Source of the DNA: Verrucomicrobiota bacterium
GTDB taxonomy: Bacteria > Verrucomicrobiota > Verrucomicrobiia > Opitutales > Opitutaceae
NCBI GenBank assembly: GCA_030601755.1
Contig: JAUWBF010000005.1
Span: 1 to 64,000, forward strand
Reading direction: 5' to 3'
Length of the DNA stretch: 64,000 nucleotides
Of the stretch, positions 1 through 64,000 are shown piece after piece; positions within the stretch are counted from its first letter, which is position 1, and the number at the start of each line of letters is the position of its first letter. Position numbers and translations under genes: made by a program. Below the pieces are notes generated by a model that was given only the letters and a program-made list of their open reading frames with translations, made no database searches and was not told where the DNA came from.

Positions 1-2
1 CC

Positions 3-119
3 ACCATCGACGCCTACCTCGCCGCCCATAACCGCTCCCCCAAGCCCTTCATCTGGACCAAACGCGCCTCCGACATCCTCGCCAAAGTCCAACGCGCACG
101 CGCCGCCCAGAATAAGTAA
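3..119 (+). CDS. IS630-family transposase, C-terminal end only (cut by window edge)
   Basis: The open frame entering from the left edge encodes the last 38 residues of a protein ending at a TAA. The segment contains PKPFIWTKRASDILAKVQRA, the characteristic end of IS630-family DDE transposases (the 'PF.WTK.A..IL..V.R' block). The catalytic residues lie outside the window, so completeness cannot be judged. It sits beside a DUF3800 gene and a helicase broken by another insertion sequence, which marks this edge as an accessory region. No terminal inverted repeat can be defined from one end alone. Confidence 0.72.
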   Translation, partial: TIDAYLAAHNRSPKPFIWTKRASDILAKVQRARAAQNK

Positions 120-276
120 CGCTATTTATCGGCCACTACACTAGCGTATTGCGCTCTTCCGGCGGCGAGCTTGCTTTTTACTGAAAAATACGGATTTTTC
201 TTCAGACGCCCTTTTGAACCGAATGCTGACGCTTTGCCGTCAGAGGCTGATGTAGGTTCAACGGGGCGTCGCCGTT

Positions 277-1134
277 TTATGGCTTGGTGAATGAGCCGTC
301 GAAGCGGTGTTGGCTGGGCACAAAAAGCCAGTGCAGGTAAGGATCGTGCCAACGGCCGCCGGGATACGTTGCCCCGGTGCTGATGCCGATATTGAACCCC
401 GCCTTGCCGGTGACCCGTTTGATTTCGGCGAGGATGTATTTGTAGAGACGCTCCTTTGCCACGGTTCGTTTGCCTGGCCCGGTTTGTCCCGGAGTGCGCT
501 CCAGGTGTTTGTTGTTCAATCGGAAGGTGGTGGAGCCGAGCACGACATCGAGCGCCTGCATGATGATATGGTCATGGGAACGCACCTCCGTGATCGCAGA
601 CTCATCCAAAATGATGCCGCCCGCGGAGCGGACGGACTTGTTGGAGGCCAGCGCGGCTAGGTAGCCGCGGAAACGCAAGACTTGCTCCCGGGTGTCTCCG
701 ATTTCGTCGAGATAGATGCGCACACGAGGTGGTTTCACGTGTGGTGGCATCAGCGTGAGGCCGAACCCGTGTTTCAGGAACTGGTAGTAAAGCAGGTAGT
801 AGCTGTCTGAAAGTTGCTCGTTGGACAGGCCCACCGGAACGCGGGCGTTTTGGGTAAACATGACGCGCATGACGGCGCGACGGGCCGCCAGTTCGTTGAA
901 GAAGGCGGAGACAAAGACTTCGTAACGCTCGACGATACCGGGGCCGACCTTCTCCCATTTGATTTCGCTGGTCAGGCCGAGGCGTGACTTGCACGCGGAA
1001 AGGTTGTGCTCCACCTCCCGCAGGTGTGTGGCGGGCACCCGCACGCCACCGTAAAAATTCGAGTAGTAACGCCCGCGTCGGTCGGATTCGTCGCAGAAGA
1101 GAGTGTATTCCTTCTCGTGGAGAGGCGTCGTCAT
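277..1134 (-). CDS. DUF3800 domain protein (RNase H-like fold), partner of the disrupted helicase
   Basis: A 285-aa protein starting at ATG. It has the DUF3800 pattern: an N-terminal FCDESD (D15, E16), a central YLDEIGD (D143, E144) and a later acidic block around E183, D188 and D196. These acidic residues form the presumed metal site of a family thought to have an RNase H-like fold; the family is frequent in mobile and defence islands, and its activity is not established. The gene begins only 13 bp after the restored stop of the upstream helicase, on the same strand, so the two were probably co-transcribed. The copy itself looks intact. A nuclease or effector role is inference. Confidence 0.82.
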   Translation of the reverse strand: MTTPLHEKEYTLFCDESDRRGRYYSNFYGGVRVPATHLREVEHNLSACKSRLGLTSEIKWEKVGPGIVERYEVFVSAFFNELAARRAVMRVMFTQNARVPVGLSNEQLSDSYYLLYYQFLKHGFGLTLMPPHVKPPRVRIYLDEIGDTREQVLRFRGYLAALASNKSVRSAGGIILDESAITEVRSHDHIIMQALDVVLGSTTFRLNNKHLERTPGQTGPGKRTVAKERLYKYILAEIKRVTGKAGFNIGISTGATYPGGRWHDPYLHWLFVPSQHRFDGSFTKP

Positions 1135-1147
1135 GAAACGAGTCGGC

Positions 1148-1330
1148 TTAATCGGGCGTGGACTGCAGAAAGTCGGACCAGGTGGTGAAGCCTTTTCCCT
1201 TATAAATTACCGCAGGATGCCTTGGCATGTTTGCTGGTAGATTGCCTTTTTTATTACACCAATCATTCCACGCGGCACCATTTTTTAAGCCTAACGAGCG
1301 AGCGAAATCACGAGCAGCTTCAAATGCTAG
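1148..1330 (-). pseudogene. C-terminal remnant of the IS-split nuclease-helicase (sixth repeat unit)
   Basis: Reading the minus strand from 1330 gives 60 residues ending at TAA: a start like LAFEAARDFARSLGLKNG, then NMPRHPAVIYKGKGF and WSDFL. This is one more copy of the repeat that fills the end of the helicase at 2897-6067. Joined to 2917 after removing one CTAG copy and the element, the frame runs through without a shift (KKF-LAF-EAARDF). The piece has no start codon of its own and is cut off from its promoter by the insertion, so it is almost certainly not expressed as a protein. Confidence 0.85.
1327..1330. repeat. Target-site duplication CTAG, left copy
   Basis: CTAG immediately outside the left inverted repeat. 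The identical CTAG is found at 2914-2917 outside the right end. Together they show that the element inserted by transposition into one CTAG. Confidence 0.88.
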
Positions 1331-1346
1331 CAGCCTGTCGGACTTA
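1331..1346 (+). repeat. IS left terminal inverted repeat
   Basis: CAGCCTGTCGGACTTA; matches the reverse complement of 2898-2913 at 15 of 16 bases. Confidence 0.88.
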
Positions 1347-1378
1347 ACGGGGAACTTCGTTTAGGGACTGGAGTCGAG

Positions 1379-2770
1379 GTGGATATGCCGAAGTTCGTCA
1401 ACATCGACCACGACACGGAGCTGCTCTTGCCGCCGAAGCTGAGGGAGTGGGTGCCGGAGGGGCACCTGGTTCACTTCGTGATGGAGGCGGTGGATCTGCT
1501 CGATGTGAGCGAAGCGTCGGTCAACCAGCGGGGGACGGGCAGCGCGCAGTATCCGCCCCGTCTGCTTTTGGGGCTGCTCGTCTACAGCTATGCGACGGGT
1601 TTGTTTTCGAGCCGCCAGATCGAGCGTGCGACCTACGAAAACGTGGCGGTGCGGCTGCTGTGCGCGGACACGCACCCCGACCACGACACGCTGTGCGCCT
1701 TTCGGCGCAAAAACGGCGCGCTCCTGCGCCGGGCCTTCGCGCAGGTGCTGGAACTGGCCGCCGGCTGCGGCATCCTGAAGGTGGGCGGCGTGACCGTGGC
1801 GATCGACGGCACGAAGGTGTTGGCCAACGCCAGCAAACACGCGGCGGTGAGCCACGGCCACGCGCAAAGCGCCCTGCGCGAGATCGACGCGGAGATCGCG
1901 CAACTTTTGGCCAAGGCCGAGCAAGCCGACTCCACGCCCCTGCAAGACGGCCTGACGATCGAGGGCGAGATTGCACGCCGCCACGAGCGCAAGGCCCGTC
2001 TTCTCAAGGCAAAGGCCGAGATGGAGGCGCGCGCGCACGCCCGCTTCCAAGCCGAGCAGGCCGACCACGAGGCCCAACTCGCCAGACGCGAAGCCGCGCG
2101 CCAAGCGGGCAAGAAGCCCCGCGGCCGCGAGCCGAAGGCGCCGGACCCCGCGCCCGGCGAGAAGGACCAGGTCAACTTCACCGACTCCGAGAGCCGCATC
2201 ATGAAGACCAAGGACGGCTTCCAACAGTGTTACAACGCGCAGGCCGGCGTGGAGACCGACTCGCGCCTGATCGTCGGAGCCCGCCTCGCCCAGGCGCCCA
2301 ACGACAAGGAACAACTCGAGCCGACCCTGGCCGCGGTGCGCGAACACGTCGCGCCCGGGCACGTGCTGATCGACAGCGGCTTCGTCAGCGAAGCGGCGAT
2401 CCGCTCCGTCGAGCGACCCGACCCGAAGCGCGAAGGCGAGAGCCCGCGCGTATTAGCCGCGGTGATACGCGAACGCCACGGCCGCACGATCGAGCAGCTG
2501 GAGAAACGCGAGGACCCGCCGGCGCCGCCGCCGGAGGCGCCCTTCACCGAACACCTCGCGCATCGCACCGCCACCGCCGCCGGCCGCGCCCTCTATCGCT
2601 TGCGCCAACAAACGGTCGAGCCGGTCTTCGGCATCATAAAATCCGTGCTCGGCTTCCGCCGCTTCATGCTGCGCGGCCTGGCCAAGGTCTCGCTCGAATG
2701 GGACCTGGTGTGCCTGGCCTACAACCTCAAACGCCTACACCGTCTCGACGCCCGCCTGCGACCGGCCTGA
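1379..2770 (+). CDS. IS1182-family DDE transposase
   Basis: A 463-aa protein, start GTG 1379 (an ATG two codons later, at 1385, is equally possible). The N-terminal domain has LLPPKLREWVPEGHLVHFV and YSYATGLFSSRQIERATYE, then PDHDTLCAFRR, all typical of IS1182/IS5-like transposases. Catalytic signatures are AIDGTKVLANASKHAA (first Asp), LIDSGFVSEAAI (second Asp) and QQTVEPVFGIIKSVLGFRRF (Glu region). A basic, charged insert of about 110 residues (roughly 165-270) separates the first two. Full length and uninterrupted. It catalyses cut-and-paste movement of the surrounding element. Confidence 0.93.
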   Translation: MDMPKFVNIDHDTELLLPPKLREWVPEGHLVHFVMEAVDLLDVSEASVNQRGTGSAQYPPRLLLGLLVYSYATGLFSSRQIERATYENVAVRLLCADTHPDHDTLCAFRRKNGALLRRAFAQVLELAAGCGILKVGGVTVAIDGTKVLANASKHAAVSHGHAQSALREIDAEIAQLLAKAEQADSTPLQDGLTIEGEIARRHERKARLLKAKAEMEARAHARFQAEQADHEAQLARREAARQAGKKPRGREPKAPDPAPGEKDQVNFTDSESRIMKTKDGFQQCYNAQAGVETDSRLIVGARLAQAPNDKEQLEPTLAAVREHVAPGHVLIDSGFVSEAAIRSVERPDPKREGESPRVLAAVIRERHGRTIEQLEKREDPPAPPPEAPFTEHLAHRTATAAGRALYRLRQQTVEPVFGIIKSVLGFRRFMLRGLAKVSLEWDLVCLAYNLKRLHRLDARLRPA

Positions 2771-2896
2771 CACCGACCGGCGGTGTCGCCACCCGCGCCA
2801 TCACCGCCTTCCGCCCGCCTCGCCCGACACCAAATTCCCCTCATCCTCCCTCCATCGCCCTCCTCATCCCTCTCCCCCTTCCTTCTCGCAAAAAAC

Positions 2897-5800
2897 CTAA
2901 GCCCGACAGGCTGCTAGAAACTTCTTTTCAAATGGAGCGATGTTACCAGTGCCCAACCAATCACCCCATCCTTTCCACTGCTCTCGGTATGCATTGGCTG
3001 GGTGTCTCGGGATATCTTTGGGTCTGGGCTCTTTGTCGGAGAACTCACCTTTAAGGTAACGGGCCCATTCCGTTGAGCTGGCTAGATTTAAATTGTGAAC
3101 GAAATCTCGGGCAGAAAGGAAGTCCCTGAAACGTTTTTTGACCGTGGCGCGTTTCGGTAATTCAACTCCGAGCCATGCACTCCAGTTAAAGTCATCCAAT
3201 GCGTATGCATTGCTAGGATACCGCGGGATGTCGTCTGGGATGGCTGCGTGACCACCGAGCTGACCCTTTGTGTATTTTACCCACTCGCCGTGTGAGCTTA
3301 GGCCAAGCGAACTTACAAATGCGCAGGCTTCATGGTATGGTCGGTAGGATTTTTTTCTTATAGGTATATTGCCGCTTCCAAGCCAATCCCCGTATCCGAG
3401 CCAGCCATGATCTTGATAATAGTGTTCAGGACCAGCAGGCACCCCCGCTAGGCGTGGAGGAAGGTGAGGCAATTTGCCTTTGCAGTATTGGCGCCAAGCC
3501 CTCTGTCCAGTGAGCTTTAAGCTCCTGGCAAACTCACGAGCTTCAATGAAGGGGAGTAATTCGGCTCCGTCATTACGCATTCCGAGTGTTGCTTGTTCTA
3601 GACCCAACCAATGAGCCCAATTTACCCAGCCCTTATTGCGATATGCCTGCGGTGGGTTTCGTGGAATGTTTAAAGGTAGTGGCGGCTTTCCGAGGATGCC
3701 TTGGCGTGCATAAAGTCGCCATTCATCTCCAGTTTTTAAACCTAGTGCCGAAGCATATGCCCTAGCTTCGTCATAAGATAAGATCACTTTCCTAGTCGCG
3801 GGTCTCCGAAATCCGATAAAGTCACCCCAATCAATCCAGCCTTTACCCTCATAAACACTATATGGGGCAAGTGGTATATCGCGGGGAATTCCGCCTGCTT
3901 TCCAAATTTTCACCCAGTCGGTGGACTTGGTAATGCCGCTTTGACGAGCCCACTCACGAGCCTCCAGAAAGGGCCGCCATTTAAGCTTCGCAATTTTCTC
4001 CCAACAACGAACCTCAATGTAGTTCGCAAACTCTTCTGCGCTTACATCAAGCGGCATTACTCCCGTCATATCGAACTTCACCAAGCCGCCGACTTCCGGC
4101 GTCCGACCTTCGGCTGTGGCGCGGAACCATTCGATGATCCGTTCGTCGTGGGTGGCCAATGCGCGAAGGACGAGCAGTATGAATTTGAAGGCACTACTTT
4201 CTGCAATCTCAACGGGAGTCGATCCATCCGGCACCACTAGTGGCAGCAGAATATAGCCGAGTTGTTTGCCCGATTTCGGGTCTAGTCGCAGAGCCCTGCC
4301 GGAGGCTTGGACGATGTCGATGGTGCTGCCCTTCGGGTCGGCGAAAAAGACGCAGTCGATGCCGGGCACATCCACACCTTCGGTCAGGCAGCGGGCGTTG
4401 GTCACCAGCGACGGAGTGGCTTTGAGAAAGGCATCCAGCTCACGCTGCCGGGCGGCGCTGCCCATCTTGCCCGACACGTGATAGGCGGCGATCGGTGTTT
4501 CCGCAGTGAGGTGCTCGTTGAGTTTGTTGCAGAGTTCGCGGAAGCGGGAGGCGCGGGCGATGCTGCTGTGAAACGAAACGGTGTGCTTCACCCCGTGGCG
4601 CTCAGTGGCACGGCGAAGCGCAATCAGGCTGGCGAGAGCCAGGGCGGTGACCTCGTCCAAGTCATCCGGACCAAGATCGAGCCAACGATTGTTTTCCACC
4701 AAGGCCCGCACTTCAGATTCGCGCACACCGATGGTGAGCAGACGGTAGTCGCAGAGAATCGGATCGGCGGCGTCGATGGCGGCCTTGAAGGTGAGCAGGT
4801 CGATGGTCTCGCCGTAGAGCGCGGGGTCGTCCATCGAAACAATGTCGTCGGAACGGTTGGAGGCGAAGCGGCGTTCCGTGGCCGTCATGAACAGGCGGCG
4901 AGGCAGCGGCAGGTTGTCGTTGTGGAGGAGATGGGCGTAGTAGCTGGAGGTTTTGCCGGTGGTTTTGTGGGCCTCGTCAAACACGGCAAAGTCGAAGTCG
5001 GTCTCGGCGGCCCGCGCGGCTGTGGAGAGGACGGGCGAACTTTGATACGTGGTGAGCACGACCAGCAGACCGGGGTTGCTCCGGGTGGTGCGGAGGTGGT
5101 CAGCCAGCTTTTCAGGATCGGTATCGCAGGGGATGCCGAGCTCATGGACGTGGGCGATCAGAGCCTCGTTATCCATGTCGGCGACCTCATCATCGCTGCA
5201 CACACAAAGCCAGTCTACGGCGCGGGAGTCAGCGACGGCCTCGGTCATCCATGTCTCCAAGGTCTGGCGGACGAGCGCGAGACTGGGCACCGCTATCAAG
5301 ACGCGTCGCGCATCCAGTTCCCTGGCGATCCAGTAGGCGGTCAGACTTTTCCCGGAACCGCAGGGATGGAGCAACTTGCCGCGCGTTTGTGCGGGTTCGG
5401 TGTAGTAGGCGACGGCAGCGGCGATAGCCTTGGTCTGATGTTTGCGTGGCGAGCGCGGGTTAATGACCGGCGGTGTGGAGTCGGCTGCCTGCGCAGTCAG
5501 GGAGACAAAAAACTCGGGAGGAAGCGTGGTCCACGTTTCCGAGGTGATGTCGCCGATGTTGCCGAGACCTTGGAGAATACCCGGGATGCGCGAGGTTGTG
5601 GTGCAGACGAGGGCGAAAGAGATTTCCCGGCAGATCGTGAATGACAGGGAGGTGAAGGTGGAGAGCTCACCGAACGTCAGCGAGGAGGCGACATCGCTAC
5701 GATATTTGGCCTGTATTGACCAAAACTCGCCCGAGTGGGTGCGAGCGATCATGTCGATGCCCGTGTCTCGTGGCGGCAGGTTTAAGCGGCTGCGGACATC

Positions 5801-6067
5801 TGCGGGAACATCGTAGTCAAACCAAACCTCGGCCAGCTTGGTGCGGTAGGTTGGCTCCCAGCGCAGATAGTGGCGCACGACGTGGGCGAAGGCGGCGCCT
5901 TGTTGCGTGGTGTCGGGAAGCGTGGCCACAGCGGCGGTGAACTCTTCCCAACATCTGACGGATGCAAACTCGACGGGTAAAGGCACGTGCGGAGAAAAGG
6001 TAATGTCATCTGATTTGGCAAGTTGCCGACGTGTCGCAGTGATCTGCCAACGCCTTTTTTGACACAA
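2897..6067 (-). CDS. Nuclease-helicase with C-terminal integrase-type repeats, truncated by IS insertion
   Basis: A 1,056-aa frame on the minus strand. Residues about 35-160 form a restriction-endonuclease-like domain (D105 in TGIDMIA, then the QAKY core with K121). Residues about 205-600 are a superfamily 2 helicase: Walker A HPCGSGKS (234-241), DEAH (364-367), MTATE (394-398) and the motif V/VI run EGVDVPGID to QASGRALR. From about 699 come five repeats of roughly 60-70 residues (EAR.FA..L.L....W..Y, then IPR.P..AY and W..WLG), matching the phage-integrase repeat unit. The last residues (AACRA) come from the IS; the true end lies at 1148-1330. The TTG start at 6067 falls in the upstream terminator's T-run, so GTG 5986 is more likely. 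A DNA-targeting defence role is inferred. Confidence 0.85.
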   Translation of the reverse strand: MCQKRRWQITATRRQLAKSDDITFSPHVPLPVEFASVRCWEEFTAAVATLPDTTQQGAAFAHVVRHYLRWEPTYRTKLAEVWFDYDVPADVRSRLNLPPRDTGIDMIARTHSGEFWSIQAKYRSDVASSLTFGELSTFTSLSFTICREISFALVCTTTSRIPGILQGLGNIGDITSETWTTLPPEFFVSLTAQAADSTPPVINPRSPRKHQTKAIAAAVAYYTEPAQTRGKLLHPCGSGKSLTAYWIARELDARRVLIAVPSLALVRQTLETWMTEAVADSRAVDWLCVCSDDEVADMDNEALIAHVHELGIPCDTDPEKLADHLRTTRSNPGLLVVLTTYQSSPVLSTAARAAETDFDFAVFDEAHKTTGKTSSYYAHLLHNDNLPLPRRLFMTATERRFASNRSDDIVSMDDPALYGETIDLLTFKAAIDAADPILCDYRLLTIGVRESEVRALVENNRWLDLGPDDLDEVTALALASLIALRRATERHGVKHTVSFHSSIARASRFRELCNKLNEHLTAETPIAAYHVSGKMGSAARQRELDAFLKATPSLVTNARCLTEGVDVPGIDCVFFADPKGSTIDIVQASGRALRLDPKSGKQLGYILLPLVVPDGSTPVEIAESSAFKFILLVLRALATHDERIIEWFRATAEGRTPEVGGLVKFDMTGVMPLDVSAEEFANYIEVRCWEKIAKLKWRPFLEAREWARQSGITKSTDWVKIWKAGGIPRDIPLAPYSVYEGKGWIDWGDFIGFRRPATRKVILSYDEARAYASALGLKTGDEWRLYARQGILGKPPLPLNIPRNPPQAYRNKGWVNWAHWLGLEQATLGMRNDGAELLPFIEAREFARSLKLTGQRAWRQYCKGKLPHLPPRLAGVPAGPEHYYQDHGWLGYGDWLGSGNIPIRKKSYRPYHEACAFVSSLGLSSHGEWVKYTKGQLGGHAAIPDDIPRYPSNAYALDDFNWSAWLGVELPKRATVKKRFRDFLSARDFVHNLNLASSTEWARYLKGEFSDKEPRPKDIPRHPANAYREQWKGWGDWLGTGNIAPFEKKFLAACRA
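2898..2913 (-). repeat. IS right terminal inverted repeat
   Basis: Plus strand TAAGCCCGACAGGCTG, the inverted partner of 1331-1346. It supplies the premature stop (2897-2899) that ends the interrupted helicase frame. Confidence 0.88.
2914..2917. repeat. Target-site duplication CTAG, right copy
   Basis: CTAG directly outside the right inverted repeat, duplicating 1327-1330. Confidence 0.88.
2918..3973 (-). repeat. Integrase-type protein repeat array (five units; sixth at 1148-1330)
   Basis: The coding DNA holds five degenerate repeats of about 180-210 bp encoding the pattern 'EAR.FA..LGL....EW..Y..G....P.DIPR.P..AY....W..W.DWLG'. Copies begin near 3973, 3800, 3570, 3350 and 3140 and run toward lower coordinates. 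They are related in protein but diverged in DNA. This stretch is visibly richer in A+T than the neighbouring core genes, which suggests horizontal acquisition. Confidence 0.75.
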
Positions 6068-6095
6068 AAAAGCCCCGGCTATTTTTTGCCGGGGC
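6066..6095 (-). terminator. Rho-independent terminator after sufT
   Basis: On the minus strand a perfect 8-bp GC stem (GCCCCGGC with GCCGGGGC, 8-nt loop) is followed by six T. It lies 15 bp after the sufT stop and ends that unit; the TTG start of the helicase frame falls in its T-run. Confidence 0.88.
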
Positions 6096-6110
6096 GCAAG
6101 GGGTGTGAAC

Positions 6111-6653
6111 TCAGATCAAGCCGAGCTTCATCTTCCCTTCTTCGGAAATCATGGACTGGTTCCAGGCCGGCTCCCAGGTGATGCGCACGTCGGCGGCGCT
6201 GACGCCGGGGACGAGGAGGACCTTGGTCTTGGCGTCCTCGGCGATGGCCGGGCCCATGCCGCAACCGGGGGCGGTGAGGGTCATGGCGACGTCGACCTTG
6301 TAGCCGCCATCTTCCTTGAGGATGTCCATCGAGTAAACGAGTCCGAGGTCGACGATGTTCACGGGGATCTCGGGGTCGTAGACTTTCTTGAGCTGGTCCC
6401 AGACGGCCTCCGGGTCGGGCGCGCCGTCGGCGGTGGTGGCGGCGCTGACGGTGTCGTTGACGACTTCCTCGCCGAGTGCGTCGGCGTCCTTGCCGTCGAT
6501 GCGGTAGAGGCCGCTGTCGGTCTGCACGGTGTAGGTGCCGCCGAGGACTTGGTGGATGAACACCTTGGTGTCGGCGAAGAGCGTGTGCTTGTCACCGGAC
6601 GGGATCTGGGTGGCGACGACGTCGCGGGAGAGGGAGCGGTCTTTGGAGGACAT
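6111..6653 (-). CDS. sufT: SufT-type Fe-S cluster assembly protein (DUF59)
   Basis: 180 aa. Residues about 82-178 are a DUF59/MIP18 domain, with YDPEIPVNIVDLGLVY and the conserved cysteine C131 in TLTAPGCGMGPAIAEDA. The extra N-terminal domain (SRDVVATQIPSGD..., residues 8-60) is the one found in the SufT family rather than in short DUF59 proteins. SufT proteins help maturation of iron-sulfur clusters in the cytosol. No other suf genes are adjacent; the gene stands alone between two strong terminators (6066-6095 and 6656-6687), so it has its own promoter, which must overlap the end of the upstream terminator. Confidence 0.88.
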   Translation of the reverse strand: MSSKDRSLSRDVVATQIPSGDKHTLFADTKVFIHQVLGGTYTVQTDSGLYRIDGKDADALGEEVVNDTVSAATTADGAPDPEAVWDQLKKVYDPEIPVNIVDLGLVYSMDILKEDGGYKVDVAMTLTAPGCGMGPAIAEDAKTKVLLVPGVSAADVRITWEPAWNQSMISEEGKMKLGLI

Positions 6654-6655
6654 GA

Positions 6656-6687
6656 TGAAAAAAGAGGACTGCGCGTGGCAGTCCTCT
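6656..6687 (-). terminator. Terminator after the pgmB-phosphorylase operon
   Basis: A perfect 10-bp stem (AGAGGACTGC with GCAGTCCTCT, 5-nt loop) followed on the minus strand by TTTTTT. It ends 2-3 bp before the sufT ATG and terminates the upstream sugar operon. Confidence 0.88.
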
Positions 6688-6726
6688 ACAAGAGCTGATT
6701 TTGCCCCAAGCTCAAGCGACCATCCG

Positions 6727-7398
6727 TCAAAACGGAAGGCCCGCCGGTTTGAGGAGCGCGTGCAGTCCGGGAATCACGAACTCGGCGGCTCCTAGGATGG
6801 CCGGATCACCGATGCCGACGGCCTTCATGCCGGCGCGATGCGCGGCCTCGATGCCGGCCTCGGCGTCCTCGTAGACCACGCAGTCGGCGGCCTGGAGTCC
6901 GAGCCTGGTCGCTCCGAGCAGGAACACCTCGGGATCGGGCTTGGCTTTGGCAACGTGGTTGCCGTCGACGATGGCGTCGAAGAGCCCGGTGATGCCGAGG
7001 CTGTCGAGGATCATGGGGGCGTTCTTGCTGGCGGAGCCGAGGGCGATCTTCACGCCGTCGGCACGGAGCTGACGCAGGTAGTCGGCCGCGCCGGGCAGGA
7101 TCTCCTCGGGGCCCATCTTGGAGATGAGCTCGACATACCAGGCGTTTTTCTTGGTCGCCAGTTCGACGCTGCGTGCCTCGTCAAACTGGAGGCCGCCGAT
7201 CTCAAGGAGGATCTCCAACGAACGCATGCGGCTGACGCCTTTCAGGCGCTCGTTGTGGGCCTCGGTGAACTCGAAGCCCAGCTCGGCGGCGAGGCGACGC
7301 CATGCCTGGTAATGGAAACGCGCGGTGTCGACGATGACCCCGTCGAGGTCGAAGAGCGCGCCGCGGGCGGAAGTGATGAAGGAGGGAACGGGTTTCAT
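6727..7398 (-). CDS. pgmB: Beta-phosphoglucomutase (HAD superfamily)
   Basis: 223 aa from ATG 7398, which overlaps the phosphorylase stop as ATGA, so translation is coupled. HAD motifs: FDLDGVIVDT (nucleophile D17 and acid/base D19), GSASKN with the conserved Ser and Lys, and VYEDAEAGIEAA for magnesium. The cap region LKGVSRMRSLEILLE carries the substrate loop typical of beta-PGM. It converts beta-glucose 1-phosphate to glucose 6-phosphate, exactly the product expected of the neighbouring GH65 phosphorylase. Ends at the terminator 6656-6687. Confidence 0.94.
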   Translation of the reverse strand: MKPVPSFITSARGALFDLDGVIVDTARFHYQAWRRLAAELGFEFTEAHNERLKGVSRMRSLEILLEIGGLQFDEARSVELATKKNAWYVELISKMGPEEILPGAADYLRQLRADGVKIALGSASKNAPMILDSLGITGLFDAIVDGNHVAKAKPDPEVFLLGATRLGLQAADCVVYEDAEAGIEAAHRAGMKAVGIGDPAILGAAEFVIPGLHALLKPAGLPF

Positions 7399-9698
7399 GC
7401 GTGAACGGTGTTGGCGAGGGCGATGTCGAGGGTTTGGCCGGGCGCGCAGATGACGTCCTGGCCGGCCACGGTGAAGTCCGCGGAGCCGGCGTTTTGCGCG
7501 TCGGCGGTGAGCTTGACCGAGTCGGGTGTGATCGAGGCGGTGAACCAGCGGCCCGACCATGCGAAGCGGAAGGCGAGGCGGGTCCACTTCTCGGGCAAAT
7601 GCGGCGTGAGCGTCATGCGTCCGTCGAGCAGGCGCAGGCCGCCGAAACCGAGGACCGCGGCCATCCAGGCGCCGCCGTTCGCGGCCGGGTGGGTGCCGCC
7701 GATGTAGAGCGGACCGATGTATTGCTTGGACTTGCCGGTGAGGTCGATGGTGGCGGTGCGCAGGAAGTATTTGTAGGCCCACTCGGTGCGGCCCAGCTCG
7801 GCGGCGAGGAGCGCGTAGACGCACGGGCTGAGGCTGGAGCCGTGCTCGGTGCGCGGTTCGTAGTAGTCCCAGTTGGCGCGCTTGATGTCCTCGGAATACT
7901 CGCCGGAGAACAGGTGCAGCATGAGCACGACGTCGGCCTGCTTGATGACCTTGGTGGTGGTCGCGAGGCCGTGTCCGCCGCCCCAGTATTCGGTGGGGTG
8001 CAGCATGCGTTTCTTGAGCTCGTCGGGAGTGGAGTCCTCGAGCTTGTGGTAGCCGGTGAACTGCTCGATGACGCCGGTCACGGGGTCGGGCTCCGGGCGG
8101 TGGAGCTTCGCATCCATATCGCGGATACGCCCGAGGTCGGTGAGGAAGTCGAGACGTCCGATCAGCTCTTCGACGACGGCGGGACGTTCGCGGGAAAGCA
8201 GGTCGACGGTGTCGAGCGCGATGCGCAGCGTGGCGGCCACCATGGCGGAGGTGAACGCGTTGTTGTCGACCCGCTCGTGGTATTCGTCGGGGCCGACCAC
8301 GTCGAGGACCTCGTAGCGGTCCTTCTCGGCCTTGAACCAGGCGTAGGAAACGAAGAAACGAGCGCATTCCAGGATCACCTCGGCGCCTCCGTCGACCAGC
8401 ACGGAGAGGTCGCCGGTCTGCCGGTAGTGACGCCAGATGGCGAAGGCGACGTCGCCGCTGATGTGCACCTGCTTGTCGCGGAAATGGGTGCGCATGGGAC
8501 GGCCGGTGTGGACGTCGGTGACGTTGAAGTGCGAGCAGGCGTCGTCGCCGGTCTCCTGGCTTTCCCAGGCGTAGAACGCGCCGCGGAAACCGTATTCGGC
8601 GGCCTTGCGGCGGGCGCCGTCCAGCGTGTGGTAGCGGTAGCGGATCAGGTTGCGCGCAAGCTCCGGCAGGGTGTGGTCGAAGAACGGCAGCATGAACATC
8701 TCGGTGTCCCAGAAGATGCCGCCCTTGTAGACTTGGCCGGACAGACCGCGGGCGGGGATCGACTGGCGGTCCGACTCCGGCGCGATGATGAGCAGGTGGT
8801 AGATACTGTAGCGGAGCGCCAGCTGGGCCTCCTCGTCGCCCTCGATGGTGACGTCGGCCGAAGCCCAGCGATTTTGCCATTCGCGGCCGCTGTCTTCGAG
8901 CAGGGCGTCCCAGCCCTCGAGCGACGCGGCGCACGCGGCCTCGGTGGCGGCGGGGAGGGGATCGCCCGCGCCGTCGCGGCCGGTGAAAAATGCGACGTAG
9001 CGCTCGATCGAATACTCGACGCCCGCCTCGGCCTCGAGGGAAAGGCGGCGAATGACGCGGTTGTCCTCGAACGAAATCTCCGCGTTGTCCAAGCCGGACG
9101 AGCGGGTGAGGGCGGCGACGCAGACCGGCACGTCGAGCTCATGGGTGCGGGCGGCAAGCACGTCGACCTCGCGGTCGCCCTGCGAGGCAAACGCGGTCAG
9201 GTGCGGGCCGTTGATGTCCCAGACCTGGCCGTCAATGGAGGTCTCGATGACGATGTGGCGGGCCTTGGATGAGCTGACCGAAAACCGCATGGCGCCGACA
9301 TGGGTGTCGGAAAGGCTGAGGAATCGCTCGGAACGAACACTGACCGTGTCGCCGTCGCCGAGGAGGAAGGTGGTCTCGCGGTGATGAACCGAGCGGCTCA
9401 GGTCGAGTTGCTGGCAGTGGTTGGCAATCTCGGTTGAGAGCGCGGAGAGCGGTTGGCCGTCGACGAGCACGCGGACGGTGAAGGGGGAGGGGGCGTTGAC
9501 CGGCTCGCGCCAGAGGTCGCCGACCTGATCGTAGAGGCCCGCGAGGGTGCAGGCGACGAGTTCGGGGGCACCGAATTCCTCGAGGGTGCCGCGGACGCCG
9601 AGGCGGCCGTTGCCGATGATGAACTTGCTGCCGTTTTTGGCGACGTCTTCGGCGACGAAGCCGTCTTGTCGGATGCTCCAGGCGGAGTGGGTTTTCAT
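7395..9698 (-). CDS. GH65 disaccharide phosphorylase (maltose/kojibiose/nigerose type)
   Basis: 767 aa starting at MKTHSAWSI; the frame extends upstream but no better start is seen. GH65 signatures: GGIFWDTEMFMLPFF (about 327-340), the catalytic Glu E472 in VVGPDEYHERVDNN, and KQADVVLML near the phosphate site. These enzymes split an alpha-glucosidic disaccharide with phosphate into glucose and beta-glucose 1-phosphate. Which disaccharide is used cannot be read from motifs alone. The coupled pgmB gene takes the sugar phosphate into glycolysis, and a LacI-type regulator is divergent. No signal peptide, so it acts in the cytosol and needs an importer encoded elsewhere. Confidence 0.92.
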   Translation of the reverse strand: MKTHSAWSIRQDGFVAEDVAKNGSKFIIGNGRLGVRGTLEEFGAPELVACTLAGLYDQVGDLWREPVNAPSPFTVRVLVDGQPLSALSTEIANHCQQLDLSRSVHHRETTFLLGDGDTVSVRSERFLSLSDTHVGAMRFSVSSSKARHIVIETSIDGQVWDINGPHLTAFASQGDREVDVLAARTHELDVPVCVAALTRSSGLDNAEISFEDNRVIRRLSLEAEAGVEYSIERYVAFFTGRDGAGDPLPAATEAACAASLEGWDALLEDSGREWQNRWASADVTIEGDEEAQLALRYSIYHLLIIAPESDRQSIPARGLSGQVYKGGIFWDTEMFMLPFFDHTLPELARNLIRYRYHTLDGARRKAAEYGFRGAFYAWESQETGDDACSHFNVTDVHTGRPMRTHFRDKQVHISGDVAFAIWRHYRQTGDLSVLVDGGAEVILECARFFVSYAWFKAEKDRYEVLDVVGPDEYHERVDNNAFTSAMVAATLRIALDTVDLLSRERPAVVEELIGRLDFLTDLGRIRDMDAKLHRPEPDPVTGVIEQFTGYHKLEDSTPDELKKRMLHPTEYWGGGHGLATTTKVIKQADVVLMLHLFSGEYSEDIKRANWDYYEPRTEHGSSLSPCVYALLAAELGRTEWAYKYFLRTATIDLTGKSKQYIGPLYIGGTHPAANGGAWMAAVLGFGGLRLLDGRMTLTPHLPEKWTRLAFRFAWSGRWFTASITPDSVKLTADAQNAGSADFTVAGQDVICAPGQTLDIALANTVHA

Positions 9699-9774
9699 GG
9701 TGAAACGCGGTGAAGGTGCAGGGGGGGCGTGCCGGCGAACCAACGCGGAATTGAAATCGACTCCAAGGGGCGGA

Positions 9775-10818
9775 ATGCGCATGCATATGCGCAAAATGGG
9801 AAACCGCGTGTTGATGACCGACATCGCCCGGCGTCTGGGCGTGCATCAGACCACGGTTTCGCGGGCCTTGAGCGATCACCCGCGGATCGGGCGGGAGCTG
9901 CGCGGACAGATCAAGCGAGTGGCCGCGGAGATGGGTTATGCGCCGGATCCGCACCTGCGTGCGCTCGCCAAGTATCGCGCCCGGAGCAAGGCCCCGGAGT
10001 TTCGCGGGCTGCTGGGGTGGTTGACGAATTTCGAGACGCGCGACGGGTGGCGAGTGCACGAGAAGTTGTCGTATTTCAAAGGCGCTCGCGAGCGGGCCAA
10101 GGAGCTGGGCTACGACTTGGAGGTCTTTTGGCTGCGCGAGCCGCGACTGCGCGTGGAGCGGTTGGGGCGCATCCTTACGGCGCGCGGGATTCGCGGGGTC
10201 TTGTTGCCTCCGCAGCCGGTCGCCGGCACCAAAATCGCGCTGCCGTTGGAGGGGCTGGCGGCGGTGTCGTTCGGTCACTCGCTGGTGGAGCCGGATGTGC
10301 ACGTGGTGCATCACCACCACTACCGTTCGATGCAGCGCTTGTTGGCCGAGTTGGAGGGGCTGGGTTATCGGCGGCCCGGGCTGGCGTTGGCCGAGCATTT
10401 TAACCGCAGTGTCGGCGGCATGTGGTCGGCGGCCTATGCAGATGACTGCCAGTCGAAAGGACGCAAACCGAGGTCGCTCATGGTCGGCGAGTGGCGTCCG
10501 GAGCCATTGATGCAGTGGATGGCCAAGGCGAAACCCGACGTGGTGGTCAGCGAGGATGCGCGCGTGCTGGAGTGGCTCAGGCAGGGTGGTGTGCGCATTC
10601 CGGAGCAGTGTGGCTTTGCGTTGACCGCCCGGCATCCGGGCCATCCGGACTGCGCGGGGATCGACGAAAACAGCGAGGTGGTGGGCGCGGCGGCGGTTGA
10701 TCTGCTCACCAGTCTGGTGGAGCGCGGGGAGACGGGATTGCCGAAGCACCCGATCAACTTGCTGGTCGAGGGCACTTGGAGCCCCAAGGGCGAGACGGTG
10801 CGTCGGACGATTGCTTAA
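9775..10818 (+). CDS. LacI-family transcriptional regulator
   Basis: Up to 347 aa. The LacI helix-turn-helix is MTDIARRLGVHQTTVSRALSDHPRIG, followed by a hinge helix and a periplasmic-binding-protein-like sensor domain. ATG 9775 has a good Shine-Dalgarno (AAGGGG) but a palindrome covers codons 1-6; ATG 9796 or the ATG of MTDIA are alternatives that match usual family length. It is divergent from the GH65-pgmB operon with 76 bp between starts, so it most likely controls that operon in response to a sugar. The sugar is unknown. Confidence 0.9.
   Translation: MRMHMRKMGNRVLMTDIARRLGVHQTTVSRALSDHPRIGRELRGQIKRVAAEMGYAPDPHLRALAKYRARSKAPEFRGLLGWLTNFETRDGWRVHEKLSYFKGARERAKELGYDLEVFWLREPRLRVERLGRILTARGIRGVLLPPQPVAGTKIALPLEGLAAVSFGHSLVEPDVHVVHHHHYRSMQRLLAELEGLGYRRPGLALAEHFNRSVGGMWSAAYADDCQSKGRKPRSLMVGEWRPEPLMQWMAKAKPDVVVSEDARVLEWLRQGGVRIPEQCGFALTARHPGHPDCAGIDENSEVVGAAAVDLLTSLVERGETGLPKHPINLLVEGTWSPKGETVRRTIA
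9776..9793. promoter_or_regulatory. Candidate LacI-type operator palindrome
   Basis: TGCGCAT and ATGCGCA form a perfect 7-bp inverted repeat around a 4-bp centre, in the divergent control region between the phosphorylase and regulator genes. It overlaps the upstream candidate start of the regulator. Role as the operator is inferred from position and symmetry. Confidence 0.45.
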
Positions 10819-10925
10819 ATTTCGATCGGCTCGAAGGGGCCGTCGAAGCCTTATTAAATTGTCGCAGGGAGTTTACCGTGGTGACTTGCGGAGTCTGGGG
10901 GCACGTTCGATGCTTTGGCACTGAC

Positions 10926-12545
10926 ATGGCACGCCTTCAAAAGCTTTCCGGACAGATCGTTGACCTGCACAATCGGGAAGTGTTTCCCGGTGTCGTCGAG
11001 TGGAGCGATGGACGTATCACCGCCATCCGTCGGGACAAGACCGTGAAGGAGAAGACCCTGATCATGCCCGGCCTGGTCGACGCGCACATCCACATCGAGA
11101 GCTCGCTGCTGGTCCCGTCGGAGTTCGCGCGGCTGGCGGGTGTGCACGGCACGGTGGCCACCGTGTCCGATCCGCACGAAATCGCCAACGTGCTCGGCGA
11201 GGCCGGCGTGAAGTTCATGCTGGCCGACGCCGCGCGCTCGCCGCTCAAGTTCAATTTCGGCGCGCCGTCCTGCGTGCCGGCGACGACGTTCGAGACCGCC
11301 GGCGCGAAGCTCGACGCGAAGGCCGTCGCCCGTCTGCTGAAGCGCCGGGACATCCGCTACCTCGCTGAGGTGATGAACTTTCCCGGCGTGCTCGGCGGCG
11401 ACCCCGAACTCGCCGCCATGATCGCCACCGCCAAGTCGCTGGGCAAACCGATCGACGGCCACGCGCCCGGTCTGCGCGGCGAACAGGCGGCGGCCTACGC
11501 CGCGGCCGGACCGTCCACCGACCACGAGTGCTTCACCGAGGCCGAGGCGCGCGACAAACTCGCCGCGGGCATGAAGATTCTCATCCGCGAGGGTTCGGCC
11601 GCGCGCAACTTTGACGCGCTCAAACCCCTGCTGCTGACCGACGCCGACCGCTGCATGTTCAGCTGCGACGACCTGCATCCCGACCTGCTGGTGCGGCGCC
11701 ACCTCGATGAACACGTGCGCCGCGCGCTCAAAGCCGGCGCAGACCGCTTCGACACGCTGCGCTGCGCGTCGGTGAATCCGGTTGTTCACTACGGTCTCGA
11801 TGTCGGCCTGCTGCGCGTTGGTGACCCGGCGGACTTCATCGTGGTCGACGGCTGGCGGCGGTTCGGCGTGCTCGCCACCTACATCGGTGGTGCCTGCGTG
11901 GCGAAGGCCGGCCGCACCCGGTTGCCGCGCTTGGCGACCAAGCCCGTCAACAAGTTCAAGGCCCGCCCGGTCAAGCCGTCCGACTTTGCGGCGCGCGCCG
12001 CCGGCGAGATGCTCGACGTGATCGAGGCGCTCAACGGCCAGCTCGTGACCAACCACCTGAAACTCCCCGCGGCCGATGTCGGCGTGAAGTCCGACGTGCT
12101 CAAAATCGCCGTGATCAACCGCTATGCGACCAAGGCGCCGGTGGCCGTGGGCCACGTGAAAAACTTTGGTCTCAAGGCCGGCGCCATCGCGTCTTCGGTG
12201 GCGCACGATTCGCACAACATCGTGGCGGTCGGCGTCGTCGACGACGCCCTCTGCGCGGCGGTCAACGCCGTCATCGCCGAAAAGGGCGGGCTGGCGGTGG
12301 TCGACGCGCGCGGCCGCGCCACCGTGCTGCCGTTGCCGGTGGCCGGCCTGATGTCGGACCGCGAGGGCCGCTGGGTCGCCAAGCGTTACACCGAGATCGA
12401 CCGCAAGGCCAAGGCGCTCGGCTCGAAGCTCGACGCGCCGTTCATGACGCTCTCGTTCATGGCGCTGCTGGTGATTCCCGATTTGAAGCTCAGCGACCGC
12501 GGCCTGTTCTCGGCGGCCAAGTGGGGTTTCGTGAATACCGCCTGA
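10926..12545 (+). CDS. ade: Adenine deaminase
   Basis: 539 aa. Amidohydrolase metal motif MPGLVDAHIHIESS near residue 55, followed by EFARLAGVHGTVATVSDPHEIANVLG and SCVPATTFETAGA, all diagnostic of the bacterial adenine deaminase family; DGHAPGL and STDHECFTE supply further ligands. The C-terminal domain contains SVAHDSHNIVAVG. Full family length. It hydrolyses adenine to hypoxanthine and ammonia for purine salvage. The purine permease at 30229 may serve the same pathway but is 18 kb away. The LOG gene starts 17 bp downstream on the same strand and is probably co-transcribed. Confidence 0.95.
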   Translation: MARLQKLSGQIVDLHNREVFPGVVEWSDGRITAIRRDKTVKEKTLIMPGLVDAHIHIESSLLVPSEFARLAGVHGTVATVSDPHEIANVLGEAGVKFMLADAARSPLKFNFGAPSCVPATTFETAGAKLDAKAVARLLKRRDIRYLAEVMNFPGVLGGDPELAAMIATAKSLGKPIDGHAPGLRGEQAAAYAAAGPSTDHECFTEAEARDKLAAGMKILIREGSAARNFDALKPLLLTDADRCMFSCDDLHPDLLVRRHLDEHVRRALKAGADRFDTLRCASVNPVVHYGLDVGLLRVGDPADFIVVDGWRRFGVLATYIGGACVAKAGRTRLPRLATKPVNKFKARPVKPSDFAARAAGEMLDVIEALNGQLVTNHLKLPAADVGVKSDVLKIAVINRYATKAPVAVGHVKNFGLKAGAIASSVAHDSHNIVAVGVVDDALCAAVNAVIAEKGGLAVVDARGRATVLPLPVAGLMSDREGRWVAKRYTEIDRKAKALGSKLDAPFMTLSFMALLVIPDLKLSDRGLFSAAKWGFVNTA

Positions 12546-12562
12546 AACCGACATCGCCCGCC

Positions 12563-13135
12563 ATGACCAAGCTGCTCTGCGTTTACTGCGCCTCCAGTCC
12601 GAGGATCGATGCCAAATACTATGCCGCCGCCGAGGCGCTGGGCCGCGGTCTCGTCGAGCGCGGCTGGGGGCTCATCTATGGCGGTGGCAACCTCGGCTCG
12701 ATGGGTGTCGTGGCCAACGCGACCAAGCAGGCCGGCGGCCGCGTGGTCGGCATCATCCCCGACTTCATGCAGGAGCGCGAACTGGCCTTCACCGCGGCCG
12801 ACGAGTTGGTGGTGGTCGACTCCATGCGCGAGCGGCGACGCCTGATGGAGGAACGTGCCGAGGCGTTTGTCACGTTGCCCGGTGGCATCGGCACACTGGA
12901 GGAACTCAGCGAGATCCTCGTGTCGCGTTACCTCAACCGTCACCACAAGCCCCTCGTGCTGGTCAATCAGGACGGGTTTTACGACGATCTGCTGAAGTTT
13001 TTTGCCCGCATGACCCGGGAGAATTTCAAGACCGCCGGCATGGAGCGGGTGTTGCGTGTGGTGCCCGATGTCGAATCGGTCTGGGCCGCGCTGGACCGCC
13101 CCGACGCCTTCGAGGTCGATGCGTTGTGGCGGTGA
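12563..13135 (+). CDS. LOG-family nucleotide 5'-monophosphate phosphoribohydrolase
   Basis: 190 aa from ATG 12563 (an upstream in-frame ATG at 12521 lies inside ade and is unlikely). Rossmann-like protein with LIYGGGNLGSMGVVA, the conserved MRERRRLMEE and the PGGIGTLEEL motif that bind the nucleotide and catalyse N-glycosidic cleavage. Family members release free base (cytokinin or adenine-like) and ribose 5-phosphate from nucleoside monophosphates. Sitting directly after adenine deaminase, it fits purine salvage. The cytokinin label often given to the family is not implied here. Confidence 0.92.
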   Translation: MTKLLCVYCASSPRIDAKYYAAAEALGRGLVERGWGLIYGGGNLGSMGVVANATKQAGGRVVGIIPDFMQERELAFTAADELVVVDSMRERRRLMEERAEAFVTLPGGIGTLEELSEILVSRYLNRHHKPLVLVNQDGFYDDLLKFFARMTRENFKTAGMERVLRVVPDVESVWAALDRPDAFEVDALWR

Positions 13136-13142
13136 TCCGAAC

Positions 13143-13529
13143 ATGAAGTCGCTTGTCCAAATTAAACGTTCAGAGTTGGAGCCATATGAGTTTCCCGGCA
13201 CCGCTGCGGCTGTGCTGGTGATCGACAAAAAGGTGCCGCAGGCCGAGCTTGAGGAACTGTTCGGTGATATCGAGTGCGCTCAACGGTTTTATCCGACCGA
13301 GTCCGGTTGGCGGATCAAATTCTTGAAGTGGCAGGTGGAGGAAATGCTCGCCGGTGGTGATTCACGCATTTCGCTGGATGACTTTGAAATCGAGCCGCGC
13401 GGGTGGGACCACGAGCACTGTTCGTTTTGTCATGCCCACGTTCACATCGGAGAACTTTCCTACACGGCCGAGCATGAAGATGGCGGATTTTACATCGTTT
13501 GCACCGCGTGCGCCGAGCAGTGCACATAG
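13143..13529 (+). CDS. Conserved small cysteine-rich protein, function unknown
   Basis: 128 aa, starting 7 bp after the LOG gene (MKSLVQIKRSELEPYEFPG). I do not recognise the family. The C-terminal part has CSFCHAHVHIGE and, about 25 residues later, CTACAEQC, so a metal-binding knuckle with Cys/His ligands is likely. No signal peptide or membrane segment is visible. The tight spacing places it in the ade-LOG unit. Codon use matches its neighbours, so it looks like a real resident gene. Confidence 0.7.
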   Translation: MKSLVQIKRSELEPYEFPGTAAAVLVIDKKVPQAELEELFGDIECAQRFYPTESGWRIKFLKWQVEEMLAGGDSRISLDDFEIEPRGWDHEHCSFCHAHVHIGELSYTAEHEDGGFYIVCTACAEQCT

Positions 13530-13580
13530 TGCACCTTTGGCCTTCTCTTTCGCCCGTCCAGCGCTTCGCTGATTGTTGTC

Positions 13581-14357
13581 ATGGAGGTCATTTTTCTCGG
13601 CACCGGCACTTCCCATGGAATTCCCATGATCGCGTGCGACTGCGCGGTCTGCACCTCGACGGACCCGCGCAACCAGCGCACGCGTTCCTCGGTGCATGTG
13701 ATCATGGACGGACTGCATGTGCAGGTGGACGCGGCGCCGGAGTTTCGTCTTCAGTGCGTGCGCGAGAGGATCAACCACATCGACCTGTTCATCCTCACGC
13801 ACGGTCACGCCGACCACGTCGTCGGCATGGATGACCTGCGGCGTTTTTGCGACGCGCGCGATCAGGCGTTGCCGGTGTATTCGTCGGACGAGGGCATGGC
13901 GCGCGTGCTGGCGATCTATCCCTACGCGATCCTCGACCGGCCGGTGATGAAGGGCTACGCCGCGTTTCGGCTCAACGAGATGCCCGCCAAGCTGACGTTC
14001 CCGCAGGGCACCATCGAGTCGACCCTGTTGCCGCACGGCGGCGTCAACACGCTGGGACTGGTCTTCACCGAGGCCAGCAGTGGCCGGCGCTTCGCCTACT
14101 ACACGGATTGCAAACGCGTGCCCGCCGAGGCCGTCGAGCTGGCGCGTCACGCCGACGTGGTCGTGCTCGACGGGTTGCGTCCGCAGGAGCATCCGACGCA
14201 CATGAGCATCAACGAGGCGCTCGCCGCCGCCGCGACGCTGAAGGGCGGGCAAACCTTTCTCACCCACATGGCCCACACCGTCGACCACGCGACGGTCGAG
14301 GCGACGCTGCCGGCCGGCGTGAAGCTGGCGTATGACGGCCTGCGGGTGCGGCTGTAA
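13581..14357 (+). CDS. PhnP-like MBL-fold metal-dependent hydrolase
   Basis: 258 aa. Metallo-beta-lactamase signature LTHGHADHVVGMDDLRRF, an N-terminal cysteine cluster CDCAVC (residues about 15-20) like the structural zinc site of PhnP, and later metal ligands in LPHGGV, YYTDC and THMAHT. PhnP enzymes cleave cyclic phosphodiesters; this group is also called lipoate-protein-ligase-B-associated or generic MBL phosphodiesterase in genomes. No phn genes are nearby, so the substrate is open. Starts 51 bp after the cysteine-rich gene. Confidence 0.9.
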   Translation: MEVIFLGTGTSHGIPMIACDCAVCTSTDPRNQRTRSSVHVIMDGLHVQVDAAPEFRLQCVRERINHIDLFILTHGHADHVVGMDDLRRFCDARDQALPVYSSDEGMARVLAIYPYAILDRPVMKGYAAFRLNEMPAKLTFPQGTIESTLLPHGGVNTLGLVFTEASSGRRFAYYTDCKRVPAEAVELARHADVVVLDGLRPQEHPTHMSINEALAAAATLKGGQTFLTHMAHTVDHATVEATLPAGVKLAYDGLRVRL

Positions 14358-14389
14358 CGCAGAGGCGTAAAGACGCTGAGTCGGGTAGA

Positions 14390-14448
14390 GTAGCGCAGGC
14401 TTTCAGCCTGCATCCGTAAATCGATGGCAGGCTGGAAGCCTGCGCTAC
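14390..14448. repeat. Two-armed palindromic repeat (GTAGCGCAGGCTT type)
   Basis: Arms 14390-14411 and 14427-14448 are inverted copies of 22 bp with one mismatch around a 15-bp spacer. It lies between the convergent PhnP-like and UvrD genes, where it may also act as a bidirectional terminator, though there is no T-run. Confidence 0.72.
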
Positions 14449-14473
14449 ATTTCAGGGCGAACTCCGCGCCAGC

Positions 14474-16489
14474 TCACCACCCGTAGCTGCGCTTGAGGCG
14501 GAGCGGCTCGTAGAGCTCCGGGTCGAGCTCGGTGATGAAGCGGCTGGGCGTGAGCATCATGCCGCCGGGGCCGGCGCGCGTGGCGATCTTCGGGTAGCTG
14601 AGGTAGAGCTCGTTCTTGGCGCGCGTGCAGGCGACGTAGAAGAGCCGGCGCTCCTCCTCGACGTCGTCGGCCTCGATGGCGCGGCGGCCGGGGAACATGC
14701 CGTCGGCCAACCCGATCACGAACACGACGTCGAACTCCAGGCCCTTTGACTGGTGCACGGTGGTGAGCTTGACGGTGTCGGGCGGCACGTCGACGTGGCG
14801 TTCGCTGGTCTCGCCGTTCATGAGCGAGATTTGGGACAACATCTCGGCGAGGTCGTCGAAGCGGGAGGCAAAGCCGACCAGCGCCTTCAACTCCTCCACG
14901 CGGTCGACGTAGTCGGCGTATTCGCCCTTCATGTAGTCGCCATACCAGCCGTCGACTGCGGTCATGATGACGGCGTCGGGCCGGCCGCCACGCATGACCT
15001 CGGCGATCTGCTTGAGCGAGGCGTGGAAACTGGACCACTCGTCCTGCGCGCCCTTGGGCACCTTGCTCTTCACGTCGTCGGTCCCGAGGGCGTCGACGAA
15101 GTTTTGCTGCATGAGCCGCGCGTGGTCGAGGGCGGCGGCGTGGATCTTCATGGCGCCCTTTTCGCCGACCTTCGGCAGGAGGCTGGCGATCTTGAGCCAG
15201 GCCTGTTCGTTGCGGGGGTTGGCCACGAACTGCACGAAGGCGATCAGCTCCTTCACGTGCTGGCGCTCAAAGAACTTCACGCCGCTGGTGATCTGGTAGG
15301 GGATGCCGGCGCGGGAGAAGGCGAGCTGCACCTCGAGCGCGTGGAAGTGCGAGCGGTAGAGCACGGCGATCTCGCCGGGGTCGACGCCCTCGTCCTCGAT
15401 GAGGGCGCGGGTGCGCTTGAGGATGAAATCAGCCTGCTCGCGGTCCTCGATGCACTGGACGACGTAGGGTTTCTGGGAGTTGGCGCGGGCGGCGCGCAGT
15501 TCCTTGTCGAAGTGGCGGCCCTTGGGCTGGGCGAGGAGGATGCCGTTGGCGAGGTTGAGGATCTGCGGGGTCGAGCGGTAGTTGGTCTCGATGCGGAGGA
15601 TGCGAGTGCCGGGATGGCGCTCCTCGAAGGTCATGAGGTTCTCGAAGTCCGCGCCTCGCCACGAGTAGATGCACTGAGCGTCGTCGCCGACGGCCATCAC
15701 GCGGTGGTGCGGGGCGAGGGCGTCGATGAGCTGCGACTGGATGGTGTTGGTGTCCTGGTATTCGTCGACGAGGACGTGGCGGAAGCGGTTGTTGAAATAC
15801 GCGGCGACGTCGGGGGCCTTGCGCAGGAGCTCGAGCCAGAGCTCGAGGAGGTCGTCGTAGTCGAGCACGTCCTGCTCGCGCTTGCGGTCGGCGTAGGCCT
15901 TGGCGAAGGAGGGCAGGGCGACGGCGATCTCGCGGTATTGGGGGAAGTGTCGGTCGACGGTGTCGGCGAGCGTGCGCTGGGTGTTGCGCGCGAGCGAGAG
16001 CACGCTGAAGAGCGGGCCGGGCTTGGGGTTGGTCTTGTCCTTAAAGAACAGCTTGTCCTCGGCCTCGACGGTCTGCTTGAGCAGCGATTCGGACTCGTCG
16101 GCGTCGAGGATGGTGAAGTTCTTCGGCAGCCCGATGGCGTCGCCGTAGATGCGCAGGGCGCGGTTGCCGATGGAGTGGAAGGTGCCGCCCCAGAAGCGTC
16201 CCGGCTCGATGCCGGTGAGGTCCTGCACGCGGTGGAGCATCTCCTTGGAGGCCTTGTTGGTGAAGGTGAGCAGGAGGATCTCGGCGGGCTTCACGCCCTG
16301 GGAGAGCAGGTAGGCGACGCGGTAGGTGAGGGTGCGGGTCTTGCCCGAGCCGGCGCCGGCGAGCACGAGGAGCGGGCCGGGCTCGGCGGTGACGGCGTTG
16401 AACTGCTCGTCGTTGAGCGCGGCGCGAAAGTCGATCGGCGGAATGGCGTCGCTCGGGAGGCGGCGGGGGGAATCGAGTTCAAAATCCAT
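14474..16489 (-). CDS. UvrD/PcrA-type superfamily 1 DNA helicase
   Basis: 671 aa from ATG 16489 (MDFELDSPRR). All helicase motifs are present: LAGAGSGKTRTL (motif I), LTFTNKASKEM (Ia), VDEYQDTN (II), VGDDAQCIYSWRGA (III), ETNYRSTPQILNLAN (IV), VHQSKGLEFDVVFVIGL (V) and FYVACTRAK (VI). It unwinds DNA 3'-5' in repair and restart of replication. It is shorter than typical PcrA/UvrD (about 720-750 aa) and lacks their basic C-terminal tail, ending soon after motif VI. It stands alone, convergent with the PhnP-like gene; its start is 109 bp from the tRNA-Ala 3' end. Confidence 0.93.
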   Translation of the reverse strand: MDFELDSPRRLPSDAIPPIDFRAALNDEQFNAVTAEPGPLLVLAGAGSGKTRTLTYRVAYLLSQGVKPAEILLLTFTNKASKEMLHRVQDLTGIEPGRFWGGTFHSIGNRALRIYGDAIGLPKNFTILDADESESLLKQTVEAEDKLFFKDKTNPKPGPLFSVLSLARNTQRTLADTVDRHFPQYREIAVALPSFAKAYADRKREQDVLDYDDLLELWLELLRKAPDVAAYFNNRFRHVLVDEYQDTNTIQSQLIDALAPHHRVMAVGDDAQCIYSWRGADFENLMTFEERHPGTRILRIETNYRSTPQILNLANGILLAQPKGRHFDKELRAARANSQKPYVVQCIEDREQADFILKRTRALIEDEGVDPGEIAVLYRSHFHALEVQLAFSRAGIPYQITSGVKFFERQHVKELIAFVQFVANPRNEQAWLKIASLLPKVGEKGAMKIHAAALDHARLMQQNFVDALGTDDVKSKVPKGAQDEWSSFHASLKQIAEVMRGGRPDAVIMTAVDGWYGDYMKGEYADYVDRVEELKALVGFASRFDDLAEMLSQISLMNGETSERHVDVPPDTVKLTTVHQSKGLEFDVVFVIGLADGMFPGRRAIEADDVEEERRLFYVACTRAKNELYLSYPKIATRAGPGGMMLTPSRFITELDPELYEPLRLKRSYGW

Positions 16490-16561
16490 GCGTGCAACCG
16501 CCACCTTTCGGACGCCGGCGGGGCGAGGCAAAGCGAAAGCGCGCCGCTCGTCGCGCGGGCA

Positions 16562-16594
16562 AAAATAAACCCGGCCTCCGCGAGGAAGGCCGGG
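16562..16594 (-). terminator. Terminator after tRNA-Ala
   Basis: GC stem (CCCGGCCT with AGGCCGGG) just past the CCA end, followed on the minus strand by TTTATTTTT. Confidence 0.85.
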
Positions 16595-16598
16595 AAAC

Positions 16599-16674
16599 TG
16601 GTGGAGCAGATGGGAATCAAACCCACGACCTCCTCATTGCGAACGAGGCGCTCTATCAACTGAGCTACTGCCCC
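16599..16674 (-). tRNA. tRNA-Ala (anticodon CGC)
   Basis: 76 nt including an encoded CCA. Acceptor GGGGCAG pairs with CTGCTCC and carries the G3-U70 pair that defines alanine tRNAs. D-arm GCTC/GAGC, anticodon loop TTCGCAA (anticodon CGC, reads GCG) and T-arm GTGGG-TTTGATT-CCCAT all fold normally. Confidence 0.96.
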
Positions 16675-16892
16675 AAGTGGGGAACGGGTGTTGTGGGCAA
16701 TCCGCGCGGGCGAGTAAACACCTTTTTGCAAGGCCGCCCGGGAATCGCGCGCCGCGCTTTTCTCGCTTATTACGAACAGGAAAAAAAGAGCACCCGATCC
16801 GGTTGGTCTTCAAATTGCTATTGTGGCCATGAATGTTTTTTTTAAGCGTGCCTGCGCTTAACCACTGGACACAGCCCAACATCGCCAAGCCC

Positions 16893-17330
16893 ATGAAGAA
16901 AACCACCGCCAAATCCGCCGCCAAGACGCCCGCCCCAGCGAAAAAGGCTCCCGCCAAGACCGTTAAGAAAGCCGCCGCGCCCATCGTCGCGCCGACTCCG
17001 GCCCCCGCGCCCGTCGAGAAGAAAGCCCCCGCGGCCAAGAAGCCGGCCGTCAAGAAGGCCGCGCCCGCCGCTTCCGCCGTCACCCGCATCACCGCCGCCA
17101 TCGACGTCGGCTTCGGCAACTCCCTCTACCTGCGCGGCGAGGGCGGTGGCCTCAGCTGGGACAAGGGCGTGCTCATGGACTGCATCGCCGACGACTCCTG
17201 GACGATCACCCTCGCCGAGTCGGCCAAGCCCATCGAGTGCAAGTTCCTGCTCAACGATGTCGCCTGGTGCGTCGGCAACGACTACATCGTCACCGCCGGC
17301 TCCAGCGTGGTGCTCAAGCCGACCTTCTGA
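16893..17330 (+). CDS. Lys/Ala/Pro-rich protein with a C-terminal beta domain
   Basis: 145 aa. Residues 1-62 are almost only Lys, Ala and Pro (repeats such as PAKKAPAKT and KKAAP), resembling histone H1-like or bacterial nucleoid tails. Residues about 63-145 (VTRITAAIDVGFGNSLYLRG to SSVVLKPTF) look like a small beta-sandwich with several tryptophans. I do not know a characterised member. A DNA-binding or surface-binding basic tail with a folded ligand domain is a guess from composition. Followed by a strong terminator, so it is a single-gene unit. Confidence 0.75.
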   Translation: MKKTTAKSAAKTPAPAKKAPAKTVKKAAAPIVAPTPAPAPVEKKAPAAKKPAVKKAAPAASAVTRITAAIDVGFGNSLYLRGEGGGLSWDKGVLMDCIADDSWTITLAESAKPIECKFLLNDVAWCVGNDYIVTAGSSVVLKPTF

Positions 17331-17360
17331 GGCCGGGTTTTCCAGTCATATCATTTCGTT

Positions 17361-17397
17361 GAACCCCGACTCACCCGAGTCGGGGTTCTTTTTGTTT
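17361..17397 (+). terminator. Rho-independent terminator
   Basis: AACCCCGACT and AGTCGGGGTT form a 10-bp stem followed by CTTTTTG, 31 bp after the lysine-rich gene. Confidence 0.9.
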
Positions 17398-17449
17398 AAG
17401 GAGCGGCGCGAGGCCTGACGGTCTTTCCCAATGCGGGCGCGTTGTGCGG

Positions 17450-17484
17450 GGACCCCTGCTATTTGGCAAGGTAGGCAGGGGTCC
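17450..17484 (+). promoter_or_regulatory. Hairpin in the leader of the PEP-CTERM gene
   Basis: GGACCCCTGC and GCAGGGGTCC are perfect 10-bp inverted arms with a 15-bp loop, about 80 bp before the PEP-CTERM gene. No T-run follows, so a leader structure or protein-binding palindrome is more likely than a terminator. Confidence 0.4.
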
Positions 17485-17561
17485 TGAATTTGGGCACACT
17501 GCGCGTTGCCCAAGCATGCTCCGGCAAATCCGGAGGCGGAGGGGCTGCACGCTTCCCTACC

Positions 17562-19091
17562 ATGAATTCACACCACACCGATGGGTCTCTCTTGCCGATC
17601 ACGCCGATGGCCGGCGCGGACAGGCATTCTCGACGTTTTGGCAACTGGCTTCGCATGGGGCTGTTCACCGCCGGCGGTCTCCTCGCGCAGCCGCTCGTGG
17701 CGCAAGTGGACGTGTATTGGGATGGCACCACCGGCGCCTGGACCAACCCGACGCATTGGGACGCCGACCAATTGCCCGGTGCCGGAGACAACGCGCTGAT
17801 TTCCAACAACGGCACGGCACAGGTGGACACCGGCGACGACATCACGGTGGATCAACTTGCCCTGGGAGTGGAGACGGGCACCAGCGGCACGCTCACCGTC
17901 ACGGGAGGCACGGTCACCGCCACCACCCGGTTCATCGTTGGTGATATCAGCACCGGTGTGCTCAATCTGTCCGGCACGGGCGCCCTTTTCAGCGAACAAT
18001 TTTACCTCGGGGTCGATAACGGAAACGGCACCCTGAACATGACCGGTGGCACCATGACGCTCACCGACCGGCTGTTTGTGGGCGTCGTGTCGACCGGCAC
18101 CTTTAATCTATCCGGCGGCACGCTCACCACTGTCGGTGGCAGCGTGGGCCACCTCCTTGCCGGTTCGACGGGCACGGTGAACCTCAGCGGCGGCACCTGG
18201 TCTTCGTCGGGCACCTTACTTGTGGGGCGCCGGGGCACCGGAGTGGTCAACCTTTCCGGCACGGGCACGCTGACGATTGATGGCGGTTCGGGGGCCGTCA
18301 GGCTGGGTGACCAATCCGGATCGAGCGGCACGCTCAATATCACTTCAGGAAATGCCACCCTCAACGCCGCCGCGATCACCACCGGCGCCGGCACCGGCGT
18401 GGTCGTGCTGGATTCGGAGGAGGGCGTCACGCTGAGCGCCGACCTCTCGGGCTCGCTGAGGCTCGAGATCAATCAGGGCGTCAATACGCTGACCGGCGAC
18501 AACACCCACACCGGCCCCACCACCGTCAACGCCGGCACCCTGCTCAACAACGGCTCATTCGGTTCCTCGGCGGTTACGGTTGCGGAGGGGGCCACGTTGG
18601 GCGGCAACGGCGATTTCGGTGGTCTCGTCACATTGGCCTCCGGTGCCATTCTCGCGCGCGGGGTTTCGCCCGGCACGATCACGTTCGACGGTGGCCTCAC
18701 GCTCAACGCGGACAATGTCATCAACTTCGAACTGGGCGCGATGAGCGACCTCATCGTGGTCGGTGGTGGTGAGCTGACCGGACCTTTGTCGGGATTGGTG
18801 ACGCTGAACTTTTTTGAGACGGACGGTTTCGCGGCGGGCGATTACACGCTCTTCGACTACAGCGGAGCCGCGCTCGCCGACTTTGACCTGCCCGATTTTA
18901 TCATCGGCACCGGGATCAGCGGCTACGATTTCACGTTCTTGATCGTGGGCGACACCTTGGTGGCCCGCGCCTCACTCGCCGCGGTGCCCGAGCCCTCGAC
19001 TTGTGCCTTCGTCGCCGGCGTGTGCACGCTCGGCTTCGTCGCGTGGCGTCGTCGCGGAGGACGGACCATCCCGTTTAGATCGCGGGTCTAA
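17562..19091 (+). CDS. PEP-CTERM surface protein with autotransporter-like beta repeats
   Basis: 509 aa from ATG 17562. An N-terminal signal peptide (hydrophobic LRMGLFTAGGLLAQPLVAQ) is followed by many short Gly/Thr/Ser repeats (GTLTVTGGTVTATTRFIVGD, GTFNLSGGTL, GVVNLSGTGTL) that predict a right-handed beta-helix, and then TLTGDNTHTGPTTVNAGTL, an autotransporter-associated repeat. It ends with the sorting signal VPEPSTCAFVAG, a transmembrane stretch and RRRGGR, the PEP-CTERM tripartite tag processed by an exosortase. The exosortase is not in this window. Probably exported to the cell surface or extracellular matrix. Overlaps the convergent acyltransferase by 17 bp. Confidence 0.9.
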   Translation: MNSHHTDGSLLPITPMAGADRHSRRFGNWLRMGLFTAGGLLAQPLVAQVDVYWDGTTGAWTNPTHWDADQLPGAGDNALISNNGTAQVDTGDDITVDQLALGVETGTSGTLTVTGGTVTATTRFIVGDISTGVLNLSGTGALFSEQFYLGVDNGNGTLNMTGGTMTLTDRLFVGVVSTGTFNLSGGTLTTVGGSVGHLLAGSTGTVNLSGGTWSSSGTLLVGRRGTGVVNLSGTGTLTIDGGSGAVRLGDQSGSSGTLNITSGNATLNAAAITTGAGTGVVVLDSEEGVTLSADLSGSLRLEINQGVNTLTGDNTHTGPTTVNAGTLLNNGSFGSSAVTVAEGATLGGNGDFGGLVTLASGAILARGVSPGTITFDGGLTLNADNVINFELGAMSDLIVVGGGELTGPLSGLVTLNFFETDGFAAGDYTLFDYSGAALADFDLPDFIIGTGISGYDFTFLIVGDTLVARASLAAVPEPSTCAFVAGVCTLGFVAWRRRGGRTIPFRSRV

Positions 19092-19818
19092 AAACGGCCT
19101 CATCCAAATCGGGGTTCATCGCGTTCAGGGAGGACTGAAGAGAGCGGGTCGCCTCGTCGCGATCAGCCAGTGCTTGGCTCTCGATGACGGTCGCGTAGAA
19201 ACGCACGCCAGAAAACGGGCGCGGCAGGATGAAGCGGTCCCAGCTTGGCAGGCGCCAAACGGCCTCGAACGACGCCCCGAGCAGCAGCAGCGGCGTCTTG
19301 GTGCGGCGGGTCACGATCAGCGCGCCGGGTTTAAATTCGTAAATCGGTCCGCGCGGTCCGTCCGGGGTGATACCGATGTCGTTACCGGCGCGCAGCACGT
19401 CGACCAGCTGGGTCACGGCCTCGCGCCCGAGTTTGTGACTGGACCCGCGCACGGTGCGGATGCCGACCAGCTCGAAGAACGCCGCCAGCCACGCGCCGTC
19501 TTTGCTCGGGCTGATGAGCGCGTAGATCGGCCGGCCGTTGCGGTAGCGGCGAAAAACCTCGGCCGTGATGATCAGCCGGTTGTGCCAGAGCGTGAACGCC
19601 AGCGGCCGGTCTTGGATCGACAGCGCGGCGACCGTTTCCGGCGAGGCCGAGACGCGCAGCGAACGCAGCCAGGCCTTGAGCAACCAGCCCAGCGGTTGCA
19701 GCGCCACGCGTTGCCAGCCGCGGATGGATTTCACCACCGGCCGTTTGCCGGGCAGGGCGGTTGCGCCCGCCGGTTCGGCATCGCTGTGGTTCGCGGGATT
19801 GTCGGCAGGCTCGGTCAC
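19075..19818 (-). CDS. DUF374 lysophospholipid acyltransferase-like protein
   Basis: 247 aa if translation starts at GTG 19818; the open frame extends to a TTG at 19932 and no ATG is available, so the start is uncertain. Core features: LAFTLWHNRLIITAEVF (the HN catalytic pair replaces the usual HX4D layout), SPSKDGAWLAAFFELVGIRTVRGSS and ITPDGPRGP. These match DUF374, a branch of the LPLAT superfamily that acylates lipid A-like or phospholipid acceptors at the inner membrane. Single gene; two hairpins lie upstream in its control region. Confidence 0.85.
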   Translation of the reverse strand: MTEPADNPANHSDAEPAGATALPGKRPVVKSIRGWQRVALQPLGWLLKAWLRSLRVSASPETVAALSIQDRPLAFTLWHNRLIITAEVFRRYRNGRPIYALISPSKDGAWLAAFFELVGIRTVRGSSHKLGREAVTQLVDVLRAGNDIGITPDGPRGPIYEFKPGALIVTRRTKTPLLLLGASFEAVWRLPSWDRFILPRPFSGVRFYATVIESQALADRDEATRSLQSSLNAMNPDLDEAVFRPAI

Positions 19819-19949
19819 GGAAAACCGGCGACCTTGGGCAAATAATCCTGCCGCGTCGAGCGCGCGCGTCCATCCGCCCCGCACGCCCGCCCGCCCCCGC
19901 GAAACGTCATGGCGCGCACTCTCCGGCGGCAATCTGTCGCCACGGGAAC

Positions 19950-19982
19950 AATAAAAACTAACCAGCTACGTTAGTTTTTATT
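19950..19982. promoter_or_regulatory. Palindrome A upstream of the acyltransferase
   Basis: AATAAAAACTAAC and GTTAGTTTTTATT are perfect 13-bp inverted arms around CAGCTAC. The core ACTAAC-N7-GTTAGT has the shape of a TetR-family operator. It could also be a weak bidirectional terminator. A near copy lies at 20066-20097. Confidence 0.5.
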
Positions 19983-20065
19983 TGGTGCGGTCGGGCAGGG
20001 GTTTTACCTCTGAATATTCCGACGCTCGGCGCGTGAGCGAGGTGTCGTAACGGCCAAATAGACGG

Positions 20066-20097
20066 ATAAAGACTAACCAGATACGTTAGTTTTTATT
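20066..20097. promoter_or_regulatory. Palindrome B, near copy of palindrome A
   Basis: The ACTAACCAG(A)TACGTTAGTTTTTATT core repeats palindrome A with two base changes, 115 bp away in the same orientation. The rest of the 242-bp gap between the acyltransferase and the oppF-like gene shows nothing else that I can interpret. Confidence 0.5.
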
Positions 20098-20174
20098 TCG
20101 GACGTCGGCCGGGAGGCGTTTGGTGGGCAGGCACGAGGGCGTAGGGACGGGCGGGCAAGAGTGCCCGCCCTCCT

Positions 20175-20993
20175 TTACGAGGCCAGGGGCGGGGGCTCGG
20201 GGATGGCGGCGAGCAGGCGCTGCGTGTAGGGGTCCTTGGGCGCGCGGTAGAGCTCTTCGGGGGTGGCGGTCTCGACGACCTTGCCGCGGTTCATCACGAC
20301 GACTTGGTCGCTGATGTGCTCCACCACCGCGAGGTCGTGCGCGATGAAGAGGTAGGTGAGGCCGAGCTCCTCCTGCAGGTCTTGGAGGAGGTTCACGATC
20401 TGGGCCTGCACGGACACGTCGAGCGCGCTTACGGCCTCGTCGCAGATGATGAACTCGGGCTCGACGGCCAGCGCGCGCGCGATGCCGATGCGCTGGCGCT
20501 GTCCGCCGGAGAATTGGTGCGGATAGCGTCCGAGGTGGTCGGGATCGAGTCCGACGCGCTTGAGCAACGAGGCGCAGCGCTCGCGGCGGTCGGCCTTCGA
20601 CATGGCCGGGAAATGCAGCTCCAACGGCTCGGCGAGCACCGACGCGATGGTCATGCGCGGGTTGAGTGAGTTGAAGGGGTCTTGGAAGATCATCTGCATG
20701 CGCTTGCGCCAGGGCAGGAAGGAGCGGCCGTGCAACGCGGTGATGTCGCGGCCTTCGTAGCGGATGACGCCGGCGGTGATCGGGGCGAGCTTCACGAGGG
20801 CGCGGCCGAGGGTGGTCTTGCCCGAGCCGCTCTCGCCGACGAGGCCGACGGTCTGCCCGCGGGCGATGCTGAGCGACACGTCGTCGACGGCGCGCACCTG
20901 TCCGGTCACGCGCCGCAGCAGTCCGCCGCGCAGCGGGTAGTGGACCTTGAGGCCGGAGATCTCGACGAGGGGAGTGGTGGCGGAAGTAGTCAT
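20175..20993 (-). CDS. oppF: Oligopeptide ABC transporter ATP-binding protein (OppF/DppF type)
   Basis: 272 aa. Walker [11 protein letters not shown]-loop [13 protein letters not shown], signature [15 protein letters not shown], Walker [13 protein letters not shown] and H-loop AHDLAVV. The C-terminal [19 protein letters not shown] is the oligopeptide-family extension. It pairs with the OppD-like ATPase upstream to power peptide import across the inner membrane. Last gene of a five-gene minus-strand operon; a palindromic repeat fills the 104-bp gap to oppD. Confidence 0.92.
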
Positions 20994-21001
20994 CGGGTTT
21001 T

Positions 21002-21074
21002 AACGCAAAGACGCAAAGTCGCGAAGAAAGGGGCAGAGGTCGGGCGACTCTTTGCGACTTTGCGTCCTTGCGTT
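21002..21074. repeat. Two-armed palindromic repeat (ACGCAAAG type)
   Basis: Arms 21002-21027 and 21049-21074 are inverted 26-bp copies with two mismatches, built from AACGCAAAGACGCAAAG. It lies between oppF and oppD. Related single arms occur at about 14357-14380 and at 57949-57973 in the prophage. Confidence 0.78.
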
Positions 21075-21097
21075 GTGAATACAGGTTGCATGGGGCG

Positions 21098-21961
21098 TCA
21101 GGCGCCGGCGCGCGCGATGGCCGCGTGGTCGATGGTGGTGAGGCGGCGGCGTTTGTCGCCGAGGCGCGGGATGCAGGCGATGAGGGCCTTGGTGTAGGGA
21201 TGTTGCGGGTTGCGCAGCACCTCGGCGCAGGGGCCCTGCTCGACGATCTCTCCGCGATACATCACGGCGACGTCGTCGGCGAAGTTGTGCACGATGCCGA
21301 AGTTGTGGGTGATGAGGATCACCGACAGTCCCGACGAGGCGCGCAGCTCGCGTAGCAGATCCAGAATCTGGCGCTGGATGGTGACATCGAGCGCTGTGGT
21401 CGGCTCGTCGGCCACGAGCACGCGGGGGCGGCAGGCGAGGGCCATGGCGATCATCACGCGCTGTTGCATGCCTCCGGAGAGCTCGTGCGGATATGCGCCG
21501 TAGCGGTTGGCGGCGTCGACGATGCCCACGCGGTCCAGGGCGGCGACGACGTGGGCGCGCACGTCCTTGATCTCGGGCAGGTGCAGGCGCACGGCCTCGG
21601 CGATCTGACTGCCGACGGTGAAGACCGGATTGAGCGAGGTGGCGGGCTCCTGGAAGACGTAGCTGATATCGCGCCCGCGCACGCGGCGCAGCTCGGCGGG
21701 CGAGAGTTTGAAGAGGTCGCGTCCGTCGAACAGGGCCGAGCCGGTGATCCGGCAGGCGGGCGGCGGGGGGAGCAGGCGGGTCAGCGAAAGCGAGGTGACG
21801 GACTTGCCCGAGCCGCTCTCGCCGACGATGGCGAGGGTGCGGCCGGCGTGCAGGTCGAACGAGACGCCGCGCACCGCCTCCAGGGAGCGCTCGCGCTGAC
21901 GAAAGGTGATGCGCAGGTCGCGCACGGAGAGCAGCGGTTGGTTGGAGGAGGGGGAGGTCAT
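21098..21961 (-). CDS. oppD: Oligopeptide ABC transporter ATP-binding protein (OppD/DppD type)
   Basis: 287 aa from ATG 21961, which overlaps the oppC stop (ATGA). Walker [13 protein letters not shown]-loop [13 protein letters not shown], signature [15 protein letters not shown], Walker [12 protein letters not shown] and H-loop THNFGIV. The C-terminal [19 protein letters not shown] is the peptide-transporter extension. Forms the ATPase dimer with the OppF-like protein. The frame open further upstream is an artefact inside oppC. Confidence 0.92.
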
Positions 21962-23004
21962 TGCGTTTTCATCCGGGGGTCGACCACGTCGCGGAGGACG
22001 TCGCCGAGGAGGTTGAAGGCGATCACGGTCACGAAAATGGCGAGGCCCGGCGTGAGCAGCCACCAGAAGTTGAGCATGAAAATTTTGATATTCTGGGCCT
22101 GCGAGAGCATCAGCCCCCACGAGGAGGCGGGCTCGGCGATACCCAGGCCGAGAAAGCTCAGCGCGGCCTCGCCGAGGATGTAGCCCGGGATGCTGAGCGT
22201 GGCGGCGACGAGCAGGTAGGAGGCGAGGTTGGGCAGGATGTGCAGGCGCAGGATGCCGAGCGGGCCTTGTCCCATACACTCGGCGGCGAGCACGAACTGC
22301 GTGCGGCGGATCGAGAGCGACATGCCGCGCAGCACGCGCGCGGCGCCGGCCCAGCCGATGAGCGAGAGGATGATCACGATGACGATGAACATCTGGTCCG
22401 AGCTGAAGCGCGGGGCCAACACCGAGCGCAGCGCGAGCAACAGGTAGAGGCTCGGCACGGCCATCAAAAACTCGACGCCGCGCATGGCGAAGAAGTCGAT
22501 CTTGCCGCCGAAGTAGCCGCTGAGTCCGCCCACGAGCAGGCCGAGCGCCATGGTGATGGTGATGCCGATCAGGCCGATGGTGAGCGAGACGCGCGAGCCG
22601 TAGACCAGTCGCGAAAACACGCAGCGCCCCGTCGAATCGCTGCCGAGCGGATAAAACACCGTGTCGGTGTCGGCCGGCTGGAGCAGGTGGCGTTGCAGAG
22701 GCAGGAGCCCGAGCAGCTTGTAGTCGAAGCCCGGCGCGAACAGGTGCAGACGGCGGTATTCGCCGGGCACGGGTTCGTAGGCCGGGCCGCTGCGGTCGAC
22801 GACGCGGTAAACCTGCACGGCGAGCCCACCGTCGTGCCAGGTGATACGGGTGGGCGGGTGGTAGGTGTGCTCGAGGTCCTGCTGATTGACCGGGCGCACG
22901 GCGATGAAACCGGCGAGGAGCGCGCCGAGGTAGAGCGCGACCAGCGTGACGAGCGAGGCGATCCCGAGCGGGCGGCGGCAGACTTCGCGCAGGAGGTTGC
23001 TCAT
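21958..23004 (-). CDS. oppC: Oligopeptide ABC transporter permease (OppC/DppC type)
   Basis: 348 aa from ATG 23004, overlapping the oppB stop by 4 bp. One N-terminal membrane segment is followed by an insert of about 110 residues (from ITWHDGG to PLGSDSTGRCVFSRL) that should lie in the periplasm, then five more segments with the permease loop ECMGQGPLGILRLHILPN (EAA motif). The insert makes it longer than the usual 300 aa. It forms the channel with OppB. Confidence 0.92.
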   Translation of the reverse strand: MSNLLREVCRRPLGIASLVTLVALYLGALLAGFIAVRPVNQQDLEHTYHPPTRITWHDGGLAVQVYRVVDRSGPAYEPVPGEYRRLHLFAPGFDYKLLGLLPLQRHLLQPADTDTVFYPLGSDSTGRCVFSRLVYGSRVSLTIGLIGITITMALGLLVGGLSGYFGGKIDFFAMRGVEFLMAVPSLYLLLALRSVLAPRFSSDQMFIVIVIILSLIGWAGAARVLRGMSLSIRRTQFVLAAECMGQGPLGILRLHILPNLASYLLVAATLSIPGYILGEAALSFLGLGIAEPASSWGLMLSQAQNIKIFMLNFWWLLTPGLAIFVTVIAFNLLGDVLRDVVDPRMKTQ

Positions 23005-23978
23005 GAGTCTTGGTTCTCCAGGCGGATGCGCGGATCGGACCACGCGAGGCAGAGGTCGGCGAGCAGGTTGCCGATCACCAGCATCACGCAACTGAGCAGG
23101 ATGGACGCGAGCACCACGAACTGGTCCTCGCGGAGAAACGCCTGGTAGATGAGGTTACCCAGGCCGGGGTAGTTCATGACGATCTCGACCACCAGCGAGC
23201 CGCTGAGCAGTCCGGAAAAGGCGAAGCCGAGCGAGCTGATGAGCGGGTTGATGGCGTTGCGCAGGACGTGTTTGAACATCACCCAGCCCTCGGGAACGCC
23301 CTTGGCCCGCGCGGTCTGCACGTAGTCGGCGCGGATCGCGTCGAGGAAGTTGGCGCGCATCACCCGCATGAGTCCGGCGACGCCGCCGATGCCGAGCACG
23401 ATGACGGGCAGCACGAGGTGGTAGGCGCGGTCGACGATCTGCGCGCCGAGCGGCAGGAAGTCGTGCTCGATCGAGGTCGCTCCGCCGAGCGGGAACCAGC
23501 CGGTGCGAGCCGCGAGGTAGACGGCCAGCAGCGCGAGGAAAAACTCGGGCACGGAGAGCGCCGCGTAGGCGAGGAACGAGCTGATGCGGTCGAAGATCGA
23601 GTCCTTGTAGATGGCCGCCAGCACGCCGAGCGGCACGGCGACGAGCCAGGCGAGCAGCATGGAGAACAACGACAACAGGAACGTCGCGAAGAGGCGCTGC
23701 CCGATAAGGTCGACGACCGGGACCTTGAAGCTCCACGAGTAGCCGAAGTCCAGTTGCACGACGTTGCCGAGCCAGCGGGCGTATTGCACATACCACGGCT
23801 GGTTGAGGCCAAAGTCGTTTTCGAGTTGCTCAATCAGGCCGGCGGGCACGTCGCGCTGCATCTTGATCGGCGTGAGGAAGTCGCCGGGGGCGAGCGTCAT
23901 CAGCACGAAGACCAGCAACGTGACCGCGAGCAGCAGCGGGACGAGGGTGAGCAGGCGTCGGAGGATGAAGGCGATCAT
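23001..23978 (-). CDS. oppB: Oligopeptide ABC transporter permease (OppB/DppB type)
   Basis: 325 aa from ATG 23978 (MIAFILRRLLTLVPLLL). Six predicted membrane segments, a periplasmic loop with PGDFLTPIKM, and the EAA loop ARAKGVPEGWVMFKHVLRNAINP. This is the classical OppB layout. The start lies 49 bp after the binding-protein stop and the end overlaps oppC, which supports one operon. Confidence 0.92.
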   Translation of the reverse strand: MIAFILRRLLTLVPLLLAVTLLVFVLMTLAPGDFLTPIKMQRDVPAGLIEQLENDFGLNQPWYVQYARWLGNVVQLDFGYSWSFKVPVVDLIGQRLFATFLLSLFSMLLAWLVAVPLGVLAAIYKDSIFDRISSFLAYAALSVPEFFLALLAVYLAARTGWFPLGGATSIEHDFLPLGAQIVDRAYHLVLPVIVLGIGGVAGLMRVMRANFLDAIRADYVQTARAKGVPEGWVMFKHVLRNAINPLISSLGFAFSGLLSGSLVVEIVMNYPGLGNLIYQAFLREDQFVVLASILLSCVMLVIGNLLADLCLAWSDPRIRLENQDS

Positions 23979-24027
23979 GGGCGGCGCGCGGCGTGAAGGT
24001 GGACTGGGCGGGGCGTGGCCGGGCGGT

Positions 24028-25878
24028 TCAATTGAGCTCGGCCCACAGGGCGTCGAGGTTCCAGGTGATGCCGCCGAGCTTGGTGGGTTGGACGTTTTGC
24101 CAGCGGTTGCGGATGCCGACGTATTCGTTGCCGGTGACGAGGAAGACGAGCGGTTGTTGCTCGGCCATGATGGCCTGCACTTCGGCGAAGGCGGCCTTGC
24201 GTTTCGTTTCGTCGAACTCGCGGCCGATCTCACGCATGAGCTCGTCGATGCGCGCCTCCCACTCGGTGGCGGGCTTGGCTTGCTGCGGGTTCCACATGTG
24301 CAGGCGACCGTTGCTCATGAGGATGTCCTTGGACGCGTAGGGATCGGGCGCGCCGCCGCCGAGGCCAAGCAGGCTGGCCTCGTAGTTGAAGGACTCCGAC
24401 GTGCGGCGGATGAGGGTGTTGAAGTCGATGAACTGCAACTCCACCCGGATGCCGAGCGCGGCCATGTTTTCGGCGAACACCGTGGCCATCTCCGTGCGGA
24501 GGTTGCTGTTGTTGTTCGTCATCAGGGAAAACTCCACGGGGTTGCCGGCGGCGTCGACGAGGCGGCCGTCGGCGCGGGTCTTGAAGCCGGCCTCGGCCAG
24601 CAGCGCGCGGGCCTTGGCGGGATCGAAGGGGTAGCGGCGGACGTCGAGGTTGAGCCACTTGGCGTTCTTGGCCGAGACGTAGCCGTGCAGCGGGCTGGCG
24701 CGGCCGCCGAAGACGCCTTGGACAATGCCCTCGCGGTTGACGCCGTAGGAGACCGCCTGGCGGAAACGCACGTCCTGAAACCAGGCGAGCTTGTGCGGGG
24801 CGATGAAGGGCTTGCCGTCGGGGTCGTTGCCCGGACGGAGGTTGAACCACACGAAGCTGGTCGAGGTGGACGGGCCGAGGTCGTGGATGGTGAAGTCGAA
24901 CTTGTCCGCGGCGCGGGAGATCCAGGTGACGTTGTCGGGCTGGATGCCTTCGATGTCGGTCAGGCCGCGGGCGAAGGCGATGTTGCTGGCCGCGGAGTCG
25001 CCGACGATGCTGGTGACGATGCGCTCGATGTAGGGCAGGCGATGGCCGTCCCGGTCGACGCGCCAGTAGTTGGGATTGCGGCGGAAAACCATGCGTTCGC
25101 CGGGCCGGTAGGACTCCAGCAAAAACGGTCCGGTGCCGACCAGTTGCTCCGGGTGATTGATGGCGGTGTTGATGCTCCACTGGTCGAGCAAGGTGCCGTC
25201 CTTCGCGGCCGGGCCGAGGACGTGCGCGGGCAGAATTTCCTCGCCGCCGCCGAACAGCAGGAACGGCGCGTAGAGTTGCGGCAACGTGAAGCGCACGGTG
25301 AGATCGTCGAGCTTCTCGACTTTGACCTCCTGCCCCTCGATCAACTGGATGTAGGCTGGGCGCGAGGGATAACGGAGCTTGGGCGCGCCGGTCTCGGGAT
25401 CGATGGCAGGTTGACCGGTCTGCGGATCGAGTTCCTTCGTGTAGAACGCGTCGCGCCAGGTGAAGACCACGTCGTCGGCGGTGAACGGGTGCCCATCGCT
25501 CCAACAAACCCCGCGGCGGAGGTGAAAGGTGTATTGCAGGCCGTCCTCGGAGATTTCCCAAGACTTGGCGAGGTTGGGAATGATTTCGCCGGTGTCGGGG
25601 TGGAGCGTGACCAGACCCTCGATGAAACGCGAGATGACGCCGGAGGACGACTGATCCTCGGCGATCAGCGGATTGACGGTGGCGATGTCGCCGGGCTCGG
25701 TCTCGACGAGCATCGCGCCGGGTTTGCCCGAGGGTTGTTCGATGACCTCGGCATCGACGGGAATCGGCGCGACCGTGACCTCGACGGGCGGGGGAGGGGG
25801 ACGTCCGCAGCCGGCGAGCAAGGCGCAGGCGAGCAGCGGGGCGAGGAGGTGGTGTCGGTTGGGAATCGGGCGGGACAT
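24028..25878 (-). CDS. Peptide-binding lipoprotein of the ABC transporter (SBP family 5)
   Basis: 616 aa from ATG 25878 (MSRPIPNRHHLLAPLLACALLAGCGRP), with a lipobox LLAGC, so it is anchored as a lipoprotein. The body is a family 5 solute-binding protein: WEISEDGLQYTFHLRRGVCWSDGHPFTADDVVFTW-type region, later VGTGPFLLESYRPGERMVFRRNPNYW, and RQAVSYGVNREGI. It captures oligopeptides outside the inner membrane. First gene of the operon; its promoter must lie in the 157 bp shared with the divergent tRNA-Ser. Confidence 0.92.
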   Translation of the reverse strand: MSRPIPNRHHLLAPLLACALLAGCGRPPPPPVEVTVAPIPVDAEVIEQPSGKPGAMLVETEPGDIATVNPLIAEDQSSSGVISRFIEGLVTLHPDTGEIIPNLAKSWEISEDGLQYTFHLRRGVCWSDGHPFTADDVVFTWRDAFYTKELDPQTGQPAIDPETGAPKLRYPSRPAYIQLIEGQEVKVEKLDDLTVRFTLPQLYAPFLLFGGGEEILPAHVLGPAAKDGTLLDQWSINTAINHPEQLVGTGPFLLESYRPGERMVFRRNPNYWRVDRDGHRLPYIERIVTSIVGDSAASNIAFARGLTDIEGIQPDNVTWISRAADKFDFTIHDLGPSTSTSFVWFNLRPGNDPDGKPFIAPHKLAWFQDVRFRQAVSYGVNREGIVQGVFGGRASPLHGYVSAKNAKWLNLDVRRYPFDPAKARALLAEAGFKTRADGRLVDAAGNPVEFSLMTNNNSNLRTEMATVFAENMAALGIRVELQFIDFNTLIRRTSESFNYEASLLGLGGGAPDPYASKDILMSNGRLHMWNPQQAKPATEWEARIDELMREIGREFDETKRKAAFAEVQAIMAEQQPLVFLVTGNEYVGIRNRWQNVQPTKLGGITWNLDALWAELN

Positions 25879-26035
25879 CAAGCGCGGGGTTACAAGACCA
25901 GCAATTGGCGCGGGTGCAAAGGACATTGCGATGTTTGGCGGGTGCCAATTTTTTGGCCGTGGCGGGCGAAAAAATGGGCGAAACTTTCGGCTTCCGTTTT
26001 GCCGGTGGGCTCCTACGGTTTCGCCTCTTGCTTCC

Positions 26036-26125
<90 letters not shown>

Positions 26126-26126
26126 T

Positions 26127-26156
26127 TCCCAGCCTGAAGCGGCTGGGATTTTTTTG
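26127..26156 (+). terminator. Terminator after tRNA-Ser
   Basis: TCCCAGCC and GGCTGGGA form an 8-bp stem (6-nt loop) followed by TTTTTTT, 3 bp after the CCA end. Confidence 0.92.
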
Positions 26157-26304
26157 TGCCTGGGCGGGCCGGATGGCCTCGGTGGTATTAGAACCCACGG
26201 GGGCAGGCACCCGCCGTTGTCAGGCTCCGGCTTTCACCAGACACCACGGCTGCATCGATCGCACCCTTGGGTTGCCATCCTCGCGAACCCGCGCTGGTTG
26301 CACC

Positions 26305-27174
26305 ATGCCTCGCAAAATCGATCCCGATGAGTTTCGCGTGCGGCCCGCCGACGCCGTCAACCTCCGCGAGCGACCCACCAAGGTCCCGCGTTTTTACCGC
26401 TCGAAAAAGGAATACGAAAAGCTCCTCGCCAAGCAGGTCGATGCGCTCAGCGAACTTCAGCGCATGCACTACGCGTGCAATCGGTATGCGCTGCTGCTGA
26501 TTTTTCAGGCGATGGACGCGGCCGGCAAGGACGGCGCCATCCGCCACGTCATGTCGGGCATCAACCCGCAGGGCTGCCAGGTCTTCAGCTTCAAGCAACC
26601 GAGCCGCGAGGAGCTTGAACACGACTTCCTTTGGCGCGCCAACCGCTGCCTGCCCGAACGCGGGCGCATCGGCATCTTCAACCGGTCCTACTACGAGGAG
26701 GTGCTGGTCGTGCGCGTGCATCCCGAGCTGCTTGCGCCGCAGGGCCTCGCCGAGACCACCTCCGACGGGGAAAGCATCTGGGCGCAACGTCACCGCGCCA
26801 TCGTCAACCAGGAGACCCACCTGCACCACAGCGGCACGCGCATCGTGAAGTTTTTCCTGCACCTCTCGAAGGACGAGCAGCGCAAACGCTTCCTCGCGCG
26901 TATCGACGAGCCGGAGAAAAACTGGAAATTCGAGCTCGGCGACGTGCGCGAACGCCGCCACTGGGACGCCTACATGTCGGCCTACGAATCCTGCCTCGCC
27001 GCGACCAGCACCGACCTCGCGCCGTGGTATGTGGTGCCGGCCGACGACAAGAAAAACGCCCGCCTCATCATCGCCGAGACCATCGTCGCTACCCTGCGCG
27101 GCCTCGACCTCGCCTATCCGGAAACCAGCCCGGCCCGACGCAAGGAACTGCTCGCCCTGCGCAAGGAACTGTAG
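26305..27174 (+). CDS. ppk2: PPK2-family polyphosphate:nucleotide phosphotransferase
   Basis: 289 aa from ATG 26305. Walker [21 protein letters not shown] (about 69-88), Walker [22 protein letters not shown] (about 120-140) and a charged lid region. This is the PPK2 fold of the subgroup annotated polyphosphate:nucleotide phosphotransferase, which uses polyphosphate to phosphorylate AMP or ADP. Which nucleotide is preferred cannot be decided here. The gene ends 6 bp before the convergent polyketide synthase stop and has no partner gene. Confidence 0.92.
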
Positions 27175-27180
27175 GCGACA

Positions 27181-28233
27181 TCAAACGCCCAGCCGGCAAC
27201 TGTGCGCCGCGAAACCCGCGCCGAAGCTCACCAGCCACCAGTCTTCGCCGGGCGGCGGCGGGCCGTCGCGCAACGCCGCCTCCAGCGCGAAGAGCACCGA
27301 GGGGCTGCTCATGTTGCCATGGGCGCGCAACACCTCGCGGGTGGCATCGAGGCGACGGCCGGGTAGGGCCTTTTCGATGGCGCGGATCACGTCGCGCCCG
27401 CCGGCATGGGCGACGATCCGGCCGATCGGCGGCGCGTCGGCGGGCTCGGCGGCGAACAGCTCCGCGACCGCCTCGGCGGCGAGGTTAGGCACGGTTTTGT
27501 GAAGGAGGTTGCGCAGTTTGCCGTCGCGCAGCTCGAAGCGGAGTTTGTCGCGCTCGGTGGGACGGTGCAGGGTGTTGAAACCGTGGCAACGCAGCGCGGG
27601 CGCGCCGGCGCCCGGTTCCGGGGGCGTCGCGCGCCAGATCGTCGCGGCCGCGCCGTCGCCGAACAGGCACGCGCTGATCAACACGCCGGGATCGTCGTCG
27701 AGGTAGATCGCCGCCGAGCAGATCTCCACGGCCACGCAGGCGACGGTGGCGTCGGGTTGCGCGGCGAGGATGGCGTCGGTCGCCCGCAGCGCCGGCACCG
27801 CCGCGCCGCAACCGAGGCCGACGAGGTCCTGCAAAAACGCGTTCGCACGCAGCCCGAGCGCCTCGGCCACGTAGCTGGTGATGCCCGGGCAAAGGTAGCC
27901 GGTGCAGGTGCAGACGACCAGCCCGTCGAGCTGGTCGGCGCGGAGGCCGGCCCGGGCGAGCGCCGCCTCAAGGGCGCGTCCGGCGAGGGCGGGCGCGGCG
28001 CGGCGAAAGGCGGCGTTGAGTTCGTCCGGCGTGTAGTCGAACAGCCGGTCGAAGTCGTCCAGCGCGAAGTGCCGCCGGTCGATGCCGTTGTCCTTCGACA
28101 ACACGGTCTGCAACAGCGCCCGCGAGCGCGCCGAGAGCCGGCCGCGCGCGCTCGAGCGGGCGATGACGTCCAGGCATTCGCGCTGGGTCAGCGTCGTTTC
28201 GGGCAGGGCGGTGGCGAGGGCGTGGAGAAACAT
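27181..28233 (-). CDS. Type III polyketide synthase
   Basis: 350 aa with a chalcone-synthase fold. The Cys-His-Asn triad is visible: C142 in VGLGCGAAVPAL, H276 in VAHAGGRDV and N307 in AHGNMSSPSV; CTCTGYLCPGITSYVAEALGL precedes the active site. Such enzymes extend acyl-CoA starters with malonyl-CoA to make alkyl-resorcinols or pyrones. It follows a flavoprotein and a methyltransferase on the same strand, the same trio as the srsABC and related phenolic-lipid clusters. The product is therefore probably a methylated or oxidised phenolic lipid (inference). Confidence 0.93.
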   Translation of the reverse strand: MFLHALATALPETTLTQRECLDVIARSSARGRLSARSRALLQTVLSKDNGIDRRHFALDDFDRLFDYTPDELNAAFRRAAPALAGRALEAALARAGLRADQLDGLVVCTCTGYLCPGITSYVAEALGLRANAFLQDLVGLGCGAAVPALRATDAILAAQPDATVACVAVEICSAAIYLDDDPGVLISACLFGDGAAATIWRATPPEPGAGAPALRCHGFNTLHRPTERDKLRFELRDGKLRNLLHKTVPNLAAEAVAELFAAEPADAPPIGRIVAHAGGRDVIRAIEKALPGRRLDATREVLRAHGNMSSPSVLFALEAALRDGPPPPGEDWWLVSFGAGFAAHSCRLGV

Positions 28234-28274
28234 CGGACGTTTGGAGTTTTAAGATAAAGCTGCAGCTTATTTTG

Positions 28275-28351
28275 GTGGAGCGGCTTGTCCCCAAGACGCT
28301 CGTTTGACGTGGTGAGCGGTTCTCGAACGCGTTGGGGACAACGCGTTCCAC
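28275..28351. repeat. Two-armed palindromic repeat (TTGTCCCCAA type)
   Basis: Arms 28275-28302 and 28324-28351 are imperfect inverted 28-bp copies, each centred on TTGTCCCCAA or its complement. It occupies most of the 153-bp gap between the polyketide synthase and the flavoprotein genes. Confidence 0.75.
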
Positions 28352-28386
28352 CTTCGATCCCGATGCTTGCGGTTTTTAAACATGTT

Positions 28387-29430
28387 CTAGTCGTGGGTAA
28401 GTGAATACAGCGTCGTCACTGGCAGCAGTCGCAGGCGACCGGCTGCCGTGAGCAGGGTCTGTCGGCCGGATTCGACCAGAAAGGGATGCAACGCGCCCGC
28501 CGTCGCGAGCCTTCGCCGAAAAAGCCGCCGCAGCGCGCGATCAATCTTTTGAACGGTCGCGTCCCAGCCGGCCTCGCCGCGCGACCAGGCAAGCAGCGGT
28601 TCGAGCGCGACGTCGGCGCCTTGAAACGCCATCGCCATGCCGTGGCCTGTGAAGGGCGGGATGACCGCGAAGGCGTCGCCGATCCTCAGGCGTCCGTCGC
28701 CGGCGGGCGGTTGGGAAAACCCGAGTCCGGCGACCGCCGCGTGCGAATCGGGATCGATCTCCGCGCGGTCGAGCCGGTCGGCCAGCGCGCCGAGCCCGCA
28801 GGCGCGCAGCCAGGCGAGCAGGGTGGTCGCTCGGCGGATCGGCACGAAGACCGCCGCGGGACGTTGTCGGAACAATCCGGATACGTTGACGCGCCCGTCT
28901 CCGACCGGGCAAAGCCCCACGTAGGCACGGTCGCCGAGGTGCACCTCCAGCTCGGCGTGCAACGGGAGTCCGAGCGCGTGGCACTTGATGCCGACCCATT
29001 CGGGGCGCGCGAGGCGACGACCGCCGGCGAAGACGCGTCCGGCGGGGGCCGCGTTGTCCGAGACGCGCGAGCGTTCGCGCAGGTCTCCGCCGGCGGCGAC
29101 GAATGCTTCGGCCAGCGACTGGTCGAGCGCGTGGCGGCTGAGCGCGAGCGCGGGCTTGGGCAGGCGGTGGCGCACCTGCGCGCGGCCGTTGCGGAACCAA
29201 GCGACCTCGCGCAGCGGCGTGGCAGTGGCGAGCAGCGGCGCGAGGCCGAGCCGCGTGATCGTGGCTTCGGGCAGGCCCGTGATGAATTCGCCGCAGACGC
29301 GGTGCAGCGGATAGGTGCCGGAGTCGTGCAGCGTCACCGGCACGTCCGCACGTCGCAGCGCGAGGCCCAGCGAGAGTCCGGCGAGGCCGCCGCCGATAAT
29401 CTCGATGGGTTGGAGCGCGCGGCGGATCAT
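28387..29430 (-). CDS. FAD-dependent oxidoreductase (geranylgeranyl-reductase/hydroxylase type)
   Basis: 347 aa. N-terminal Rossmann motif IEIIGGGLAGLSLGLALRR binds FAD; a second FAD motif is RIGDAFAVIPPFTGHGMAMAFQGADVA. HRVCGEFITG resembles the reductase/tryptophan-halogenase-like group of flavoproteins. ATG 29430 overlaps the methyltransferase stop (ATGA). In the neighbouring-type clusters the flavoprotein hydroxylates the polyketide ring to a quinone; that reaction is inferred here from context. Confidence 0.88.
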   Translation of the reverse strand: MIRRALQPIEIIGGGLAGLSLGLALRRADVPVTLHDSGTYPLHRVCGEFITGLPEATITRLGLAPLLATATPLREVAWFRNGRAQVRHRLPKPALALSRHALDQSLAEAFVAAGGDLRERSRVSDNAAPAGRVFAGGRRLARPEWVGIKCHALGLPLHAELEVHLGDRAYVGLCPVGDGRVNVSGLFRQRPAAVFVPIRRATTLLAWLRACGLGALADRLDRAEIDPDSHAAVAGLGFSQPPAGDGRLRIGDAFAVIPPFTGHGMAMAFQGADVALEPLLAWSRGEAGWDATVQKIDRALRRLFRRRLATAGALHPFLVESGRQTLLTAAGRLRLLPVTTLYSLTHD

Positions 29431-30077
29431 GACCGGCGTTTGGCGACGAGGCGGTGCGCGCCCATGCCGGTCTCGGTGACGGTCCATTGCCAACGGTCCG
29501 GTTCGAGGCCGAGGGCGTGGGCAAGTTCGTCGCCGCGAAAGCCGGCCGCGATGCTCACGCGGCCGTCGTGCCGGGTGACGTGGTTGGCTCCGTTGAGCGG
29601 AGCGGCCACGGCCCAAAGCCATTGGAAGCGACGCTTGCGGCAGGTTTCGTTGAAGACGAGCAGGCGGGCGTGCGGACGGATCGCCGCGCCGAGGGTGCGC
29701 AGGGCTTCGTCCTCGAAGTGGTGCAGGATGAGGTTGCCGATGACGACGTCGTAGTCGCCCCAGCCATCGAAGGCGCGGATGTCGGCTTGATGCCAGCGGG
29801 CGTCGGCCGGCCAGCCGGCGGGCGCGGGCACGCGATCAATGGCGTCGAAGCCAACCTGCGGTGTGGCGAGGCGCAGGCTGGCCGATAGGGTGCCGTCGCC
29901 GCCACCGAGTTCGATGACGCGCTCGCCGGGACGGCAGTGGCGGGCGACGACGCGCTCGAACCACGGCGTGTTGCCCATGGCGCGGTTGAGCCGGATCAGA
30001 TCGGCGCGGCTGTGCAGCGCGTCGGGATGTGTCGGCGGCAGTGAGTCCAGCAGTTCGGGTTCGAGTCGTCGTCGCAC
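29427..30077 (-). CDS. SAM-dependent class I methyltransferase
   Basis: 216 aa. Motif I is VIELGGGDGTLSASL, followed by an acidic loop at the end of strand 2 (DAIDRV), DYDVVIGNLILHHF (motif post-II/IV) and RLLVFNE. This is a small-molecule methyltransferase layout. Coupled by a 4-bp overlap to the flavoprotein and in line with the type III polyketide synthase, it probably methylates the phenolic product or an intermediate. First gene of the cluster. Confidence 0.9.
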   Translation of the reverse strand: MRRRLEPELLDSLPPTHPDALHSRADLIRLNRAMGNTPWFERVVARHCRPGERVIELGGGDGTLSASLRLATPQVGFDAIDRVPAPAGWPADARWHQADIRAFDGWGDYDVVIGNLILHHFEDEALRTLGAAIRPHARLLVFNETCRKRRFQWLWAVAAPLNGANHVTRHDGRVSIAAGFRGDELAHALGLEPDRWQWTVTETGMGAHRLVAKRRS

Positions 30078-30228
30078 CGGCTGAGTCTTGGGTGAATGGC
30101 CGCCGGGTCAAACGCGCGCCGTTTTCAGGAGCCGGAGAGGTGGGTGTCGGTGGGGGCACTTCGGCAGGCTTCGACGGCCTGCGCGGGGATTGTGCGCGGA
30201 GGGAAAATCGCCAACGCTCGCGGACCTC

Positions 30229-31614
30229 ATGCTCCAGCGTCTTTTCAAACTCGCCGAGAATCGCACCAGCGCCGGCCGCGAAGTCTTCGCCGGCGTGGCG
30301 ACGTTCACGGCGATGGCCTATATCCTGGCGGTCAACCCGGCCATCCTGATGAATGGTTTCGGCGCCGACCCGGCCATTGGCACGGACCCGGCGTCCGCGT
30401 CGTTTTTGGCGACCAAGGGAGCGTTGGTCACGGTGACGGCGCTGACGGCCGCGGTGAGCACGCTGCTGATGGCGTTGTTGACGAACTTCCCGCTGGCGCT
30501 CGCGCCGGGCATGGGGATCAACGCGTTCTTCGCGTTCAGCATCTGCCTCGGCGCGGGCGTGCGCTGGCAGGAGGCGTTGGGCATGGTCTTTATCAACGGC
30601 TGCGTGTTTCTCGCGCTGTCGTTGACGGGCGTCCGGGAGAAGATCGTGCGCTGCATCCCGTATCCGCTGAAGATCGCGGTGACGTGCGGCATCGGGATTT
30701 TCATCGCGTTCATCGGGCTGAAGAACGCGGGCATCATCGTCGCCAATCCGGCCACGTTGGTCGCCCCGGGGAATTTTGCCGAGGGGCCGGTGGCTCTGGC
30801 GTTGGCGGGCATCGCGCTGGTGTTGCTCTTGGTCGCGCGCCGGGTGCCGGGCGCGATCATCATCGGTCTGGCGGTGATCACGGTGGCGGGCATCTTCGTG
30901 CCGGACGGGCAAGGCGGCAGCGTGACGCGCTGGCCGGAGCAGGTGTTCGCGCTGCCCGCGTCGCCGGCACCGGTGTTGTTCAAGCTGGAGTTCGGTTTTT
31001 TGCAGAGCGCGGAGAGCTTTCTAAAGGTGCTGCCGCTGATCCTGACGCTGCTGCTGGTGGACATGTTCGACAACATCGGGACCTTGATCGGCGTGACCAA
31101 GCGTGCCGGTTTGCTCGATGCGGACGGTCATCTGCCCAAGGCCAACCGCGCGCTGCTGGCGGACTCGATGGCGGCGATTCTCAGCTCGCTCTTAGGCACC
31201 TCGACGGTGGTCAGCTACATCGAGAGCGCGTCGGGCGTGGAGGCGGGCGGACGCACGGGGCTGACGGCGGCGACGACGGCGGGGCTCATGCTGCTGGCGT
31301 TGTTCGCCACGCCGCTGATTTTGATCGTGCCGGCCGCGGCGACCGCGCCGGTGCTGGTGGTGGTCGGCGTGTTCATGCTGCAGACGGTCACGGAGATCGA
31401 CATGGGAGACTTTCGCGTGGCCGCGCCGGCGGTGCTCACGATCATCGGCATACCGCTGACGTTCAGCATCGCCGAGGGCATCGGGCTGGGGTTGATCGCG
31501 GCGGCGCTGCTGGCGCTGGCGTCGGGCAAACCGCGTGCGTTCACCGTCACCGGCTATGTGATCGCGGCGGTGTTCTTCCTGGAGTTCTTCCACATCTTCC
31601 CGTTCAGCGGGTGA
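30229..31614 (+). CDS. NCS2-family purine permease (AzgA-like)
   Basis: 461 aa, about 12-14 membrane segments. Diagnostic blocks: GREVFAGVATFTAMAYILAVNPAIL at the start, LALAPGMGINAFFAF, LLLVDMFDNIGTLIGVTKRAGLL and GTSTVVSYIESASGVEAGGRTGL. These place it in the AzgA branch that takes up adenine, guanine or hypoxanthine. Adenine deaminase at 10926 could use the imported base. Single gene, convergent with a cupin gene with an 11-bp overlap. Confidence 0.92.
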   Translation: MLQRLFKLAENRTSAGREVFAGVATFTAMAYILAVNPAILMNGFGADPAIGTDPASASFLATKGALVTVTALTAAVSTLLMALLTNFPLALAPGMGINAFFAFSICLGAGVRWQEALGMVFINGCVFLALSLTGVREKIVRCIPYPLKIAVTCGIGIFIAFIGLKNAGIIVANPATLVAPGNFAEGPVALALAGIALVLLLVARRVPGAIIIGLAVITVAGIFVPDGQGGSVTRWPEQVFALPASPAPVLFKLEFGFLQSAESFLKVLPLILTLLLVDMFDNIGTLIGVTKRAGLLDADGHLPKANRALLADSMAAILSSLLGTSTVVSYIESASGVEAGGRTGLTAATTAGLMLLALFATPLILIVPAAATAPVLVVVGVFMLQTVTEIDMGDFRVAAPAVLTIIGIPLTFSIAEGIGLGLIAAALLALASGKPRAFTVTGYVIAAVFFLEFFHIFPFSG

Positions 31615-32122
31615 GCTCGGCGATGAGCCGCGCCCGGCCGGGATAAGTCGCGATCAACTCCGCTCGCTCACCGGGCTCGTAATCGCGCTCCGCGAAGGCG
31701 GGAGCGAGCGTGCAGCCGAAGAAGGAAAACGCATCCGGAGCGTCGCGCAGCGGACGGGCGCCCATCCAGGTGCCCGCTGGCACGGTGAATTGCAGGCGCT
31801 GCCCCGCGACGATGTCCGCGCCCAGCACGACCACCTCGCCCTCGCCGCCGCTCCGGGGGTGGAGCAACAGCAGCTCGATCGGGTCGCCGAGATAGAAGTG
31901 CCACGTCTCGTCCTGCGCCAGCCGGTGCATCGCCGAAAAATCCTCGCGCGTCACCAGCGCGTAGATCGCCGAGCCCGCCGGGCGCGCCTCGCCCCCAAAT
32001 CGGTCCGCCGGCAACGCACCGGCCGGCAGCGTCACCGGGCTCACGTAACTGAGCGCGAACCAACAACCCTCGTGGGGAATCCTCGCCATCCCGAAACGTG
32101 TGATGAGCTCCTGCGCGGTCAT
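31604..32122 (-). CDS. Cupin-fold protein, DUF985 family
   Basis: 172 aa from ATG 32122 (MTAQELITRFGMARIPHEGC). Signatures: GSAIYALVTREDFSAMHRLAQDETWHFYLGDP and LQFTVPAGTWMGARPL, matching the Cupin_5/DUF985 family. The metal ligands of typical cupins are only partly kept (H and E in ETWHFY). No biochemical role is known for close members; a sugar-binding or isomerase-like activity is often guessed. An open frame upstream of ATG 32122 has no coding character. Confidence 0.87.
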   Translation of the reverse strand: MTAQELITRFGMARIPHEGCWFALSYVSPVTLPAGALPADRFGGEARPAGSAIYALVTREDFSAMHRLAQDETWHFYLGDPIELLLLHPRSGGEGEVVVLGADIVAGQRLQFTVPAGTWMGARPLRDAPDAFSFFGCTLAPAFAERDYEPGERAELIATYPGRARLIAELTR

Positions 32123-32212
32123 TCCGCCAGCACAGCGTTTCCGGCGGTGCGGTCGATGCGCAAAACGAGGTTGGGTTTTCAACGGATTCCTGTTTTTCCT
32201 CGGAGCTTCCCT

Positions 32213-33307
32213 ATGAAAGTCCCCTTTCTCGATCTGTCCCTGCAGCATCAAGCCATTCGCGATGAAGCGCTGGCCGCGTTGACCGCGACCTACGACGCGA
32301 ACCGCTTCTGTCTCGGTCAGGACGTCACCGACTTCGAGAACAACTTCGCCGCTACTCTCGGCTATGAACGCGCGCTCGGCATGAACAGCGGCACCTCGCC
32401 GCTACACGTCGCGTCGGTGCTGGGCGGCTTTGGTCCCGGCGACGAGATCATCGTGCCCCCGTTCACCTTTATCTCGTCGGCGTGGGGCATCAGCTACGTC
32501 GGCGCCACGCCCAAGTTCGTCGATATCGATCCGGTCACTTTCAACATCGACCCCGCCAAGATCGAGGCCGCCATCACCCCGCGCACCAAGGGCATCGTCG
32601 TCGTGCACCTCTTCGGCCAGCCCGCCCCGATGGACGAGATCCTCGCCATCGCCGCGAAGCACGGCCTCTTCGTCGTCGAGGACTGCGCGCAGGCCGTCGG
32701 CGCGCGCTACAAGGGCACGCCCGTCGGCTCGCTCGGCGATGTCGGCACCTTCAGTTTTTATCCCACCAAAAACCTCGGCGGCTGCGGCGAGGGCGGGGCA
32801 CTCGTCTCGAAAAACGAGGCGCTCTTCAACCGCGCCAAGCTCCTGCGCGTGCACGGCTCGGGCCGTCGCTACTACCACGACGAGGTCGGCTTCAACTTCC
32901 GCATGGACGGCTTTCAGGCCGCCGTGCTCAACGTGAAGCTCAAGCGCCTCGCCGGCTACACCGCCCGCCGCCAGGCCATCGCCAAACGCTACCGCGAGGA
33001 GATCAAACTCGCCGACGTCATCCTGCCCGCGACCGTCGGCTACGGCGACAGCGTCTACCACCAGTTCACCATCCGCCATCCCAACCGCGACGGCCTCCGC
33101 GAACACCTCGCCAAGCACGACGTCGGCACCGACCTCATCTACCCCGTGCCGCTCCACCGCCAGCAATGCTACGCGCACCTCGGCCAAGGCGAAGGCTCGC
33201 TGCCGGTCGCCGAGAAGGCCTGCGCCACCTGCGTCAGCCTGCCGATCTTTCCCGAGCTCACCGACGCGCAGGTCGATCATGTGATCGCCAGCGTTAACGC
33301 GTTCTGA
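32213..33307 (+). CDS. DegT/DnrJ/EryC1/StrS-family sugar aminotransferase
   Basis: 364 aa, good Shine-Dalgarno (CGGAG). PLP-binding Lys is K186 in FSFYPTKNLGGCGEGGAL; the phosphate site is MNSGTSPLHVASV near residue 58, and VEDCAQAVGARYKG carries the Asp that pairs with the pyridine nitrogen. The family transaminates nucleotide-linked keto-sugars for surface polysaccharides or glycosylation. No other sugar-nucleotide genes flank it, so the substrate is open. trpF follows 37 bp later on the same strand. Confidence 0.92.
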   Translation: MKVPFLDLSLQHQAIRDEALAALTATYDANRFCLGQDVTDFENNFAATLGYERALGMNSGTSPLHVASVLGGFGPGDEIIVPPFTFISSAWGISYVGATPKFVDIDPVTFNIDPAKIEAAITPRTKGIVVVHLFGQPAPMDEILAIAAKHGLFVVEDCAQAVGARYKGTPVGSLGDVGTFSFYPTKNLGGCGEGGALVSKNEALFNRAKLLRVHGSGRRYYHDEVGFNFRMDGFQAAVLNVKLKRLAGYTARRQAIAKRYREEIKLADVILPATVGYGDSVYHQFTIRHPNRDGLREHLAKHDVGTDLIYPVPLHRQQCYAHLGQGEGSLPVAEKACATCVSLPIFPELTDAQVDHVIASVNAF

Positions 33308-33344
33308 TCTTCGCGCTCACCGGTCGCGCCAAACCCGCCCACCC

Positions 33345-33998
33345 ATGATCAACGGCATCCAATTCAAAATCTGCGGTCTGCGGCGCGTCGAGGATGCACG
33401 CGCGGCCGCTGCGGTCGGTGCCGACTACCTTGGGTTCATCCTCTATCCGAAGTCGCCGCGTTATCTCGCGCTGGCCGACTATAAACAACTCGCGGCTCAA
33501 CTCCCCGCCGGCATCCCGCGTGTCGCCGTGATGGTCGAGCCGTCGCTCTCCGAACTGATGGCCGCGCAGGCCGCCGGCTTCGACCGCGTGCAGATCCATT
33601 TCAACGTCAACCTGCCCCTCGTGCGATTGCGCGAGTGGAGCGAACTGGTCGGCGCAGAAAAGCTCTGGCTCGCGCCCAAGCTTCCGCCGGAGTCAGGCGT
33701 ATCCGACACCCTGATACCGCTCGTCGCGACCTTCCTCCTGGACACGTTTCACGCCGAGGGCTTCGGCGGGTCCGGCAAGACCGGCGACTGGGGCAAGTTC
33801 GCGGCGCACCGAGTGGCGTTTCCGGACAAGGCATGGATTCTCGCCGGCGGTCTCTCGCCTGAAAACGTCGCCGACGCCATCCGCGCCAGCGGCGCCGACT
33901 TCGTCGACGTCAACAGCGGCCTTGAGGACTCACCTGGCGTGAAATCCGCCGACAAGATCGCCCGCCTCGCCGAGGCGCTGCACGGCCTCGCCCGCTAG
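33345..33998 (+). CDS. trpF: Phosphoribosylanthranilate isomerase
   Basis: 217 aa. TIM-barrel enzyme of tryptophan biosynthesis. The catalytic Cys is in FKICGLRRVEDA at the N-terminus; YLGFILYPKSPRYL, VAVMVEPS, DRVQIHF, LAGGLSPENV and FVDVNSGLEDSPGVKSADKI match the family strand by strand. It is separated from the other trp genes, which are outside the window. It converts N-(5-phosphoribosyl)anthranilate to the ribulose isomer. The stop overlaps the convergent lrgB by 4 bp. Confidence 0.93.
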   Translation: MINGIQFKICGLRRVEDARAAAAVGADYLGFILYPKSPRYLALADYKQLAAQLPAGIPRVAVMVEPSLSELMAAQAAGFDRVQIHFNVNLPLVRLREWSELVGAEKLWLAPKLPPESGVSDTLIPLVATFLLDTFHAEGFGGSGKTGDWGKFAAHRVAFPDKAWILAGGLSPENVADAIRASGADFVDVNSGLEDSPGVKSADKIARLAEALHGLAR

Positions 33999-34681
33999 GC
34001 GAGCGCGGTGAAGACCGCCACGGCCGTCACGGTGAACAGGCCGGCGAGGATCATGATGAGGCCGGCGACCGCGCCTTCCTCCTCGCCGATCTCGCGCGCC
34101 TTGGCCACGCCCGAGCCGTGCGCGCCCATGCCGAAGAGCGCGCCGCGGGCGAAGGCCGATTTCACCGGCATCAGCATCAGCAGCAGGTCGCCGACCGCCG
34201 CGCCGAACAGCCCGGTGATCGCGGTGAACGACGCCGTCAGCTCCGGTTGTCCACCCAGCACGCGCGCGGTGGACATTGCCAGCGGAGTCGTGATCGAACG
34301 CGGCAGCAGGCTTGCGCGCAACTCCGGCGACAGGTCGAGCAGACCGGCGAAGACCCACGCGCTGGCGAAGGCCAGCGCGCTGCCCGTGATCACGCCCACC
34401 GTGAGCATCGCCCAGTGCTTTCGGATCAGCGCGCGATGGCGGTGGATCGGCACCGCGAAAGCGATCGTGGCCGGCCCGAGCAGCAGGATCATCCAGCGCG
34501 TGCCCGAAAGATACTCCTGGTAGGACGCGTGCAGCAGCAGGATCAACGCGCCGCACACCGCCCACGTCGCGAGCATCGGCGAGGTCCACCAGCGCGGACG
34601 CCGCGCGTGCAACCGGCGCACGCCGGCATAGACCAGCAGCGTCGACGCGCACCAAAAGACGGCGGTGACCGCGGCGTTCAT
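33995..34681 (-). CDS. lrgB: LrgB/CidB-family membrane protein
   Basis: 228 aa with about 7 membrane segments. The family block RSITTPLAMSTARVLGGQPELTASFTAITGLFGA and the ending SGVAKAREIGEEEGAVAGLIMILAGLFT are clear. ATG 34681 overlaps the lrgA stop by 4 bp. LrgAB/CidAB pairs act in cell-envelope homeostasis, programmed lysis or export of central metabolites such as glycolate or pyruvate. The divergent LysR gene is probably its regulator. Confidence 0.91.
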   Translation of the reverse strand: MNAAVTAVFWCASTLLVYAGVRRLHARRPRWWTSPMLATWAVCGALILLLHASYQEYLSGTRWMILLLGPATIAFAVPIHRHRALIRKHWAMLTVGVITGSALAFASAWVFAGLLDLSPELRASLLPRSITTPLAMSTARVLGGQPELTASFTAITGLFGAAVGDLLLMLMPVKSAFARGALFGMGAHGSGVAKAREIGEEEGAVAGLIMILAGLFTVTAVAVFTALA

Positions 34682-35088
34682 CGCGCCGACCGCAGGCGAA
34701 AGCCCGCCTCCACGACCAGTGCCGTGCCGCACATCACGATCACCGTGCCGGCGACGATGGCCGCGAGCAATTTGACTCCCGTGAAGCTCAACAGCTCGGG
34801 ATGGCCGGTGAGCGCCAGCATCGCCGGGACGAAGAACAGCACCAAGTGATCGAGCAGGCCGTCGGCGCCGCGCTCGATCAACCCGCGCGGCAACAGGCGC
34901 GACTCCAGCAGCAGCAACACCACGAAGAATCCGACCACGCTGCCCGGCAGCGGAATCCCCAGTCGCACGCACGCGGCCTCGGCGGCGAACCACACCCCGA
35001 TCAACAGGCCGGCCTGCAACCAGCGCCCGCGCGGCGAGCGGTCGGTGATGAGGCGGGCGACGGGCCACGTCTTGGTCGCGGTTTCCAT
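34678..35088 (-). CDS. lrgA: CidA/LrgA-family membrane protein
   Basis: 136 aa from ATG 35088. Four hydrophobic segments; LGIPLPGSVVGFFVVLLLLE and ADGLLDHLVLFFVPAMLAL match the CidA/LrgA holin-like family. Forms a pair with LrgB. The 78-bp control region to the divergent LysR gene holds two palindromes of LysR-box type (35115-35151). Confidence 0.92.
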   Translation of the reverse strand: METATKTWPVARLITDRSPRGRWLQAGLLIGVWFAAEAACVRLGIPLPGSVVGFFVVLLLLESRLLPRGLIERGADGLLDHLVLFFVPAMLALTGHPELLSFTGVKLLAAIVAGTVIVMCGTALVVEAGFRLRSAR

Positions 35089-35114
35089 GCCCTGATTATG
35101 CCAGAAACCCGGGC

Positions 35115-35151
35115 ATTCTATAAATGAATTGATGGAATAATTTAAATTCCA
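35115..35151. promoter_or_regulatory. Two LysR-box palindromes between lrgAB and its regulator
   Basis: 35115-35129 reads ATTC-N7-GAAT and 35133-35151 reads TGGAAT-N7-ATTCCA, both T-N11-A type dyads, lying in an A+T-rich divergent control region. Position and symmetry fit binding of the LysR-type protein at 35167 to control lrgAB and itself. Confidence 0.6.
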
Positions 35152-35166
35152 TATCGGAATGACAAC

Positions 35167-36090
35167 ATGGAGCTGCGTCACGTCGAAGCATTGGTGGAGG
35201 TTGCCCGCTGCGGCGGGTTCATGGCGGCGGCGAAGGCGTTGGCGACCACGCAGCCGACGATCAGCAAGGCGGTGCGGCAACTGGAGCACGATTGCGGCGC
35301 GGTGTTGTTGACGCGACTGGGGCGCGGCGTGCGGTTGACCGAGGCCGGCGAAGCCGTCGCGCGACGCGGGGCCGCGATGCTGGCTGAGCGCGAGCACCTG
35401 CGCGCGGAGTTGTCGGGGCTCAAGGGACTGGCGACGGGCCGGTTGCGGCTCGGCATACCGGCGTTGGGCGGCGGGGTGTTGTTCGCGCCGCTGGTCGCGA
35501 AGTTTCGCCGTCTGTATCCGCACATCGAGATCGAGCTGCGGCAGCACGGCAGCGTGCGCCTGCAGGAGGCGGTGCGTGCGGGCGAGATCGAGCTCGGCGC
35601 CACGCTTGCGCCCGCGCCCGATGAGTTCGGCTGGCAGCAAGTGTGCGACGAGTCGCTGGTGGCGCTCATGCCGGCGGGGCACGCGCTGGATGGACGCAAG
35701 ACCGTCAAACTGAAGGATGTCGCCGCCAGTCCCTTCGTTTATTTCGAGCACGAGTTTGTCTTGAACGGCCTGATTGAGTCGGCGTGCCGGCGGCGGGGGC
35801 TGGTGTTGACCGAGGCCGCGCGCAGCGGCAGCGCCGACTTCATTGTGGCGCTGGTGGCGGCCGGACTGGGACTGGCGCTCTTGCCGCGACTTGAGATGAC
35901 CACGCGCTCAGGCCTGCCGGTGCGGGCGGTGGAGCTGGCCGAGTCCGATCTGCGCTGGACGCTTGGCCTGATCTGGCGTCGCGACGCCGTGCTGTCGCCG
36001 CCCGCGGAGCGCTGGCTGGCGCTGGTGCGCGAACAGTTCAAACCGGCCGCGACCGGCAAGCCGTCCGCCGCGCCGGTCAGACGAGGTTGA
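35167..36090 (+). CDS. LysR-family transcriptional regulator (CidR-like position)
   Basis: 307 aa. Winged HTH at residues 1-60 (MELRHVEALVEVARCGGFMA, then AATTQPTISKAV region and LLTRLGRGVRLTEAG), followed by a two-lobed effector domain from about 90. Divergent from lrgAB, so most likely their activator, as CidR is for cidAB. Effector unknown. The stop is 9 bp into no overlap with, and convergent to, the ogt gene (36077), with 14 bp shared. Confidence 0.92.
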   Translation: MELRHVEALVEVARCGGFMAAAKALATTQPTISKAVRQLEHDCGAVLLTRLGRGVRLTEAGEAVARRGAAMLAEREHLRAELSGLKGLATGRLRLGIPALGGGVLFAPLVAKFRRLYPHIEIELRQHGSVRLQEAVRAGEIELGATLAPAPDEFGWQQVCDESLVALMPAGHALDGRKTVKLKDVAASPFVYFEHEFVLNGLIESACRRRGLVLTEAARSGSADFIVALVAAGLGLALLPRLEMTTRSGLPVRAVELAESDLRWTLGLIWRRDAVLSPPAERWLALVREQFKPAATGKPSAAPVRRG

Positions 36091-36610
36091 GATCGGCGGA
36101 CAACGCGCCTTCGTGGACAAGCAGGCGACGCTTGATGTCTTCGCCGAACGCGAAGCCGGTGAGCGAACCATCGGCACCGATCACGCGATGACAGGGCACG
36201 ATCAGACAGATCGGATTGGTGGCGTTGGCGCGCCCGATCGCGCGCGAGGCGCCGGGGTTGCCCAGCTCGGCCGCGAGTTGCCCGTAGCTGCGTGTCTCGC
36301 CGTAGGGAATGGCGCGCAGCGCGTCCCACACCCGGCGTTGAAACACCGTGCCCCTCGGAGCCAGCGCCACCGTGAATCGCCGCAATTTACCCGCGAAAAA
36401 ACCCTCCACTTCCCGTTGAATACCAATGCTCCCCGATCCATTGTCACTTATTAAGTGACAAACTGCCGGGAGGCGTTGGGCGAGGCGGGGGAGGTCGCCG
36501 AAGGCGGTGGCGACGACGGCGCCGGTGGCGTTGAGGGCCACGGAGAACGGGCCGCAGGGGGTGTCGAAGGTGGCGGCGCGGAGGGGAGCGGTGGCGGCGG
36601 GAGCGGTCAT
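36077..36610 (-). CDS. ogt: Methylated-DNA-protein cysteine methyltransferase
   Basis: 177 aa. The suicide cysteine is C140 in IVPCHRVIGADGSLTGFAFG; upstream RGTVFQRRVWDALRAIPYGETRSYGQLA is the helix-turn-helix that binds DNA. It removes methyl from O6-methylguanine. Overlaps the upstream Ada-AlkA fusion gene by ATGA, so the two repair activities are made together. It shares 14 bp with the convergent LysR gene. Confidence 0.94.
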   Translation of the reverse strand: MTAPAATAPLRAATFDTPCGPFSVALNATGAVVATAFGDLPRLAQRLPAVCHLISDNGSGSIGIQREVEGFFAGKLRRFTVALAPRGTVFQRRVWDALRAIPYGETRSYGQLAAELGNPGASRAIGRANATNPICLIVPCHRVIGADGSLTGFAFGEDIKRRLLVHEGALSADLNLV

Positions 36611-38124
36611 GGCGCGGCGGAAGGCGTTTGGGGAGGTTTGGTGGAGGCGTGGACTTCGAACGCGGACTCAACTGACGGCGGTGCGGGTTGATTGAGTTGC
36701 CAGAGGTGGGCGGTGGCGAGGCTGCGGTGCGGCGAGAAGACTTCCATGAGCCGGCGAACGGCGTCGCGGTCGGGCTTGGTTTCGAGGTCGAGGAGCGTGC
36801 GCAGGCCGGAGATCACACCGGTGTCGCCGAGCGGCAGGCAGTCGGCGAAGCCGAGCGAACGCATCATGACGTAGTTGACCGACCAGGGGCCGAGTCCGCG
36901 GAGCGCCAGCAGGGTGCGTTCGGCGCGGGTGGCGCTCTTCGCGCGGAGGGCGTCGAGGTCGAGTTGCCCGGAGGCGACGAGGCGGGCGGTCTCGATGAGC
37001 GTCACGGCCTTGGCGCGGGAAAATTGCAACGGGCGCAGGTCGTCGGGCGAGAGCGCGGCGACGGCGGCGGGGGAGGGCGGGGCGTGCAGGCCGTCGGCCA
37101 GCGGCGGCGACACGAGTTCGGTCAGGCGTCGGCGCAGGCGGAAGGCGAAGGGCAGGTTGATTTGTTGCCCGATGATCGCCCAGAGCAGTCCGTCGAAGAC
37201 CGAGGGCGTTTGCACGATGCGGAGCTGTTCGCGTCCGGCGACGAGCCGGGCGAAGCCGAGCTTGCGGGCGAGGCGCGCGAAGCCGGCGGCGTCTTGATCG
37301 AGGCCGAGGAGTCCGACGACGACGGCGTGGGCCACTGGGGCGGGCGAAGGCGAATTGGCGACGGCGGCGGTGGTGATGGAAACGTGGATACGTTCGGGCG
37401 CGAGGTGCAGCCGGAGGACGGCGGGAGTTTGCCGCGGGCCCAGGCGGACGGCGGTCGAATACACGTCGCCGTCGAGGCGCTCGGTAAGGCTGAGCGGGTC
37501 GCGTCCGAGGGCGCGCTTGAGGTGGGCGAGCGGGTAGCCGGCGGGCAGGGCGACCTCGAAGGTGTCGGCGGCGCGCAGCTCGCGGCAGGCGAGGGGCGTG
37601 AGGCCGTGGGTGACGCGAAAGTGTTCGTGGAAGACGGAGAGCGAGCGAAAGCCGGCGTCGTGCGCGAGGTCGGCGAGCGGCACGTCGGTGGTGAGGAGTT
37701 GCTCGCGGGCGCGGGCAAGTCGGGCGCGCAGGAGCAGGTCGGCGGGCGTGGAGTGGAAGTGCTGGCGCAGCAGTTCGAAGAGGCGGGTGGGGCCGAAGCC
37801 GGAGCGGCGCACGACGGCGCGGGCGTCGGGAAAGTTCGCGGGGGCGGCGCGGATTTCGGCGACGAGTTGCTCGATGGATTCCAGGACCGGATCGGCGCCG
37901 CGGGCGAAGTCGTCGGGGTGGCATTTTTTACAGGGGCGCAGTCCGGAGGCGCGGGCGGCCTCGGCGGTGGGGAAGAAGCGGGTGTTTTCGGGGCGGGGCT
38001 TGCGGGCCTTGCACGAGGGCAGGCAATAGATGCCGGTCGTGGTGACTCCGAAAAAGAACCGGCCGTTGTCGTCGGGGTCGCCGGCGAGCACGCGGGCGTA
38101 GAGACGGGCCGGGTTCATTTGCAT
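36607..38124 (-). CDS. Ada-AlkA fusion: methylphosphotriester sensor, AraC-type HTH and 3-methyladenine glycosylase
   Basis: 505 aa (ATG 38124; a second ATG at 38118). Domain 1 (about 5-80) is the Ada zinc domain with C34-x3-C38-x26-C65-x2-C68, the same spacing as E. coli Ada, where one cysteine takes methyl from DNA phosphotriesters. Domain 2 (about 85-185) is an AraC-type HTH. Domain 3 (about 187-495) is an AlkA glycosylase with the HhH motif LRGLGPWSVNYVMMR and catalytic D434 in PLGDTGV. So a methyl-switched activator is fused to the repair enzyme that excises alkylated bases. Leads the ogt operon. Confidence 0.94.
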   Translation of the reverse strand: MQMNPARLYARVLAGDPDDNGRFFFGVTTTGIYCLPSCKARKPRPENTRFFPTAEAARASGLRPCKKCHPDDFARGADPVLESIEQLVAEIRAAPANFPDARAVVRRSGFGPTRLFELLRQHFHSTPADLLLRARLARAREQLLTTDVPLADLAHDAGFRSLSVFHEHFRVTHGLTPLACRELRAADTFEVALPAGYPLAHLKRALGRDPLSLTERLDGDVYSTAVRLGPRQTPAVLRLHLAPERIHVSITTAAVANSPSPAPVAHAVVVGLLGLDQDAAGFARLARKLGFARLVAGREQLRIVQTPSVFDGLLWAIIGQQINLPFAFRLRRRLTELVSPPLADGLHAPPSPAAVAALSPDDLRPLQFSRAKAVTLIETARLVASGQLDLDALRAKSATRAERTLLALRGLGPWSVNYVMMRSLGFADCLPLGDTGVISGLRTLLDLETKPDRDAVRRLMEVFSPHRSLATAHLWQLNQPAPPSVESAFEVHASTKPPQTPSAAP

Positions 38125-38221
38125 GCCGGCACGTTAGCACGCGTGGCGTCGGGTGTCGTCCGGATTATTCCGGAGCAATTTTTTCGGTGGGTCGTGGCGA
38201 GGTCACGCAGCCTCGTGGCCC

Positions 38222-38333
38222 GTAGCCCCGGACGTGAGTCCGGGGATTTCGGGGGGGGGAGAAAGCGTGAAGCCGGCGGGCGGAGGCCGAGACCTTGTTC
38301 GGCGGCTTGGTCCCCGAGCTCACGCGGGGCTAC
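38222..38333. repeat. Two-armed palindromic repeat (GTAGCCCCG type)
   Basis: Arms 38222-38246 and 38311-38333 are imperfect inverted copies (GTAGCCCCG...CGGGGA), and the left arm is itself a hairpin (CCCCGGAC with GTCCGGGG). It fills the 219-bp gap between the Ada-AlkA gene and the end of ffh; no gene is seen there. Confidence 0.7.
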
Positions 38334-38343
38334 GTGGAGGTGC

Positions 38344-39717
<1,374 letters not shown>

Positions 39718-39803
39718 CGTTGGGCGCTTGGTGGCGCAAGGCAACGCTTGAGCCGCGGTCTTTGGCGGGGCGGGCGACGAAGGCGGGGGCCGAGAACGGG
39801 CGG

Positions 39804-40214
39804 TCAGTCCGGCGACGCCCAATTGGACGAAAGCGCGGGGCGCACCGAGAGGATGTCGCGCACGCGTTGTTGCAGGGCACCGATCTGGAAGGGCTTGGCG
39901 ATGTAGCCGTTGACCTGGAGGTGGGCGGCGCTCTCGACGTGGTGGCGGTCGGCGAGGGCGGTGCACATGATGACGGGCGTGGTCTTGAGCAGGGGGTGTT
40001 CGCGCATGCGTTGCACGAGTTCAAGGCCGCCGATGATCGGCATGTTGATGTCGGTGACCAGCAGGTCGAAGCGGGCGAGGGGCGCGGTCAATTCCCACCA
40101 TGCGTGGGTGCCGTCCTCGGCGTGGGCGACGTGGCAATCCGGCAGCAGATCGAGGAGGGCCTTGTGCATCATGCGGCGGCATTCCAGGTGATCGTCGGCT
40201 ATCAGGATTTGCAT
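39804..40214 (-). CDS. Single-domain response regulator (CheY-like)
   Basis: 136 aa, one receiver domain only. Acidic pocket D7-D8, phospho-acceptor D55 in VTDINMP, Thr in MCTALAD and Lys K107 in IAKPF are all present, so it should be phosphorylated. There is no output domain, so it acts by protein contact, as a phosphorelay step or a motility/adaptor protein. No sensor kinase is adjacent. Divergent from the Lrp-type gene across 180 bp. Confidence 0.9.
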
Positions 40215-40394
40215 GGCTGTAGCGATTTGGCGGGGAGTGGGAATAGGTATGATCGGACGGGGTGGTGGCGACTTGAGGGGGATTTTTTTGCGAAAAAACG
40301 GGCATCAGGGACGGGCGCTCCGGTCGCGCGCCGCAGGGGGGGCAAAGTTTAGGATGGATATATGCGGCCGGCTTCTGCGAGTGTGCCCGTCCCT

Positions 40395-40883
40395 ATGAAT
40401 CCTGTTCTGAAGCTGTTACTCGAAGGCGGCAGTCTCTCCACCGCGCAGATGGCGCAAGTGGCCGGCCTGTCCGTGGCCGAAGTTGAACAGCACCTGGAGC
40501 AGCTGAAAAAAGATAAAATCTTCCTCGGCTGGCGTCCGGTGCTCGATCTCTCGCGCGAGGCCGCAGCCGCCGCCGCCGTGCGCGCGGTCATCGAGGTTCG
40601 CGTCACCCCCGAGCGCGGGGGCGGCTTCAGCCGTCTGGCCGAGCGCCTGGCGAAGTTTGACGAGGTCGAGTCCTGCTACCTCATGTCCGGCGCGTATGAC
40701 CTGCTGGTCTTCGTGAACGGCTCCAGCCTGCAGAAGGTCGCCGGCTTCGTATCCGAAAAACTCTCCACGCTCGACGGCGTTCTCTCCACCAGCACGCACT
40801 TCATGCTGCGCGCCTACAAGGAGGGCGGCTTCCTCATCGAGCAAAACGAGGTCGAGGGCCAGCGCCTCACCGTCGCTCCCTGA
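40395..40883 (+). CDS. Lrp/AsnC-family transcriptional regulator
   Basis: 162 aa from ATG 40395 (MNPVLKLLLEGGSLSTAQMAQ); an ATG at 40362 is a weaker choice. N-terminal winged HTH (AQMAQVAGLSVAEVEQHLEQLKKDKIF-type region), then a RAM domain (VRAVIEVRVTPERGGGF, CYLMSGAYDLLVFVNG). Such proteins sense amino acids. It is 21 bp upstream of an aminotransferase in the same direction, so it may control it or share its ligand. Confidence 0.9.
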   Translation: MNPVLKLLLEGGSLSTAQMAQVAGLSVAEVEQHLEQLKKDKIFLGWRPVLDLSREAAAAAAVRAVIEVRVTPERGGGFSRLAERLAKFDEVESCYLMSGAYDLLVFVNGSSLQKVAGFVSEKLSTLDGVLSTSTHFMLRAYKEGGFLIEQNEVEGQRLTVAP

Positions 40884-40904
40884 TCGCGGACACCGCCTAC
40901 CGTC

Positions 40905-42089
40905 ATGAACGTTGACCCAAAGCAATGGGTGGCGCGCCACGTCGCGGCGCTGCCCAAGAGCGGCATTCGCGACTTCTTCGAACTCGTGGCCAAGATGAAG
41001 GGCCAGGACGTCATCTCTCTCGGCGTCGGCGAGCCCGACTTCGTCACGCCCTGGCACGTCCGCGAGGCCGCCATCTACGCGCTCGAGCGCGGCAAGACCT
41101 ACTACACGTCCAACCTCGGCATGATCGAGCTGCGCCGCGCCATCGCCGACTACGTGGGCGAGCACTTCAAGGTCGGCTACCGTCCCGAGGACCAGATCAT
41201 CGTCACCGTCGGCGTCTCCGAGGCCATCGACCTCGCGCTGCGCGCCTTCTGCAATCCCGGCGACAAGGTCATGTATCACCAGCCGTGCTACGTGTCCTAC
41301 CACCCGAGCATCGCGCTGACCCACGCGGTCGGCGTCGAGGTGCCCACCTACGCCAAGGACAACTTCGCGCTCACCGCCGAGTCCCTGCGCGCCGCCTGGC
41401 AGCCCGGTTGCAAGGTTCTCATGCTCAACCTCCCGTGCAACCCCACGGGCGGAACCTGCTCGCTCGAGCAATTGGAGAAGATCGCCGAGTTCTGCCGCGA
41501 GAAGGACCTGCTCGTGCTCAGCGACGAGATCTACTCCGAGCTCACCTTCGACGGCGTGCACACCAGCATCGCCACCTTCCCCGGCATGGCCGAGCGCACG
41601 ATCTTCCTGCACGGCTTCTCCAAGGCCTTCGCGATGACCGGCTGGCGCATCGGCTACGCCTGCGGCCCGGCCGTCCTCATCGACGCCATGATGAAGGTCC
41701 ACCAATACACCATGCTGTGCGCGTCCATCGTCGCCCAGGAGGCCGCCCTCGAGGCGCTCCTCCGCGGCTGGGACAGCGTCTGCAAGATGCGCGAGCAATA
41801 CCACCGCCGCCGCGACCTCGTTGTCCGCCGCTTCAACGAGATCGGCCTCGAGTGCCACTCGCCGCGCGGCTCGTTCTACGCGTTCCCGAGCGTCAAGCCC
41901 ATCGGCGTCACCGAAAAGGAATTCGCCGTGGGCCTGCTCGAAAAGGAGAAGGTCGCCGTCGTCCCCGGCACCGCCTTCGGCGTCAACGGCACCGGCCACG
42001 TGCGCGCCTGCTTCGCCACCGGCTACGACCAGCTCATCACCGCCTGCGACCGCATGGAGCGTTTCGTCGCCGGCGTCAGGAAACCTTAG
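40905..42089 (+). CDS. PLP-dependent class I/II aminotransferase
   Basis: 394 aa. Fold type I; PLP lysine K240 in LHGFSKAFAMTGWRIGY, substrate-phosphate region NLPCNPTGGTCS and SDEIYSELTFDG. Belongs to the aspartate/aromatic aminotransferase group (PatA/AspB-like). The exact amino acid pair is unknown. Paired with an Lrp regulator at 40395. A 10-bp inverted repeat follows the stop. Confidence 0.92.
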   Translation: MNVDPKQWVARHVAALPKSGIRDFFELVAKMKGQDVISLGVGEPDFVTPWHVREAAIYALERGKTYYTSNLGMIELRRAIADYVGEHFKVGYRPEDQIIVTVGVSEAIDLALRAFCNPGDKVMYHQPCYVSYHPSIALTHAVGVEVPTYAKDNFALTAESLRAAWQPGCKVLMLNLPCNPTGGTCSLEQLEKIAEFCREKDLLVLSDEIYSELTFDGVHTSIATFPGMAERTIFLHGFSKAFAMTGWRIGYACGPAVLIDAMMKVHQYTMLCASIVAQEAALEALLRGWDSVCKMREQYHRRRDLVVRRFNEIGLECHSPRGSFYAFPSVKPIGVTEKEFAVGLLEKEKVAVVPGTAFGVNGTGHVRACFATGYDQLITACDRMERFVAGVRKP

Positions 42090-42106
42090 TCGAAGCTCCG
42101 AGTTTG

Positions 42107-42150
42107 AAGTCCGGGCCCGCGGCCTGCTCTCCGGTCCGGAGCCCGGACTT
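42107..42150 (+). terminator. Probable terminator hairpin between the aminotransferase and der
   Basis: AAGTCCGGGC and GCCCGGACTT are perfect 10-bp arms with a GC-rich loop, followed by an A+T-rich stretch but only a weak T-run. Confidence 0.55.
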
Positions 42151-42182
42151 TAACTTAAAACTTCTTTCTTAAACTTACATTT

Positions 42183-43718
42183 ATGTCCCGTTCCGTCGCC
42201 ATCGTCGGCCGACCCAATGTCGGCAAGAGCCGCCTCTTCAACCGCCTGGCGCGGAAACGCATCTCCATCGTGCACGACCAGCCGGGCATCACCCGTGACG
42301 TCGTGTCCGCCGAGATCGACGAGGGCCAATACACCCTGCTCGACACCGGCGGTCTCGGCCTCGTCGGCGGCGAGTCCACCGCCGAGCTGACCGCCGCCTC
42401 AGAGAAGCAGGTCGATTTCGCCATCGGCGCCGCCACCCTCATCCTCTTCGTGATCGACGGCCTCGAGGGCATCACCGGCCTCGACGCCCGCATCGGCTCC
42501 ATGCTGCGCCGCTCCAAGAAGGACGTGCTCCTCGTGGTCAACAAGGCCGACTTCGACGAGTCCAAGGTCGACCTCGCCGAAGCCTACCGCCTCGGCCTCG
42601 GCGAACCCCTCTGCGTATCCGCCGAGCACGGCAACGGTGAAAAAACCCTGCGCGCCGCCATCGTCGAGCGCCTCGGTCCGCCGCCCTCCGTCACCGACGA
42701 GACCACGACCAAGACCGCCGACGACCCGCTCTGTGTCTGCTTCATCGGCCGCCCCAACGTCGGCAAGTCCTCCCTCAGCAACCGCCTGCTCAAGAGCGAC
42801 CGCCTCATCGTCAGCGACGTGCCCGGCACCACCCGCGACGCCGTGTCGCTGCCGTTCCAGTTCCGCGCGCGCAACGACAAGCTCATCGATTTCCGCCTCA
42901 TCGACACCGCCGGTATCAAGGCGCAGACCAAGCTCGCCTCGCCCGTCGAGTATTTCTCCCGCCTCCGCTCGCTCGACGCCATCAAGGAGACCGACGTCGT
43001 GTTCCTCGTGCTCGACGCCGTCGATGGCGTCACCGCGCAGGACAAGGCCATCGCCGGCGAGGCCGTCAAGGAGCGCAAGCCCATCATCGTCGTCATCAAC
43101 AAGTGGGACGTCGTGCTCAAGGCCTTCAAGGCCGGCCTCGACCCCGACTGCGCGCCCGAGTCCGGCCTGCACGGCTACAAGAGCGAGCGCGAATACCGCG
43201 ACAAATACGAGAAGTCCCTGCTCGACCGCCTGTTCTTCACCCCCGGTTCGCCGATCATCTTTGTGTCCGCGAAAAGTGGATACGAGATCAGCCGCATGCT
43301 CAACTCGGCGGTGAAGCTCAACCGCCTGCTCGACTCCAAGATCCCCACAGGCCGCCTCAACGCCCGCCTGGCCTACCTCACCGAGCGCACCCCGCCGCCC
43401 TCCGTCGGCGGCAAGCGCTTCAAGGTCTACTACGCCACCCAGACCGGCAACCGCCCCTTTCGCATCCGCATGTTCTGCAACCGCGAGGAGAAACTCACCG
43501 AACAATACCGCCGCTACCTCGAGGCCGGCATCGTCGAGGAGTTCGAGCTCTACGGTTGCCCGATCCACTTCGACCTCGTGGGCAAGGAAAAGCATGAGAG
43601 CGCCGCCTCCTTCTCCGCGCGCAAGGAACGCGACTCCAAGGAACGCCACACGCCCAAGTGGAAGCAGCAGGAGGACTCCGGGGACGACTTTGATGCCCAT
43701 GAAACACTCGAAGACTGA
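42183..43718 (+). CDS. der: Ribosome biogenesis GTPase Der (EngA)
   Basis: 511 aa with two GTPase domains in tandem: GRPNVGKS at about 9-16 and again at about 187-194, with DTGG and DTAG G3 motifs, NKAD and NKWD G4 motifs. The C-terminal KH-like domain (FKVYYATQTGNRPFRIRMFCN) binds rRNA. Double-GTPase layout is unique to Der, needed for 50S subunit assembly. The linker and C-terminal tail are longer than in E. coli Der (490 aa). The following DUF4380-like gene starts inside its last codons. Confidence 0.95.
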   Translation: MSRSVAIVGRPNVGKSRLFNRLARKRISIVHDQPGITRDVVSAEIDEGQYTLLDTGGLGLVGGESTAELTAASEKQVDFAIGAATLILFVIDGLEGITGLDARIGSMLRRSKKDVLLVVNKADFDESKVDLAEAYRLGLGEPLCVSAEHGNGEKTLRAAIVERLGPPPSVTDETTTKTADDPLCVCFIGRPNVGKSSLSNRLLKSDRLIVSDVPGTTRDAVSLPFQFRARNDKLIDFRLIDTAGIKAQTKLASPVEYFSRLRSLDAIKETDVVFLVLDAVDGVTAQDKAIAGEAVKERKPIIVVINKWDVVLKAFKAGLDPDCAPESGLHGYKSEREYRDKYEKSLLDRLFFTPGSPIIFVSAKSGYEISRMLNSAVKLNRLLDSKIPTGRLNARLAYLTERTPPPSVGGKRFKVYYATQTGNRPFRIRMFCNREEKLTEQYRRYLEAGIVEEFELYGCPIHFDLVGKEKHESAASFSARKERDSKERHTPKWKQQEDSGDDFDAHETLED

Positions 43719-44613
43719 TTACCGTGGCGGCGAGGCCGTCACCCTCACCACCAAGGCGCTCGAGCTCACCGTCACCACCTCGGTCGGTCCCCGCGTCGTT
43801 TCGCTGCGCTCGCTCAAGGGCGAGGCCGGCAATCTCTTCCTCAAGTTCCCCGACACCGAGGAGCGCTACCACGGCTACTACCTGCGCGGCGGCCACCGCC
43901 TCTGGCACTCGCCCGAGCACATCGTGCGCACCTACCAGCCCGACGACCAGCCCCTCGCCGTCAAGCCCCTCGCCAAGGGCGTGGCCCTCGTGCAACCGAC
44001 CGAGGAAAAGACCGGCCTGCAGAAGGGCATGAAGATCGAGCTGCTCGGCGAGCGCACCGTGAAGGTCACCCACGCCCTCACCAACGAAGGCCTCTGGACC
44101 GTCGAGACCGCCGCCTGGGCGCTCACCATGCTGCGCGGCGGCGGCTACGGCGTGCTCCCGCTCCTGCCCAAGGGCAACCACGCCGACGGCGATCTGCTGC
44201 CGTCCTACGCGATCGTGCCCTGGACCTATACCGATCTCGCCGCGCCCGTCTGGCAGCTCCACCGCGACTACTACGGCATCGACGTCGCCAAGGCCACCGC
44301 CGCCCACAAGCTCGGCATCACCAACTACCCCGGCTGGTCCGCTTACTGGGTGGATGGCACCACCTTCGTGAAATACGTCCCCGTCGAAGCCGGCGCCACC
44401 TACCCCGACATGGGCTGCGCCTTCGAGACCTTCACCAACGGCGAGATGATCGAGTTCGAGACCCTCGGCCCGCTCACCAAGCTCGCCCCCGGCGAGAGCC
44501 TCTTCCACACCGAGCACTGGACCATCCTCGACGGTATGGAGAAACCGGATACTGACGAAAACTTCGCCGCCCTGTCCAAGGCCGTCGCCCGCTGGATCAA
44601 GACGCTCAAGTGA
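43699..44613 (+). CDS. DUF4380-like galactose-mutarotase-fold protein
   Basis: 304 aa from ATG 43699 (ATG 43693 is also possible), overlapping the end of der by about 20 bp. Features: LELTVTTSVGPRVVSLRSLKG at the start, YYLRGGHRLWHSPE, WTVETAAWALTMLRGGG and HTEHWTILDGM, which fit the DUF4380/aldose-epimerase-like beta-sandwich. The family may bind carbohydrates; no enzyme activity is shown. Translational coupling with der is suggested by the overlap, although no functional link is obvious. Confidence 0.78.
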   Translation: MKHSKTDYRGGEAVTLTTKALELTVTTSVGPRVVSLRSLKGEAGNLFLKFPDTEERYHGYYLRGGHRLWHSPEHIVRTYQPDDQPLAVKPLAKGVALVQPTEEKTGLQKGMKIELLGERTVKVTHALTNEGLWTVETAAWALTMLRGGGYGVLPLLPKGNHADGDLLPSYAIVPWTYTDLAAPVWQLHRDYYGIDVAKATAAHKLGITNYPGWSAYWVDGTTFVKYVPVEAGATYPDMGCAFETFTNGEMIEFETLGPLTKLAPGESLFHTEHWTILDGMEKPDTDENFAALSKAVARWIKTLK

Positions 44614-44632
44614 GCGCGGGCTGATTTTTCGG

Positions 44633-44727
44633 CCCACGAAACACACGAAAAGACACGAAAGTCCGAGAGAACCGTTCAACGGGATCATCCGGCTAAATTT
44701 TTCGTGTCCTTTCGTGTGATTCGTGGG
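44633..44727. repeat. Two-armed palindromic repeat (CACGAAA type)
   Basis: Arms 44633-44660 and 44700-44727 are inverted 28-bp copies with few mismatches, made of CCCACGAAACACACGAAA and its complement. It lies between the DUF4380-like gene and fmt. A single arm recurs at about 55349-55375 in the prophage. Confidence 0.8.
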
Positions 44728-44741
44728 CAACCCTGTCCCTG

Positions 44742-45725
44742 ATGCCTCCCCTGCGTCTCATCTTCCTCGGCTCCGACCCGATCACCCTGCCGCTGCTTGA
44801 CCGGTTGGTCGACCATGAGCGCGGGCGCGTCGAGCTGATCGCCGTTTACACCCAGCCCGACAAACCCGTCGGACGCGGCCAGAAGGTCACGGCCAACGCC
44901 ATAAAAACCTGGGCGCTGGCCCGCGGCCTTCCCGTTCACCAACCGGAAAAGATCACCCGCGAGGTGCGCGAGGCCTACGCCGCGCTCCGGCCCGACGTCG
45001 CGCTGGTCATGGCCTACGGCAAGATCCTGCGCCCCGCCTTCATCGACGCCGCGCGGCTCGGCACGCTCAACCTGCACGCCTCGCTGCTGCCCGACTTTCG
45101 CGGCGCCTCGCCCATCCAAACCGCCGTCGCCTCCGGCGCGACCCGCACCGGCGTGTCGCTCATGCGCATCGTGCCCGAGCTCGACGCGGGCCCCGTCGCC
45201 GATGTCGAGGCCGTTAACATCGCGCCGCTCGACACCGCTCTCGAGGTCGAGGCCAAGCTCGCCGCCGCCTGCGTGCCGCTCGTTGTGCGCAACCTCGACG
45301 CGCTCGCCGCCGGCACGCTGCGCTTCGTCGAGCAGGACCATGCCCGCGCCACCTTTTGCCGCCGCCTCGTGAAGGCCGACGGAGCGCTCGATTTCCGCGC
45401 GGCCGCCGCCGCGCTGGCCGCGCGCATCAACGGCCTCTTCCCCTGGCCCGCGACCACGTTCGAACTCGACGGCCAGCCCATCAAGGCCGGCCTTGCCGAC
45501 GTCGCGCCGGGGCAGGGCGGGGGAGCCCCTGCGCAACCCGGTCAGGTTCTCGGTGCCGACGCCGACGGCCTGCTTGTGGCCACCGGCGACGGAGTGCTCC
45601 GGCTGCGCCGGTTGCAACGCCCCGGCGGCAAGCTCCTGCCGGCCGCCGAGTTCCTGCGCGGCTTGCCCGTCGCTCCCGGCACGTTGTTGCCCTCGGCGGA
45701 GATGTCGTCGCTGTTCGCGCATTGA
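44742..45725 (+). CDS. fmt: Methionyl-tRNA formyltransferase
   Basis: 327 aa. Formyltransferase core with VYTQPDKPVGRGQ, VMAYGKILRPAFID, the catalytic block LNLHASLLPDFRGASPIQTAV (Asn, His) and ELDAGPVADVE, then the C-terminal tRNA-binding domain (GLFPWPATTFELDGQPIKAG). It formylates the initiator Met-tRNA. It starts 14 bp after the repeat's right arm. The partner def gene is not in this window. Confidence 0.95.
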   Translation: MPPLRLIFLGSDPITLPLLDRLVDHERGRVELIAVYTQPDKPVGRGQKVTANAIKTWALARGLPVHQPEKITREVREAYAALRPDVALVMAYGKILRPAFIDAARLGTLNLHASLLPDFRGASPIQTAVASGATRTGVSLMRIVPELDAGPVADVEAVNIAPLDTALEVEAKLAAACVPLVVRNLDALAAGTLRFVEQDHARATFCRRLVKADGALDFRAAAAALAARINGLFPWPATTFELDGQPIKAGLADVAPGQGGGAPAQPGQVLGADADGLLVATGDGVLRLRRLQRPGGKLLPAAEFLRGLPVAPGTLLPSAEMSSLFAH

Positions 45726-45767
45726 CGGCGTTTTACGGCGCACCGCGCGCTTGTTTTCGCGGCGCGG

Positions 45768-46361
45768 ATGACCCACAGTGCGCCGATTATGTGGAAAACC
45801 TTCGTGCTCGCCCTGCTGGCGGCGCTCACCGCCGCCCCGCTCTCCGCCCAATCGGCCAACGTCGAGCTGGCCAACCTGCGTCAGGACGTCGCCCTGCTCG
45901 TGCAGCGCATGGGCGACCTCGCGATCCGCGTCGAGAGCCTTGAGCGCGAGAACGCCGCCTTGCGCAAACAGACCGCCGCCGCCGGCGCCAGCGCCGCCAC
46001 CGTCGCCCAGCTCAACGACGCCGTCGCCGAACTCAACAAGACCATCCGCGCCGCCACCGCCGAGTCGCAGCGCGAGACCCTGCAAAAAGTCGCCGTGCAG
46101 ATGGAGGCGCTCGCCCGCCAGACCAACGCCGCCGTGCAGTCCGTCGCCAGCAGCCGCAGCGCCGCCGCCGTGTCCGCCCCCTCTTTCAACGACAACTACC
46201 CCAAGGAAGGCATCACCTACACCATCGAGCGCGGCGACACGCTTTCCAGCATCGCCCAAAAACTCGGCGCCAACCTGCGAGACATCATCAATGCCAACAA
46301 AATCACGGACCCCACAAAAATCCAAGTCGGCCAGACCCTCTTCATCCCCGGCGCCAAGTAA
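45768..46361 (+). CDS. Exported LysM-domain protein with coiled coil
   Basis: 197 aa from ATG 45768 (ATG 45789, MWKTFVLALL, is as likely). A signal peptide (TFVLALLAALTAAPLSAQ) is followed by a heptad-like coiled coil (NLRQDVALLVQRMGDLAIRVESLERENAALR) to about residue 125 and a C-terminal LysM domain (YTIERGDTLSSIAQKLGANLRDIINANKI). LysM binds peptidoglycan, so the protein should act in the periplasm or at the wall, possibly in division. Ends 4 bp before parB. Confidence 0.88.
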   Translation: MTHSAPIMWKTFVLALLAALTAAPLSAQSANVELANLRQDVALLVQRMGDLAIRVESLERENAALRKQTAAAGASAATVAQLNDAVAELNKTIRAATAESQRETLQKVAVQMEALARQTNAAVQSVASSRSAAAVSAPSFNDNYPKEGITYTIERGDTLSSIAQKLGANLRDIINANKITDPTKIQVGQTLFIPGAK

Positions 46362-46365
46362 ACCG

Positions 46366-47307
46366 ATGGCCACTCCTTCCAAATCCCGTCTCGGCCGCGG
46401 ACTCGGCGGCCTCATCTCCGGCGGCGTCGCCGCCAAGCCCGCCCCCGCCAAGGCCTCGCCCGACGCGCCGGCCGCCGCCGCGGCCCAGCCCGCGCCGACG
46501 CCCAACGGCTTTCAGGAAATCCAGGTCTCCGCGATCAAGACCAGCCCCTACCAGGCCCGCCGCGAGATCTCGCCCGACCACCTCACCGAGCTCTCCGAGA
46601 GCATCAAGTCCGAGGGCCTGCTCCAGCCGATCGTCGTGCGCAAGGTCGGCGACAAGTTCGAGCTCATCGCCGGCGAGCGTCGCTGGCGCGCCTTCCAGCT
46701 GCTCAAGATCAAGACCATCCCCGCCAAGGTCGTCGAGGCCAGCAACGCCTCCGCCGCCGCGCTCGGCCTGATCGAAAACCTCCAGCGCGAGGGCCTCAAC
46801 CCGATCGACGAGGCCTACGGTTACGCCAGTCTTATCCGCGACTTCGACCTCACCCAGGAAGACGCCGCCGAGCGCGTCGGCAAGAGCCGCGCCGCCGTGG
46901 CCAACTCGCTCCGCCTGCTCGGCCTCGACGGCGAGCTGCAGGGCTACGTCGGCAAGGGTCTGCTCAGCGTCGGCCACGCCAAGGTGCTGCTCGGCATCGA
47001 GGACGCCGCCCAGCGCGCCGTGCTCGCCCGCCGTGTGCTCGAGGAAGGCCTCAGCGTGCGCGCCACCGAAAAACTCGTGCAGGCCAAGAAGGCCGGTCAC
47101 GCCGTCAACCCGGCCGCGCCCGCCGCCACCCGCAAGCTCGCCTCGGCCGACGCCGCGGCGGTCGCCTCCATCGAGAAAAAGCTCACCTCGCACTTCGGCG
47201 CGCGCGTCGCCGTGCAGCACACGCCCAAGAAGGGCAAGATCGTCATCGCCTACGCCGGCAACGACGACCTGCAGCGCATCCTCGAGAAACTTGGCGTCGA
47301 GGCCTGA
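46366..47307 (+). CDS. parB: Chromosome partitioning protein ParB
   Basis: 313 aa. Starts with the ParA-contact motif RLGRGLGGLIS, has an Ala/Pro-rich linker, the CTP-binding ParB core with IKSEGLLQPIVVRK and IAGERRWRAFQ, then ALGLIENLQREGLNPIDEA and the HTH TQEDAAERVGKSRAAVANSLRLL, and a C-terminal dimer domain. It loads on parS sites and spreads to separate chromosomes. parA is not adjacent (the LysM gene precedes) and no good parS is seen in the window. The prophage begins about 100 bp downstream. Confidence 0.94.
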   Translation: MATPSKSRLGRGLGGLISGGVAAKPAPAKASPDAPAAAAAQPAPTPNGFQEIQVSAIKTSPYQARREISPDHLTELSESIKSEGLLQPIVVRKVGDKFELIAGERRWRAFQLLKIKTIPAKVVEASNASAAALGLIENLQREGLNPIDEAYGYASLIRDFDLTQEDAAERVGKSRAAVANSLRLLGLDGELQGYVGKGLLSVGHAKVLLGIEDAAQRAVLARRVLEEGLSVRATEKLVQAKKAGHAVNPAAPAATRKLASADAAAVASIEKKLTSHFGARVAVQHTPKKGKIVIAYAGNDDLQRILEKLGVEA

Positions 47308-47371
47308 GCCCGACGATCCGCCGTATTCAAATTTTAGCTACGGATGACACGAATGGCGTAAATCGGCGCGA

Positions 47372-47404
47372 GGTTTGAGAAAATGTGACAATGGTTTGAT
47401 AAAA
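47372..47404. repeat. Tandem GGTTTGANAAAA repeats at the prophage end
   Basis: GGTTTGAGAAAA (47372-47383) and GGTTTGATAAAA (47393-47404) are spaced 21 bp, two helix turns, between parB and the last phage gene. They could be transposase-binding sites of a Mu-like end. Confidence 0.4.
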
Positions 47405-47425
47405 ACGGCCTTGAAATGGCCGTTT
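47395..47425 (-). terminator. Terminator at the end of the phage late operon
   Basis: Perfect 8-bp stem (AAACGGCC with GGCCGTTT, 7-nt loop) followed on the minus strand by TTTTTATC, 20 bp past the last phage gene. Confidence 0.8.
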
Positions 47426-47445
47426 GGCAGGCTCGCTGCAAGACC

Positions 47446-47811
47446 CTAGACAGCCTGATGCACGGGCGTTGCAGGCCACTTGCCGAGGGGGCAGGACTCG
47501 GTCGCCAGCCAGCGCTTGAGGCTCGTGCAGCCGCATCCTGGGGCCTTGCACTTGCCCAGGCCGAGGCGGGCGCGGCCGTCCCAGTGCTCGCAGGGCGAGC
47601 AGATCGCCGAGCGGGCGGCGTAGGCCTCGGCGCTGACCACGGGGACGCCGGCCTTGATCCAGCGGCCCATGGCTCCAGTAAAGTTGACGGCCAGCTCGGC
47701 TACGGTGGGCTCGCGCAGGGGCTCGGGGGGCGGTGGTGCGTCGACGGCGGTCTGGCCGGGCTTGACGACCACGGGGACGGCGAGGTCGGGGCGGATGATG
47801 CGCAGGCTCAT
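47446..47811 (-). CDS. Phage distal-tail-region Cys-rich protein
   Basis: 121 aa from ATG 47811, which overlaps the upstream stop (ATGA). The C-terminal half has CSPCEHWDG, then CKAPGCGCTSLKRWL and CPLGKW, giving six or more cysteines suited to a zinc knuckle. I do not recognise a named family. It is the last gene of the late operon, where small tail-assembly or chaperone-like proteins often sit; that role is inference. Confidence 0.7.
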   Translation of the reverse strand: MSLRIIRPDLAVPVVVKPGQTAVDAPPPPEPLREPTVAELAVNFTGAMGRWIKAGVPVVSAEAYAARSAICSPCEHWDGRARLGLGKCKAPGCGCTSLKRWLATESCPLGKWPATPVHQAV

Positions 47812-49160
47812 GTGTTGATGCGGGCGCACGCCTGCAGGTAGGTGTCGTAGCCCTGCTCAATCGGAACGTCGCCAGTGGCCTCGACCTTGCCGTCGATGTC
47901 GGCCGTGCGGACCAAGGTTTCTTCGGCGAACAGGGCGTAAGACTCGACCGGAGCGCCCCAGAGCTTGCGGTAGAACCGCACCCGCATGGTCACCGACCAG
48001 CCGGGGGTGTTGCCGGTGCTGGTCACGCGGTATTGGGCCTCCTGGTAGGCGAAGCTGAACTCCCCTGCGCCACGGGGCTCCCAGGTCGACTTGCAGCAGG
48101 AGGTCGGCACGCAGGTGGCACCTAGCCCGTCGCCGACGGTGGTCCACGCGCCCCACGTTCCGCCACTGCCGGCGAGCAGGCGGGTGATGGCGTTGGCCTC
48201 GGTGTCCTCGACTGAGAGGGTGTCTGCCAAGCTTGAGGACGACACCGACCGCCAGAATGAGTAGCCGCCGAACTGCGCCGTGGCACCGTTGCCTGACAAC
48301 GAGTGCGTGGTGGCAGTCTCGGCGGCGGCAGCGAATATCCCGGAGGCCAGCCGCGTCGTCGCGTCGTCGATACTGCCCAACTCGTCGGCACTGTCGGGGA
48401 CCAGCTCCTCCGCATAAGGGTCCCAAACCTCACCCGATACCTCACCGTCGTCGGTCTGCGCCAGCGTGTCGGGATCGATGGTGCTGCTCCCGCTATAGGT
48501 GAGCGTCTCACGCATCGGGATCGACGCGCCGTCACCGTCGATGCGGAACGAGAACGACTGGGAACTATAGCCGGGGACGTGCAGCACCAGCGTAGCCTGG
48601 ATCACCCCCCGACCCACCCACAGCTCCGTGTTCCCACCTTGGGCCGTGTTACCGAGACCCCGGTAGTAGGGACTGGCACTACTCGCCCCTCCCCCGCTCG
48701 TCGTCCATGTCAGTGTCCAGCCACCTCCCGGATAGGGCGGGTTAGTCACCAGGAAAGTAGACGACACCCTCACGATAGTCCTGCCATCCGTGAGCCGCGC
48801 CCAGCTCAATGCGCTCACTCGCGCATAATTATTCGGCGCAGGATCTGCGGTCGTGACCTGCATCGCAGTGAAGCCCGGGATCGGTTTCTGCGAGGTGGAG
48901 TTGGCCGAGGGAGTGCTGGTCACCGGATCGGTCCCCGCCGCGTCGTGCCACAGGTCGGTGACGACCGTGCCGGAGAGCGTCTTGGTCAGATATTTCCGCG
49001 GCGGGATGAGGGGATCGTCGAACTCCGGAAAACCCACCAGCGTCGCGGTGCCGCCGCGGGTGCGGCACTCGACCATGGTGCAGGGGGCGCCGCAGTTGCA
49101 GCCCTCGCGCTCGGCGCAGGGGCAGCAGAGGCCGGCGGTGTCCTTGATGCGGTGAGCCAT
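47808..49160 (-). CDS. Phage tail protein with Cys-rich N-terminus, function unknown
   Basis: 450 aa from ATG 49160. The first 35 residues contain CCPCAEREGCNCGAPC and a further Cys, a likely metal or disulfide knot. The rest is Ser/Thr/Gly-rich with beta character (STFLVTNPPYPGGGWTLTW, LVLHVPGYSSQSFSFRIDGD). Position after the 433-aa tail-tip gene suggests a tail-tip or fibre-associated part. No family recognised; starts 2 bp after the previous stop. Confidence 0.75.
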   Translation of the reverse strand: MAHRIKDTAGLCCPCAEREGCNCGAPCTMVECRTRGGTATLVGFPEFDDPLIPPRKYLTKTLSGTVVTDLWHDAAGTDPVTSTPSANSTSQKPIPGFTAMQVTTADPAPNNYARVSALSWARLTDGRTIVRVSSTFLVTNPPYPGGGWTLTWTTSGGGASSASPYYRGLGNTAQGGNTELWVGRGVIQATLVLHVPGYSSQSFSFRIDGDGASIPMRETLTYSGSSTIDPDTLAQTDDGEVSGEVWDPYAEELVPDSADELGSIDDATTRLASGIFAAAAETATTHSLSGNGATAQFGGYSFWRSVSSSSLADTLSVEDTEANAITRLLAGSGGTWGAWTTVGDGLGATCVPTSCCKSTWEPRGAGEFSFAYQEAQYRVTSTGNTPGWSVTMRVRFYRKLWGAPVESYALFAEETLVRTADIDGKVEATGDVPIEQGYDTYLQACARINT

Positions 49161-49162
49161 GG

Positions 49163-50464
49163 TTAGACGACGGTGGTGGCCTGCACCCGGATGGTGCGCT
49201 CGGGGTTGCACAGCTCGATCTCGACGGTCTCGGTGAGCCAGCCGCCGATGAAGGCCGGCGGCACGGCGCTGGTGGTGCCGTCGCCGGTGTGGCGGCTGGT
49301 GATGTAGCTGCTCTTCTTGCGCTGGTTTTGGTAGCGGATGAAGTCGACGAACTCGGCCGCGCCGAGGCGGTTGCTTGCGCCGAAGTTGACGGTGGTCTCG
49401 CCGGTGAACAGATCCTCGAGCACGTCCTGCACCGGCGCGGCCATGCTGGCGAGGGCGGTCTGCCCGGAGTTGGCGAGGTTGAGCGCGCGGCCGAGGCCGG
49501 CGATGCCGGAGACGGTGCGCTCCTTGAGGCGCAGGGTGCCCTCGTAGATGGGCTGGCTGACCGAGGCGTAGAAGGCGGCGGCGAGACCGGCGGGCGCGGG
49601 CTCGGGGGTCTCGCTGCCTTGCCCGCCCAGCTCGATGACGGCGACGATGGCGCCAAAGGCATCGGGGTTGCCGGCGCTCTGGGTGGTGAGGCGGCCGCGC
49701 GTCGATCCGTCGGCGAGGGTGACGATGTCCTCGATGAAGAAGCGCACGCCGGACACGAGGAGATCGTCGCGCTTGCGGGCCGACCACTCGACGACGAGGT
49801 CGGCGTCGGCGAGGTCGATGTTGAGCGGGGTGAGGTCGGCCCGGCGGCGGATGTGGAGCACGGGCACGGCCGGCGCATAGTCGAACCAGGCGACGGCGTC
49901 GGGCGCCCAGCGCACGCAGCGCTTGATGACCTCGGAGACGGTCAGGTCGTTGCCCTCCTCGAAGGGCACGGTGATGTCGAGGTCGATGGTGCCGAGGGCG
50001 AACTCGCCGCCACGGCCGATGACGAAATTGAGCGCCTCGGCGGCCTGATCCTCGGCCTTGAGCGCAGCGCCGGCGGCGTCCTGGAAGAGCACGGCGCGCG
50101 ACGAGAAGACGTCGACGAGCGCGGACTCGGCGTCCTCGGGATCTTCGCGGAGCTTGCGGGTCTCTTGGTAGATGAGGTTCTCGAGATACCACCACGGGCC
50201 GGACACGGTGGTCTGTATGGTGGAGCGGCGGGCGGAGCCGAGGAAGGGGACGGTGGTGACGAGGCCGGTGAAGAGGCGGGTGTTGTCGCGCCAGAGGACG
50301 AGCTTTTCCCGGTAGGGCCAGATGACGTCGCCGCCTGACTGGGGCATGCGATTGACGAGGGTCAGCTCGTCGCGGCCGAAGGCGACGCGGCGCAGCGTGG
50401 CGCCGATGACGCCCCAGTCGCGCAGGGGTTTTTTGAGGCCGTCGTATTCGAGGAAAATCGCCAT
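49163..50464 (-). CDS. Phage tail-tip (distal tail/hub-like) protein
   Basis: 433 aa. N-terminal part MAIFLEYDGLKKPLRDWG and LVLWRDNTRLFTGLVTTVPFLG resembles the strand pattern of distal-tail and hub proteins that cap the tube; the rest is mixed alpha/beta with no known catalytic motif. Directly after the tape measure, the usual place for such genes in siphophages. The assignment is from position and a weak pattern, not from a confirmed family match. Confidence 0.7.
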   Translation of the reverse strand: MAIFLEYDGLKKPLRDWGVIGATLRRVAFGRDELTLVNRMPQSGGDVIWPYREKLVLWRDNTRLFTGLVTTVPFLGSARRSTIQTTVSGPWWYLENLIYQETRKLREDPEDAESALVDVFSSRAVLFQDAAGAALKAEDQAAEALNFVIGRGGEFALGTIDLDITVPFEEGNDLTVSEVIKRCVRWAPDAVAWFDYAPAVPVLHIRRRADLTPLNIDLADADLVVEWSARKRDDLLVSGVRFFIEDIVTLADGSTRGRLTTQSAGNPDAFGAIVAVIELGGQGSETPEPAPAGLAAAFYASVSQPIYEGTLRLKERTVSGIAGLGRALNLANSGQTALASMAAPVQDVLEDLFTGETTVNFGASNRLGAAEFVDFIRYQNQRKKSSYITSRHTGDGTTSAVPPAFIGGWLTETVEIELCNPERTIRVQATTVV

Positions 50465-50473
50465 GACTGCGGA

Positions 50474-52087
50474 TCAGCTTGAGGAGGCCTTGAGGTTCTC
50501 CACGCGGGTGGTGAGGCGGTTGAGCGCCTCGGCCTGGTCGCGCACGGTCTTGCCGAGGTCGATGAGGCTGGCGCGCGACTGCTCGTGCAGGCGGATGTTT
50601 ACGCCGTGGTAGGTGATGACCGAGTCGGCCACGGGCTTGGTGTCGACCGGCGGGGGCAGCGCGGCGGTGACGGCCTTGATGGACTCGGCGGCGGCGGCGA
50701 CGTTGGCGGTCTGCTGCTCGCCTTGCTCGCGCAGCTTGCGGGCGGCGGCCTCGGCCTCGGCGGTGGCGCGGAGGTCACCGCGTTCGTAGGAGGCGCGCGC
50801 TTCGTTCTCCAGGCGCTTGACCTCGCGGGCGCGCGCCTCGGCCTCGGTGGCGGCGGCGATGCGCTGCTGCGCGGCGCGGGTCTGTTCTTCGAGGGCGACG
50901 CGCTCGCGGGTCTTTTCGGCGAGTTGGTTGGCGAGATCGGCCTCTTCGCGGCGCTGCTCGGCGGCGCGCTGCAGGGCGAGATTTTGCGCCTCGACCTCGG
51001 CGAGGTTGTTGCGAGCGTTGTCGCGGTTGGCCGCCGCATCGCGCACGCCGGCGCGGTAGCTGGCGCCCATCTCGCTGTTGATGTCGCCGCCGCGCTCGCG
51101 AAACTCGGCGGCCGCGCGCAGAGCCTGCTCGTAATCCTGCTCGGCGATGAGCGCGCGCTCGCGGGCGGCGTTGAGCGCGCCGGTCGACTTGGCGAGGGCG
51201 GACTCGGCGGCCTCCTGCTCGACCTTGGTCTTGAGCAGGGCGTTGTCGGCCTTCTCGATCTCGCCGGCGGTGACGATGCGCTGGCGCTCGATCTCGGCGG
51301 CCTCGCGGATCGCCTTGCGGCGGGCCTCGGCGTCCGGCCCCTCGGTGACGCCGGCGAGGGCCTGCTGCTCGTTGGCCGTGACGCGCGCGATGGCGGTCTG
51401 CTGCTCGGCGGCGCGCAGGGCCTCGATGCGGGCGGCGGCGCGGTCGATGGCGTTGCCGAGCTGGTCGTAGCCGTCGGCGGTCTCGGCGATGCGCTCGAGC
51501 TGGAGATCGAGGGCCTCCTTGGCGGCCTTGGCCATCTTGGCCTGGTTCTCGGCGGAGGCTGCCGCCACGCGGGCGTCCTGGTCGGCCCACTTCTTCATCT
51601 CGGCCTGGATGTCGCCGAGGATTTTTTTGTAAGCGATGAACCCCGCGCCGGCGGCGGCGAGGGCGCCGAGCAGCACCGGGCCGAGCGCACCGGTGGCGAG
51701 ACCGATGACGGCCTCCTTGGCACCGGCGGCAGCCTGCCCGATGCCGCCGAGGCCGCCGCGCGAGAGACCCGTGAGCACGTTGTTGAGGCCGTTGCCGGCC
51801 TTGCCCAGCGCCTCCATGGACTGGGTGGCCTTGGCGCTCTCGCGCTGGACCTTGCCCAGCTCGCGGCCGACATTGCCGATGAAGCCGCCGGTGGCCTTGG
51901 TCTTGGTGCCGACGTCGACCACCTCGCGGCCCATCTCCTGGAGGGCGCGGCGGGTCTCCTCGGCGGTGGGCGCGGACTTGGCGGTCTCCTCGTTCAGCTC
52001 CTCGAAGGTGCGCACCGCCTCCTTGGCGGCCGCCAGGTCGGCGGCGGTCTCGATGCGGTATTTGAGGGCTTTGTCGGTCTCGGCCAT
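50474..52087 (-). CDS. Phage tape measure protein
   Basis: 537 aa, very rich in Ala, Glu, Arg and Gln. Long heptad-type helices run from about 1-120 and again from 160 to 470 (EAEARAREVKRLENEARASYERG). A hydrophobic stretch at about 120-155 (GLGGIGQAAAGAKEAVIGLATGALGPVLLGALAAAGAGFIA region) is the membrane-active segment common in tape measures. It sets tail length; 537 aa implies a rather short tail if the usual length relation holds. Starts 3 bp after a 139-aa tail gene. Confidence 0.85.
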   Translation of the reverse strand: MAETDKALKYRIETAADLAAAKEAVRTFEELNEETAKSAPTAEETRRALQEMGREVVDVGTKTKATGGFIGNVGRELGKVQRESAKATQSMEALGKAGNGLNNVLTGLSRGGLGGIGQAAAGAKEAVIGLATGALGPVLLGALAAAGAGFIAYKKILGDIQAEMKKWADQDARVAAASAENQAKMAKAAKEALDLQLERIAETADGYDQLGNAIDRAAARIEALRAAEQQTAIARVTANEQQALAGVTEGPDAEARRKAIREAAEIERQRIVTAGEIEKADNALLKTKVEQEAAESALAKSTGALNAARERALIAEQDYEQALRAAAEFRERGGDINSEMGASYRAGVRDAAANRDNARNNLAEVEAQNLALQRAAEQRREEADLANQLAEKTRERVALEEQTRAAQQRIAAATEAEARAREVKRLENEARASYERGDLRATAEAEAAARKLREQGEQQTANVAAAAESIKAVTAALPPPVDTKPVADSVITYHGVNIRLHEQSRASLIDLGKTVRDQAEALNRLTTRVENLKASSS

Positions 52088-52090
52088 GGC

Positions 52091-52510
52091 TTAGCTCTCC
52101 GAAGGCCAGGCGGCGAAGCGGCCGCCCTGGAAACGATAGCGCACAGTGACGGCGAGGCCCCGCACGCTCTGGATGTCGACCGAGGCGAGCACGGCGCCGG
52201 TGATGCCGGCCGACGCCTCGTCGACGGCGTCCTCGCCGCACACGACGACCAGATCGCCCTCGTCGGGCAGGTCGTCGTGGTGTGTGAGGGCGAACAGCTC
52301 GGCCTGCGCCTCGGTGGCAAACAGCCGGGTGACGGCAAAGGTGAACTCCACCCCGCGCAGTCCGAGGCCGTGGTAGGCCTTGGTGAGCGCGCGGTAGTAT
52401 TCGACCTCGTCGACCGCCTGCACGCCATTGACCGAGAGGCCCGAGGGGCCGACGCGGCCGAGGGCGAGATCGCCGGAGGCGAGGCTGATGCTGTCGTAGG
52501 TGACGCGCAT
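52091..52510 (-). CDS. Phage tail-associated protein, 139 aa, unknown
   Basis: 139 aa between the tube-like gene and the tape measure, the slot normally filled by tail-assembly chaperones in siphophages; no frameshift pair is seen. Starts MRVTYDSISLASGDLALG and ends VTVRYRFQGGRFAAWPSES; mostly beta. The family is not recognised. An 81-bp gap with a small GC-rich palindrome (AGCGCCG and CGGCGCT) separates it from the gene before. Confidence 0.75.
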   Translation of the reverse strand: MRVTYDSISLASGDLALGRVGPSGLSVNGVQAVDEVEYYRALTKAYHGLGLRGVEFTFAVTRLFATEAQAELFALTHHDDLPDEGDLVVVCGEDAVDEASAGITGAVLASVDIQSVRGLAVTVRYRFQGGRFAAWPSES

Positions 52511-52591
52511 GGGGGAGGGAGTGAGTGAGAGGGATGAGGGAGTTGAGGGACGGAGCCAGCGCCGTGACCGGCGCTGCTACGGGGCGGAGGA

Positions 52592-53770
52592 TCAGGACTC
52601 GGGCGCGGTGGTGCTGACGCGGAAGGCCGGACCGGCGGGGCTGCGCGCAGCCACCCACGAGATCTCACCGGCACGCGGATCGGTGGGGCTGAAGGTCTGC
52701 GGCAGGGCGGTGGCGGCGGCGTTGTAGAGCGTGTTGTGCACGCCGGTGCCGGTGACCACGAGGTCGGCGCGGCGCTTGGATTTGCCGCGGGCTGCGGTGC
52801 CGCCCTGCATGTCGAGCACGTCGAGGAGCTGGGCCTCGGTGGCCTGCTCGGGCGCGCCGGTGGCGGCGGCCGAGACGCTCCCGATCTTGAGGCTGAGGCC
52901 GCCGCGCGCATCGGTGGTGATGGGCGTGGTGGCGAGGTTGGGCGTGATGGTGAGCGCGCCGCGCAGCTTGAAGGCATCCCAGGGAGACGCGCCCCAGGCG
53001 GCGGCGTATTCCTGCGTGGGGATGTCGGCCGGGTCGGGCGGGATGTCGGTGAGCAGGGCTTTGTCGACGGTGTAGAGGCTGTTGGCGTCGGACCAGGCGC
53101 TGTTGTTGATCGGGAACGCGGCGAAGCCGACCTGGCCGAGCAGCGTGGCCGTGGCGGTGTGGATGATCGGCGGCATGGTGACCACGGCCGCGTTGTGGAA
53201 GGTGATGCGGCGGTTGTCGTAGGTGTGGATGATGAGCGGCTCCTGCTCGATCATGGCGTGGTCGCCGGTGCCGGTGTCGGTGAGGTCGATGAGGTTGGTG
53301 CCGGCGAGGGCGTGGGCCTCGGTGGCGTGCAGGGTGACGACCTCGGGCGACTCGTCGTCGGGCACGCCGATGTAGTAGAGCGTGCCGGCCACGAGGGGCG
53401 CGGGCAGCGTGCCCCAGGAGCCGAGGCGCACGGGGCAGCCCTTGCGCGGGCCGGTGACATCGAGCAGGGTGAGCGTGTCCTCGGTGGTGTCGACCGAGGC
53501 GATGTCGTAGCGCGGGGTGACGAGCTGGCCGGGGCGGGCGTTGGCCCAGCGGTAGAGCACGGCGAGGTGCGGCTCGGTCCAGACGCCGAGGGGCGTGAGG
53601 GTGAGGGCGACGGCGCGGTCGAGGGCGCGCTGGTCGATGGGGCCGTAGGCATCGGTGTCGATGGCGAAGGCCTCGGCGGTGGGCGCGAGCTGGGAGCCCC
53701 CGCGGGAGTGGAACATGACGCCGCGGTGCGTGACGACGGCGGGAGATTCGAGCAGCTTGGTGAGATCCAT
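52592..53770 (-). CDS. Phage major tail (tube-like) protein, putative
   Basis: 392 aa, mostly beta, with no catalytic motif. The N-terminal half has repeated strands (LVTPRYDIASVDTTEDTLTLLD, LHATEAHALAGTNLIDLTD); the C-terminal half (MPPIIHTATATLLGQVGFA, AWGASPWDAFKLRGALTITPN, RRADLVVTGTGVHNTLYNAA) looks like the core of a tail-tube protein. Located two genes before the tape measure, as in many siphophages. Longer than simple tube proteins, perhaps because an extra domain decorates the outside. Inferred from place and fold pattern. Confidence 0.68.
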   Translation of the reverse strand: MDLTKLLESPAVVTHRGVMFHSRGGSQLAPTAEAFAIDTDAYGPIDQRALDRAVALTLTPLGVWTEPHLAVLYRWANARPGQLVTPRYDIASVDTTEDTLTLLDVTGPRKGCPVRLGSWGTLPAPLVAGTLYYIGVPDDESPEVVTLHATEAHALAGTNLIDLTDTGTGDHAMIEQEPLIIHTYDNRRITFHNAAVVTMPPIIHTATATLLGQVGFAAFPINNSAWSDANSLYTVDKALLTDIPPDPADIPTQEYAAAWGASPWDAFKLRGALTITPNLATTPITTDARGGLSLKIGSVSAAATGAPEQATEAQLLDVLDMQGGTAARGKSKRRADLVVTGTGVHNTLYNAAATALPQTFSPTDPRAGEISWVAARSPAGPAFRVSTTAPES

Positions 53771-53860
53771 GATGGTGGTGTGGTTGAGGGTGGTGGCGGG
53801 TTAGAGGTGCTAGGGAGTGCAGGCGATCAGGAGCATGGGTTTGACGGTAATGGTGCCGGG

Positions 53861-55348
53861 TCAGAATTCGCCGGACATGCCGAGCGCTGTCAGATTCCAG
53901 ACCTGCACCTGGCCGAGATACCCCACGTTGGTTTCGCCATCGGCCGCCGTTACAGTCAGCCGGAGGCGGATCGCCGAGGGTGACGCTGGCACGGTCGCCA
54001 CATCGAGATAGCGGCCCGGTTTTGCGACTCCAAATGATTCCGTCAAAACGGAAAACACGGTTGTCCCGTTGGCCATTTCGACCTTCACGGCACCTCCCGG
54101 CGTCGCCCCATCAGACTGCTTGAGCGCATATGCGATCAGCAGGACATCGCCCGCCGCCGGCATCGGCGAAAGGCCGAGGTAACGAGTGTGCGTTTTTGAG
54201 GACCCACTGGCATTGGTCACGGCCAGCCGGAACCACTGACCAGCCGTCAGCACATCATCACTAGCGGGAGCCTCGACAGAGATCGACGATGACCAACCAG
54301 TGCCCGATCCCGAATTGGCCGCAGTCCACCCGGTGGTGGCTGATTGCAGCACGTTGGGGACGAGGCCGGGTGCGCCGGGAGCGGCCACGAACGCCGGCAG
54401 GCCCGGATTGAGCTGCTCAAGCGCGTCGACGACACGTTGCGCCATGGCCAGGTGCCCAGCGTTGTTAGGATGCACGCCGTCACCTGCGTCGTAAGCGGCC
54501 AGCATCGTCCCCGCCGCCGCGTTGGAGTCCACCAACGCAGCGTAGGTGTCGGCAACCGGCACCCCCTGGCGAGCACACTCGTTTCGAAGCCATAAGTTGT
54601 AGACGTGCGTCCGTTCTATCGACGCGGCATCAGCGCTCGCACCGCGTGGAGGCACAAGCCCAACCGTGTAGGGGATACTCGCCGCTCGCAACACGTCGAA
54701 AATAGCGCGCATGTCGGCTTGATATTGAGCGAGGGATGACGAGGCGTTGGTGCCGAGTTGGACATGGCAGAGCTGCGGAGAGTGCGCGGAAATCAGGGCA
54801 GGCAGCCGAGCAAGCGCTTGGGCGGCAGTATCGCCCGGAACCCCACCGTTTACCGCTGCCAACGCCCCAAAACGCGCCAAAAACTCGGAGCCGATAATTT
54901 TGGGGGCCATTGCCCGGAACGAAAAAACCGAGGTGTTGGTCGAGCTGCTACCATCGGTGATCGAATCACCGAGCCAGAGGATTTTCCGGCCGGCAATCAC
55001 CGCGTCGGATTTCAGAGCGCCGGCCGGCTGCGCATCCGTGATGCCATACCCGCTGAGCGTGGTGGGCAGCGCGGTGATCTTGTCGAAGCTCAGCGAGGTG
55101 ATCCAGGCGGGGTCGGCGTAGGTGCCGGTGGTGGTGACGCCGGTGCCGTCGGTGAGGCCGTTGTCGGCGCTGGCGACGGTGTTTTTAAACACGCTGCGGA
55201 GCTTGGCGGCGGTGATGGCGCCGGCGCTGTTGCTGGGCAGCTCGGCGTCGATCTCGGCATAAAGATCGGCGCGGCTTTTCGCGGTCTGCGCGACGACCGG
55301 CTGCAAGGCGATCAGGCCGAGCATGACGAGTCTGAGGAGGGTCTTCAT
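53861..55348 (-). CDS. Prophage SGNH hydrolase fused to a tail-fibre-like stem
   Basis: 495 aa from ATG 55348. It opens with a signal-like stretch (MKTLLRLVMLGLIALQPVVAQ). Residues about 28-110 carry tail-fibre-type segments, including ALPTTLSGYGITDAQPAG. Residues about 120-310 are an SGNH esterase: ILWLGDSITDG (S129), the GG/PGD block near 168-172, LGTN (N201) and DGVHPNN (D290, H293). The C-terminal 180 residues are beta-rich, possibly a carbohydrate-binding module. Such enzymes on tail fibres deacetylate surface polysaccharide so the phage can attach. The N-terminal signal peptide is odd for a virion protein and could mean a secreted cargo gene. A host-type repeat lies directly at its start. 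Confidence 0.8.
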   Translation of the reverse strand: MKTLLRLVMLGLIALQPVVAQTAKSRADLYAEIDAELPSNSAGAITAAKLRSVFKNTVASADNGLTDGTGVTTTGTYADPAWITSLSFDKITALPTTLSGYGITDAQPAGALKSDAVIAGRKILWLGDSITDGSSSTNTSVFSFRAMAPKIIGSEFLARFGALAAVNGGVPGDTAAQALARLPALISAHSPQLCHVQLGTNASSSLAQYQADMRAIFDVLRAASIPYTVGLVPPRGASADAASIERTHVYNLWLRNECARQGVPVADTYAALVDSNAAAGTMLAAYDAGDGVHPNNAGHLAMAQRVVDALEQLNPGLPAFVAAPGAPGLVPNVLQSATTGWTAANSGSGTGWSSSISVEAPASDDVLTAGQWFRLAVTNASGSSKTHTRYLGLSPMPAAGDVLLIAYALKQSDGATPGGAVKVEMANGTTVFSVLTESFGVAKPGRYLDVATVPASPSAIRLRLTVTAADGETNVGYLGQVQVWNLTALGMSGEF

Positions 55349-55385
55349 TTTCGTGTCGTTCGTGTGTTTCGTGGGAAAAAATGCG

Positions 55386-56159
55386 TCAGCCTTGGCCGGC
55401 GAAGTCAGGGGCGAAGTCGGAGGAGAAGTCGCCGGCGGCGTCGGCATACTTGGCCCAGGCGACGTTGCTGGCGGCCTTGCCGGTCTCGATGGCGACGGCG
55501 CGCAGGGTGGCGGCGTCCTCGACGGTGATGGGCGCGGTGTAGAGGGTGCCGGTGGCGGCGGTGGGCAGGGTGCCGTCGAGCGTATAGTAGATGGCCGCGC
55601 CGGCGGCGGCCGCGATGGTGACGACGCGGGGCGTGGTGCCGGTGTCGGGCGTGATGAGGGGCTGCGCGGCCTTGGCGCGGGTCTGGAGCTTGACCAGGCG
55701 GCGGAAGGAGACGTCGTAGGTGACCTTGGGATCGAACTCGACCGAGGGCGTCAGCGCATCGGTATCGGCCACCCAGGTGCCGGTGCCCGAGGCCCAGAGG
55801 TGGAACATTTGCAGGACGTAGAGGGCGATGTCCTCGGCGCTCTTGCCGGTGCCGGTCGCGGGGTTCATGTTGACCAGCGGCGACTCCTGCACACGCACGG
55901 TGATGCGCTCCTCGCAGTTGGGGCCGGTGGTGTTGGCCTCGGGCACGTTCATCGTCGGCATGAGCACGGTGACGGCCGCGCCGGCCTTGCCGCCTTTTTT
56001 GACGAGGTTGTTGAGGGCGCGCTCGATGTTGCCGACGATCTGGGTGGCGGTGAGGTTGGCACGGGGCCGCAGCTCGTAGACGCCGATGTCGACGAAGTAG
56101 GCGTCGTCCTCCAGGCGGGCGACGAAGTCGGCTTGATCGTTTTCGATGGCGGAGGGCAT
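55386..56159 (-). CDS. Phage tail terminator-like protein (gp37 type) with a beta-sandwich tail
   Basis: 257 aa. Residues 1-165 (ENDQADFVARLEDDAYFVDIGVY, IVGNIERALNNLVKKGGKAGAAV, EERITVRVQESPLVNMNP) resemble the tail-terminator/gp37 proteins of Mu-like phages. Residues about 170-250 add a chitobiase/hexosaminidase C-terminal-type domain (IYYTLDGTLPT... LYTAPITVEDAATLRAVAI). That extra domain is not part of normal terminators and may decorate the virion with a carbohydrate-binding module. Confidence 0.72.
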   Translation of the reverse strand: MPSAIENDQADFVARLEDDAYFVDIGVYELRPRANLTATQIVGNIERALNNLVKKGGKAGAAVTVLMPTMNVPEANTTGPNCEERITVRVQESPLVNMNPATGTGKSAEDIALYVLQMFHLWASGTGTWVADTDALTPSVEFDPKVTYDVSFRRLVKLQTRAKAAQPLITPDTGTTPRVVTIAAAAGAAIYYTLDGTLPTAATGTLYTAPITVEDAATLRAVAIETGKAASNVAWAKYADAAGDFSSDFAPDFAGQG

Positions 56160-56186
56160 GGGGATTTACGATTTACGAAGGACGAT

Positions 56187-56828
56187 TTACGAATTGGAGC
56201 CGCGCAGGCGGCGGGTGACGTAGGCGGAGACGTCGCGGTCAATGCGCGAGCGGATCAGCTCGTCGTAGGGGAGCACGGTGGCGTCGGGGCGCTGGGTGAC
56301 GCTGCGCCGCAGCCAATACATGACCTCGCCGCCCTCGGCGGTGCCGGTGAAGCCGCCGCCGCGCTGGCGCTTGAGCACGGTGCGCTCGCGGCGGATGAGG
56401 GCCGCGCCGCCGCCACCCGCGAAGACGACGAAGCGGAGGTCGCCGAACTCGCGGGCGCGCTTGCCATGCGCCTCGGCGCGGGCGGGGATCGTGATCCACT
56501 TGCGGCCGCCGGTGGGCCGAATGGTGCCGCCGAAGTAGCGCTGGCGGATGCCGACCTGGTTGATCGAGATGAGGGCGGCGGTATCGCCGTCGACGGTCGC
56601 GAATGAAGTGCCGCGCGCGGCCTGCGCGTAGAAGCCGGTGCGGCGACCGCGCAGCTTGTTGGGCCGCGTCTGATTGAGGCCGAAGAGGTGCTCGCGGATG
56701 GTGTTGACGCCGGAGCGGCCGGCGATGGCCGAGAGGTTTTTCGGTGACAGCGCGGACTCCAGGCGGCGGAGTTCGGTGGTGTCGCCGGCGACGCGGCGGA
56801 CGGTGACGCGGATGCCGAGGCCGCTCAT
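56187..56828 (-). CDS. Phage virion morphogenesis protein (gpG/tail-completion type)
   Basis: 213 aa, basic. MSGLGIRVTVRRVAG, GVNTIREHLFGLNQTRPNKLRGRRTGFYAQAA and FGGTIRPTGGRKWITIPARAEAHGKRAREFG follow the pattern of phage virion-morphogenesis proteins (Mu G, tail completion S). It probably helps join head and tail. The start overlaps a repeat-derived short frame, described separately. The next gene (55386) follows at 27 bp. Confidence 0.76.
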   Translation of the reverse strand: MSGLGIRVTVRRVAGDTTELRRLESALSPKNLSAIAGRSGVNTIREHLFGLNQTRPNKLRGRRTGFYAQAARGTSFATVDGDTAALISINQVGIRQRYFGGTIRPTGGRKWITIPARAEAHGKRAREFGDLRFVVFAGGGGAALIRRERTVLKRQRGGGFTGTAEGGEVMYWLRRSVTQRPDATVLPYDELIRSRIDRDVSAYVTRRLRGSNS

Positions 56829-56849
56829 GCGATGCCCTCCAAAGTTTTT

Positions 56850-56956
56850 GCCACAGAGCCGAGCCGGAGCCCAGACACAGAGGGCACGGAGTTGCGGACA
56901 GCAGAGCGGGGATTGCCTCTGTGTTCTCTGTGTCGGAGCTCGGTGATCTCTGTGGC
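56850..56956. repeat. CACAGAG-type palindromic repeat inside the prophage
   Basis: Ends GCCACAGAG (56850-56858) and CTCTGTGGC (56948-56956) are inverted, and internal CACAGAG and CTCTGTG blocks repeat the pattern. It fills almost all of the space between the minor head protein and the morphogenesis gene. A second partial copy is at 57804-57845. Confidence 0.78.
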
Positions 56957-56981
56957 CATGATCGGGTGCGGTGGTCGTGGG

Positions 56982-57767
56982 TCAGATGGCGCGGAGGACG
57001 CCGTTGGCATCGAAGGCGGCGACGCCTTGCAACGACTCGGCAAGGGCGCTGCGGAGCCATTGCTCGCGGGCCTGCGGGCTGGCTTGCAGCTCGGCGTTGA
57101 GATCGAGGGGCTCGGGAGCGGGCACGTCGGCCCCGTCCTCGATGAGGCCGGCGGCGACGGCGGTGTCGTAGTCGACGTCGACGACGTCCATGTGCGAGCC
57201 GAAGTCGAAGGGCGGGTAGTCGACGCCAAAGCGATTGATCGCGCGCCAGATCGGGTCGGCCTTGAGGGCGATCATGCGGCCGCCGAAGAAGGTGCCGCCG
57301 GCGGCGGCCCAGCGCGCGGGCCAGTCGCGCGGCTCGCGGGCTTCCTGGATGCGGACGAGTTCCCAGGCGGGCCACTGGTCGAGCACGGCGAGCTGCTCGC
57401 CTTGCAGCTTGTAGCCGGCGCCCTGGGCCTGCTGGAGGTTGGTTTCGAGGATGAGGTTGAGCCGGGCGTCGGAGCGCAGGTCGGTGAGGTCGGTCTCGTC
57501 AACCTCGGCGCCGAGGGAGCCGAGCAGGCGCTTGAGTTCGGTGCGGGCGGTGGCGGTGTCGGTCTGGCCGCCGAGGAGGCGGTCGACCTGGTCGCTGATG
57601 GCCTGGAGGGTGTTGGCCTGCTGCACGCCGGCGGAGAAGATCGAGCGCTCGCGCAGGGCGGCGGGGATGGTGTCGAGCAGGTCGGTCCGCAGATCGGTGG
57701 GCAGGAGGCTGCGCACCACTCGGGAGTCGAGGGCTTCCTGGAAGGGGAGCGGGGTGTCGAAGATCAT
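56982..57767 (-). CDS. Phage minor head/head-morphogenesis protein (F-like)
   Basis: 261 aa from ATG 57767. Central block LRSDARLNLILETNLQQAQGAGY, WPAWELVRIQEAREPRDWPARW, GGTFFGGRMIALKADPIWRAI and FGVDYPPFDFGSHM has the order seen in Mu F/SPP1 gp7-type head morphogenesis proteins ('NLQ..A..G', 'R..PRD.H', 'P.D...CR'), although the final Cys/Arg is changed. Probably a minor capsid component contacting the portal. In Mu, F lies before the protease, so the order here is rearranged. Confidence 0.72.
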   Translation of the reverse strand: MIFDTPLPFQEALDSRVVRSLLPTDLRTDLLDTIPAALRERSIFSAGVQQANTLQAISDQVDRLLGGQTDTATARTELKRLLGSLGAEVDETDLTDLRSDARLNLILETNLQQAQGAGYKLQGEQLAVLDQWPAWELVRIQEAREPRDWPARWAAAGGTFFGGRMIALKADPIWRAINRFGVDYPPFDFGSHMDVVDVDYDTAVAAGLIEDGADVPAPEPLDLNAELQASPQAREQWLRSALAESLQGVAAFDANGVLRAI

Positions 57768-57934
57768 GCGGAGGCCCTCCCCTCTTTGGGCTTCAGATTT
57801 TTTGCCACAGAGCCAAGCCGGAGCTCGGACACAGAGGGCACGGAGTCGAGCTCGACCAGCAGGCGCAGGGTGACGACGAGCGCGAGGAGCTGCTCGAAGG
57901 GCACGGTGCGGATGATGTGGTCGAGTTCGGACAT
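57764..57934 (-). CDS. Small prophage protein with repeat-derived C-terminus
   Basis: 56 aa, too short for most gene calling. It starts 12 bp after the previous stop and its TGA overlaps the next ATG, so it fits the operon exactly. Residues 1-30 (MSELDHIIRTVPFEQLLALV, then VTLRLLVELD) look like a normal amphipathic helical protein. Residues 31-46 (SVPSVSELRLGSVAK) are translated from the CACAGAG repeat at 57804-57845, so the repeat has replaced or extended the original end. Function unknown. Confidence 0.5.
   Translation of the reverse strand: MSELDHIIRTVPFEQLLALVVTLRLLVELDSVPSVSELRLGSVAKNLKPKEGRASA
57804..57845. repeat. CACAGAG-type repeat, half copy
   Basis: About 42 bp nearly identical to the left part of the element at 56850-56956 (GCCACAGAGCC...GGACACAGAGGGCACGGAG). 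It lies inside a 56-aa reading frame. Confidence 0.75.
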
Positions 57935-57946
57935 GGTTTCGGAGTT

Positions 57947-58117
57947 TTAACGCAAAGGCGCAAAGGCGCGGAGGGAGACGCGGCGGCCGACATAACGCCA
58001 CGGGCCAACACCGAGAGGACCAACTTGCTCAAACCCGAGACGGCGCAGCAGGCGCCAACGTAGACGCCGCATGGCGGCCTCAAGCCAGGTCTCTTCGATG
58101 GTGATTCCGTCGCACAT
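57947..58117 (-). CDS. Small prophage protein, 56 aa, unknown
   Basis: Starts MCDGITIEETWLEAAMRRLR, 2 bp after the gp36-like stop, on the same strand. It is basic (many Arg) and begins with a plausible acidic helix, suggesting a small assembly factor. Its last residues (SLRAFAPLR) come from an ACGCAAAG-type repeat at 57949-57973, which supplies the stop. No known family. Confidence 0.5.
   Translation of the reverse strand: MCDGITIEETWLEAAMRRLRWRLLRRLGFEQVGPLGVGPWRYVGRRVSLRAFAPLR
57949..57973. repeat. ACGCAAAG-type repeat, single arm in the prophage
   Basis: AACGCAAAGGCGCAAAGGCG, the same family as the host element at 21002-21074. It lies at the 3' end of the 56-aa gene. Confidence 0.7.
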
Positions 58118-58119
58118 GT

Positions 58120-58572
58120 TCAGAGGCCGTCTTGCTGGGCGCGGGTGAATTGGCGGGCGCGGGCCTTCCACCTGGGCGAGGCGGGGGCGCTGATGACTTC
58201 GGCCGACTCGGTGGCAGGCTGCTCCAGCGAGAAGCGGCAGGCGGCGACCTCGCGGAGCTTGGCGACGGCGGCGGTGTTGGCGGCGCGGCGGTCGTCATCG
58301 AGGAGCGCGCCGCCGGGCAGGCGCGTGGCGGCCTCGTAGCGGATGCGGGTGATGGCCTCGCCGAGCAGCTCGTCGGGGATGGTGGCGCCGTCGCCGAGGG
58401 TGTTGCGCGAGCAGGCGGCGACGTAGCCGCGGATCTCGCGGATGACCTGGGCGATGATCTCGGGGATGGGGTCGCTCTGACCGGAGGCGAGCGCGGCGGT
58501 CTGCGCGGCCTCCAGCTCGGGGCCGGCCCACTTGGTGAGCACGTCGTCGGTGGTGAGGGTGATCCAGGACAT
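58120..58572 (-). CDS. Phage head-tail connector (gp36/DUF1320 type)
   Basis: 150 aa. Begins MSWITLTTDDVLTKWAGPELEAAQ and has IIAQVIREIRGYVAACSRNTLGDG and PDELLGEAITRIRYEAATRLPG, matching the DUF1320 (Mu gp36) adaptor family, a helical protein below the portal. Follows the major capsid gene after a terminator and a 62-bp gap to it, so its level is lower than capsid. Confidence 0.85.
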   Translation of the reverse strand: MSWITLTTDDVLTKWAGPELEAAQTAALASGQSDPIPEIIAQVIREIRGYVAACSRNTLGDGATIPDELLGEAITRIRYEAATRLPGGALLDDDRRAANTAAVAKLREVAACRFSLEQPATESAEVISAPASPRWKARARQFTRAQQDGL

Positions 58573-58633
58573 CGGAGGGAATAAGGGAGGAGGGAAAGGG
58601 AGTGAGGGGGACTCGGCGGCGGGTCGTGATTTC

Positions 58634-58665
58634 TAAAAAGCCCCGACCGGCGCACGGCCGGGGCT
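58634..58665 (-). terminator. Terminator after the major capsid gene
   Basis: GCCCCGGCCG and CGGTCGGGGC form a 10-bp stem followed on the minus strand by TTTTTAG. It would limit read-through from capsid into the connector and tail genes. Confidence 0.86.
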
Positions 58666-58694
58666 CGAAGAAACAACAACGCTGTTGGCGGGGA

Positions 58695-59624
58695 TCAGCT
58701 GATGGTGAGGCGCTTGACGCACTCGGTGCTGACGACCTGCACATCCTCGGACCAGTCGAGGGCGTAGATGTCGGACCGGGCGGACTCGTCGCGGTAGCTG
58801 CGCACGGCGTCCACGCCGCCGGCGCGGGTCATGAACGTCTTGGCGAACGAGGGGTCGTAGATCGTCGGGCTGTTGGAGCCGTAGAAGATGTAGACCTCCG
58901 CGCCGACGATGTTGGTGGCGTTCTTGGCGGCGCCGAACTTGGTGGTGTCCTTGGAGAGGACGCCCACGCGGATCTCGATGCCGGGGTTGAGCAGCATCTG
59001 CGCAGCCTGGCTGTTGGTCACGCCGATGAGGGCGGCGCCGGGCTGGCGGGCGATGACTTTGGCGTGGTTGCGGAAGACCTGCCAGGCCCCGATGCCGAAG
59101 ACGATGCGGTTGGGCATCATGCCGGTGGCGGTGGCGATGGCTTGGATCTGCTCGTCGATCTCGGTGACGGGGTCGTTGGAGGCGTTGCTCCACACGCCCT
59201 TGGAGCCGACGGCCGAGACAGCGTTGGCGATGGCGGTGAAGACCTTGGCCTCGTGGCTGATGGTGCCGGAGCTGACGAGGGTCGAGACCTTGCTTTCCTC
59301 CAGCGCGGCCTGCGCGCCGGAGGCATCCCCGGCGGCGTCGCGCTCGGCGTCGTCGATGGCGATTTCAAGCGCGTTGGGCTTGCAGTTGAAGGTCGGGTCG
59401 GTGGCCTCCAGCTTGATGCGGGTGGCACCGCCGCCGAGGGCGCGGGCGGTGTCGTAGAGCTGGAAGGCGTTTTTGGAGTCGTATTTCTTGAACTGGCCGA
59501 TGCTCACGCCCGTCGCGACGGTCGGGGCGATAAACTCGGCGAGGCTGGAGCCCAGGTCCTGCGAGAGGCCGAAGGCGTAGTTGGTGAGGCGGCCGTTGTA
59601 GGACGCGTTGGCACGTTTGCTCAT
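58695..59624 (-). CDS. Phage major capsid protein
   Basis: 309 aa. MSKRANASYNGRLTNYAFGL, APTVATGVSIGQFKKYDSKNAFQLYD, GGATRIKLEATDPTFNCKPNALEIAIDD and IGAWQVFRNHAKVIARQPGAAL match the gpE/HK97-like major capsid proteins found in Mu-type and related prophages; ALDWSEDVQV near the C-terminus fits the core. It forms the icosahedral shell. Followed by a strong terminator, preceded closely by the decoration gene. Confidence 0.88.
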   Translation of the reverse strand: MSKRANASYNGRLTNYAFGLSQDLGSSLAEFIAPTVATGVSIGQFKKYDSKNAFQLYDTARALGGGATRIKLEATDPTFNCKPNALEIAIDDAERDAAGDASGAQAALEESKVSTLVSSGTISHEAKVFTAIANAVSAVGSKGVWSNASNDPVTEIDEQIQAIATATGMMPNRIVFGIGAWQVFRNHAKVIARQPGAALIGVTNSQAAQMLLNPGIEIRVGVLSKDTTKFGAAKNATNIVGAEVYIFYGSNSPTIYDPSFAKTFMTRAGGVDAVRSYRDESARSDIYALDWSEDVQVVSTECVKRLTIS

Positions 59625-59660
59625 GATGATGTATCTGGGTTGTGGTTACAGGACGGTGGA

Positions 59661-60062
59661 TCAGGCCGCGTCGATGAAGACGGGCTCGATAAGGCGGGCC
59701 TTGATGAGTTCGCCGGCGGTGCCGGACTCCAGGGCGACGGCGACCTGCACGCGGTCGGTGCTGCCGGGGTCGGCCTTGACGGCGCCGAGCGTGGTGCCGT
59801 CGAGCACGAGGGTGGTGCCGAAGTTCACGGTGCCGGGCGTGGCGGCGAGCTTGACGTCGACGAGGCCGGCAAAGCCGGGCAGCGCGACGGAGTCTTTGCC
59901 GTCGGTGTCCTCGCCGTTGACGATGACACCCACGGGGATGTCGGTCGCGGCGGCGATGAGGGCGGCGGAGCCGGAGGAGTTTTTGACGAAGTAGCCGTCG
60001 AGCGCGGAGTGGTCGGCCGTCGGCGTGAGGGGGATGATCTGATCAGTCTTGCGGATGCTCAT
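59661..60062 (-). CDS. Phage capsid decoration (cement) protein
   Basis: 133 aa from ATG 60062 (MSIRKTDQIIPLTPTADHSA). A small beta protein with AALIAAATDIPVGVIVNGED, PGFAGLVDVKLAATPGTV and ESGTAGELIKARLIEP, resembling the DUF2190-type cement proteins that stabilise the shell. Sits between the protease and the major capsid genes, as decoration genes usually do. Confidence 0.78.
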   Translation of the reverse strand: MSIRKTDQIIPLTPTADHSALDGYFVKNSSGSAALIAAATDIPVGVIVNGEDTDGKDSVALPGFAGLVDVKLAATPGTVNFGTTLVLDGTTLGAVKADPGSTDRVQVAVALESGTAGELIKARLIEPVFIDAA

Positions 60063-60108
60063 GATGCGTGTGGATGACGAGGGTTGCGATGCGGTGGATT
60101 GCGGGAGA

Positions 60109-61185
60109 TCAGCCAAGCGTCTTGGCGTAGAGGGCGGGCTCGGCGGCCTTCACGGCGGCGTGGGCCTGCTGGTAGGTGCAGCGGTTGCTGGTCTTGTAGG
60201 CGGTGACCTTGGCCTCGAAGTCGGCGGCGGCCTGCTCGGCCCCCTTGGCGGCGTTCGCGTCGGGCGTGTCGGCGCCGGCGCGGTTGTGCGTGCGGGCGTA
60301 GCCGGAGCCGTCCTTGCCGAGCGCCGCGATGAAGGCGAGGCCCTCGGCGCGGTTCTTGGTGAGGAAGCCCTCGGCGGTCTTGCGGGCGTCGCCCTGGAGG
60401 CCGGCGGCGTCGAGGTCGCGCTGGATCTGCTCGGCCTCGAGCTGCTTGAGGCGGTTGGTGGTGGCGGCCATTTCCTCCTTGGAGGACTTGGCGGCGGTGG
60501 TGGCGGCCTTGAGAGCGGCGTCGATGGCCTCGGGGGCGGCATCGGCCGCGACGGACTGGCCGAGCGCGGCCAGCAGTGCGATGACGAGTTCTTTGTTCAT
60601 GGTGCGGATTGCGGGTTGGGTGGTTGCCGGGTCGCCCTGGCGGTTGCTCAGGGGCAACATGCCCCGGAAGGTGGGTTGGTTGGTGAAGGCGCCGCCGAGC
60701 AGCGCGATGGGGTGGGCCTCCTCGCCGGCGTTGTAGGTGCGCGGGGGAAAGCCGAGCACGGGCGAGAAGTGGCGAAAGTCGCCGCCGGCGAGCGCGGCCT
60801 GGCCGCTGGAGGTGAGGCGCAGCTGCGCCCACAGCTCGGCACCGTCGGCCCGGCGCTCGATGTTGTTGATCCAGGCGCCGGCGCGGGTGCTCTTGCTGGT
60901 GTCGCTGCTCTCGTGGTCGAAGTCGACGAGGAGGCCGGCGAAGCCGGGCTCGGCCGCCCATGCCTTGAAGCGGTTCTCGATGGTCGCGAAATCGGCGGGC
61001 TCGACCACCTGGCGGATGACGACTTTCTGGCCACCGGGCATTTCCAGCTCCTTGTCCATGGAGCCGGTGCGGCCGATCTGGAACCAGCCGTCGGCGGGGA
61101 GCGTGAAGCCGTTGTCGGCGGCGGTGGTGACGCGGTTGAGGGTGACGGCGAGGCCGATGGCGTGGAGGTAGGTGTCGGGTGTCAT
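60109..61185 (-). CDS. Phage head maturation protease with C-terminal scaffold (Mu I/Z type)
   Basis: 358 aa. The N-terminal part (GWFQIGRTGSMDKELEMPGG, GLLVDFDHESSDT, AGAWINNIERRADGAELWAQL, GDFRHFSPVLGFP) is the Mu protein I protease family; H and S in the DFDHES and HFSP blocks are the likely catalytic residues. Residues about 195-358 (from MNKELVIALLAALGQ) are an Ala/Lys-rich helical scaffold, with an internal ATG at 60600 that could give a separate scaffold product like Mu Z. Starts 5 bp after the portal. Confidence 0.88.
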   Translation of the reverse strand: MTPDTYLHAIGLAVTLNRVTTAADNGFTLPADGWFQIGRTGSMDKELEMPGGQKVVIRQVVEPADFATIENRFKAWAAEPGFAGLLVDFDHESSDTSKSTRAGAWINNIERRADGAELWAQLRLTSSGQAALAGGDFRHFSPVLGFPPRTYNAGEEAHPIALLGGAFTNQPTFRGMLPLSNRQGDPATTQPAIRTMNKELVIALLAALGQSVAADAAPEAIDAALKAATTAAKSSKEEMAATTNRLKQLEAEQIQRDLDAAGLQGDARKTAEGFLTKNRAEGLAFIAALGKDGSGYARTHNRAGADTPDANAAKGAEQAAADFEAKVTAYKTSNRCTYQQAHAAVKAAEPALYAKTLG

Positions 61186-61190
61186 GGCGA

Positions 61191-62747
61191 TCAGCGAAGG
61201 AGATTGCGGAGCCAGCCGAGCAGGCCGGCGCGGTTCTTGGTGACGGCCTGCTGGGCCTGCGCGGCCTCGGCGGCTCCGGAGACGAGCGCGGGACCAAGGA
61301 TGGACTCCCAGGCTTGGGCGAGCTGGCCGGTGGCGTCGCCCTTGAGGATCTCGGCGCCGAGCGCGGGCAGATCCTCGCGGAGCTTGGCGAGGGCGGCGTC
61401 GAACTTGGCGTCGTCCTCCTCGTCGGCGATGGCGGCGATGCGCTGGATCAGCGGACGCAGCGCGGTGGTCTGCGCAGCGGTGAGGCGGCGGAGGGCCTCG
61501 GCGCGGAAGAGCTGGTCGCGGGCCTGGCCGCCACCGGCCACCGGAGTGTCGCGGTTGTAGGTGGGGGCGAAGCCGAAGCCGGGGGCGGCCGGCGGAGCGA
61601 CCGGCGCGAGGGTGAGCTTGTAGCCGGTTTTCTCGGACAACTCGGCGGCGTCCATCTGGAGGCCGGCGGTCTTGGCCTTGACGGCGTGGTCGAAGACGAC
61701 GCCGACATCGACCTGGTCCTTGGCGGCCAGCTCGAAGTAGGCGAGCACCGGCTGGCCGGGGAAGCGGGCGGCGAGCAGGGCCTTGTCGAGCTGCGCCTGG
61801 AAGACCTCGGAGATCTCGCCGGCCTCTGCGAGGGCGAGGTCGTAGAAGGTGTCTTGGTGATTGTCGCCCTGGCTGCCACCGCCGAGCCCGGCGGGCGCGG
61901 TGAGCATGGTGAGCTTGCCGGAAGTGCCAGCCATGACGATCTGCTCATCCTGGTAGGCAAGGTGGTCGCGGAAGGGATTGGTGCCGCGCGCGCCATCGGG
62001 CACGGTCTGGATCTTCGCGCCGTTGGGGAGGACGCCGCGCATGTCGCCGACGACGGCCTCGGCCATTTCCTGATACTCGCCCTCCTTGCCGGCCGGCACG
62101 TTGGCGGGCATCTCGGCGAAGAGCGGGGGGATGCCGTAGACCTCGACAAAACCGTCCCAGTCTTTTTGCGAGAGGTTTTTGCGCAGCCAGCAGATGAAGC
62201 CGATCTCGTTGATGGGGTCCTCGACCTCGCGGATCAGGAAGTGGCGCAGATCCACGGGGGTGCCTCGGGAGGTCTGACGCGCCTCGGCGTTGTATTCCCA
62301 AGCGCCGTAGAGGCCGTCGCGCACCCAGTGCCACTGCTCGACGGGTTCGAGGCGCACGATGGACTGGCGTGGGTCGTCGCCCTGATACACCTTTTCGAGG
62401 TGGGCGAAGCCGCGGAACTCGGCGAGGGCGAGGAACCCGAGCGCCTGGCGGAGGTTTTCGATACGGTCGTAGGCGGCGCGCAGGTAGTCGGCCTGCTGCT
62501 TGGCGGCGGGCGTGGCGTCGACCTGCTTGATGTCCCAGTCGAGCTTGGTGAGGGCGGCGAGGCGGCGGCGTTTGAGGCCGCGCAGGGTGGCCTCGCGCTT
62601 TTCAAGGAGGCGGTAGGTCCACTGGAGGTCGGCATACGTGCCGGCCTCGCCGTCTTCGAGCATGGAGACGGCGCGCTGCATGGTGAGGCCGCGCAGGGGA
62701 TTGAAGCGGCTGCGCCACTTGTCGACTTTGGCGAGGTTGGCGATCAT
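61191..62747 (-). CDS. Phage portal protein (Mu gp29-like, DUF935)
   Basis: 518 aa from ATG 62747 (MIANLAKVDKWRSRFNPLRG). DUF935 features: LTMQRAVSMLEDGEAGTYADLQW, ALGFLALAEFRGFAHLEKVY, RHFLIREVEDPINEIGFICWL and DWDGFVEVYGIPP, with the C-terminal PAAELSE/KTGYKL region. It forms the ring at the capsid vertex through which DNA enters. Its start overlaps the stop of the 50-aa gene before it (ATGA). The long frame reaching upstream of this ATG has no coding character. Confidence 0.92.
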   Translation of the reverse strand: MIANLAKVDKWRSRFNPLRGLTMQRAVSMLEDGEAGTYADLQWTYRLLEKREATLRGLKRRRLAALTKLDWDIKQVDATPAAKQQADYLRAAYDRIENLRQALGFLALAEFRGFAHLEKVYQGDDPRQSIVRLEPVEQWHWVRDGLYGAWEYNAEARQTSRGTPVDLRHFLIREVEDPINEIGFICWLRKNLSQKDWDGFVEVYGIPPLFAEMPANVPAGKEGEYQEMAEAVVGDMRGVLPNGAKIQTVPDGARGTNPFRDHLAYQDEQIVMAGTSGKLTMLTAPAGLGGGSQGDNHQDTFYDLALAEAGEISEVFQAQLDKALLAARFPGQPVLAYFELAAKDQVDVGVVFDHAVKAKTAGLQMDAAELSEKTGYKLTLAPVAPPAAPGFGFAPTYNRDTPVAGGGQARDQLFRAEALRRLTAAQTTALRPLIQRIAAIADEEDDAKFDAALAKLREDLPALGAEILKGDATGQLAQAWESILGPALVSGAAEAAQAQQAVTKNRAGLLGWLRNLLR

Positions 62748-62896
62748 CGGGCGGAAAGGGCGAGAGGTTGAGGTGAGGCGGCGCGGAGGGATGCCTTGCA
62801 AAGCCGTTGCAAGCCGCCGACACGGGCCGCGAGCAATCCGGACGGGGGTTGATACCCCTGCGGGGCTCCTGGGCGGGTTTCTGCGGCGGTATTCAT
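62744..62896 (-). CDS. Small gene between terminase and portal, 50 aa
   Basis: Starts MNTAAETRPGAPQGYQPPSG, 3 bp after the terminase stop, and its TGA overlaps the portal ATG. This exact fit at both ends argues for a real coupled gene, though it is below usual size cut-offs and has no recognised family. It is rich in Ala, Pro, Leu and Arg. Confidence 0.5.
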   Translation of the reverse strand: MNTAAETRPGAPQGYQPPSGLLAARVGGLQRLCKASLRAASPQPLALSAR

Positions 62897-62899
62897 GGT

Positions 62900-64000
62900 T
62901 CAGGCGAGGAGGGCGCGGTCGCGGCGGTTGCGGATGGCGCGGCCGGCGCGGGCGGCACGACCGGAGCGGACGGTGGAGAAGCGGCCGGCGGCGGTGGCGC
63001 CGTCGCCGGCGGCGCGCACGGCGAGGGCGAGCGCGGTGCAGCGGTCGGAGTGGCCTTCGCGGGTGCGTGGCGCCCAGTAGTTGTATTGGCCGTTGTTCAC
63101 GACCTGCTGCATGGCGTGCAGGTCCTCGCGCACGGCGCGGCTGATGGGCACGCGCAGCTTGGTGGGGGCCTCGAAGGCGCGGCGGAGCTTGGGGAAGAGG
63201 TCGCGCTTGAAGGCGGCGGTGAAGGTGCAGAGCTCGACGCGGCCAAACTCGTGGCCCTCGGGGTGCCAGCGGCCGTAGGCCTTGGCCATATAGTCGCCGA
63301 GGCCGACGCCGGGGCCGGTGTAGTCGAAGCACACGCGGCGGGCGCACTCGATGCGGCTGCGCAGGATCTCCAGCTGGTCGGGCGTGTCGACGCCGCGCAG
63401 GACGAGGACCTCGCGGGTGACGAGGATGTCGGCCTGGCGCTCCAGCACCCAGCAGACGGTGGGGTCGTTCTGCCGGCCGAAGTCGATGCCGACGAAGTAG
63501 GAGGCGAGGCCGGGCTTGAGGTCGCCGGCCTCGGTGGCGTCGGCGCTCTCGGCGAGGGCGATCAGCTCGTAGGGCAGGAGCACGTTGGAGCCGTCGAGGA
63601 ACTCGCACTCGAACTCCTGGGCCCAGCCCTCGGGATCGTCGAGGCCGGCGCGCAGGGCGTCGATGTCGATGGGCAGGCCGCCGGCCTTGGCGTCGTGGAT
63701 GGTGGTGCGGTGCTTGGAGTAGCCGTTGGGCTTGTCCCAGAGGTCGAAAAACTTGTTACCCTTGCCGTTGGGCGTGGAGGCGATGCGGAGCTTGAACTGG
63801 CCCTTGAGCGGATTCGAGATTGAGGGGTAGATGCCGCGCCAGATGGCGTCGGGGTCGTCGTGAAAGGCGAACTCGTCCAGGATGAGGTTGGCCGAGTAGC
63901 CGCGGGCGGTGGAGGGGTTGGCGGGGAGCGCGATCATGCGCGAGCCGTTGCCCCAGCGGATCTCGGCGGAGCGCATGAGGGCCTCGCTCTGGCCGCGGTT
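62900..64000 (-). CDS. Phage terminase large subunit (Mu gp28 type), N-terminus beyond the window
   Basis: The 366 visible residues are the C-terminal part; Walker A is outside. LILDEFAFHDDPDAIWRG is the Walker B/catalytic Asp-Glu, IASTPNGKGNKFFDLW is motif III, and YFVGIDFGRQNDPTVCW is the first metal Asp of the RNase H-like nuclease; VCFDYTGPGVGLGDY and the REGHSDRCTALALA Asp complete it. It packages phage DNA through the portal. The frame is open to the right edge (preceding residues SEALMRSAEIRW). Confidence 0.92.
   Translation of the reverse strand, partial: NRGQSEALMRSAEIRWGNGSRMIALPANPSTARGYSANLILDEFAFHDDPDAIWRGIYPSISNPLKGQFKLRIASTPNGKGNKFFDLWDKPNGYSKHRTTIHDAKAGGLPIDIDALRAGLDDPEGWAQEFECEFLDGSNVLLPYELIALAESADATEAGDLKPGLASYFVGIDFGRQNDPTVCWVLERQADILVTREVLVLRGVDTPDQLEILRSRIECARRVCFDYTGPGVGLGDYMAKAYGRWHPEGHEFGRVELCTFTAAFKRDLFPKLRRAFEAPTKLRVPISRAVREDLHAMQQVVNNGQYNYWAPRTREGHSDRCTALALAVRAAGDGATAAGRFSTVRSGRAARAGRAIRNRRDRALLA

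Follow-up and report, generated by a model that had tools for sequence, protein, structure and literature searches.

We hold it rather probable that a recent transposition of an IS1182-family element cut the terminal repeat from a single-chain Type ISP-like restriction protein, in which an exchangeable C-terminal repeat array would, by analogy, be the DNA-recognition part. The insertion, the exact join of the reading frame, the domain architecture, the normal terminal repeat in relatives and the exchange of whole arrays are established at the level of the sequence. The insertion itself is an ordinary event, and the main interest lies less in the element than in a Type ISP-like motor that lacks a methyltransferase and carries a repeat array open to exchange.

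The insertion element and the rebuilt frame

The window, i.e. the whole 64-kb stretch of DNA analyzed here, carries an intact IS1182-family insertion sequence of 1583 bp (1331 to 2913, forward strand), present just once in the genome. Its transposase (1379 to 2770, forward strand, 463 aa, GTG start) matches DDE_Tnp_1, DDE_Tnp_1_6 and DUF772, and scores 342 bits against the IS1182 transposase model NF033551, where the cut-off is 270. The original prediction had placed an element with 16-bp inverted repeats between two CTAG copies, and all of these coordinates proved correct; the left repeat, CAGCCTGTCGGACTTA (1331 to 1346, forward strand), and the right repeat, CAGCCTGTCGGGCTTA (2898 to 2913, reverse strand), are identical at 15 of 16 positions, and the target copies lie at 1327 to 1330 and 2914 to 2917. 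Terminal inverted repeats together with a duplicated 4-bp palindromic target are thus present, as in the IS1182 family. Other genomes of the same bacterial family carry related elements, and those whose ends could be read are with few exceptions bounded in the same way (CTAG followed by CAGCCTGTCGG at one end, and CCGACAGGCTG followed by CTAG at the other), so that the CTAG duplication can be regarded as characteristic of the element rather than as a reading of one site. Another IS1182 element, ISPsy36, has the target GGCC (PMC8027508). Moreover, CTAG is strongly under-represented in the window, with 21 occurrences against 198 expected from base composition, and therefore two chance copies flanking the element are very unlikely. 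Elsewhere, IS1182-type ends (CTAGCAGCCTGTCGG...CCGACAGGCTGCTA) were found at a short distance from each other with no transposase between them (L046, 1382 to 1420; L054, 1352 to 1420; L052, 1329 to 1365), and these short end pairs are possible MITE-like or hairpin derivatives of the window's type of element.

When 1331 to 2917 is taken out, i.e. the element and one CTAG (1587 bp, a multiple of three), a single open frame runs through the join, KKF-LAF-EAARDF, to the TAA at 1148 to 1150, exactly as had been claimed. This frame comprises 1110 codons from the TTG at 6067, or 1083 from the GTG at 5986. The stranded 3' end of the gene (1148 to 1330, reverse strand, GC 0.47), consisting of repeat 6, the terminal repeat, and the TAA, is 183 bp long and open in the predicted frame only, with stops in the other two. 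As it stands now, the truncated nuclease-helicase gene (2897 to 5986, reverse strand) enters the element for a few codons and ends at 2897 with ...LA-ACRA-stop. The GTG at 5986 is the more likely start, because the residues there, MPLPVEF, correspond to the MALPAPV of relatives and the TTG at 6067 falls in the terminator tail of the upstream gene (6111 to 6653), immediately after an intrinsic terminator-like hairpin (6072 to 6095, reverse strand, just before the helicase gene) and its T-tract. The cost of the insertion was the last 60 residues, and the nuclease, all of the helicase motifs and five of the six repeats are still open.

A Type ISP-like motor without a methyltransferase

The gene had been described as an accessory nuclease-helicase, which is correct and, by alignment with LlaBIII, can be narrowed to a Type ISP-like protein. 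A single chain holds an Mrr_cat_2 nuclease domain (5585 to 5860, reverse strand) and an SF2 helicase-like ATPase (4283 to 5449, reverse strand; ResIII and Helicase_C, with motifs I, II, III, V and VI present), all three domains scoring above their cut-offs, as expected of a Type ISP nuclease and SF2 motor. Homology to LlaBIII covers both nuclease and motor (residues 54 to 644, E 1.9e-51), within the N-terminal two thirds of the protein, and the Mrr D...QAK motif, Walker A, DEAH, TAT, NARCLTEG and QASGRALR are all kept in the alignment. Counting along it, the T of TAT and the R of NAR correspond to LlaBIII Thr376 (motif III) and Arg564 (motif V), both of them conserved; mutation of either residue in LlaBIII impairs cleavage (PMC7049714). 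Since Type ISP enzymes are ATP-driven restriction enzymes (PMC4666363, PMC7049714), the window motor and nuclease should by homology have such an activity, and the conservation of motifs makes it likely that the protein was active before the insertion.

While the N-terminal Mrr nuclease and the SF2 translocase on a single chain are shared with LlaBIII and LlaGI (PDB 4xqk, 5ffj), the remainder of the protein is different. In LlaBIII and LlaGI the target is recognized by the methyltransferase and the target recognition domain, TRD (PMC7049714). The window protein has neither: no methyltransferase family was found in it by Pfam or NCBIfam, the C-terminal TRD of Type ISP enzymes is absent, and beyond residue ~690-697 of 1110 there is only the repeat array, which starts directly after the motor and occupies the TRD's place with INT_rpt-type repeats. 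A second comparison can be made with SauUSI, whose nuclease is of the PLD type and in which modified bases are read by an SRA-like domain, in place of the Mrr nuclease and repeats seen here, and which, like the window protein, presumably carries no methyltransferase. It is a Type IV-like ATP-dependent endonuclease, and the likeness is that of a restriction enzyme that depends on ATP and has a helicase motor (PMC7913695).

Repeats 1 to 5 (2918 to 3979, reverse strand) measure ~56-61 aa each and are separated by linkers. In the restored protein the repeat profile identified a sixth at residues 1050 to 1106 with 68.9 bits, which bears out the claim that the join restores one more repeat. These repeats had been described as integrase-type. 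The window repeats themselves score 15 bits against INT_rpt (PF14882), below the gathering cut-off of 26.5; their kinship to this family is drawn from the collinear homologue L008 of Salinimicrobium, which scores 54.6 bits in four stretches. We read 11 intact relatives with motor identities of 37-71% (L104, L105, L111 to L114, L117, L118, L120, L008 and L011), and the terminal repeat was complete in every one of them (11/11). None ends at the position of the insertion, all reading on through the full terminal repeat, and in most of the nearer relatives this repeat is closer to the window's repeat six than to its repeats one to five. Thus, the sixth repeat was part of the gene. The arrays of relatives range from 5 to 12 repeats, and the two intact relatives with five, L118 and L113, each have a terminal repeat of their own.

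The structure model of the array consists of helical repeats (pTM 0.32); no match was found between this model and PDB folds, and a PDB sequence search with the INT-type array gave no significant match. In the literature searched, no paper working on the function of INT_rpt was found, with one mention in a modelling table. INT-type repeat frames were also seen in L030 (153 to 2201) and L028 (1375 to 2253), with no recognizable motor domain in the stretch at hand.

Exchange of arrays between motors

In four pairs the motors are far closer than the arrays (motor/array identity 85/44% for the window and L119, 85/53% for L118 and L120, 79/42% for L104 and L106, 83/46% for L122 and L117), while three others look vertical (74/80% for L104 and L105, 74/79% for L120 and L121, 64/67% for the window and L106), and the drop in identity comes where the motor passes into the array, near residue 680. 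At the DNA level, L122 and L117 appear to represent one and the same locus, with 88% identity in the motor, 82% in the terminal repeat and 94% in the downstream gene, and the array between is not alignable. Likewise, L116 and L119 share a motor at 90% and a common downstream gene at 89% (with a DUF1016 domain in L116), but at this shared locus L119 has INT repeats and L116 has HA repeats (260 bits). Shortly past the stop of the HA frame, L116 retains a remnant of an INT-type terminal repeat (8240 to 8360; EALATYAKDGFTTWSDFLQPL, 47 bp at 98%), and therefore an INT array was replaced by an HA array there. On the motor tree, array type changes eight times against a mean of 8.0 for shuffled labels and so does not track the tree, the types having been grouped by the analyst from identities and most of the relatives being metagenome-assembled genomes (MAGs). 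The array is also lower in GC than the motor, 0.50 versus 0.605 in the window and likewise in all other Opitutaceae relatives tested, which could fit a separate origin or, alternatively, reflect repeat composition. As array length varies, part of the array divergence could be repeat turnover and not import, L116 excepted. As far as the sequences show, then, the array is exchanged like a cassette, wholesale and once for an unrelated repeat family.

HA-repeat (PF03457) nuclease-helicases of the same bacterial family, e.g. L020 and L021, have the same plan of nuclease-motor and tandem C-terminal array, and no methyltransferase was found in the stretch scanned. Their motors are only ~32-34% identical to that of the window, and their repeats belong to another Pfam family; L116, as a hybrid, combines a motor of the window kind with an HA array. 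A PDB sequence search with the HA repeats matched 2kta, and a single-sequence structure model of the HA array had a mean pLDDT of 70. The exchange of TRDs in Type I restriction, e.g. in Staphylococcus Sau1 (PMC5399793), is similar in that the specificity part is swapped and the motor stays. In contrast, the window's kin swap whole tandem-repeat arrays, even across repeat families, and with no methyltransferase attached.

It is the position in place of the methyltransferase and TRD, together with this pattern of swapping, that leads us to infer that the array is the DNA reader. By analogy, the array would act in the role of the TRD, foreign DNA would be engaged, the SF2 motor would translocate and the Mrr nuclease would cut. 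A recent IS1182 jump into a CTAG site severed the terminal repeat, and on this reading the loss of repeat 6 would have altered or weakened recognition and probably, if not certainly, disabled the system. If the array does read DNA, it would constitute a natural specificity-swap system for an ATP-driven nuclease and offer a route to the roles of the INT_rpt and HA repeats. It also raises the question of how host DNA escapes cutting when the nuclease comes with no methyltransferase of its own.

A more far-reaching proposal, to which we give a low probability, is that INT_rpt arrays are modular DNA readers with a repeat for each short word, passed as cassettes, which are also resized, from one Type ISP-like restriction motor to another, and interchangeable with HA arrays, such that the element shortened the recognized sequence and did not simply kill the enzyme. 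In that scheme a few variable positions per repeat would do the reading. In L114 (3641 to 8236), twelve near-alike INT repeats vary mainly at few columns (e.g. 25, 44, 45, 47 and 48). Variable columns chosen from one array had N/S values of ~0.5-1.1 in other arrays, with 0.2-0.35 (phylum arrays) and 0.55-0.85 (Opitutaceae arrays) at the remaining columns. A recognition code at the variable repeat positions was set aside, as these N/S values indicate relaxed constraint at least and are not clear on diversifying selection, and positional profiles were rejected as evidence of a code, since they correlate as in any fold.

Fate of the split gene and its neighborhood

The original prediction held that the gene had been functional and was later inactivated. 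Earlier activity is likely from the conserved motifs, as noted above, but inactivation goes beyond what was found, as repeat 6 is all that was lost. One alternative, to which we assign about an even chance, is plain gene death, where the element killed a costly, dispensable restriction gene and the remainder is now decaying. Lesions are indeed common in this gene across the bacterial family. Besides the insertion in the window, L122 has an in-frame TAA before the terminal repeat, L121 has a single in-frame TAG (5905 to 5907, TGG in relatives) exactly at the motor/array junction, with six open repeats after it, and L119 combines a deletion in the nuclease domain with a frameshift. Others carry deletions (a large internal one in L107 and a C-terminal one in L106 in which the last repeats are gone) or frameshifts (L115 and L108/L109), and L110 is a truncated piece. 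No internal stop was found in 16 pieces of rpoB from the same genomes, and therefore sequencing error is unlikely as the general cause of the lesions, even if an individual MAG frameshift may be erroneous. However, rpoB is essential, so that this control argues against assembly error and not for weak selection, and in the window itself 1050 codons are still open with all motifs intact and repeat 6 alone missing.

It can also be hypothesized that five repeats are enough for the truncated protein to go on working, perhaps with a changed specificity, and that the element created a new allele. The intact five-repeat relatives and the range of array lengths speak for this, as does the recurrence of losses limited to the array end (the window, L122 and L106). 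Against it, the natural five-repeat proteins retain a proper terminal repeat, and the conservation of this repeat across the array swap between L122 and L117 suggests that it is important; on balance we find this outcome doubtful.

Downstream of the gene is a DUF3800 gene (277 to 1134, reverse strand), a PADLOC candidate for PDC-M04A, which would suggest that motor and DUF3800 formed a two-gene defense system and that the insertion was polar on the second gene. Before the insertion the two genes were on the same strand with a gap of only 13 bp between the stop and the DUF3800 gene. DUF3800 matched component A of the candidate defense system PDC-M04, and the helicase gave no hit to the remaining PDC-M04 models. 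However, blastp detected no homologue of DUF3800 beside any relative, and neighbors differ between loci. We thus consider such a system very improbable, and DUF3800 was rejected as an obligate partner. At the edge of the window (1 to 119), the first letters of the contig are the 3' part of an open frame, ..KPFIWTKRASDILAKVQRARAAQNK-stop, which we take to resemble the C-terminus of an IS630-type transposase, and a multi-copy IS may border the locus at the assembly break.

What the first reader, a model, noticed from the sequence alone, without database searches (positions are those of the whole stretch)
2918..3973. Integrase-type repeats used outside an integrase
Six copies of the repeat (counting the split one) follow the helicase core. 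The unit is best known from phage-type recombinases. Its presence on a nuclease-helicase suggests a modular DNA-recognition tail whose specificity could change by repeat shuffling.
Basis: partly seen in the sequence, partly recalled or inferred. Interest (0 to 1): 0.6.

Follow-up and report, generated by a model that had tools for sequence, protein, structure and literature searches.

The report
Restriction enzyme with swappable repeat tail
A bacterial DNA-cutting motor enzyme appears to have traded its usual target-reading and self-marking parts for a tail of similar modules that are swapped in and out during evolution, which may let bacteria change what DNA it attacks.

Summary
Five repeats follow the nuclease-helicase at 2918-3979; a sixth is split by an IS1182 element, its remainder at 1151-1327. 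A profile without window rows scores the six at 48-80 bits against 5.9 for the best shuffle. PF14882 itself gives only E=0.03 here, below its cut-off, but some relatives pass it.

The core is Type ISP-like (Mrr nuclease plus SF2 motor; LlaBIII E=2e-51). Coupler, methyltransferase and target-recognition domain are absent; a repeat array stands in their place. I found 14 further members with a core, forming one clade, with 4-12 repeats, usually 71 aa apart.

Arrays are exchanged. Window and nearest relative: core 84% identical, tail 44%, tail synonymous sites saturated. One congeneric pair is 94% identical in core DNA and 95-99% in five repeats, but 65-70% in two adjacent inner repeats: a two-module replacement. 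Variation concentrates at a few positions, yet these are conserved between orthologous repeats. Tails are basic.

Modular exchange is supported; DNA recognition is inferred, not shown. No methyltransferase is consistently linked (two loci have one nearby). The window copy is interrupted. It recalls TALE logic but is not a TALE.

The parts
5585..5860 (-). Mrr_cat_2 nuclease domain (residues 70-161); GID...QAK motif at residues 103 and 119
   Evidence: Pfam 46.4 bits, cut-off 22; motif scan
4283..5449 (-). SF2 helicase-type motor: ResIII (207-398) and Helicase_C (496-595)
   Evidence: Pfam; LlaBIII 54-644 E 1.9e-51; Walker A, DEAH and motif VI present
3980..4282 (-). linker between motor and array; the identity break against L037 lies in its last third
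   Evidence: sliding identity
3785..3979 (-). repeat 1 (residues 697-761)
   Evidence: 48.1 bits with window-free profile
3560..3784 (-). repeat 2 (residues 762-836)
   Evidence: 68.3 bits
3347..3559 (-). repeat 3 (residues 837-907), exactly 71 residues
   Evidence: 80.0 bits
3131..3346 (-). repeat 4 (residues 908-979)
   Evidence: 57.2 bits
2918..3130 (-). repeat 5 (residues 980-1050) and the first residue or two of repeat 6
   Evidence: 80.1 bits
1327..2917 (+). IS1182-family element that interrupts repeat 6; transposase 1379-2770; CTAG at both ends
   Evidence: inverted repeats; NF033551; one copy found in the genome
1151..1327 (-). remainder of repeat 6 and the former C-terminus and stop, cut off from the rest of the gene by the IS
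   Evidence: translation; 65.8 bits

Best explanation
A Type ISP-derived restriction nuclease-translocase whose coupler, methyltransferase and target-recognition domain have been replaced by an array of ~71-aa INT_rpt-like repeats. Proposed mechanism: the basic array binds DNA, its variable residues (around 23 and 42-46 of each repeat) set the target, binding licenses the SF2 motor, and the Mrr nuclease cuts. Target choice changes by exchange of whole arrays or of single modules. Shown: domain content, array in place of the recognition part, exchange of arrays and modules, concentration of variation at a few positions, basic charge. Inferred: DNA binding, specificity, translocation, cleavage, role against invading DNA. 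The window copy is interrupted by IS1182 in its last repeat and may be altered or inactive.
For: Core homology to LlaBIII/LlaGI with nuclease and motor motifs present in 6 of 6 members examined. No ISP_coupler, N6_Mtase or Type_ISP_C in the window or in five other members scanned, whereas canonical relatives carry them (L084 without Type_ISP_C). Core 84%, tail 44% against L037, with tail synonymous sites saturated. G125/G607: two adjacent inner repeats replaced, the other five 95-99% nt identical. Four to twelve repeats in 15 members. Variable sites with raised pN/pS but conserved between orthologous repeats. Tail pI 9.7-10.5 in 6 of 6. The same core carries unrelated HA repeats in two relatives, so the tail position tolerates swaps of recognition-like modules.
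Against: No DNA-binding or cleavage data; no solved structure matches, so a DNA-binding fold is not recognised. The window's own PF14882 score is below cut-off. With variable sites chosen only on other arrays, the top five alone are a weak set (277 of 5000 random sets as high). N6_N4 methyltransferases lie near 2 of 15 loci, so some members may be ordinary restriction-modification pairs. Both sampled members of the window's own branch are damaged (IS insertion in the window; nuclease domain missing in L037).
Confidence: 0.6

Rival explanations
1. A modification-dependent (Type IV-like) enzyme: the array reads modified bases or an unusual DNA structure, which explains why no methyltransferase is linked.
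For: Solitary gene, no PF02384 match on the gene's contig in 0 of 14 genomes, none at all in 3 of 14; weak hits of the motor to type IV models.
Against: No known modified-base reader was matched. A reader of one modification would not obviously need many modules whose few variable positions differ from repeat to repeat and are then conserved.
Confidence: 0.15
2. An ordinary restriction-modification enzyme whose protecting methyltransferase is encoded elsewhere in the genome or next door.
For: N6_N4_Mtase about 1.7 kb from the G625 gene and 3.3 kb from the G596 gene, with a methyltransferase fragment just downstream of the latter. 11 of 14 carrier genomes have PF02384 proteins somewhere.
Against: 13 of 15 loci show none nearby, though many flanks are short. 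The G625 enzyme is absent from G125 and G607 and present in G573, where no repeats were found. A methyltransferase would have to follow every array change.
Confidence: 0.14
3. The array is a protein- or RNA-binding scaffold rather than the DNA reader; its variety follows other partners, and the motor acts on DNA without sequence choice.
For: No recognised DNA-binding fold; the repeat is also found on SF2 helicases of viral contigs and on stand-alone proteins.
Against: Strongly basic tails, position equal to that of the recognition domain in Type ISP, occurrence on an integrase and next to an HNH domain that scores below its cut-off.
Confidence: 0.07
4. A helper of a mobile element or of recombination rather than a restriction enzyme.
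For: INT_rpt occurs on an Integrase_2 protein beside gmtY and gmtX.
Against: The core is a restriction nuclease-motor. No recombinase was recognised beside full-length members in the neighbour lists, but most neighbours were read by eye and not scanned.
Confidence: 0.04

Closest known systems
Type ISP restriction-modification enzymes (LlaBIII, LlaGI)
   Same: Single chain, N-terminal Mrr nuclease and SF2 motor; window residues 54-644 align
   Different: No coupler, methyltransferase or Type_ISP_C domain; a repeat array instead
Mrr-helicase proteins with HA repeats (PF03457)
   Same: Same core, C-terminal array of 8 or 11 repeats of about 67 residues
   Different: HA units show no profile similarity to these repeats (probability 0.2)
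INT_rpt (PF14882) proteins: GmtZ/VPA1269-type integrases; G194 helicase and HNH proteins
   Same: Homologous repeat
   Different: Other enzymatic domains (Integrase_2; other helicase; HNH-like); units near 55-66 residues rather than 71
TALE arrays (recalled)
   Same: Similar modules with few hypervariable positions; number varies; modules exchange
   Different: 71-residue units of four predicted short helices rather than about 34 residues; no base code known
HsdS and other exchangeable recognition domains of restriction enzymes (recalled)
   Same: Conserved enzyme, exchanged recognition part
   Different: A long array of small units, with exchange of inner units

Membership tests
Type ISP restriction-modification enzyme | N-terminal Mrr-family nuclease | tested here: met
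   PF13156 46.4 bits; motif
Type ISP restriction-modification enzyme | SF2 helicase-like ATPase homologous to LlaBIII/LlaGI | tested here: met
Type ISP restriction-modification enzyme | coupler domain (PF22240) | tested here: not met
   no match at E<=1 in the window; found in L084 and L086
Type ISP restriction-modification enzyme | N6 methyltransferase in the same chain | tested here: not met
   for other members
Type ISP restriction-modification enzyme | Type_ISP_C recognition domain (PF18135) | tested here: not met
   found in L086
Type ISP restriction-modification enzyme | translocation and cleavage on convergence of two enzymes | not testable with these tools
   known for LlaBIII (abstract of PMC7049714)
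INT_rpt (PF14882) | window protein above the gathering score | tested here: not met
   15.0 bits against 26.5
INT_rpt (PF14882) | homology of the repeat family to PF14882 repeats | tested here: met
   hhalign 96.7, E 4.6e-10; G429, G012 and G161 above cut-off, L037 and window below, G495 and G125 no match at E<=0.1
Phage-type integrase | integrase catalytic domain | tested here: not met
   no Integrase_2 or Phage_integrase match at E<=1
HA-repeat helicase | HA repeats (PF03457) | tested here: not met
   no match in the window; profile comparison negative
TALE | repeat unit of about 34 residues (recalled) | tested here: not met
   71-residue spacing
TALE | one module reads a defined base | not testable with these tools
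   needs binding data
Type IV restriction enzyme | recognised modified-base reading domain | tested here: inconclusive
   none matched, but the array itself could be an unknown reader

The most novel reading that the evidence does not exclude
A natural, modular DNA-address system on a restriction motor: each 71-aa repeat reads a short fixed stretch through residues near 19-23, 42-46 and 56; an array of 4-12 repeats specifies a target long enough to be absent from the host, so no methyltransferase is needed; and lineages re-aim the enzyme by exchanging one or two modules, a protein-coded counterpart of changing a guide.
Probability: 0.27. Interest if true: 0.95.

Novelty: new variant of a known kind. 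Interest (0 to 1): 0.75.

Why it matters
If the array reads DNA, this would be a natural restriction motor with modular target recognition, bearing on how restriction enzymes change specificity and how one can exist without a linked methyltransferase. The G125/G607 pair, which differs in its array mainly by two inner modules, makes the question directly testable. Ten full-text searches of the open library found no description of this architecture; subscription papers and preprints are mostly not held there.

Tried and rejected
Rejected: that the tail is simply a fast-evolving region. Synonymous sites are saturated in the tail and not in the core, and the G125/G607 break is sharp. Rejected: that the repeats are HA repeats. 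Corrected: I labelled the G391 protein 'ISP' in the tree; one search shows that it carries 11 HA repeats, so the tree's 'ISP' group is mislabelled there; the one-clade result for the 15 repeat-tailed cores does not depend on it. That tree also warns of long branches (G391, Rhodococcus) and of odd composition in L037.

Led nowhere: solved-structure search with repeat profiles; Foldseek and VIA-align against PDB; viral-contig scans with the window, with G161's array and with L082's protein gave nothing new. The source of the replaced G125/G607 modules was not found: best matches 64-70% nt. Papers: PMC8078820, one passage; PMC4872093 and PMC7049714, abstract and outline; all others seen in search listings only. 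The gamma-mobile-trio work is recalled and was not read; its gene names come from annotations.

Rows dropped: G646 (contig-truncated) from the core tree and core comparisons; G541 (contig-truncated) has no core and enters only the repeat statistics. Alignment A4 (overlapping rows) was set aside for A5/A6.

Full report
Observation. The ORF at 2897-6067 (minus) encodes Mrr_cat_2, ResIII and Helicase_C and then five full repeats (2918-3979). A sixth is interrupted by an IS1182-family element (1327-2917) and resumes at 1327 down to 1151. A profile without window rows scores all six at 48.1-80.1 bits; the best of 200 shuffles scores 5.9. PF14882 is below cut-off in this protein (15.0 bits, E 0.03). 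Of seven members with a core that were scanned, three pass (G429, G012, G161), two fall below (window 15.0, L037 23.6) and two have no match at E<=0.1 (G495, G125). Profile-profile comparison with ten G194 repeats, from two proteins that score 221 and 74 bits for PF14882, gives probability 96.7, E 4.6e-10.

What the core is. It matches LlaBIII over residues 54-644 (E 1.9e-51) and LlaGI, and PADLOC's type IIG model. LlaBIII and LlaGI are Type ISP enzymes: Mrr nuclease, SF2 ATPase, coupler, methyltransferase, recognition domain (abstract in the listing; abstracts). Coupler and methyltransferase are found in two canonical relatives and Type_ISP_C in one of them, but none of these in the window nor in G429, G012, G161, G495 and G125. 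Nuclease and motor motifs are present in 6 of 6 members examined.

Family. Repeats were found in 10 of 387 genomes of the phylum, 10 of 147 of the order of G125 (G125 counted in both), and 3 of 8, 1 of 2 and 1 of 6 in the families of G161, G495 and G012 (the centre genome counted each time). The nearest relative, L037, is titled a Verrucomicrobia bacterium. With L037 and G429 there are 15 members with a core, the window included; repeat numbers 4, 4, 5, 5, 5, 6, 6, 6, 7, 7, 7, 8, 9, 10, 12. Spacing is mostly 71 residues, with exceptions of 62-72 and wider variation in the window and L037. The 15 cores form one clade (100/99). Two relatives with the same kind of core carry HA repeats instead: a Rhodococcus plasmid protein (8) and G391 (11). 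HA and these repeats show no profile similarity. So this core has been combined with at least two unrelated kinds of repeat tail.

Array exchange. Window against L037: core 84.4% aa over 539 residues, tail 43.9%. The break falls near residues 675-700; pS is 0.51 in the core and 0.80, that is saturated, in the tail. Composition agrees: third-position GC is mostly 68-86% in the window core and 36-52% in its repeats; in L037 it is 46-58% around repeats 1-2 and 80-89% after them; in G429 it falls from mostly 72-100% to 36-58%. G125/G625: core 91.0%, arrays 54.2%, 7 against 9 repeats. G161/G703: 83.8%, 48.7%, 12 against 10. Most telling is G125/G607: core 93.8% nt; repeats 1, 2, 5, 6, 7 at 96.8, 94.7, 96.3, 94.7, 98.9% nt; repeats 3 and 4 at 64.6 and 69.8%, about the level of non-corresponding repeats (55-68%). 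Identity falls near R2 position 60 and recovers near R4 position 58-68, in or near the conserved GDWLGTG linker. Within G161 some non-adjacent repeats are the most alike (2/11 94%, 7/12 95% nt), which fits internal copying.

Variable positions. In 36 repeats of five arrays, within-array entropy peaks at 23, 45, 46, 43, 67, 42. Seven of eight near-identical pairs differ at 23, five of eight at 45. In 17 pairs of at least 84% nt identity, pN/pS is 1.32 at 23, 42, 43, 45, 46 and 0.22 elsewhere, pS being 0.283 and 0.277. These sites were chosen with the tested arrays included. With sites ranked only on G012, G125 and G541 and tested on the 17 pairs of G161 and G495, the top eight give 1.09 against 0.24 (25 of 5000 random sets as high in pN), the top ten 0.85 against 0.23 (7 of 5000), the top five 0.55 against 0.29 (277 of 5000); sites 42 and 45 rank 11th and 12th there. 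Pairs share repeats, so these are not independent tests. Between orthologous G125/G607 repeats the five sites differ in 1 of 25 cases and the rest in 13 of 290; between paralogous repeats 163 of 210 and 975 of 2436. This is what specificity residues would show, and not what free drift would.

Structure. A three-repeat model (13 rows, pLDDT 86, pTM 0.42) has helices at 4-13, 19-26, 44-48 and 56-60 of the first unit, with the like in the others. Sites 19, 20 and 23 fall on the second helix, 45-46 at the start of the third, 56 at the start of the fourth. No solved structure matches. In BFVD one match has E 2e-6; the next are SF2 helicases of giant viruses with E 5e-3 to 4e-2 and low TM-scores. 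Tails have pI 9.7-10.5 in 6 of 6, cores 5.8-9.5.

Methyltransferase. PF02384 matches lie on the gene's contig in 0 of 14 genomes, and 3 of 14 (G607, G625, G612) have none. A motif and homology scan of 15 loci, many with short flanks, found N6_N4_Mtase near two: G625, about 1.7 kb away, and G596, 3.3 kb away with a fragment just downstream of the gene. The G625 enzyme does not track the gene: G125 and G607 lack it, and G573 has it although no repeats were found there. A partner encoded elsewhere is not excluded.

Mechanism. Shown: architecture, an array in place of the recognition part, exchange of arrays and modules, concentrated variation, basic charge. Inferred: the array binds DNA, sets the target and licenses the motor, and the nuclease cuts invading DNA. 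The window copy keeps the nuclease, motor and five repeats but ends in IS-encoded residues; whether it works is unknown.

Verdict. I do not file it as Type ISP (defining domains absent) nor as a TALE (different unit). Novelty: new variant of a known kind.

Noticed in passing
window 277-1134 (-): DUF3800 protein that matches the PADLOC candidate PDC-M04A (E 1.6e-19), directly downstream of the interrupted gene.
   Followed up: no
L042:5858-9681 (+): G194: SF2 helicase with three INT_rpt units, then an overlapping ORF with further INT_rpt units and a C-terminal HNH-like stretch below its cut-off.
   Followed up: partly
L090, L091, L094: Viral contigs with SF2-helicase-like ORFs fused to such repeats; L091 has four neighbouring ORFs with repeats (Pfam recognises the helicase in L091 and weakly in L094, not in L090).
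   Followed up: partly
L092:2-1651 (-): Eight repeats in one ORF on a 379-kb viral contig.
   Followed up: no
L088:2128-3909 (+): 485-kb uncultured phage: five repeats after an unannotated N-terminal part; only a sub-threshold INT_rpt match by Pfam.
   Followed up: no
L075:10669-11172 (+): BglII-type endonuclease match (PF09195, 31.8 bits) divergent from the 12-repeat gene of G161.
   Followed up: no
L039:5875-7769 (+): G143: four-repeat protein without a core whose start overlaps the end of an upstream ORF of unknown family.
   Followed up: no
L037:7993-10950 (+): Nearest relative of the window gene lacks most of the Mrr domain; the first residues look like another frame, so it is damaged or misassembled.
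   Followed up: partly
L037:3545-6937 (+): RecD2-like helicase with what looks like an intein-sized insertion in its motor domain (read by eye, not tested).
   Followed up: no
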